DNA from: a virus
Length of the DNA stretch: 22,110 bases
Strand: one strand, 5' to 3'
IMG/VR virus record: IMGVR_UViG_3300042563_001813
Coordinates: 1-22,110 of that record
The notes beneath the pieces were generated by a model. It searched no databases and was not told the origin of the DNA. It worked only from the letters and a program-made list of their open reading frames with translations. Below are positions 1 through 22,110 of the stretch, in pieces. A program made the position numbers and the translations under genes. Numbering within the stretch: position 1 is the stretch's first letter; each line of letters opens with the position of its first letter.

Positions 1-1
1 C

Positions 2-754
2 TTAGAAGCAATCCCTGCTGGCACGACACGCCCCCGCTACAAATACATCTGGTCATGGAGCCCCGACGGTTCTGAAGGCTTGGTTTATGGTGGCGACAAA
101 ATCCATGCACGGCACGGCTACACATGGAAACACCCAGTCCATGAAGTCCTTAAACCCACCGACGGTGAAACCCAACACTGGGTAGACGGGCTACAAATCC
201 ACCACCACCCCGACGCATCAAAGTCCCGCAGTCAATACCTGCCACTACTCAAACTTGCTGTAGAAGAAGACCCAAGGGATGACCGCAACCAGTTCTACCT
301 AGCCCGTGAGTTGTTCTTCCACGGTGACTACAGCCTCGCCCAATACCACTTCGCCCGTCACCTTGATCTATCGACGTGGTTCCCAGAACGAGCAGCATCG
401 CACAGGTACCTAGCCAAAATGGTACCCACCGCAGCTGACTACCACCTGTACCGTGCTATTGCTGAAGACCCGTCCCGTCGTGAATCATGGGTTGCTTTAG
501 CGATGTACTACCACGAGAAACGCAACTGGCTTGCAGTGAGAAACGCAGCATCCTCGGCTTTAGCAATCACCGAAAAACCATTGGACTATCTATGTGAAGC
601 AGACGCCTGGGGATGGCTACCACACGACCTGATGGCAATCGCCTGCCACCACCTCGGAGACAGCGACGAAGCGTTCCACCACGGATCACAAGCCGTGGCG
701 TTAAACCCAACAGATCAAAGACTTAAAACGAACCTGACGCACTATAGGCTATGA
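2..754 (+). CDS. Glycosyltransferase C-terminal part with TPR-like repeats, truncated by window edge
   Basis: The frame is open from base 2 to a TGA at 752-754, so the gene starts outside the window; 250 residues are visible. The segment YTWKHPVHEVL (visible residues 40-50) resembles the conserved W..PVHE segment near the end of family-2 glycosyltransferase domains that carry TPR tails. The rest (about residues 70-250) is helical with repeated A/L/Y/W positions typical of tetratricopeptide repeats. Such proteins could glycosylate virion or host-surface components. The neighbour downstream is the structural cluster, so virion decoration is a reasonable inference. The catalytic DxD part is not in view. 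Fairly sure of the family, not of the substrate. Confidence 0.62.
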   Translation, partial: LEAIPAGTTRPRYKYIWSWSPDGSEGLVYGGDKIHARHGYTWKHPVHEVLKPTDGETQHWVDGLQIHHHPDASKSRSQYLPLLKLAVEEDPRDDRNQFYLARELFFHGDYSLAQYHFARHLDLSTWFPERAASHRYLAKMVPTAADYHLYRAIAEDPSRRESWVALAMYYHEKRNWLAVRNAASSALAITEKPLDYLCEADAWGWLPHDLMAIACHHLGDSDEAFHHGSQAVALNPTDQRLKTNLTHYRL

Positions 755-755
755 T
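750..755 (+). promoter_or_regulatory. Possible -10 element before the tail genes
   Basis: TATGAT fits the actinobacterial TANNNT -10 consensus and overlaps the TGA stop of the glycosyltransferase gene. Transcription would begin about base 762, leaving a short leader to the strong AAGGAG at 771-776. No -35 match is seen 17 bases upstream, so this is a weak call. Confidence 0.3.
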
Positions 756-782
756 TGCCTTGTCCCAACACAAGGAGTCCCC

Positions 783-806
783 ATGTCTGCTAAAGGCAAA
801 GGTTAA
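783..806 (+). CDS. Seven-codon minigene (MSAKGKG) ahead of the connector gene
   Basis: ATG at 783 sits six bases after AAGGAG (771-776), the best ribosome binding site in this part of the window. It opens only seven codons (MSAKGKG) before TAA at 804-806. The next gene starts at GTG 815 with no good site of its own. The minigene could be a translational-coupling leader. Alternatively, a -1 shift on the A-rich AAAGGCAAAGG stretch would fuse it to the downstream frame, which is open back to 794. It could also be a decayed gene end. Confidence 0.35.
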   Translation: MSAKGKG

Positions 807-814
807 AAGAAACA

Positions 815-1702
815 GTGGCTACAGTCGCCCAAGTCATTAACCGAACCCAACGGCAACTGCTGTCTGGAGTTATTGAGGAACGTAACAAACTAGCTTCGGC
901 AGTTAACGCTACGGCGACAACCCTTACCCTGACCTACGAAGTCGGTGGAGTCCGTGCAGGCAGCATCATCGAAGTTGACTCAGAACAAATGTATGTCTGG
1001 TCTGTTGCTGAATCCAGCAAAACCGTCACCGTTGAACGAGCCTTCAACGCCACAGTCGCAGCCGCCCATGTGGTCAACTCCATGCTTATTGTCAACCCAC
1101 GTTTCCCACGGGCGCAAATCCTAGAAGCAATCAACGACGAACTAGCCGACCTGTCCAGCCCTATGAACGGGCTATTCCAAGTCAAAATCCTTGACCTGAA
1201 CTACAACGGTTCAGACCGTCAAATCAACCTGCCATCAGTCGCAGGTGTTATTGACCTCATCGAAGTCCGTGCAAGGTATCTATCGTCTGACTATCAGCAG
1301 GTACGCAACGTCAAACTCCTTCGTGACATGCCAACAAAAGATTTTGGTTCAGGATTGGCACTTCAATTCGACCAAGGTGTACGCCCAGGTGATGTCCGTG
1401 TCACCTACCGATCCCCATTCACTAAGGTCACAACCGAAACAGAAGGCATCCAGTTAAACGCTGGGTTCCCTGAATCAGCCGAAGATCTTCTTGTTATCGG
1501 CGCACAAATTCGTTTAGTAGCCCCACGAGAAGTGAAACGCAACTTCACCGAATCCCAAGGCGACACCCGCCGTGCAGATGAAGTCACAGCAGGTGCAGTA
1601 TCAGGCAGTATCACTAGCCTTATCCGTATGCGTCGTGATCGCATCACCGCCGAAGCAGCTAAGCTCGCTCGGCAATACCCTACGTTCCTACAAAGAGGTT
1701 AA
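815..1702 (+). CDS. Probable virion neck / head-tail connector protein
   Basis: This protein of 295 residues starts at GTG 815. Residues about 22-92 form a beta-rich segment (TLTLTYEVGGVRAGSIIEVD, then an E..YVW and VTVERAF pattern). From about 93 comes an RFPRAQILEAINDELADL helix like that seen in phage head-tail connector and tail-tubular-A proteins. The C-terminus is basic and helical and ends in QYPTFLQRG. It is followed four bases later by a large beta-rich protein; the same order (connector then nozzle) occurs in short-tailed phages such as T7 gp11/gp12. The role in the neck is inferred from pattern and position, with no diagnostic motif. Confidence 0.5.
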   Translation: MATVAQVINRTQRQLLSGVIEERNKLASAVNATATTLTLTYEVGGVRAGSIIEVDSEQMYVWSVAESSKTVTVERAFNATVAAAHVVNSMLIVNPRFPRAQILEAINDELADLSSPMNGLFQVKILDLNYNGSDRQINLPSVAGVIDLIEVRARYLSSDYQQVRNVKLLRDMPTKDFGSGLALQFDQGVRPGDVRVTYRSPFTKVTTETEGIQLNAGFPESAEDLLVIGAQIRLVAPREVKRNFTESQGDTRRADEVTAGAVSGSITSLIRMRRDRITAEAAKLARQYPTFLQRG

Positions 1703-1705
1703 GTC

Positions 1706-3556
1706 GTGGCGACAGCATCCACGTTTAGCATCCCGTTTGTAGATACCCCTGCATTTTATTCGGGTACAGCACAAACGAATGTTGTCCCATCGGTTTACCC
1801 TGTGGCTATCAATGGTCGCCCGTATCTGATTGATATGAAATCAGGCAGGTATGTGCGTAGCCATGAGCAACGTGTCCGTGACTCGCAGGACAATTCAACT
1901 GCTCCTGGTGAGGCAGCTATTAACCCTGGTGGTTTGTGGCGCAGAGGGCAGGACTCGTGGCATCTTGGTGCAGGTCAACAGTATGCCGACACAGCCGAAG
2001 CCAAGGATTATATGTTCTATAAATCTAAGGGTATTAACCCTTGGGTTAAGGGGCAGATTAGTTTGCATCGTGCGACTAAGTTGCTTCTTGCTTCTGCTGC
2101 TACTACAAACCATATGGTTGTCCAAAACAACAGTGTTTATTTAGCAACCGATGGCAGTATTCGTTTCAGCACCAATCCTTTTGCTACTAGCCCTACATGG
2201 ACTGACTGCACAGGAGAACCTGCTAGTTCCGTGCAAGCAATGGCTACAGACGGCACAAACATTTACGTTGCTTTTGTTAGCGATGGTGTTCGTGTTATCA
2301 AAACAGCCACAGCCCCATCAGTCGTTGACGCCACAAGGTTTGTAACAGGAACAGACAATTACTACATGCTTGGGTTCGCCAAGAACTACATGTTTGGTTC
2401 GCATGATAACGACCTCCATACAATTTCTGCTACTGGCTCCAAATCCCTAGTAATTGAACCTGACGACACTGCGTTTCGTTTCGTTGGTGTAGCCACAGGA
2501 CAGAACGCTGTATACGCAGCAGGATATGCAGGCAAGAAATCTCTTATCTACAAAATCACCATCAAAGCAGACGGCACTTTAGACAAAGGAGTTGTCGCTC
2601 TTGAACTACCAACAGGTGAATTAGTTACAGCAATCAGCGGATACCTTGGCTCAATTATTCTTGGCACAAACAAAGGCGTTCGATACTGCACAACCGATGC
2701 GAACTCAAACCTTATAGCTGGACCAATCATCCCAACCAGCGGATCAGTACAGAAAATAACTTCCGAAGGTAAATACTCTTGGTTTACATGGTCAAACTAT
2801 GACGGTGTATCCACAGGGCTAGGTCGCCTTGACCTGTCCACATTGACTGCCGCAAACACACCCGCCTTTGCTACTGACTTGATGTACACCTCAACAGCCG
2901 ATGCCAGTAATGTCGTTACTTATGACGACAAACGAATGTTCTTTGTCCAAGGGGTTGGTGTTGTCGGTGAAGACACAACAACTGTTGTCCCATCAGGAGA
3001 AATAGAATTTGGTACATACCGTTGGGGTATCCCAGACCGTAAGTTCGTAGCTAAATTTGATGTCCGTACCGAACCGCTACTTGGGTCTGTTGCAGCTTAT
3101 CTATCTAACGACAATTCTGCTTATACCCAACTTGGCACATTTTCTACTCAAAGCGGAATCGAATACACCTATCAAGGTACCGACACAAAAACCATCGAAG
3201 CTGATTTCAAACTGGTACTAACCCGTGGAACCGTTGACACCGATGACAGCCCTATCGTCACACGATGGATGGCACGAGCATACGCAGCCCCATTCAGGTC
3301 AGAAGTATTCTCCATCCCTGTCCTTCTCCACACCAAGATACGCCCCCGTGACCGTGACATCTATATGAACCCTGAACAGGAACTAGACACCCTCAATAGT
3401 CTTATCCATAACCCTCGCATCGTCACCCTCCAGTTAGGCACCAGTTCATATAGTGTCATCACTGAAGATGTTGAATGGCAACCCATAGATAGCACAGGAA
3501 ACACCTGGTCTTGGGATGGCACGGCAACTGTTACAATGCGATCTGTAGAAAACTAG
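1706..3556 (+). CDS. Large beta-rich tail protein, possible nozzle / beta-propeller
   Basis: This protein of 616 residues starts at GTG 1706 with AAAGAGG (1691-1697) upstream. It has no signal peptide or membrane segment. After an N-terminal extended region (about 1-120), residues about 120-420 contain recurring short beta units of the type YLATDGSI, ATDGTNIYVAF and YLGSIILGTNKGVRYC, which resemble blades of a beta-propeller. The C-terminal 150 residues include VEWQPIDSTGNTWSWDGTAT. Size, position after the connector and propeller-like repeats suit a tail nozzle (T7 gp12-like) or a receptor-contacting tail protein. Function is inferred; that it is a virion structural protein is likely. Confidence 0.5.
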   Translation: MATASTFSIPFVDTPAFYSGTAQTNVVPSVYPVAINGRPYLIDMKSGRYVRSHEQRVRDSQDNSTAPGEAAINPGGLWRRGQDSWHLGAGQQYADTAEAKDYMFYKSKGINPWVKGQISLHRATKLLLASAATTNHMVVQNNSVYLATDGSIRFSTNPFATSPTWTDCTGEPASSVQAMATDGTNIYVAFVSDGVRVIKTATAPSVVDATRFVTGTDNYYMLGFAKNYMFGSHDNDLHTISATGSKSLVIEPDDTAFRFVGVATGQNAVYAAGYAGKKSLIYKITIKADGTLDKGVVALELPTGELVTAISGYLGSIILGTNKGVRYCTTDANSNLIAGPIIPTSGSVQKITSEGKYSWFTWSNYDGVSTGLGRLDLSTLTAANTPAFATDLMYTSTADASNVVTYDDKRMFFVQGVGVVGEDTTTVVPSGEIEFGTYRWGIPDRKFVAKFDVRTEPLLGSVAAYLSNDNSAYTQLGTFSTQSGIEYTYQGTDTKTIEADFKLVLTRGTVDTDDSPIVTRWMARAYAAPFRSEVFSIPVLLHTKIRPRDRDIYMNPEQELDTLNSLIHNPRIVTLQLGTSSYSVITEDVEWQPIDSTGNTWSWDGTATVTMRSVEN

Positions 3557-3565
3557 GAGAATCTA

Positions 3566-4720
3566 ATGGCTTTACCAGTACGAAAAGGATATAAAGGCGC
3601 ACCTGCTAAGGCTGTGTTGACCAGTACCGCAACCGATAGTGACCTTTCTTTTGTTGTAGATACTGTTTCTGGGTGGGCTACTACTTTCCCATATTATTGT
3701 GTTGTTGAACCTGGCACTTCAAAGGAAGAAAAGGTTAAAGTCACAGCTATTTCTGGGGTAACTTTGACTGTTGTTCGAGCGCAAGATGATACCTCTGCAC
3801 AGGGTCATAATGACAGTGCAGCTATTTACCCTGTGTTTACTGCTGATGAAGCTGATGAAGCAAACGAGATTGCATCAGTGATGACCACCAAGGGCGACTT
3901 GATTGCTACTAATGGTTCAGCCATTAACCGTCTTGGTGTTGGTACAAACACTCACGTGTTGCAGGCTGACAGTACAGCTACTAATGGTTTCAAATGGGGG
4001 CAGATTGTTGAAGCAGGTATTGCTGATTCGGCTGTTACTTCAGCCAAGATTGCGAACAGCACGATTGTCCTTGGTGATTTGGCTGCTGCGTTGCAAGCCT
4101 TCCTTGTCCCTGTTGGTACTATCAATGCTTACCCTGGTGCTACCGCACCTACTGGTTGGCTTTTGTGTAACGGCACAAGCACATCTGGGTACACCGCATT
4201 GGCTGCACTGGTTGGTGCTACAACCCCAGACCTCCAAGGTCATACTCTTGTAGGTAAAGGTTCAGCACCGTTTGATGGTGCATTGCTAAGCAAGTTTGGT
4301 TCTACGACTAGCACCGCACCCCATACCCATGATTTAGGAAGCCACACCCACGGTGCTGGTACTTTAGGTGCTACAAGTGATGGCAGCCACGACCATACTT
4401 ATTCTGGCAACGTCAATGCTGAAACACAAGACCACAGCCACGGTCAATTAGTTGCTGGTTTTAGTCTTTCTGCTGGGGGTGTATCAGTTATTGGTACTGG
4501 ACCTGGGGGTGGTGTTGATGCAACATATAGCACAGGTGCGGAAAACACCACCCATAATCACTCCTTTAGTGGCACAACATCCCCACATACCAGCCATACA
4601 CACCCTGTTACTGGTAACACAGGTGGTCCGTCTACTGGTTCAGGAGCATCATCTGCTGCTGCAACCCACGGCAACGTCCAACCATCAGCCCTAGTCAACT
4701 ACATCATCAAACACGATTAG
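3566..4720 (+). CDS. Tail fibre protein with phage tail collar domain
   Basis: This protein of 384 residues starts at ATG 3566 after AGGAG. Residues 1-90 hold a beta domain similar in pattern to the N-terminal part of the connector protein. Around residue 180 the segment VPVGTINAYPGATAPTGWLL followed by CNG is the classic tail-collar signature (Pfam Phage_Collar type). It is followed by PDLQGHTLVGKG. Residues about 245-365 are rich in His, Gly, Ser and Thr with repeated HTH, SHDH and THNH clusters, as in metal-binding fibre shafts of T4 gp12 type. It is likely the distal adsorption fibre. The collar domain is clear; receptor and trimer state are inferred. Confidence 0.85.
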   Translation: MALPVRKGYKGAPAKAVLTSTATDSDLSFVVDTVSGWATTFPYYCVVEPGTSKEEKVKVTAISGVTLTVVRAQDDTSAQGHNDSAAIYPVFTADEADEANEIASVMTTKGDLIATNGSAINRLGVGTNTHVLQADSTATNGFKWGQIVEAGIADSAVTSAKIANSTIVLGDLAAALQAFLVPVGTINAYPGATAPTGWLLCNGTSTSGYTALAALVGATTPDLQGHTLVGKGSAPFDGALLSKFGSTTSTAPHTHDLGSHTHGAGTLGATSDGSHDHTYSGNVNAETQDHSHGQLVAGFSLSAGGVSVIGTGPGGGVDATYSTGAENTTHNHSFSGTTSPHTSHTHPVTGNTGGPSTGSGASSAAATHGNVQPSALVNYIIKHD

Positions 4721-4722
4721 GC

Positions 4723-4728
4723 TAAGAT
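4723..4728 (+). promoter_or_regulatory. -10 element TAAGAT for a leaderless lysis transcript
   Basis: TAAGAT matches TANNNT and lies seven bases before ATG 4736. No Shine-Dalgarno is present, so transcription would begin at or next to the start codon. No recognisable -35 is seen. Confidence 0.45.
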
Positions 4729-4735
4729 ACCAACC

Positions 4736-4963
4736 ATGATCAAAGTACAAACCCTCATCCTCCGAATCTTTGGGGTATTCGGATCATCCGCACTCGCAGC
4801 CGTAGCAGGTGGCGCAATCTTCGGAGTAGAACTCTGGAAATCAGCAGCCATCGCAGGTGTAGTAGCCGCAGGAAAAGTAACCGAAGCCCTGCTTCGTTCA
4901 TGGTCTGAAGACGGAACCCTCACTAAAGAAGAAGTTGCAGCAGCCTTCGGCAAAAAGGCGTAG
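4736..4963 (+). CDS. Small holin-like membrane protein
   Basis: This protein of 75 residues has hydrophobic stretches at about 6-30 (LILRIFGVFGSSALAAVAGG) and about 35-47, then a charged tail DGTLTKEEVAAAFGKK. This layout matches small actinophage holin-like proteins (r1t type), which gather in the cytoplasmic membrane and open it for the endolysin. It is the first gene of the lysis cassette, two genes upstream of other membrane proteins and three before the M15 endolysin. The start ATG 4736 has a -10 box instead of a ribosome site. Its 3' end overlaps the next gene by 29 bases. Holin assignment is inference. Confidence 0.55.
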   Translation: MIKVQTLILRIFGVFGSSALAAVAGGAIFGVELWKSAAIAGVVAAGKVTEALLRSWSEDGTLTKEEVAAAFGKKA

Positions 4964-6071
4964 CCGTTACGCCCTAGTAGGGGTTGTACTTTCCATACTG
5001 TTCCTGTCATCAAGTGCCAGCGCAGAAAATCCAATCATCACTGGTATCACTGATTACTGGTTTGAATACACCGAGCCGACACAGTTTGAGGCACGGACCT
5101 ACATGGTTGACGGGTTTAACTCTGACCCTCAACTATGGCTGTACAACGAACAAGACGTTCTGCTTGTCAGCGTTGACGACCATTTTGGTTTACAGTCATA
5201 CATTTCCATAGAAGTACAACCAGGTCGGTATCGTTTACGAGCTGGTACATGCTGTTGGCAACCTGATGTGTGGCGTGGGGGTAACGGCTGGAATGAGCAG
5301 TACGAGCTGTCCTTCAATGGGGAACCAGCCAACACCACGTCTACTACTGAGGAGCCGACTACTACTACTTCGTCTACTAGCACGACCACGACATCTACGA
5401 CGACCACTACATCTACTACGTCAACCACATCGACAACATCGACTACAAGTACAACATCTACAACCCTTGCACCAACGACCACAACAACACTGCCACCAAC
5501 AACAACCACGGTAGCCCCAACGACAACAACCACATCGTCTACCACCACCACAACAGTGCCAGCCACAACGACCACATCAACCACAACCACCACGGCATCT
5601 ACTGTTCCCATTCCTCAAACAACTGTGCCTCCATCAACCGTGCCAGCCACGACAACAACATCCCTGGCACCCACAACAACAAGTACATCCACAACCTCTA
5701 CGACTTCAACAACAACTTCAACAACATTACCACCAGTAGTTGTACCGCCTGTCGTGACCGCTGAACAAGCTATTGCTTTAGCGACCAGCCCAGCAGCATT
5801 AGCTGTCATCACCGCTGAAGAAGCAACCCAAGTCTTTGAAGCGTTAGTCCTAGATGATCTATCCGATACCGACCTAGTGGAGTTAGTGTCAGCAGTCCAA
5901 TCCGCACCCGTGTCTGTCAGAAAAAGTTTTGAGCAGTCAGTCAATGTGTTCGGAGGGGCAGTAGACACCTACGTCCCTATCGGTTCAACAGTACCCGTCG
6001 GTACCCGCCGAGCCTTAATTGCCATCACAATCATGACCTCACTCATGGCTATCCCAACTAAACGAAAGTGA
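4935..6071 (+). CDS. Secreted, membrane-anchored protein with long Thr-rich (mucin-like) stalk
   Basis: This protein of 378 residues starts at TTG 4935 inside the holin-like gene; this start gives a proper signal peptide (KRRSRY, hydrophobic core, cut after SASA at residue 30). Residues 31-131 form a compact beta domain with a CC pair, somewhat like PPC/bacterial pre-peptidase C-terminal domains. Residues about 132-268 are nearly all Thr/Ser with scattered LPP, VAP and VPA. Residues 275-345 are helical, and 355-372 form a hydrophobic anchor followed by TKRK. There is no LPxTG motif. It would sit outside the membrane. It could act in host-surface alteration, superinfection exclusion or lysis. 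Function unknown; topology is clear. Confidence 0.75.
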   Translation: MQQPSAKRRSRYALVGVVLSILFLSSSASAENPIITGITDYWFEYTEPTQFEARTYMVDGFNSDPQLWLYNEQDVLLVSVDDHFGLQSYISIEVQPGRYRLRAGTCCWQPDVWRGGNGWNEQYELSFNGEPANTTSTTEEPTTTTSSTSTTTTSTTTTTSTTSTTSTTSTTSTTSTTLAPTTTTTLPPTTTTVAPTTTTTSSTTTTTVPATTTTSTTTTTASTVPIPQTTVPPSTVPATTTTSLAPTTTSTSTTSTTSTTTSTTLPPVVVPPVVTAEQAIALATSPAALAVITAEEATQVFEALVLDDLSDTDLVELVSAVQSAPVSVRKSFEQSVNVFGGAVDTYVPIGSTVPVGTRRALIAITIMTSLMAIPTKRK

Positions 6072-6077
6072 TAAAGT
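6072..6077 (+). promoter_or_regulatory. -10 element TAAAGT for a leaderless start
   Basis: TAAAGT (TANNNT) lies seven bases before ATG 6085, the same spacing as at 4723-4736, and no Shine-Dalgarno is present. Confidence 0.4.
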
Positions 6078-6084
6078 ACAACCT

Positions 6085-6258
6085 ATGCGTAAATATCTAG
6101 GAGCCATCATCAGCCTCTCGCTGTGGTTAACCAGCACTGGACTTATGCTTATCACCCTATCTGGGGATACGCTCAGTAAAGCTCTGTACATTAGTGCAGT
6201 TGCTTTTGCTATCAACATACTTGCTATTGCTGCTGGCATTGGCATAGACGAGGACTAA
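6085..6258 (+). CDS. Small two-span membrane protein in lysis cassette
   Basis: This protein of 57 residues (begins MRKYLGAIIS, ends AGIGIDED) has two hydrophobic segments, about 4-26 (YLGAIISLSLWLTSTGLMLI) and about 34-53, with a short SGDTLSK turn and an acidic tail. It ends two bases before the endolysin start. Position and shape suit a second holin or an antiholin. It fills an otherwise empty 190-base space and is preceded by a leaderless-type -10 box. Function inferred from context only. Confidence 0.6.
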   Translation: MRKYLGAIISLSLWLTSTGLMLITLSGDTLSKALYISAVAFAINILAIAAGIGIDED

Positions 6259-6260
6259 AA

Positions 6261-6830
6261 ATGTCAAAGACACTTCCATATAAAAAGTTAGTAGTACCAG
6301 CAGGTTTGAAAGGTCAAATCAATGGTCGTCTAGACAAGAGCCTTCTCGTTGGCGTTAAGACTGGCGGCAAGATGTATAAAGAAGCAGCCGTAGCGTTCAA
6401 CAAAATGTATGACGCAGCAATGGCAGTAGACATCCAGCTTCGCAACATCGGTGACTACCGTTCCTATGACGGACAGTTCGCCATGTTCATGGATCGCTAC
6501 GAAGTAGCCAAACCAAACGACCCACGGCTCGGCAAGAAAACCACAGTCACCCGCAAGTTTGACGGTAAGACATGGATTCTGAAGAAAGGCAAGGCACCTT
6601 CAGCTGCACCAGACCCGACAGGAAAGTCAGGTTCTAACCACGGCTGGGGTCTTGCTATTGACCTGGCAGTAGAAGGCAAAGGTGGAAACATTGTCGGCAT
6701 GGCATCAGCCAAAAAAGGATTTAAGTGGATGTGCGATAACGCACCTACCTTTGGGTTCTACCTTCAAGGGGACAACATTAAGTCTCCAGAGTTTGAACAC
6801 TGGCACTGGCAGTGGTGTGACGGGAAATGA
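6261..6830 (+). CDS. Endolysin, peptidase M15 (D-Ala-D-Ala carboxypeptidase / VanY type)
   Basis: This protein of 189 residues carries the M15 zinc peptidase signature. SNHGWGLAID (125-134) gives zinc ligands H127 and D134. EHWHW (179-183) gives catalytic E179 and third ligand H182. It cuts peptide cross-links of peptidoglycan, here at the end of infection. There is no signal peptide, so release would depend on the holin-like proteins just upstream. No separate wall-binding domain is visible; the N-terminal 60 residues might serve. The start ATG 6261 follows the previous stop by two bases, and the stop overlaps the next ATG by four (ATGA). The family call is firm. Confidence 0.9.
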   Translation: MSKTLPYKKLVVPAGLKGQINGRLDKSLLVGVKTGGKMYKEAAVAFNKMYDAAMAVDIQLRNIGDYRSYDGQFAMFMDRYEVAKPNDPRLGKKTTVTRKFDGKTWILKKGKAPSAAPDPTGKSGSNHGWGLAIDLAVEGKGGNIVGMASAKKGFKWMCDNAPTFGFYLQGDNIKSPEFEHWHWQWCDGK

Positions 6831-7057
6831 CAATAGTAAGTGTCCTCGCTTCAATTGCTGGGTCTATTGTTTCTATCGGTATTATCTATCGTAGTATTGT
6901 TAGACCTCTTTTTCGGTGGGGACAACGACTAGATAATGCAATTACTACTGTTGAAATGAACATGAAAAACAACGGCGGTTCATCATTGCGTGATGCTATT
7001 GACCGTATAGAAAACCGTTTAACCATAGTTGAAGACTACGTAACTAAGCCACGGTAA
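6827..7057 (+). CDS. Small membrane-anchored coiled-coil protein
   Basis: This protein of 76 residues has an N-terminal membrane span (about 3-22) followed by a basic turn (RPLFRWGQR). After that come an amphipathic helix and NGGSSLRDAIDRIENRLTIV (50-69), a motif I recognise from many small phage membrane proteins near endolysins. It overlaps the endolysin stop by four bases. It is probably a lysis accessory or a holin variant with a cytoplasmic or periplasmic coiled coil. No enzymatic motif. Confidence 0.6.
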   Translation: MTIVSVLASIAGSIVSIGIIYRSIVRPLFRWGQRLDNAITTVEMNMKNNGGSSLRDAIDRIENRLTIVEDYVTKPR

Positions 7058-7060
7058 TCT
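7055..7060 (+). promoter_or_regulatory. -10-like TAATCT overlapping a stop codon
   Basis: TAATCT fits TANNNT and includes the TAA stop of the previous gene. It lies nine bases before GTG 7070. Weak, but it matches the pattern seen at 12109 and 20503. Confidence 0.3.
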
Positions 7061-7069
7061 GATACTGTC

Positions 7070-7213
7070 GTGAGTCCTATGACAAGCGAAACCATCGAAA
7101 CACTCCTGTATTTTCTATCTAAAATCCACGTTCCTATCACTCAACAGGATCAATTCTTCCGTGCTGTGCAACAGTTAGAAGCCTTACAGCACAAGCAAAA
7201 CAAGGCAGCTTAA
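7070..7213 (+). CDS. Hypothetical 47-residue protein
   Basis: GTG 7070 (or ATG 7079, giving 44 residues) opens a frame ending at TAA 7211-7213. The product contains two amphipathic helices (TSETIETLLYFLSKI and QQDQFFRAVQQLEALQHK). There is no Shine-Dalgarno upstream. It stands alone between the lysis cassette and a zinc-ribbon gene. No family recognised. Confidence 0.45.
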   Translation: MSPMTSETIETLLYFLSKIHVPITQQDQFFRAVQQLEALQHKQNKAA

Positions 7214-7221
7214 TCTTCAAC

Positions 7222-7227
7222 TAAGAT
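7222..7227 (+). promoter_or_regulatory. -10 element TAAGAT for a leaderless zinc-ribbon gene
   Basis: TAAGAT is identical to the box at 4723 and lies six bases before GTG 7234. No Shine-Dalgarno is visible. Confidence 0.4.
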
Positions 7228-7233
7228 TAGACC

Positions 7234-7359
7234 GTGACTAATTTTCGCAATCTATTTATGTGTCCCACCTGTGGAGAAGTATGGCTGTCGCAAACAGGTC
7301 GGTACTGTGTTGAGTGTCGCACCGAAGGAGAACCTCTTGACGAACCTTCAGACGAATGA
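7234..7359 (+). CDS. Zinc-ribbon microprotein (41 residues)
   Basis: GTG 7234 gives a 41-residue product with CPTC (10-13) and CVEC (25-28), spaced as in a minimal zinc ribbon. An acidic tail (EGEPLDEPSDE) follows. The frame overlaps the next gene by 23 bases, and its last third contains that gene's ribosome binding site. It may bind nucleic acid or a protein partner. Cys spacing makes it credible despite its size. Confidence 0.6.
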   Translation: MTNFRNLFMCPTCGEVWLSQTGRYCVECRTEGEPLDEPSDE

Positions 7360-7621
7360 ATTAGACCCAGCTGCGTACCCAATGGCTCTTATCTATTGGG
7401 CTGATGCGTGTGGTGGTGACGCAGGCTGGTTGACCCTTGACGAAGTAGAAGACGACGGCGAAGTCCTGGTGCAATCAGTAGGGTTCCTTGTGCCTGTTGG
7501 TGATCCTGGCTCTAAAGAAAACCACATAACACTGCTACAAAGCATCCACGATGGTGAAGGAATAAACTTATTCTATATTCCCGTAGCTATGGTCAGAAAG
7601 ATAATCCTTCTTTCTTCTTGA
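7337..7621 (+). CDS. Conserved phage protein, 94 residues, unknown function
   Basis: I chose TTG 7337 because GAAGGAG (7324-7330) sits six bases upstream; a frame open further left would lie inside the zinc-ribbon gene. The product includes AYPMALIYWADACGGDAGWL, a D/E-rich stretch and a beta hairpin ending in IPVAMVRKIILL. The pattern of IYWxDAxxGDAGW followed by a VGFLV strand is common in small phage proteins of unknown role. Its stop overlaps the -35 of the recombination promoter at 7618. Confidence 0.6.
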   Translation: MTNLQTNELDPAAYPMALIYWADACGGDAGWLTLDEVEDDGEVLVQSVGFLVPVGDPGSKENHITLLQSIHDGEGINLFYIPVAMVRKIILLSS

Positions 7622-7646
7622 CAATGACACACCCCTCCTGTACGGT
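7618..7646 (+). promoter_or_regulatory. Promoter P1 for the recombination/replication genes
   Basis: TTGACA (7618-7623), a spacer of exactly 17 bases, and TACGGT (7641-7646, TANNNT). The start point would be near 7653, giving a leader of about 30 bases with GAAGGGGAAG before ATG 7685. A second copy of the whole element occurs at 12086-12114. Confidence 0.75.
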
Positions 7647-7684
7647 GCAACGCAACAACTGTTACACAGAGAAGGGGAAGTTAA

Positions 7685-8635
7685 ATGACTTTCAATCGTT
7701 ACCGTATCCACAAGCAACCACATGGTTCACAAGCCTGGCTTGACCAGCGTTACATGGATGAGCAAGGCAACCGCCGCATCTCAGCCAGTGCCGCAGCCGC
7801 TATCTATGGTCTGCATCCTTTCGTAAAGAAAGACCACTACGCAGCTGAACAACTATCAGGCGTGGCACCTAGCCCTATCACCCCCAATGCAGCGATGGAG
7901 ACAGGCAACCGCCTTGAAGACACCGTTATCACATGGGCTGGCGACAGGCTCGGTGTCCAATTTGAAACTCCACAGGAACTGTTCTGTTACGACACAGACA
8001 ACGGATGCCATCTCATCTCCACCCTTGACGGCTGGAACGAAGAGACACGCCACATCCTTGAAGTCAAAACCACCAGCCGTGAATACTCAGGCACACTCCC
8101 TGACTACTGGCGTATCCAGGGGATCACCCAATACATTTGTGCTGATGCTAAGCGTGTTACGTGGGCAATCTTCGACAACACTTTGCGTCTTACCTTGGTT
8201 GAGCAGGTCATCACCGAGGAAGAAGTTGCTGAACATATCGAAGCAGTGACCGAGTGGTTGAATAGTGTTGAGCTGGGCATGACACCATCAGGTGTTAAGT
8301 GGTCATATGAAACTATCCAGACCAGGTATCAACGTCCAGTGTCCCGCACCGTAGAGCTACCTAGTGATAGTGCTGAGTTGATTCAACGGTTGCGCCATGT
8401 TCGTAATGAACTTGCGTCGTATAAGCAATTAGAAGATGAATTAAAAGCAGAGTTTTGCGAGTTGTTGGGTGAAGCTGACACCGCTATATTGAATGGTGTC
8501 ACGGTTGCTACGTGGAAGGGACAGAAGCGGGAATCATTTGACTCCAAAGCACTGCGCCTTGCCCACCCCGACCTTGCCAAGCAATACATCAAAGAAGTAC
8601 AAACCCGTACCTTCCTTTTGAAAGGGGAAAAATAA
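7685..8635 (+). CDS. YqaJ-family exonuclease (lambda Exo-like recombination nuclease)
   Basis: This protein of 316 residues carries the YqaJ/lambda-exonuclease pattern. ISASAAAAIYGLHPF (32-46) is followed by GNRLE with E78, STLDG with D115, and the ILEVKT strand with E126 and K128 (the PD-(D/E)xK core). YWRIQGITQY (141-150) supplies the conserved Q. It would resect duplex ends 5' to 3', making single strands for the annealing protein encoded next. The two genes share one base (TAATG). Start ATG 7685 has GAAGGGGAAG upstream and promoter P1. Strong call. Confidence 0.88.
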   Translation: MTFNRYRIHKQPHGSQAWLDQRYMDEQGNRRISASAAAAIYGLHPFVKKDHYAAEQLSGVAPSPITPNAAMETGNRLEDTVITWAGDRLGVQFETPQELFCYDTDNGCHLISTLDGWNEETRHILEVKTTSREYSGTLPDYWRIQGITQYICADAKRVTWAIFDNTLRLTLVEQVITEEEVAEHIEAVTEWLNSVELGMTPSGVKWSYETIQTRYQRPVSRTVELPSDSAELIQRLRHVRNELASYKQLEDELKAEFCELLGEADTAILNGVTVATWKGQKRESFDSKALRLAHPDLAKQYIKEVQTRTFLLKGEK

Positions 8636-9297
8636 TGACAACAGATAACACCAAAGAACTACTAGAGGTACTGAACAAGTACGCAGTACCAGACCCAAAG
8701 ATCGTGGGTCTTCTACCCAAGGGCGGGCAGCAAATGTCCTATGTCGGACACGCAGATATCACCCGCATTTTAATTTCCGTCGATCCCCACTGGCGTTTAG
8801 TTCCTATCGCCTGGGAGAATGGTCGCCCTGCTTGCAACATCGTGAACGACATGGCAACCATGTGGTTCGAGCTGACACTGCTCGGTACTTCACGTCTTGC
8901 TATTGGCACAGCGAAAGCCAATGCTTTTGATCTTGACAAGCAACTCTATGGAGATGCGTTACGCAACGGAGCTATGCGTTTTGGTATCAGTTTGAACCTC
9001 TGGACAAAGAACGAATGGGAAGAACTAGACCACAACCCAGCCCCATCTAAGCCACGTCCTACAGCTGCCGCTAACGCCCCTGAGCAGGCTCCTAAGCAGT
9101 CCAAACCCAAGACCCTAACTCCACTGTCCCAACCACAGATTGACCAGTTTACGGCTGCCTGTGAAACCAAAGGCATCGACCCCAAAGTAGTGGCTGCCAA
9201 CGCTGGCATCCCCGAAGGCACACCCTGGATGGAATCCCACCTACCCGCACTACGTTCAGCGTTCAAAGAACTTGTGTCATTTAAGGAAGGCGAGTGA
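8635..9297 (+). CDS. Single-strand annealing protein, Rad52-like superfamily (phage recombinase)
   Basis: This protein of 220 residues has an N-terminal region LLPKGGQQMSYVGHADITRI (about 22-41) followed by WRLVPI. The core GDALRNGAMRFGISLNLW (about 102-119) is the sequence pattern of actinophage annealing proteins of the Rad52/ERF-like type. A Pro/Ala/Lys-rich linker (about 128-158) leads to a C-terminal helical domain. It probably coats and anneals strands exposed by the exonuclease upstream, forming a two-gene Exo/SSAP recombination unit. The exact subfamily is uncertain. Confidence 0.72.
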   Translation: MTTDNTKELLEVLNKYAVPDPKIVGLLPKGGQQMSYVGHADITRILISVDPHWRLVPIAWENGRPACNIVNDMATMWFELTLLGTSRLAIGTAKANAFDLDKQLYGDALRNGAMRFGISLNLWTKNEWEELDHNPAPSKPRPTAAANAPEQAPKQSKPKTLTPLSQPQIDQFTAACETKGIDPKVVAANAGIPEGTPWMESHLPALRSAFKELVSFKEGE

Positions 9298-9467
9298 TGG
9301 CTAACAAAAGAACCGTCGATCCTACCGCAACCGAAGCATCAGTAAGAGTTATCGGCATCCGAGTAACAGACACCCAGCTGAAACAAATAGCAAAACTATG
9401 TGAAGAACGAGGGGTTAAACGATCCCAACTTCTTCGTGACCTGGTAAGGCAAGCAGTAGCAGCATGA
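9297..9467 (+). CDS. Ribbon-helix-helix DNA-binding protein (56 residues)
   Basis: ATG 9297 overlaps the previous stop by one base and follows AAGGAAGG. The 56-residue product reads as a beta strand (SVRVIGIRVT, 15-24), then helix (DTQLKQIAKLCEERG), then KRSQLLRDLVRQAVAA. This is the typical Arc/CopG/MetJ fold order, so it likely binds operator DNA as a dimer and regulates transcription. It sits within the replication operon. The ATGA at 9464-9467 couples it to the next gene. Confidence 0.75.
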   Translation: MANKRTVDPTATEASVRVIGIRVTDTQLKQIAKLCEERGVKRSQLLRDLVRQAVAA

Positions 9468-9805
9468 ACGCCAAAGAAATAACTGAACACGGTGCATCCA
9501 TGTACCGTCGTCGGGGTTGTCGATGCACAGTTTGCTGTGCAGGAATGTCTGCAACACGAAAGAAGTACCGCCCGCTTGCCATGTCTAGTGATGTCAGGCT
9601 TGATGCTGCACCGTTGATTGAGTTTCTCACTAAAGCAGAACAGTTGCAATACCTGGACAACCATACGCTTACACGTTGGGGTCAAGACGGGTTGAGTGTT
9701 TACACCGCAGACAAATGGTGTCTACGTTTTGGTCTTCACCCTGCTGAAATTTTCGGACATAAATTCTATGAAGGATGTTTCGAGAGTGAGGCATCCAATG
9801 GATAA
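9464..9805 (+). CDS. Cys-cluster / HTH-like phage protein
   Basis: This protein of 113 residues begins with HGASMYRRRGCRCTVCCAG (9-27), an H/G..GCRC..C pattern frequent near the N-terminus of actinophage proteins and probably zinc-binding. The C-terminal half, HTLTRWGQDGLSVYTADKWCL and RFGLHPAEIFG, looks like a helix-turn-helix (A.SVYTADKWCLRFGLHP) of the kind used for DNA binding. Start ATG 9464 overlaps the RHH stop by four bases. It is likely a DNA-binding regulator or replication accessory; unproven. Confidence 0.6.
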   Translation: MNAKEITEHGASMYRRRGCRCTVCCAGMSATRKKYRPLAMSSDVRLDAAPLIEFLTKAEQLQYLDNHTLTRWGQDGLSVYTADKWCLRFGLHPAEIFGHKFYEGCFESEASNG

Positions 9806-9950
9806 CGGCATGTGGCAAGAAGCTGTTGATTCCTTGGTCAAAGAGAACAATCGTTTAACAGAAAAGTTGATGTTGCTCGAAGATACCAACGCCATGCTCT
9901 CATCAGAGTGTCGCCGTCTAAGTGATGAACTGGCTAGGCGCAGTGAGTAA
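9798..9950 (+). CDS. Short coiled-coil protein (50 residues)
   Basis: ATG 9798 overlaps the previous gene by eight bases. The product (MDNGMWQEAV then heptad-like VKENNRLTEKLMLLEDTNAM and ECRRLSDELARR) is predicted to be one continuous amphipathic helix with a leucine-zipper look. It probably dimerises or binds a partner. Its end overlaps the nuclease start by eight bases. No family recognised. Confidence 0.6.
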   Translation: MDNGMWQEAVDSLVKENNRLTEKLMLLEDTNAMLSSECRRLSDELARRSE

Positions 9951-10278
9951 AGCAAAACAAAAAGGAACCGCAGCTGAAACCGCTGTAGTCACATGGCTTA
10001 AAGGTGAAGGCTGGATCTATACAGAGCGTCGTGCGTTGTCAGGGAATCTTGACAAGGGCGATATCAACATGGGTGCGCCAGTCGTTATAGAAGTTAAAGA
10101 CCATAAGACAATTACGTTGTCTGAATGGATGAAAGAATTGAAGGTTGAGATGGCTAACGCCGAGGTAACTATGGGTGCTGTCATTGCTAAGAAGCGTGGC
10201 ACGATGGATGTTGGCGACTGGTATGCGGTGATGCCTGCCCGTGTCTTCGCTGCTTTACTGAAGGAAGCGGGCTACTAA
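9943..10278 (+). CDS. Hjc-like PD-(D/E)xK nuclease, probable Holliday junction resolvase
   Basis: From GTG 9943 the product has 111 residues. KGTAAETAVVTWL (with E12), LDKGDI (D40) and VVIEVKDHK (E50, K52) together match the archaeal Hjc/endonuclease PD-(D/E)xK layout. GTG 9943 is chosen because it repeats the eight-base overlap of the previous junction and starts with SKAKQKG, the usual beginning. GTG 9922 would add seven residues. It would resolve recombination intermediates made by the Exo/SSAP pair or act as a nicking repair nuclease. Confidence 0.72.
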   Translation: MSKAKQKGTAAETAVVTWLKGEGWIYTERRALSGNLDKGDINMGAPVVIEVKDHKTITLSEWMKELKVEMANAEVTMGAVIAKKRGTMDVGDWYAVMPARVFAALLKEAGY

Positions 10279-10502
10279 TGAGTGAATACATACACCAAGA
10301 CGATGCATACGAATGGCTCCGAGACAAAGAGATTCAGTTTGCAGAACAAGACTTTGCCAAGGTGCAGGTTGAACGTGACGAATACAAAGCATGTGTCGCC
10401 CAGTTTGTTAAAGCATGGAGACAGTTGGAAGGCACGACCCAATTAACTTCAGCAATGGAGCTGGCGTTATACCTTGCAGAAAAGGCAGCAAACAATGACT
10501 GA
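10278..10502 (+). CDS. Hypothetical 74-residue helical protein
   Basis: ATG 10278 shares one base with the nuclease stop (TAATG). The product is acidic and helical (QDDAYEWLRDKEIQFAEQDF, then VQVERDEYKACVAQFVKAWR), likely a coiled coil. No motif identifies a function; it belongs to the same operon as the recombination genes. Confidence 0.55.
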   Translation: MSEYIHQDDAYEWLRDKEIQFAEQDFAKVQVERDEYKACVAQFVKAWRQLEGTTQLTSAMELALYLAEKAANND

Positions 10503-10581
10503 TTTTTTTATGATGGTAGTTACACTCACGAGCGTTTTTCTCTGCGGTGTATTACTTGGAGACAAATTCGGTGGCTGGTAA
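10495..10581 (+). CDS. Tiny membrane protein (28 residues)
   Basis: ATG 10495 overlaps the previous gene by eight bases, an overlap size that recurs in this operon. The 28 residues form one hydrophobic span (FFMMVVTLTSVFLCGVLLG) ending DKFGGW. It contains the ribosome site for the next gene, whose start lies inside it. Small size limits confidence, but shape and junction favour a real gene. Confidence 0.45.
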   Translation: MTDFFMMVVTLTSVFLCGVLLGDKFGGW

Positions 10582-11116
10582 CAAACTGCCCGACGGGTCA
10601 CGCTGGTCATACCAACTAACCGTTGCCGAAGAAGCCATCTGCGCCAGAGTCGGATGGTTACGTCAAGAACCCATGCTCGGACAACCACAACGCAACATGA
10701 ACTACTCCGAAGGCGACGTATGGGAATCTTTACAACACATGATCTGTGCAGGAAGTGAACTAGCTTTTGCCCGCATGATGGGCATGAACGAATTCGAACC
10801 TCACGTTAATAAGTTCAAGAGTGCATTAGATATTCCTGGCTACGGAGAAGTTCGCTATGCGTTCCCACGTGGGTTCCCTTCAACTTCTGGTCAAATAAAT
10901 GGTCTACGCATGACTATCCATGATGATGAGACATTGAAGTACGCACTTGTAATTGGTGGTCTAGCAAAACGTACACGTCGAGTAGCACCTGACTGGTTGG
11001 GTGAACCTTACGTTGCTGTCGGTTGGTTGTATGGACATGAAGCGAAACGTGACGAGTGGAAGTTCAATGAGAAAACCTGGTATGCGCCAGTCAATGCACT
11101 AAGGCTTTTGCAGTAG
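10571..11116 (+). CDS. Conserved phage protein of unknown function (181 residues)
   Basis: I chose GTG 10571 (GGAG at 10558-10561); GTG 10547 would add eight residues without a binding site. The product contains LTVAEEAICARVGWL, GSELAFARMMGM, VRYAF, GLRMTIHDDETLKYALVIGG and YVAVGWLYGHEAKRDEW. This order (E/A helix, beta strand with DD, then VGWLYGxEAK) resembles a widespread phage/prophage family without assigned role; a PD-(D/E)xK-like fold is possible but not shown. It is the last gene before a gap of about 90 bases. Confidence 0.6.
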   Translation: MAGNKLPDGSRWSYQLTVAEEAICARVGWLRQEPMLGQPQRNMNYSEGDVWESLQHMICAGSELAFARMMGMNEFEPHVNKFKSALDIPGYGEVRYAFPRGFPSTSGQINGLRMTIHDDETLKYALVIGGLAKRTRRVAPDWLGEPYVAVGWLYGHEAKRDEWKFNEKTWYAPVNALRLLQ

Positions 11117-11165
11117 CACTGCTAAACTATTTCAATCCGTTTAACAGTACTTAGTTGGGAGAACT

Positions 11166-11180
11166 ATGACACCTAAATGA
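11166..11180 (+). CDS. Four-codon minigene (MTPK) before the lysin gene
   Basis: GGGAG (11157-11161) precedes ATG ACA CCT AAA TGA. It may be a leader minigene or chance; it parallels the seven-codon frame at 783. Confidence 0.2.
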   Translation: MTPK

Positions 11181-11205
11181 CCCATCCCCTGAACAAAGGA
11201 GAACC

Positions 11206-11652
11206 ATGCGTACACGCATCCTCATAACAATCATTGCCCTATCCATCCCCTCTACAATCCTCTCAGAAGCCCCTGTAAGCGCATCTAAGACACCCAAAGA
11301 GATTGAAGCACTCGTAATGCCCTGGCGGTTTTACAAACGCCTCGCCAAATGCGAAACAGATTCCCGTTGGCACACATCCACCCGTAACTACACATCTGGC
11401 TACGGAATCGCACTCGGAACCTGGCGGCGGTTTAGCAACAGCTCCAATGCTGACCGCTACACCCCCATCCAGCAAGCCCGCATCGTAGACCGCATTGCTT
11501 GGCTCGGACACACCGAACCCGATGGTGAATTTGTCCACCCCGTCGGTCCATACGGCTGGTCTGTAATCAAATACCAAAACTGCATGGGATTACAACAGTT
11601 CATATGCCGATCCCCACACCCCAAAGTCCAACGCACGAAAAGATACTGCTAA
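11206..11652 (+). CDS. Secreted Rpf-like transglycosylase (second peptidoglycan hydrolase)
   Basis: This protein of 148 residues has a signal peptide (MRTRILITIIALSIPSTI, with a likely cut near 26 after VSA). The mature part has WRFYKRLAKCETDSRWH (E50 catalytic), SGYGIALGTWRRF and YTPIQQARIVDRIAW, then HPVGPYGWSVI. This is the layout of the resuscitation-promoting-factor/transglycosylase-like domain, which cuts glycan strands. AAAGGAG lies before ATG 11206. It stands in the early module, far from the M15 endolysin, so it may remodel the wall during infection or help entry rather than final lysis. A role as an endogenous host-type Rpf mimic is possible. Confidence 0.75.
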   Translation: MRTRILITIIALSIPSTILSEAPVSASKTPKEIEALVMPWRFYKRLAKCETDSRWHTSTRNYTSGYGIALGTWRRFSNSSNADRYTPIQQARIVDRIAWLGHTEPDGEFVHPVGPYGWSVIKYQNCMGLQQFICRSPHPKVQRTKRYC

Positions 11653-11679
11653 TGTTTTACACAGGACAAAGGGGAACCT

Positions 11680-12111
11680 GTGGACATCGTGACATACCGA
11701 ACTAGCAAACGCTTCTGGGACAAAGTAAACATCCTCACCCCCGAAGAATGTTGGGAATGGCAAGGCTCCCTACGAGGCGACAGTTACGGACAGTTATACG
11801 CACAAGGAAAACACCGATCAGCTCACCGCTTCTCATTCTTCCTAGCTCACTACTACTACCCGCCAGTTGTACGCCACAAATGTGACAACCGAATCTGTGT
11901 AAACCCCCACCACCTAGAAGGTGGAACCCAAACAGAAAACATGAAAGACGTAGTAAATCGAGGTAGACATTTTTATGCAAACAAAACACACTGCCCAAGG
12001 GGACACGAATATGACGAAGCAAATACCTACAACAAACCGAACGGATCACGAGAATGTCGAGCCTGTCGAAAAGCAAGAAAACTTCTTGACATTGACACAC
12101 CCCATCTGTAA
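11680..12111 (+). CDS. HNH homing-type endonuclease
   Basis: This protein of 143 residues starts at GTG 11680 after AAAGGGGAACCT. The HNH core runs from AHRFSFFLAHY (H49) through VRHKCDNRICVNPHHL (H66, C68, C73, N75, H77, H78). The C-terminus has a second zinc module, HCPRGHEYDEANTY to ECRACRKAR (C105, H109, C126, C129). Free-standing HNH genes are often mobile. Its last codons (LLDIDTPHL) are read from a copy of promoter P1, which suggests the gene was inserted against, or has extended into, that promoter. Family call is strong; target unknown. Confidence 0.88.
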   Translation: MDIVTYRTSKRFWDKVNILTPEECWEWQGSLRGDSYGQLYAQGKHRSAHRFSFFLAHYYYPPVVRHKCDNRICVNPHHLEGGTQTENMKDVVNRGRHFYANKTHCPRGHEYDEANTYNKPNGSRECRACRKARKLLDIDTPHL

Positions 12112-12114
12112 CAT
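12086..12114 (+). promoter_or_regulatory. Promoter P2, second copy of the P1 element
   Basis: TTGACA (12086-12091), a 17-base spacer and TAACAT (12109-12114). The -10 box contains the TAA stop of the HNH gene. Over 42 aligned positions (12082-12122 against 7614-7655) there are 35 matches, 6 mismatches and one gap. The predicted start point coincides with ATG 12122. Confidence 0.72.
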
Positions 12115-12121
12115 GAACGCA

Positions 12122-12280
12122 ATGAAGGGCATCTCGCTGAAACAACACTGGCATTGCCCACGCTGCAAAGTAGCTGTGACTACCTACATAACCCTCTCAA
12201 CCCCACCACAACACCGTTGTATCAAGGCTGCGAACCAACATAAACCATTACAACCCTTGGAAGGGGACAACAATGAGTAA
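12122..12280 (+). CDS. Zinc-ribbon microprotein, leaderless (52 residues)
   Basis: I chose ATG 12122 because it lies exactly seven bases after the P2 -10 box; ATG 12113 would fall inside that box. The product contains HWHCPRCKVAV (C12, C15) and HRC (C33) with nearby His residues, a likely zinc site. It ends in PLEGDNNE and overlaps the SSB start by eight bases. A role beside SSB in replication or transcription is possible. Function unknown. Confidence 0.55.
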   Translation: MKGISLKQHWHCPRCKVAVTTYITLSTPPQHRCIKAANQHKPLQPLEGDNNE

Positions 12281-12677
12281 CCACATCACCGTACACGGCA
12301 AGATAGGTCAAGAACCAGAGATGCGATACACAGGTAGCCAAATGGCTGTCATCTCATTCTCAATAGCAGACACCTACGGCAAAGACGACAAGAAGAAAAC
12401 GACATGGCACAACATCACCGCCTTCGGATCACTTGCTGAAAACTTTGCCAGCAGTGTGTCAAAAGGGGACACCGTGATCGTCACTGGACGCCTAGAACAA
12501 GAAGAGTTCACCAAAAAAGACGGCACCAAAGGCAAGTCAATCAAGATTATTGCCGACGAAATTGGTGTGTCACTCCGCTGGAATGTCTGGCTCAAAGACC
12601 AGACGAACGCAACGATGGCACAAGTAGGACAGATCTTTCCTGGCGCATCCGTTCAGGCAGCTGACGACTTTTTCTAA
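12273..12677 (+). CDS. ssb: Single-stranded DNA-binding protein
   Basis: This protein of 134 residues starts at ATG 12273 after GGAAGGGGACAACA. The OB-fold pattern is clear: HITVHGKIGQEPEMRYT, then VISFSIADTY, TTWHNITAFGSLAEN, KGDTVIVTGRLEQEEF and KSIKIIADEIGVSL. The acidic tip DDFF mirrors the partner-binding tail of bacterial SSB. It coats single strands and serves the recombination genes upstream. It is coupled by TAATG to the next gene. Confidence 0.9.
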   Translation: MSNHITVHGKIGQEPEMRYTGSQMAVISFSIADTYGKDDKKKTTWHNITAFGSLAENFASSVSKGDTVIVTGRLEQEEFTKKDGTKGKSIKIIADEIGVSLRWNVWLKDQTNATMAQVGQIFPGASVQAADDFF

Positions 12678-12919
12678 TGGCAACACCATTATCTTTTGAT
12701 GAGTGGATGAAGATTGGGGTCACGCAAGGATTTGCGGGGGCTCCAATCTGTTCTACCCACGATGGCATACCCATGTCACTGGAAGAAGAAGAAGAGTTCG
12801 AAGAAGGAAACGACCCATGTGTTCATGTTGTACGCCTGTACGAAACACTGGAGATCAAGGCAGCTGTCGAAGAGAACCATTCACCTTCGATGTGGCGCAA
12901 CAAATACAGTGCAGAGTGA
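12677..12919 (+). CDS. Conserved actinophage protein, acidic (80 residues)
   Basis: ATG 12677 shares a base with the SSB stop. FDEWMKIGVTQGFAGAPICSTHDGIPM, followed by a Glu run (EEEEEFEEG) and DPCVHVVRLYE, is a pattern I recognise from small actinophage proteins (EW...G....P.C..HDG.P). The conserved Cys/His pair suggests metal binding. Role unknown. Confidence 0.65.
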   Translation: MATPLSFDEWMKIGVTQGFAGAPICSTHDGIPMSLEEEEEFEEGNDPCVHVVRLYETLEIKAAVEENHSPSMWRNKYSAE

Positions 12920-12946
12920 CACCCCTAAGAAACGGGCAACAAAAAA

Positions 12947-13210
12947 ATGAGAGATGCGTGGCACGAGAAAGCACACTGCAAAGGCGTATCGTCAGAGATC
13001 TTTTTCCCTGATGCCTCTTTCGACAGTGGAACGGGACGTGTATGGAAAGAAGCACGAAGCTTTTGTGCTGTATGCCCTGTCATCAGCGAGTGCCTCAAGT
13101 TTGTACTCCCATTCGAAGAAGCAACGGGCAGACGTAACGGGTTCTGGGCGGGGATGACCCCCAAAGAACGTGACCAACACGTCTACTACCAACAACGGGT
13201 AAAGCCCTAG
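12947..13210 (+). CDS. WhiB-family transcription regulator
   Basis: This protein of 87 residues has the four WhiB cysteines C11, C40, C43 and C49 (AVCPVISEC), which hold a [4Fe-4S] cluster. GFWAGMTPKERD (65-76) is the G-W turn and basic segment that contacts sigma factor and DNA. WhiB proteins are confined to actinobacteria and their phages, so this fixes the host group. A phage copy could reprogram or block host WhiB regulation or superinfection. The start ATG 12947 follows an A-rich tract with no clear ribosome site. Its stop lies inside the terminator-like hairpin. Confidence 0.88.
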   Translation: MRDAWHEKAHCKGVSSEIFFPDASFDSGTGRVWKEARSFCAVCPVISECLKFVLPFEEATGRRNGFWAGMTPKERDQHVYYQQRVKP

Positions 13211-13240
13211 CCGTCAGGAAGGGGAACCGACGACTAGGGC
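13204..13240. terminator. Hairpin between convergent operons
   Basis: GCCCTAGCCGTC (13204-13215) pairs with GACGACTAGGGC (13229-13240), 11 of 12 positions, with a 13-base loop. It overlaps the whiB stop and separates rightward from leftward genes, so bidirectional termination is likely. There is no U-tract. The loop carries GGAAGGGGAACC, the same ribosome-site motif seen before the HNH gene. Confidence 0.55.
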
Positions 13241-13260
13241 AGACTGATTGTACCAGAATG

Positions 13261-13524
13261 TTAGTAAAGTTGTTTTATGCTATACGTTTGTTTGTAGTAC
13301 AAAGAACATGACTGCGCTGCTTCTTCTGCAAGATCAGGCGACCTGAACTTTTGTGCGTAGCGAGCTGAAGATGTCCACCCCCACACTTCTTCCCATTCAT
13401 ACCTGAAGTATTTACTTGTCGAGCCGAAGTCGAACGATCCTAGTGTGATTACCCAGCGGTGTTGTGCGGGTGGTTTGGCACGGCGTATTCTCAACGACCA
13501 AAGGCGGAGTAGGGTGTTCCTCAT
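13261..13524 (-). CDS. Hypothetical protein, last gene of the leftward operon
   Basis: This protein of 87 residues starts where the upstream gene stops (TGATG, one-base overlap). After a basic N-terminus (LRLWSLRIRRAK) it has a beta stretch (RWVITLGSFDFG), an aromatic segment (YFRYEWEEVWGWTSSARYA) and a helix (SPDLAEEAAQSC). No known family. The consistent junction with its neighbours supports it as real. Confidence 0.55.
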   Translation of the reverse strand: MRNTLLRLWSLRIRRAKPPAQHRWVITLGSFDFGSTSKYFRYEWEEVWGWTSSARYAQKFRSPDLAEEAAQSCSLYYKQTYSIKQLY

Positions 13525-13706
13525 CAGAACGGTTCTGTTTTCCAGTAGCCAGGGTCACGCCCTGAACAGACTGGACACAGATCCACGTCACCATCGAAGT
13601 ACCATCCGTTCTTGAACTCTTCCACTCGTGCATCTGTTGCGGTGCCATGGCGGGGGGTTGATTGTGCTTCGCACTTGTCACAGATCAGAGAGATATGCAG
13701 GCTCAT
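13524..13706 (-). CDS. Small zinc-binding protein with two CxxC knuckles
   Basis: This protein of 60 residues starts at the ATG overlapping the previous stop (ATGA). CDKC (9-12) and CPVC (44-47) flank a middle region ending FKNGWYFDGDVDL. This layout (ICDKC, about 30 residues, GW..DGDVDLCPVC) is a common phage zinc ribbon. A longer reading frame extends upstream but overlaps the next gene, so the short form is preferred. Confidence 0.65.
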   Translation of the reverse strand: MSLHISLICDKCEAQSTPRHGTATDARVEEFKNGWYFDGDVDLCPVCSGRDPGYWKTEPF

Positions 13707-13960
13707 CGGTTGTACTCGTTCACTGAACTGACCCAGCACCAGCCAGCCAGACCCATAAGGATGAGGCTTAGAAGGTATGAGGACTCCATCGTGTAGAACG
13801 ATCCGAGACAGAACACCATCCCACTGAATGACCGTGCTTTGTAGTTCATCTGTCGTGGTGCCTGTCCTAGCCTGTCTCTCACCACTTGGGTGCGGGTGCG
13901 TATGTCTAGTGGTCTGTCCCATGATTTTACTGCGGGGTGGTTAGGTGAATAGCGTTTCAT
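13703..13960 (-). CDS. Hypothetical protein with one membrane span (85 residues)
   Basis: The ATG overlaps the upstream stop (ATGA) and follows GAAGGAACACA. The first 45 residues are basic and polar (KRYSPNHPAVKSWDRP). Residues about 60-78 (SYLLSLILMGLAGWCWVSSV) form a possible membrane helix. No family recognised. Confidence 0.5.
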   Translation of the reverse strand: MKRYSPNHPAVKSWDRPLDIRTRTQVVRDRLGQAPRQMNYKARSFSGMVFCLGSFYTMESSYLLSLILMGLAGWCWVSSVNEYNR

Positions 13961-14253
13961 TGTGTTCCTTCTTCTGCTTTGATAAGTGCGGATAGTTGTT
14001 CGGCGGTTACGACTGATGACAATCTCCCGACCAGTATCTCTATTGCGTTTTCTTTTTTGTTCATAACCGTGGCAAGTTTGTTTTCCAGCTCTATTCGGTT
14101 GTCGTTGCTGTCAAGGCGTTCAACCGTGACCGAGTAGCCGTCTTGAATGTCGCTGTTGATGTCATGCACCATTGGGTTGAGCGTGTAGTTGATGAGTCCA
14201 TCTACTGACCCGTCTTCTGGGTGTTCGATCGTTACGAGTAGTTGGGTTTTCAT
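13957..14253 (-). CDS. Hypothetical 98-residue protein
   Basis: It begins MKTQLLVTIEHPEDGSVDG and ends in two helices (RIELENKLATVMNKKENAIE and TAEQLSALIKAEEG). The alternation of strand (QLLVTIEH, GYSVTVERL) and helix suggests a small alpha/beta fold. Four-base overlaps occur at both ends. Function unknown. Confidence 0.55.
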   Translation of the reverse strand: MKTQLLVTIEHPEDGSVDGLINYTLNPMVHDINSDIQDGYSVTVERLDSNDNRIELENKLATVMNKKENAIEILVGRLSSVVTAEQLSALIKAEEGTQ

Positions 14254-14522
14254 ACGACCACAATTTCTACATCGTCCACGTACATACCCGCAATATCGTC
14301 ACAACTCTGGCAGTCATACGAAGCAGCGTCAGATACACAGTCACCCCAGTTACCTTCTAATGCCCGCTGCGCTCCCGCCTTGGTGCGGTACAGGCGTTGT
14401 GTGTAGATCTCACGGTGTATTTCATCACCGATAAATTCTGCATCTTTCCATCTTGGGTGATCTGGGTCAGGACATAGGACTGCTGCGAGGCAGTACCTAC
14501 CGAGTGGGTATTTGTAGTTCAT
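14250..14522 (-). CDS. Hypothetical Cys-containing protein (90 residues)
   Basis: The product has cysteines at 11, 17, 62, 71 and 74; the last three (GDCVSDAASYDCQSC) could form a metal site. The middle, HREIYTQRLYRTKAGAQRAL, is a helix with a beta entry. It ends in an acidic/valine tail (DDVEIVVV). Both ends overlap neighbours by four bases. No family recognised. Confidence 0.5.
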   Translation of the reverse strand: MNYKYPLGRYCLAAVLCPDPDHPRWKDAEFIGDEIHREIYTQRLYRTKAGAQRALEGNWGDCVSDAASYDCQSCDDIAGMYVDDVEIVVV

Positions 14523-14677
14523 GCTTCTGGCTCCATTTCTTCAGCGGTCATAGCAAAGTCACGATAGGTAAATGGGTTAGCCCGTGCGAATGCTTCCCAC
14601 GCATTATCTTGTGCTGTCTCTTGATCTTGTGCTGTCTCTTGTATCGAGTAACAAAAAACTATGTTGAATGTTTTCAT
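14519..14677 (-). CDS. Hypothetical 52-residue protein with an internal duplication
   Basis: ATG 14677 lies two bases after the upstream stop (TAG-AG-ATG). The product starts MKTFNIVFCYSIQ, then QETAQD twice in tandem, then NAWEAFARANPFTYRDFAMT and an acidic end. The repeat comes from a perfect 18-base tandem duplication at 14606-14641. The AWEAFARANP helix looks like a conserved core. Function unknown. Confidence 0.5.
   Translation of the reverse strand: MKTFNIVFCYSIQETAQDQETAQDNAWEAFARANPFTYRDFAMTAEEMEPEA
14606..14641. repeat. Perfect 18-base tandem duplication in a coding region
   Basis: ATCTTGTGCTGTCTCTTG occurs twice in direct tandem (14606-14623, 14624-14641). It is in frame and adds six residues to the encoded protein. 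Both copies are identical, so the event is recent or the repeat is conserved. Confidence 0.9.
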
Positions 14678-14679
14678 CT

Positions 14680-14976
14680 CTAAGCCTCTGCTTCTTTCTT
14701 GTAGTTGGTTGCCCATTCTTCGCCGTTCACTTTGGTCAAGACATCCATGAACTCATGTACCTTCACGCCTCGTGCATCCTCGATCGCTTCGAGTAAGGAA
14801 GACGACTCGTAGTATTCGTATGGCTCATAGATAACCACGTCAGTGTTATCTGGCTCTTCGACCATTGCCATGATTTCTTCGAGTGTCTTACCTTCTGTAA
14901 GTAAGTCTTCGACATTGCACAAGTGGTGTTCAAGTGAACACTGGAGTGCGTAGTCCCTTAGTTGCTGATATTTCAT
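14680..14976 (-). CDS. Hypothetical acidic protein (98 residues)
   Basis: ATG 14976 is chosen because GAAGGGGGAATACACA precedes it; an upstream TTG lies within that ribosome site. The product has helices YQQLRDYALQCSLEHHL and TLEEIMAMVEE, an acidic/aromatic stretch (VIYEPYEYYESSS) and VHEFMDVLTKVNGEEW. It is the first gene after RNA element A. Highly acidic small proteins in phage accessory operons are sometimes nucleic-acid mimics, but nothing here proves that. Confidence 0.55.
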   Translation of the reverse strand: MKYQQLRDYALQCSLEHHLCNVEDLLTEGKTLEEIMAMVEEPDNTDVVIYEPYEYYESSSLLEAIEDARGVKVHEFMDVLTKVNGEEWATNYKKEAEA

Positions 14977-15028
14977 TGTGTATTCCCCCTTCAAGGTTTA
15001 CCTACTATCTCACCGTTCTGGCTCGATA

Positions 15029-15072
15029 TGGTGGATGGTCAGGACTTGCACCTGACTGTCTGCTAGTCACCC
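15029..15072 (-). ncRNA. tRNA-like minihelix element A
   Basis: Read on the minus strand: GGGTG (15072-15068), linker ACTAGCAGACAG, hairpin TCAGG-TGCAAGT-CCTGA (15055-15039), C, CATCC (15037-15033), ACCA (15032-15029). GGGTG pairs with CATCC (one G-U). The hairpin has T-arm size (5-bp stem, 7-base loop) and the tail is ACCA. Element B has the same plan with different stem sequences. No anticodon arm, so it is not a standard tRNA. Confidence 0.55.
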
Positions 15073-15077
15073 TAAGT

Positions 15078-15164
15078 TGTGGCTGGCGCACCCGCTAATC
15101 GCTGCGCACAGAGGGCTGCGTCCCTCTTCATTTACGGTCACTTTCTGCTGGCGTGACCACCACA
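15078..15164 (-). ncRNA. Possible three-hairpin structured RNA in operon gap
   Basis: Minus-strand TGTGG (15164-15160) can pair with CCACA (15082-15078). It encloses three hairpins: GGTCAC/GTGACC (15158-15153 with 15141-15136), AGAGGG/CCCTCT (15127-15122 with 15115-15110) and GCGCA/TGCGC (15107-15103 with 15090-15086). A 32-codon frame (15067-15165) spans the same bases but has no ribosome site. Pairing was found by eye; it could be partly chance. Confidence 0.35.
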
Positions 15165-15172
15165 TTGTTAGA

Positions 15173-15502
15173 TCATTCTTCTTCTTGTTCGTAGCACTTC
15201 TCACAGTCTTCGTTCTCACAGTCTTCGTCATCACCCATGAGCATCAACGTCCCGACCGCTTCCAGAATTATTCTGATCGACTCATTGCGGGTCGTGTTGT
15301 GGTTGTACTTCTTGCTGTTCTTTCTGTTGTCGAACTCCCACTCGTCTCGATCCAGAATGATGCAGTGTTCATAGTCGGTGGCGTTAGTCCCGAACTGGTG
15401 ATGAGGCGGAGCGTCCACCCAGATTCGGTCTTCGCTTATGTCCAGTTCGATGTTCAACTCAATGCACTTGTCTATGAGTTGCTGCTCTAATGACTTCTTC
15501 AT
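15173..15502 (-). CDS. Hypothetical protein with acidic Cys-rich tail (109 residues)
   Basis: The start ATG 15502 has AAAGGGAAAAT upstream and its own promoter at 15547-15575. The body (KKSLEQQLIDKCIELNIELD, then IWVDAPPHHQF, CIILDRDEWEF) alternates helix and strand. The end, DDEDCENEDCEKCYEQEEE, is strongly acidic with three cysteines. It is the first gene of the downstream leftward transcript. No family recognised. Confidence 0.55.
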   Translation of the reverse strand: MKKSLEQQLIDKCIELNIELDISEDRIWVDAPPHHQFGTNATDYEHCIILDRDEWEFDNRKNSKKYNHNTTRNESIRIILEAVGTLMLMGDDEDCENEDCEKCYEQEEE

Positions 15503-15546
15503 ATTTTCCCTTTCTTTTGTTTCAAGTTCTTCAACTCGATATATGA

Positions 15547-15575
15547 ACTGTACTACAATTCGAGTGCAAGGTCAA
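15547..15575 (-). promoter_or_regulatory. Leftward promoter
   Basis: On the minus strand TTGACC (15575-15570), exactly 17 bases, then TACAGT (15552-15547, TANNNT). The start point would be near 15540, giving a leader of about 38 bases to ATG 15502. The architecture is the same as P1 and P2, though the spacer differs. Confidence 0.7.
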
Positions 15576-15605
15576 GGATTATTATTTCCCTTACCCCACA
15601 AGGCT

Positions 15606-15639
15606 CAAACAGTTTGCACACTACAACTAATTTTATTAG
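15606..15639 (-). terminator. Two small hairpins after the upstream gene
   Basis: Minus strand CTAAT-AAA-ATTAG (15639-15627) and CAAAC-T-GTTTG (15616-15606) lie between the stop at 15644 and the leftward promoter. They may end the upstream transcript or insulate the promoter. Stems are short (5 bp) and A/T-rich. Confidence 0.3.
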
Positions 15640-15643
15640 GCGA

Positions 15644-15868
15644 TCACTTCCAGACTGTCTCACAAGAAGCACAAGTGGCGGGGCTTGGCATCTCTTGACA
15701 CCCGTACCACCCCTCGTACGCCTTCCCAGTGCTGCTGCACCAGTTCTGGTGGCACCTGTCAGAGCAGAATGTCACGATGTCTACCGTGTCTCCGTTCTGA
15801 TCCGTTACCAGGTGAATATGCCCACTGGTGTACAGCATGCTCGAAAAGTACGCCTCTACCGTTGTCAT
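15644..15868 (-). CDS. Zinc-binding protein with FCSDRC motif (74 residues)
   Basis: ATG 15868 overlaps the upstream stop (ATGA) and follows GAGGAG. Cysteines at 35, 39, 44, 57, 66 and 69 form FCSDRCHQNWC and CASC patterns, typical of a treble-clef or YHS/MYM-like zinc site. The N-terminal half is a beta segment (HIHLVTDQNGDTVDIVTF). It is likely a DNA- or protein-binding accessory. Function unknown. Confidence 0.6.
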   Translation of the reverse strand: MTTVEAYFSSMLYTSGHIHLVTDQNGDTVDIVTFCSDRCHQNWCSSTGKAYEGWYGCQEMPSPATCASCETVWK

Positions 15869-16008
15869 GCTTCCATCTCCTCAAGGATCGAGTTCTCAAC
15901 CTCTGTCAAGTTCGTATGGATAATGACCTGACCATCTTCGTCACGGCTCACTGTGGCATTAGGTGCCACACTCACCAGCAGTGTTAGCAGTTGTTCATAG
16001 GTACTCAT
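15865..16008 (-). CDS. Hypothetical 47-residue protein
   Basis: ATG at 16008 overlaps the previous stop by four bases, and its own stop overlaps the next start by four. The product starts MSTYEQLLTLLVSVAP, then a strand (GQVIIHTNLTE) and an acidic helix (VENSILEEMEA). The double coupling makes it a convincing small gene. No family recognised. Confidence 0.6.
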   Translation of the reverse strand: MSTYEQLLTLLVSVAPNATVSRDEDGQVIIHTNLTEVENSILEEMEA

Positions 16009-16271
16009 GCGATCCGACTTTCAACGATGCTGCCGACACCATGAACCGCCAAGAGGCGACACAACGCCCTAGCCCTGTCTTCTGGTGCGATACTTGAACT
16101 GCTGGCAAGGATGTCACCGACCAGTCCGAGTATGTGGGTGTCTCCGCTGTCGATCTGCTGCACCAGTGCCAGTGCTGCATGCTCTGTGGGTGACGCTCCG
16201 TAACTACTGGCGACATTGACCAGCCGAGCGTACGCCCTTGTCTCTCTCGATGTTGGTTTTCTATTTATCAT
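16005..16271 (-). CDS. Hypothetical helical protein (88 residues)
   Basis: Start ATG 16271 has CTGAAGGGGCTAACA upstream, nearly the same leader as the gene starting at 17244. The product has a basic N-terminus (INRKPTSRETRAYARLV) and is mostly Ala/Leu helices (TEHAALALVQQI, RARALCRLLAVHGVG). It is the first gene after RNA element B. Function unknown. Confidence 0.55.
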   Translation of the reverse strand: MINRKPTSRETRAYARLVNVASSYGASPTEHAALALVQQIDSGDTHILGLVGDILASSSSIAPEDRARALCRLLAVHGVGSIVESRIA

Positions 16272-16316
16272 TGTTAGCCCCTTCAGGCTTGCTGCTGCTC
16301 GGCGTTGTGCTTCGCA

Positions 16317-16361
16317 TGGTAGGTGGCTGAGACTTGAACTCAGGCTGTCTGCCAGTCACCT
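16317..16361 (-). ncRNA. tRNA-like minihelix element B
   Basis: Minus strand: AGGTG (16361-16357), linker ACTGGCAGACAGC, hairpin CTGAG-TTCAAGT-CTCAG (16343-16327), C, CACCT (16325-16321), ACCA (16320-16317). AGGTG pairs fully with CACCT. The loop TTCAAGT is a perfect T-loop with G53/C61 in place. The linker contains CTGGCAGA, reminiscent of a D-loop. An anticodon arm is absent. It lies eight bases after the stop of a 44-residue gene. Confidence 0.6.
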
Positions 16362-16368
16362 TGGGGGG

Positions 16369-16503
16369 TTAGTTGAACGGGAGGTAATCCTCTGGGTCTT
16401 GTTCTGGCTGCTGCCATGTCTTCATGTCTCGGCGCATTGCTGCCCAGACGACGTGGAAGCCCCAGCCGATAGCGACACTGGCGAGGAATTGCAGATCGGT
16501 CAC
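16369..16503 (-). CDS. Tiny membrane protein (44 residues)
   Basis: GTG at 16503 overlaps the previous stop (GTGA). The product reads MTDLQFLASVAIGWGFHVVW then basic RRDMKTWQQ and acidic PEQDPEDYLPFN. One membrane span (about 5-22) with a cytoplasmic tail is clear. The four-base coupling supports expression. Function unknown. Confidence 0.6.
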   Translation of the reverse strand: MTDLQFLASVAIGWGFHVVWAAMRRDMKTWQQPEQDPEDYLPFN

Positions 16504-16697
16504 GACTTGCCCCCTGTCAGTTTCACCGAGTCACCAGACACCCAACGGGAGCCAGAGCCAGCAACGGGGGTCACAAGGTAATCCACAGAGCCCCAGCGGA
16601 GCCGACTGTCCGTGATGCTGACCTCATAGTGCAGGCCTGAGCCGTCACCCCACTCGGCTACTTTGCCGATGTTTTTGATGAGTTCTAGCGTTGTCAT
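16500..16697 (-). CDS. Hypothetical 65-residue protein
   Basis: It begins MTTLELIKNIGKVAEWGDGS and continues with beta strands (LHYEVSITDSRLRWGSVDYL, VTPVAG, SVKLTGG), a small beta-barrel-like pattern. Four-base overlaps join it to both neighbours. No family recognised. Confidence 0.55.
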   Translation of the reverse strand: MTTLELIKNIGKVAEWGDGSGLHYEVSITDSRLRWGSVDYLVTPVAGSGSRWVSGDSVKLTGGKS

Positions 16698-16879
16698 GCG
16701 CCCGCCTCAATTCCTTTTAGCCCTGCCCCGTTCGGGTAGATAATGTCGTAGCCCTCATGTGCTACGGCGTGGCTAATGCTTGCGCTCTGATAGTGCAGGA
16801 GATACCCCCACGCTTCGCCCTCGGTGCTGAATGTGGCGAGCGTCTGCCCGTCACGGGTCACTTGATAGTTTTTCATCAT
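16694..16879 (-). CDS. Hypothetical 61-residue protein
   Basis: Starts at ATG 16879 overlapping the upstream stop (ATGATG, a second start three bases later). The sequence KNYQVTRDGQTLATFSTEGE, then AWGYLLHYQSASISHAV and GYDIIYPNG resembles small phage proteins with a strand, a helix of the form T.GEAW.YL, and a strand. A longer frame upstream overlaps the neighbour and is rejected. Function unknown. Confidence 0.55.
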   Translation of the reverse strand: MMKNYQVTRDGQTLATFSTEGEAWGYLLHYQSASISHAVAHEGYDIIYPNGAGLKGIEAGA

Positions 16880-17244
16880 TCCCCCATATCCCGTGTGCGT
16901 GGAATTCCGTGTGCATCTGTGACGGTGACGGTCACGCCGTAGAGACTGTGTGTCTCCAGTTTCGGTGTACCAGCGCTGCACCAGATAGCCAACTGGCGAC
17001 CGAGAGCCTCTAGGCGCTTCTCTAGTTGTGCGTCCCGCTTCTCTAGCCATTCATAATGGGCATTGACCCATTCTCCAGAGTGTGTGGCATCTCCGCACAT
17101 AATCTCGTGGAGGCGGGTGTATGTGACCGTATGGCGACAGATGAGCGAGAGCGTGTCTAGCACCTCGTCTCGATCTCCCCACTGCCACTCAAGCCCTGCG
17201 GTCTGTAGCACTTTGGATATCTCTATCCCTTTTTTTGTAATCAT
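16876..17244 (-). CDS. Hypothetical protein with coiled coil (122 residues)
   Basis: Start ATG 17244 follows CTGAAGGGGCTACACA. The first half has VLQTAGLEWQWGDRDEVLDT and SLICRHTVTYTRLHEIMCGD. Residues about 58-88 (EWVNAHYEWLEKRDAQLEKR) form a coiled coil. The end is beta-rich (SLYGVTVTVTDAHG). It is the first gene after the tandem-hairpin gap. No family recognised. Confidence 0.55.
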   Translation of the reverse strand: MITKKGIEISKVLQTAGLEWQWGDRDEVLDTLSLICRHTVTYTRLHEIMCGDATHSGEWVNAHYEWLEKRDAQLEKRLEALGRQLAIWCSAGTPKLETHSLYGVTVTVTDAHGIPRTRDMGE

Positions 17245-17286
17245 TGTGTAGCCCCTTCAGACTTCTCAGGTATCTGCCTTCATCAG

Positions 17287-17323
17287 TTGCGGGCGATAAT
17301 CCCCGCAAGACTCCCGTAGGAGT
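17287..17323 (-). other. Two stacked hairpins in a 5' leader
   Basis: Minus strand ACTCC-TACG-GGAGT (17323-17310, a TACG loop of the stable UNCG class) is followed at once by TTGCGGG, an 8-base loop and CCCGCAA (17308-17287). No U-tract follows. They occupy the gap between the 17329 and 17244 genes and may attenuate or stabilise the RNA. Confidence 0.45.
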
Positions 17324-17328
17324 TTCGG

Positions 17329-17685
17329 CTAGTTCTCTTCGTCTTCCTCGTCAAAGAAGTTTGACCACCCGTCAATTGTGCCGAGAGTGAAAACAGTCTG
17401 GCACGACAGGCACGGGAAATAGGCGATGTCTTCGAGGACTACCCCGTGAAACTCTGCTTCATGGTCGCAGTTCTGGCACCCCGTGTAGATGGTCGCTATC
17501 TGGCTGCTGCTCTCTGGCTGCTCTTCTGGTAGTTCCTCACTGGCGAGAATTGCCCGCCCGCCTTCGATGAGTTCGCCGTCTGTTGCGTACGCCAGAGCCA
17601 CGCCCTGCGCCCGTTGTAGTGAACTCTCCCGCACTCTGATTTCGTAGGTGTTGCCTACTACTACGTGGATGATGTAGTCGTGCAT
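17329..17685 (-). CDS. Zinc-ribbon protein with acidic ends (118 residues)
   Basis: ATG 17685 lies two bases after the upstream stop. The N-terminal part is a small alpha/beta unit (YIIHVVVGNTYEIRVRE, LQRAQGVALAYATDG). An acidic linker ELPEEQPESSS leads to a zinc ribbon with GCQNC (C70, C73) and PCLSC (C92, C95). The tail is DEEDEEN. A nucleic-acid or transcription-machinery contact is plausible. Function unknown. Confidence 0.6.
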   Translation of the reverse strand: MHDYIIHVVVGNTYEIRVRESSLQRAQGVALAYATDGELIEGGRAILASEELPEEQPESSSQIATIYTGCQNCDHEAEFHGVVLEDIAYFPCLSCQTVFTLGTIDGWSNFFDEEDEEN

Positions 17686-17687
17686 CT

Positions 17688-17813
17688 CTAGCCCTCACAC
17701 TCTCTGCATAGTTGCTCGGTGTCGTGAAAGAACAAAGCGACACGCTCGTCGCACTTGTCGCACCAGTGGCGGGTCTCAGTAGTCCCGTCGCTGTAATGAA
17801 TGTAGTAGTCCAT
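17688..17813 (-). CDS. Zinc-ribbon microprotein, first gene of leftward operon
   Basis: ATG at 17813 has GAGGGGGACATT upstream. The 41 residues contain CDKC (18-21) and CREC (36-39) after a DYYIHYSDGTTETRHW strand. A longer frame to 17912 lacks a ribosome site and its added residues look random. It leads the leftward transcript from the non-coding region. A TTGACA at 17900-17895 (minus strand) lacks a good -10 at 17 bases, so its promoter is unresolved. Confidence 0.6.
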   Translation of the reverse strand: MDYYIHYSDGTTETRHWCDKCDERVALFFHDTEQLCRECEG

Positions 17814-17967
17814 AATGTCCCCCTCGGAACTAGGTATCGGGTCGGAATAACTCGATACAGAAATCGTACAACAGTTAGACGGGGAAGGAAACATCATGTC
17901 AAGCCAGACCACCCCGTGAAACCCTTACAGAATAAGGCTCAAAAAGAAATCCAAAAAAAACTTTCCA

Positions 17968-18053
17968 ACAGTCACCGACTAGACCCCCAATTTCTCAACA
18001 GTCTTGGACTCTTCCCAAGTAACCACCGACCACTTCACGAACAGTCACCGACT
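17968..18053 (+). repeat. Direct repeats (iteron-like) left of parS
   Basis: ACAGTCACCGACT occurs at 17968-17980 and 18041-18053, and a variant ACAGTCTTGGACT at 17998-18010. Spacing is 30 and 43 bases. Such repeats could bind an initiator or regulator. Confidence 0.5.
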
Positions 18054-18056
18054 CCT

Positions 18057-18076
18057 GATCGCTAACAATTGCGATC
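18057..18076. repeat. Dyad GATCGC / GCGATC
   Basis: GATCGC (18057-18062) and GCGATC (18071-18076) around TAACAATT. It directly follows the direct repeats and may be an operator or part of an origin. Confidence 0.4.
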
Positions 18077-18140
18077 GACCCGCTAACAAAAGCAAGCACC
18101 ACCACCCGACCGCTACCCACCAGCGGAGAACAGGCGACTA

Positions 18141-18156
18141 TGTTTCACGTGAAACA
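18141..18156. promoter_or_regulatory. parS: Perfect parS centromere site
   Basis: TGTTTCACGTGAAACA is a perfect 16-base palindrome identical to the consensus bacterial chromosomal parS bound by ParB. It stands in non-coding DNA. No ParA or ParB gene is visible in this window, so it either serves a ParB encoded elsewhere on the phage or recruits the host's ParB. Confidence 0.85.
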
Positions 18157-18232
18157 ATCCCAAGGGGAGGGGGCTAGGCGTTGCCGATATCAAGGGACGA
18201 AAAAAGGCGAGGGGCAAAGGAAAGGCTCCCTA

Positions 18233-18248
18233 CCTACCAGTCGGTAGG
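18233..18248. terminator. Hairpin CCTACC-AGTC-GGTAGG
   Basis: A perfect 6-bp stem with a tetraloop, right of parS. It is followed by CTAAAA on the plus strand and by TAGGGAGCCTTTCC on the minus strand. It could be a weak terminator or a protein site. Confidence 0.3.
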
Positions 18249-18675
18249 CTAAAACACAACTGGGGGTCTGCCGAGGCTCATAGGGGGGTATATATATGTA
18301 CCTGGAAAGTTACGTTCTCACTCTTTTGTTGTGTGGAGGGTTGAGTTGATCGTGGGTGTTCACTGTGTGTGGTGGGTAACTACTCTTTGTGGTTGTTCTG
18401 AGTGTTGTACGTTTCGGGCGGGGAGAAGTACACCAGCTTGTTGTTGTTCTAAACATGTTGGCAGGGAAGAAAAAAGAAAAACCACTGAACTGGAAGTTGT
18501 TCCTAGCTTTGTGCCTCGTTCTTTGCAAGCAACCGATGCGTAGCGAGGGCGGTAGCCGCCAACGGCGGAACCTGATCGTGAGAGTCCTGGGTTTAACTCC
18601 CCCACAGTTTAGACACTGTTACATGCCAAGGTCGCCGTAGCCATGTTTAGCCGACACCTTAAAAGGATTCGAATG

Positions 18676-18727
18676 TTTTGATCGTTCATTCAACGCTGCT
18701 TGAATCTCTTACACAATAGGATCAAAA
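18676..18727. repeat. Nested inverted repeats
   Basis: TTTTGATC (18676-18683) mirrors GATCAAAA (18720-18727). Inside, ATTCAA (18688-18693) mirrors TTGAAT (18700-18705). Just left is AAAAGGATTCGAATGTTTT, nearly palindromic around TTCGAA. This could be an operator cluster or a cruciform near the start of the rightward late genes. Confidence 0.4.
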
Positions 18728-18886
18728 GGTACATAACGTTTTTGTCTGATTGCAGGATTCATCTACCCCAGTTCCCTGGTGTGAATTGCCCCGCATCATG
18801 CAACCGATGTACAGCCTTGCCTGCCTTGACGCTATCCCAGCGTGGAGGTCTTGTGAAGTTGTCATCAGCATAGCATGTGTTTCTGT

Positions 18887-18892
18887 TACTAT
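18887..18892 (+). promoter_or_regulatory. -10 element TACTAT before the late gene cluster
   Basis: TACTAT (TANNNT) lies eight bases before ATG 18901 with no Shine-Dalgarno, again a leaderless arrangement. No -35 is seen. Confidence 0.4.
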
Positions 18893-18900
18893 TACAACTC

Positions 18901-19242
18901 ATGGCTTCTAAAATTCCTGCAAAAAAACAACCGACTCCTCCTGCTAAGAAAGCAGTTGCGAAATCTTCTAACAAACCTGGACCTATGGATGATCTTGGTC
19001 GTGCAGCTAAAAAAGTTGGTGGGCTTCTTCGTGTTCCTCTTGTGCGTGAAAAAAGAACGTTGATGCCTACAAAAGCGAATCCTTCTATGGGACCTCTTGG
19101 TAAAACCCTTGCTTCTACTATAAAGAAGTCTGGAGATCCAACAAAGTATCTCCCTGGTGCTGCAACTACTGGTCGTGCAGCTGCTAATGCTTTGGTTGCT
19201 AAAAAGCAAAAAGCGTTGATGGACAGCAAAAAGAAAAAGTAA
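18901..19242 (+). CDS. Lys-rich basic protein (113 residues)
   Basis: I prefer ATG 18901 over GTG 18877 because the latter lies in the -10 region. The product is very basic: an N-terminal Ala/Pro/Lys stretch (ASKIPAKKQPTPPAKKAVAK), then PMDDLGRAAKKVGGLLRVPL, MGPLGKTLASTIKKSG and a KKKK end. The GKTLxST motif recurs in the next gene. A DNA-binding or internal virion role is possible because the cluster precedes the terminase. No known family. Confidence 0.6.
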   Translation: MASKIPAKKQPTPPAKKAVAKSSNKPGPMDDLGRAAKKVGGLLRVPLVREKRTLMPTKANPSMGPLGKTLASTIKKSGDPTKYLPGAATTGRAAANALVAKKQKALMDSKKKK

Positions 19243-19871
19243 TGGCAAAGAACCCAACTCCCGCACAAATTGCAGCACTAAAAAAATCTAAGGGTGTTAA
19301 ACCTACAGCTGCTATTACTAAGCCAGGGCAGAAAGCTACTGGTCTAGCCAAGTCTTCTACCCCTAATCGTTTTGCTTCTACAGCCAAGACACCTGTCAAG
19401 AACGCAAAGTCTGGTTTCGCTGGTTCAGGTAGCAGTCTTGGTTCTTCACTTGGAGTTTCCAAGATCACTAAAGGGAACGTCGCTAATGCCGCTTTAGCTG
19501 CCACTTTTCTTCCTGGCTCTGGACAAGTAGCTAAGTATCTTGGGGCTAAAGCAGGTACCCGTGTAACTGAGGCAGCTTTTAAGGCTTCCACAAAAGGTTT
19601 TGGAGCATCGGGTGCTGGTGGCAAAGTTAAAAATGTTATGACCCCTTTTGGTAAAACCCTTGGGTCTACAAGTATTGGTTCTAGTGGACAGCAAGCAGCC
19701 CGTATGAACAATCTTGAATATGCAAAGATCAAAGAAGCTGTTAGTGCTGGTTCCGATATTGGGAAACAAGTTATTCGTGGTGTAAACCAAGCAGGCAAGG
19801 TTGTTAGAGCAACTACTGTTGCTGGTGTTGTTGGCAAAAACGTTGCTAATAAAACTAAAAAGAAGAAGTAA
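19242..19871 (+). CDS. Lys/Ala/Gly-rich basic protein (209 residues), paralogue of the previous
   Basis: ATG 19242 shares a base with the previous stop. The product starts KNPTPAQIAALKKSKGV, contains Ser/Gly-rich and Ala-rich helices (NVANAALAATFLPGSGQVAK), MTPFGKTLGSTSIGSSG (compare MGPLGKTLAST) and ends KKKK. Low complexity hampers family assignment. Likely structural or DNA-condensing; inference from charge and place. Confidence 0.6.
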   Translation: MAKNPTPAQIAALKKSKGVKPTAAITKPGQKATGLAKSSTPNRFASTAKTPVKNAKSGFAGSGSSLGSSLGVSKITKGNVANAALAATFLPGSGQVAKYLGAKAGTRVTEAAFKASTKGFGASGAGGKVKNVMTPFGKTLGSTSIGSSGQQAARMNNLEYAKIKEAVSAGSDIGKQVIRGVNQAGKVVRATTVAGVVGKNVANKTKKKK

Positions 19872-20245
19872 TGGCTAAGAAACCTCCTGCACCAAAAAAA
19901 CCTGGCGGTTTTGCGCAAGCACTTCCAAAGCCTGTTGCACCTAAACCAAACAGAATTCCTGGTCCTCGCCCGTCAGCACCTAAACCACCACCAAAAGGAC
20001 AAGGGATTGTTCCTCCACGCAAAGGTCCTCTTGGTCCACAAGGGCAGAAACCTACACAGAATGTTCCTCCAAGTTACAAACCAAATTGGAAGGGTGACGA
20101 TTGGAAACCAGATTCTCCTTACAAGCCAGCAACCCCAGGTAAAATGGGTCCTAAACCAAAAAATCCAGGGATGCCACGACCTGATGCTCCTAAGAAAAAA
20201 TCTGCTGCACCTAAACCTTCTGGTTCTGTAACAAAGAAGAAGTAA
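19871..20245 (+). CDS. Pro/Lys-rich disordered protein (124 residues)
   Basis: Coupled by TAATG. Almost entirely Pro, Lys, Gly and Ala (PPAPKKPGGF, APKPNRIPGPRPSAPKPPPK), with one polar patch SYKPNWKGDDWKPDSPYKP, and a KKK end. It is predicted disordered and basic. Third in the series of KKK-ending genes. Function unknown; a virion scaffold or DNA-associated role is possible. Confidence 0.55.
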   Translation: MAKKPPAPKKPGGFAQALPKPVAPKPNRIPGPRPSAPKPPPKGQGIVPPRKGPLGPQGQKPTQNVPPSYKPNWKGDDWKPDSPYKPATPGKMGPKPKNPGMPRPDAPKKKSAAPKPSGSVTKKK

Positions 20246-20505
20246 TGCCTGAAGATTCTCGCCTGAAACGGGCAGGAGTATCTGGGTACAACAAACCCAA
20301 AGCCACTCCTAAGCACCCAACTAAATCACACGTAGTTGTAGCCAAAGTTGGCGACCAAGTAAAAACAATACGGTTCGGTCAGCAAGGTGTGTCGGGTTCA
20401 CCTGATGGGTCTGCACGTAATAAAGCGTTTAAGGATCGTCATGCTTCTAACATTGCTAAAGGAAAAATGTCTGCTGCTTACTGGGCTAACAAAGTTAAGT
20501 GGTAG
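20245..20505 (+). CDS. Small conserved phage protein (86 residues)
   Basis: The product, SRLKRAGVSGYNKPKATPKH, followed by KSHVVVAKVGDQVKTIRFGQ, GVSGSPDGSARNKAFKDRHA and NIAKGKMSAAYWANKVKW, is a pattern I recognise from many environmental tailed phages next to the terminase. It has no catalytic motif. The basic N-terminus and beta hairpin suggest nucleic-acid contact. Its stop codon forms part of the -10 box for the terminase gene. Confidence 0.65.
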   Translation: MPEDSRLKRAGVSGYNKPKATPKHPTKSHVVVAKVGDQVKTIRFGQQGVSGSPDGSARNKAFKDRHASNIAKGKMSAAYWANKVKW

Positions 20506-20508
20506 AAT
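20503..20508 (+). promoter_or_regulatory. -10 element TAGAAT overlapping a stop codon, before terminase
   Basis: TAGAAT (TANNNT) starts with the TAG stop of the previous gene and lies nine bases before ATG 20518, which lacks a Shine-Dalgarno. Confidence 0.4.
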
Positions 20509-20517
20509 AAACCCAGT

Positions 20518-22110
20518 ATGGGAACAAAAAGAGCTGTCCCAATTCAGGACAAAGCCAAGTTCTTCGCTTTAATAGCTTCAGGACGAAACATTAAAGATGC
20601 CTGTGCAGAGACAGGGGTGCATGTCAATACGGGTTCTCGCTGGTTGAAACGAGCTAAAGAGCTTGAAGCGAACCGTAAAGAAGCAAACCATAAAGCCAAC
20701 ACTGGTGCAGGTAACGGTGGTCGCCAAGAACGGGCGCACATGGACTTCATGGACACCATTGACTTGCCATCGGCTATCCCCCATGACATGCTTTGTGAAG
20801 AAGCCCTTCGAGGCTTGGAAGATTTTGATTATTTTCGTCGTCGATACCTGGGTCGTGTCCCATCCCCGTGGCAAGTAGAAGCTGCTGTCACTCTGGTGAA
20901 CCTGTTGGAGTCCGAAGAAAAAGAATTTGTAGTTCTCAACGTCCCACCAGGTGCAGGCAAATCCACTTTGTTTCATGATGTAGCTGTGTGGGCGATAGTT
21001 CGCAATCGCCGCATCCGTGTAATGATCGGGTCGGTATCGCAGAACATGGCGAAGATGTATTCTCGTCGTATTCGTGAAACGCTCGAAAGGGTTTCCCCAA
21101 TTCTCCCTGACCCGATGATGGTTCAAAAGGGGTTAGCAATAGATGCAGAAGGATGTTTAACAATTGACTATGGACGATTCAAACCAGTGGACAAAGGTGC
21201 CTTATGGCGGGCAGAAGAATTTGTCGTCGAGCAACTTGACGGAAACGGGTTGGACAACAAAGAGCCAACTGTACGTGCCTACGGAATTGAAGCAGAATTC
21301 ATCGGACACCGAGCCGACCTCTGCCTCTTTGACGATGTCGCCTCACCAGACAACGCCCGTGAATCAGTCGCAAGGGATAAATTACTTGAACGCTGGGACG
21401 GAGTCGCAGAAGCACGCTGCGACCCAGGTGGCTTACTGGCTGTTGTCGGACAGAGACTCGGATCAGGCGACCTCTACGCCCACTGCCTCGCAAAAGAAAC
21501 GTACGACATTGAAGAAGATCTCCAATATGACGGGTCGGATGTTGAAACACCTGAAGATGTTCAAGCTGGGCAACCCGCTAAACAATTAAAGTACCGCCAC
21601 ATTATTTACAGGGCGTATTATGAGGAACTGGACACAGGTAAAGAGTCACGGTCTTTCAAATCGCTGCCATATCCTGACGGTCCACTACTAGACCCGAAGC
21701 GTCTACCCTGGAAAGACCTATCTTTTATTAGATACAACAAACCAGACGTATTCAAAGTTGTATATCAGCAAGAAGACCTAGATCTCGACACGAAACTTGT
21801 ACATCGCACCTGGATTACTGGTGGTATCGGTCCAGATGGGGTGGATTACCAAGGGTGTATAGATAACCACCGCCAACCAGGATATATTCCCGAAGGTTTA
21901 GCCCACCCGTGGATCAGTATCGTGGCTGTCGACCCGTCCCCGACTATGTTTTGGGCGTTTGTATGGATCATTTACCAACCTCAAACCAACCTTTATCACG
22001 TAGTGGATATCGAGCGTGTCAAATTATCCGCTGAAGAAGTCCTCGGATACGACACTATGACTGGTGAATACTCAGGGCTGATGGACAGGATGCAAGAACG
22101 GTCCTATGAA
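20518..22110 (+). CDS. terL: Terminase large subunit with N-terminal HTH, 3'-truncated by window edge
   Basis: The frame is open from ATG 20518 to the window end (531 codons, no stop). Residues about 12-47 (FFALIASGRNIKDACAETGV then NTGSRWLKRAKEL) form a helix-turn-helix like that of small terminase subunits. The ATPase follows: VPPGAGKST (142-150, Walker A) and LCLFDD (268-273, Walker B). The RNase H-like nuclease begins at VAVDPS with D472. The enzyme cuts and pumps DNA into the prohead. The HTH may let one protein do both recognition and packaging, or it may be an accessory. Firm as terminase. Confidence 0.9.
   Translation, partial: MGTKRAVPIQDKAKFFALIASGRNIKDACAETGVHVNTGSRWLKRAKELEANRKEANHKANTGAGNGGRQERAHMDFMDTIDLPSAIPHDMLCEEALRGLEDFDYFRRRYLGRVPSPWQVEAAVTLVNLLESEEKEFVVLNVPPGAGKSTLFHDVAVWAIVRNRRIRVMIGSVSQNMAKMYSRRIRETLERVSPILPDPMMVQKGLAIDAEGCLTIDYGRFKPVDKGALWRAEEFVVEQLDGNGLDNKEPTVRAYGIEAEFIGHRADLCLFDDVASPDNARESVARDKLLERWDGVAEARCDPGGLLAVVGQRLGSGDLYAHCLAKETYDIEEDLQYDGSDVETPEDVQAGQPAKQLKYRHIIYRAYYEELDTGKESRSFKSLPYPDGPLLDPKRLPWKDLSFIRYNKPDVFKVVYQQEDLDLDTKLVHRTWITGGIGPDGVDYQGCIDNHRQPGYIPEGLAHPWISIVAVDPSPTMFWAFVWIIYQPQTNLYHVVDIERVKLSAEEVLGYDTMTGEYSGLMDRMQERSYE

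Follow-up and report, generated by a model that had tools for sequence, protein, structure and literature searches.

The window analyzed here, a stretch of 22,110 bases that makes up a whole linear viral contig, contains an exact copy of the bacterial parS site. We propose that this copy is functional and draws the chromosomal ParB of the host to the phage genome, and we give this reading, which is drawn from sequence comparisons, a probability of about 0.5. The explanation requiring the fewest assumptions is that host ParB is used, because the parS is perfect, because the site recurs among related phages and because neither ParB nor ParA was found in the window or in its near-complete relatives. 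On these grounds, the suggestion of the initial annotation that the phage hitchhikes on host ParB can be retained, but not the extrachromosomal-prophage setting in which it had been placed. Taken by itself, it is likely that host ParB would bind the window parS.

The parS site and its surroundings

A scan of the window confirmed that TGTTTCACGTGAAACA is the exact parS consensus (16/16 positions). From the base composition of the window, 5.4e-6 exact copies of parS would be expected. The scan for further copies that the initial annotation had proposed returned none, the 22,110-base record containing this single parS-like site even when up to three mismatches were allowed. TGTTTCACGTGAAACA is also the sole perfect 16-bp palindrome of the window, where 0.33 palindromes of this length, whatever their sequence, would be expected. 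The surrounding region without genes, annotated as 1.09 kb long, measures 1,087 bases and separates a leftward gene array (ATG at 17813) from the rightward terminase block (ATG at 18901). No tRNA was found in this gap. Searches for a second contig carrying the same parS site with its flanks, and for relatives through the leftward gene adjoining parS, did not return any.

Table 1. Features of the window discussed in the text.
Feature	Position	Strand	Remark
parS, perfect 16-bp palindrome TGTTTCACGTGAAACA	18141..18156	.	window scan
Non-coding stretch with parS, repeats and probable structured RNA	17814..18900, 1,087 b	.	
Three direct repeats AACAGTCNNNGACT	17967-17980, 17997-18010, 18040-18053	+	AGTC-N3-GACT dyad in each
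Conserved element preceding the terminase block	18257..18865	+	covariation in the 18525-18865 part
First leftward gene adjoining the non-coding stretch	17688..17813	-	ATG reading; the GTG reading begins at 17912
Terminase large subunit (TerL), cut by the contig end	20518..22110	+	query for finding relatives
WhiB-like regulator	12947..13210	+	actinobacterial host marker

The direct repeats that had been noticed beside parS are indeed present, as three copies of the 14-mer AACAGTCNNNGACT (Table 1) spaced by 30 and 43 bases and located 88-174 bases away from parS. They are probable operator or iteron sites, and likely the operator of some phage or host regulator. Similar repeats are observed upstream of TerL in L145, L150, L152-L155, L165, L168, L173, L179 and L181, with or without parS.

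An alternative hypothesis is that the role of parS is regulatory. Host ParB would nucleate at parS and its spreading would silence or delay the divergent phage promoters, so that expression would track the host ParB level or the cell cycle, without any role in segregation. The location of parS in a divergent intergenic region, next to operator-like dyad repeats, is consistent with this hypothesis, as is its position shortly upstream of leftward genes in L141, L145, L146 and L181. However, no sigma-70-type promoter could be recognized near parS (a weak test for actinobacteria), and parS is placed differently from one lineage to another, without a constant position relative to one gene. We regard a regulatory role as unlikely, but promoter silencing is, like the titration of ParB considered below, a serious competitor of the segregation reading.

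The same non-coding stretch contains an element that is shared by nearly all relatives, with and without parS alike; the conserved part covers 18525-18865 and probably begins at 18257. Its consensus fold comprises 48 pairs, 21 of which (21/48) show compensatory changes among 24 relatives, and 96.4% of the cells pair. The RNA covariation amounts to 0.333, as compared with 0.112 (sd 0.009) for shuffles and at most 0.077 for slid structures. A search of Rfam 15 gave no match to the element (18257-18865). We probably deal here with a novel structured RNA, which may define a phage RNA family of its own with a length of about 400-600 nt. Another RNA motif, a type II hammerhead ribozyme (RF02276, 45.8 bits), is observed between leftward genes at positions 17268-17330 of the window (minus strand) and also in the relative L123 (4485-4547, minus strand).

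Gene content of the phage family

The contig is a fragment ending inside the terminase, its near-complete relatives being about 39-41 kb long. Besides the genes listed in Table 1, it encodes tail proteins, a RecE-like exonuclease, a single-strand annealing protein and a RusA-like resolvase. The product of the gene at 4935-6071 (plus strand) is predicted to be secreted or exposed at the surface and contains a long repeat rich in threonine (TTTTST...). Since the tblastn matches of the WhiB protein are actinophage records only, we infer that the host is an actinobacterium. With TerL as query, at least 120 relatives were found in IMG/VR, 80 of which were analyzed; judging from their sources, they presumably come from fresh water. 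The phage collection contains no near relative of the window, the TerL identity of cultured phages being below 60%, and no TerL relative was found in the genome contigs searched for host identification.

The initial annotation had stated that no ParB was in view, and a search with the PF02195 profile (E<=0.1) bears this out for the 22,110-base fragment and for 22 relatives, about ten of which are 35-41 kb long. The absence of ParB is thus defined by profile searches of the relatives and of the window, the latter representing about half of the genome of its phage. No ParA-type ATPase (PF13614), tyrosine integrase (PF00589), serine recombinase (PF00239) or HTH_3 repressor (PF01381) was detected in 18 records including the window fragment. 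The relative behind L154 carries a one-mismatch parS and is apparently complete at 38,872 bases because it displays a terminal direct repeat of 127 bases. Neither the profile search nor a comparison of the larger part of its non-structural genes with Pfam revealed a ParB or another partition protein in this relative; the Pfam comparison identified recombination, SSB, lysozyme and HNH domains.

The family looks lytic, and with no integrase, ParA or HTH_3 repressor in the 18 records, the extrachromosomal prophage evoked at first is not supported. Partition of a prophage was rejected on the searches for integrases and the HTH_3 repressor, and on that for a serine recombinase, which gave no match either. 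A parABS system of the phage's own was rejected for the 22-kb fragment and the relatives searched, in which neither ParB nor ParA gave a match. One could still assume, the record being a 22-kb fragment, that the remaining half of the phage genome encodes an own ParB or another protein reading the palindrome. However, no ParB_N or ParA was found in the relatives of 35-41 kb, and where parABS systems of actinophages have been investigated, they rely on 8-bp repeats and not on the parS 16-mer (PMC7157519). We consider this assumption highly improbable.

Distribution of parS among related phages

The eight loci closest to the window, with TerL sequences 95-96% identical to its own, are all devoid of parS, and the site is therefore dispensable. 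In the corresponding stretch of the closest relatives examined, the best match to parS shows 5-7 mismatches and no degenerate copy is seen; the flank around the window's parS is hypervariable among them. On the scale of the family, a parS with at most one mismatch is present in 8 of 81 related loci (863,850 bases), whereas 300 composition-matched permuted palindromes, sought in the same loci with the same tolerance, were found in 0.02 loci on average and in 3 at most. This comparison indicates that the presence of parS in the family is not due to chance.

The copies are exact in L198 and L181, and five relatives have one mismatch, namely L154 and L155, which carry TGTTTCACGGGAAACA, and L141, L145 and L146, which carry TGTTTCCCGTGAAACA. 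In L154, L155 and L198, parS precedes the conserved RNA element by an approximately equal distance, while in L181 and in L141, L145 and L146 it is found in other places among the leftward genes. The site thus occupies three different places in the family, which are non-coding or overlapped only by short open frames, none of these being a recognized gene. Since L145, L146 and L141 are close to each other, and likewise L154 and L155, the loci are not independent and the 8 loci have to be counted as about five lineages. These are scattered over the TerL tree, with 6 changes by parsimony. Altogether, the conservation among related phages that the initial annotation had proposed to examine is only partial, parS being absent from the eight closest relatives and recurring in about five lineages. 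The absence from the closest relatives corresponds to one half of what the initial annotation had named as a refutation, the other half being a failure of ParB to bind. parS turns over fast in this family, and it is likely to be under selection.

This patchy occurrence, together with the absence from the closest relatives and the hypervariable flank, is what would be expected if parS were present by chance or by neutral hitchhiking, for example within a scrap of host chromosome. Such an origin is nevertheless very unlikely, as parS recurs far more often than matched palindromes, both in the family and across viral contigs, and as the flanks of its copies differ, which argues against one inherited scrap. 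Another hypothesis is that parS is a decoy, the replicating phage copies titrating host ParB off the chromosome and disturbing segregation or division. A lytic phage would multiply parS many-fold, and no phage ParB was found. On the other hand, one parS per genome would make a weak sponge, and the loss of parS in close relatives means that they have no need for the site. A decoy therefore seems quite improbable.

parS in other viral contigs and cultured phages

The exact 16-mer is present in at least 120 IMG/VR stretches, and the one-mismatch form likewise, while control palindromes were found in 4 stretches (3 contigs) and in 10. Among the matches listed, 34 of the 39 parS contigs longer than 15 kb lack a ParB_N at E<=0.01, and 36 of the 39 lack one above the family cut-off. 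It is common for viral contigs to carry parS and no ParB. We also observed that 71/132 of the parS matches listed fall outside open reading frames, as against 15% of random positions. The proportion for control palindromes, 3/11 with one repeat contig left out, is not clearly different from it, and because these few controls are also often intergenic, this bias was set aside as a proof of function. One control palindrome, TGTTACACGTGTAACA, occurs in several copies in L202 and L205, which are stretches of one 23-kb contig (IMGVR_UViG_3300037423_000235), and could act in this contig as a genuine operator or centromere-like site.

In the phage collection, 427 records gave parS-like matches to a 30-mer around the site, a BLAST search near its noise limit in which not all matches are exact. 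This set is led by Listeria, Arthrobacter and Microbacterium phages and includes Bacillus phages and Microviridae. Two phages were checked on their full records. The phi29-like Bacillus phage Goe23 contains four parS sites with at most one mismatch and no ParB. Arthrobacter phage VroomVroom (L223, OQ938592.1) has six sites with at most two mismatches, two of them exact, and no ParB_N match. A literature search covering few subscription journals yielded no report of a phage parS without ParB beyond phi29. Given the phi29 precedent and the frequency of ParB-less parS in viral contigs, the window parS is not new in principle.

Discussion

How could a single site serve the phage? ParB bound to CTP forms clamps that are loaded at parS and then slide along the DNA for tens of kb. 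In Corynebacterium glutamicum, a single parS is enough for ParB to spread over 32 kb and for SMC to be recruited (PMC7083940). We propose that host ParB loads at the phage parS and that its spreading from this one site could cover much of the phage genome of about 39 kb. The ParB-coated genome would then be tied to host ParA/SMC, and an injected or slowly replicating genome could be positioned and inherited in slow-growing hosts. This would amount to a role in deferring lysis, comparable to the one that host Spo0J plays for phi29. Segregation or retention appears to be the best single purpose for parS, at odds that we would put at even or slightly below.

The closest parallel can be drawn with phi29. 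According to PMC9437464, which cites Meijer et al. 2005, this virulent phage depends on host Spo0J, a ParB, for the entrapment of its genome in spores. The phi29-type phages are lytic, as the window phage appears to be. They carry parS in their genome, as in Goe23, and no ParB, which for the window phage was found neither in the 22-kb fragment nor in the relatives searched, and they use a host segregation protein, as we propose for the window phage. They differ in that phi29 achieves spore entrapment in Bacillus, jointly with Spo0A, whereas the window phage, for which no connection with sporulation is known, would use the ParB of an actinobacterial host through one parS. The extrachromosomal prophages of the actinophages RedRock and Miko also have actinobacterial hosts and rely on ParB-parS partition of phage DNA, but they encode their own ParA and ParB and use clustered 8-bp repeats as parS (PMC7157519). 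In contrast, the window phage looks lytic, no parA or parB was found in the sequence searched, and its repeats are three 14-mers with a dyad. The 16-bp consensus of chromosomal parS, for example in C. glutamicum and mycobacteria, is identical to the window site, but chromosomal sites lie near oriC and parB and the window parS lies beside terminase genes. Finally, SGI1 hijacks the parABS system of IncC plasmids (PMC10954446) and is thus also a mobile element using the partition proteins of another replicon. In that case an island exploits a plasmid, while here a phage would exploit a chromosome.

A tentative hypothesis, whose chances we judge to be somewhat short of even, is that the widespread host-type parS without ParB is a docking device gained convergently by lytic phages of many hosts. 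It would attach them to host ParB-SMC and be gained or lost as host conditions change. This can be directly tested in cultured phages such as Arthrobacter VroomVroom, Listeria A511 and Bacillus Goe23. If it is true, the part of ParB would not be limited to chromosome segregation. The protein would also be a common point of contact of lytic phages with their hosts, far beyond the case of phi29, and the persistence of such phages in aquatic bacteria that grow slowly could be explained in this way.
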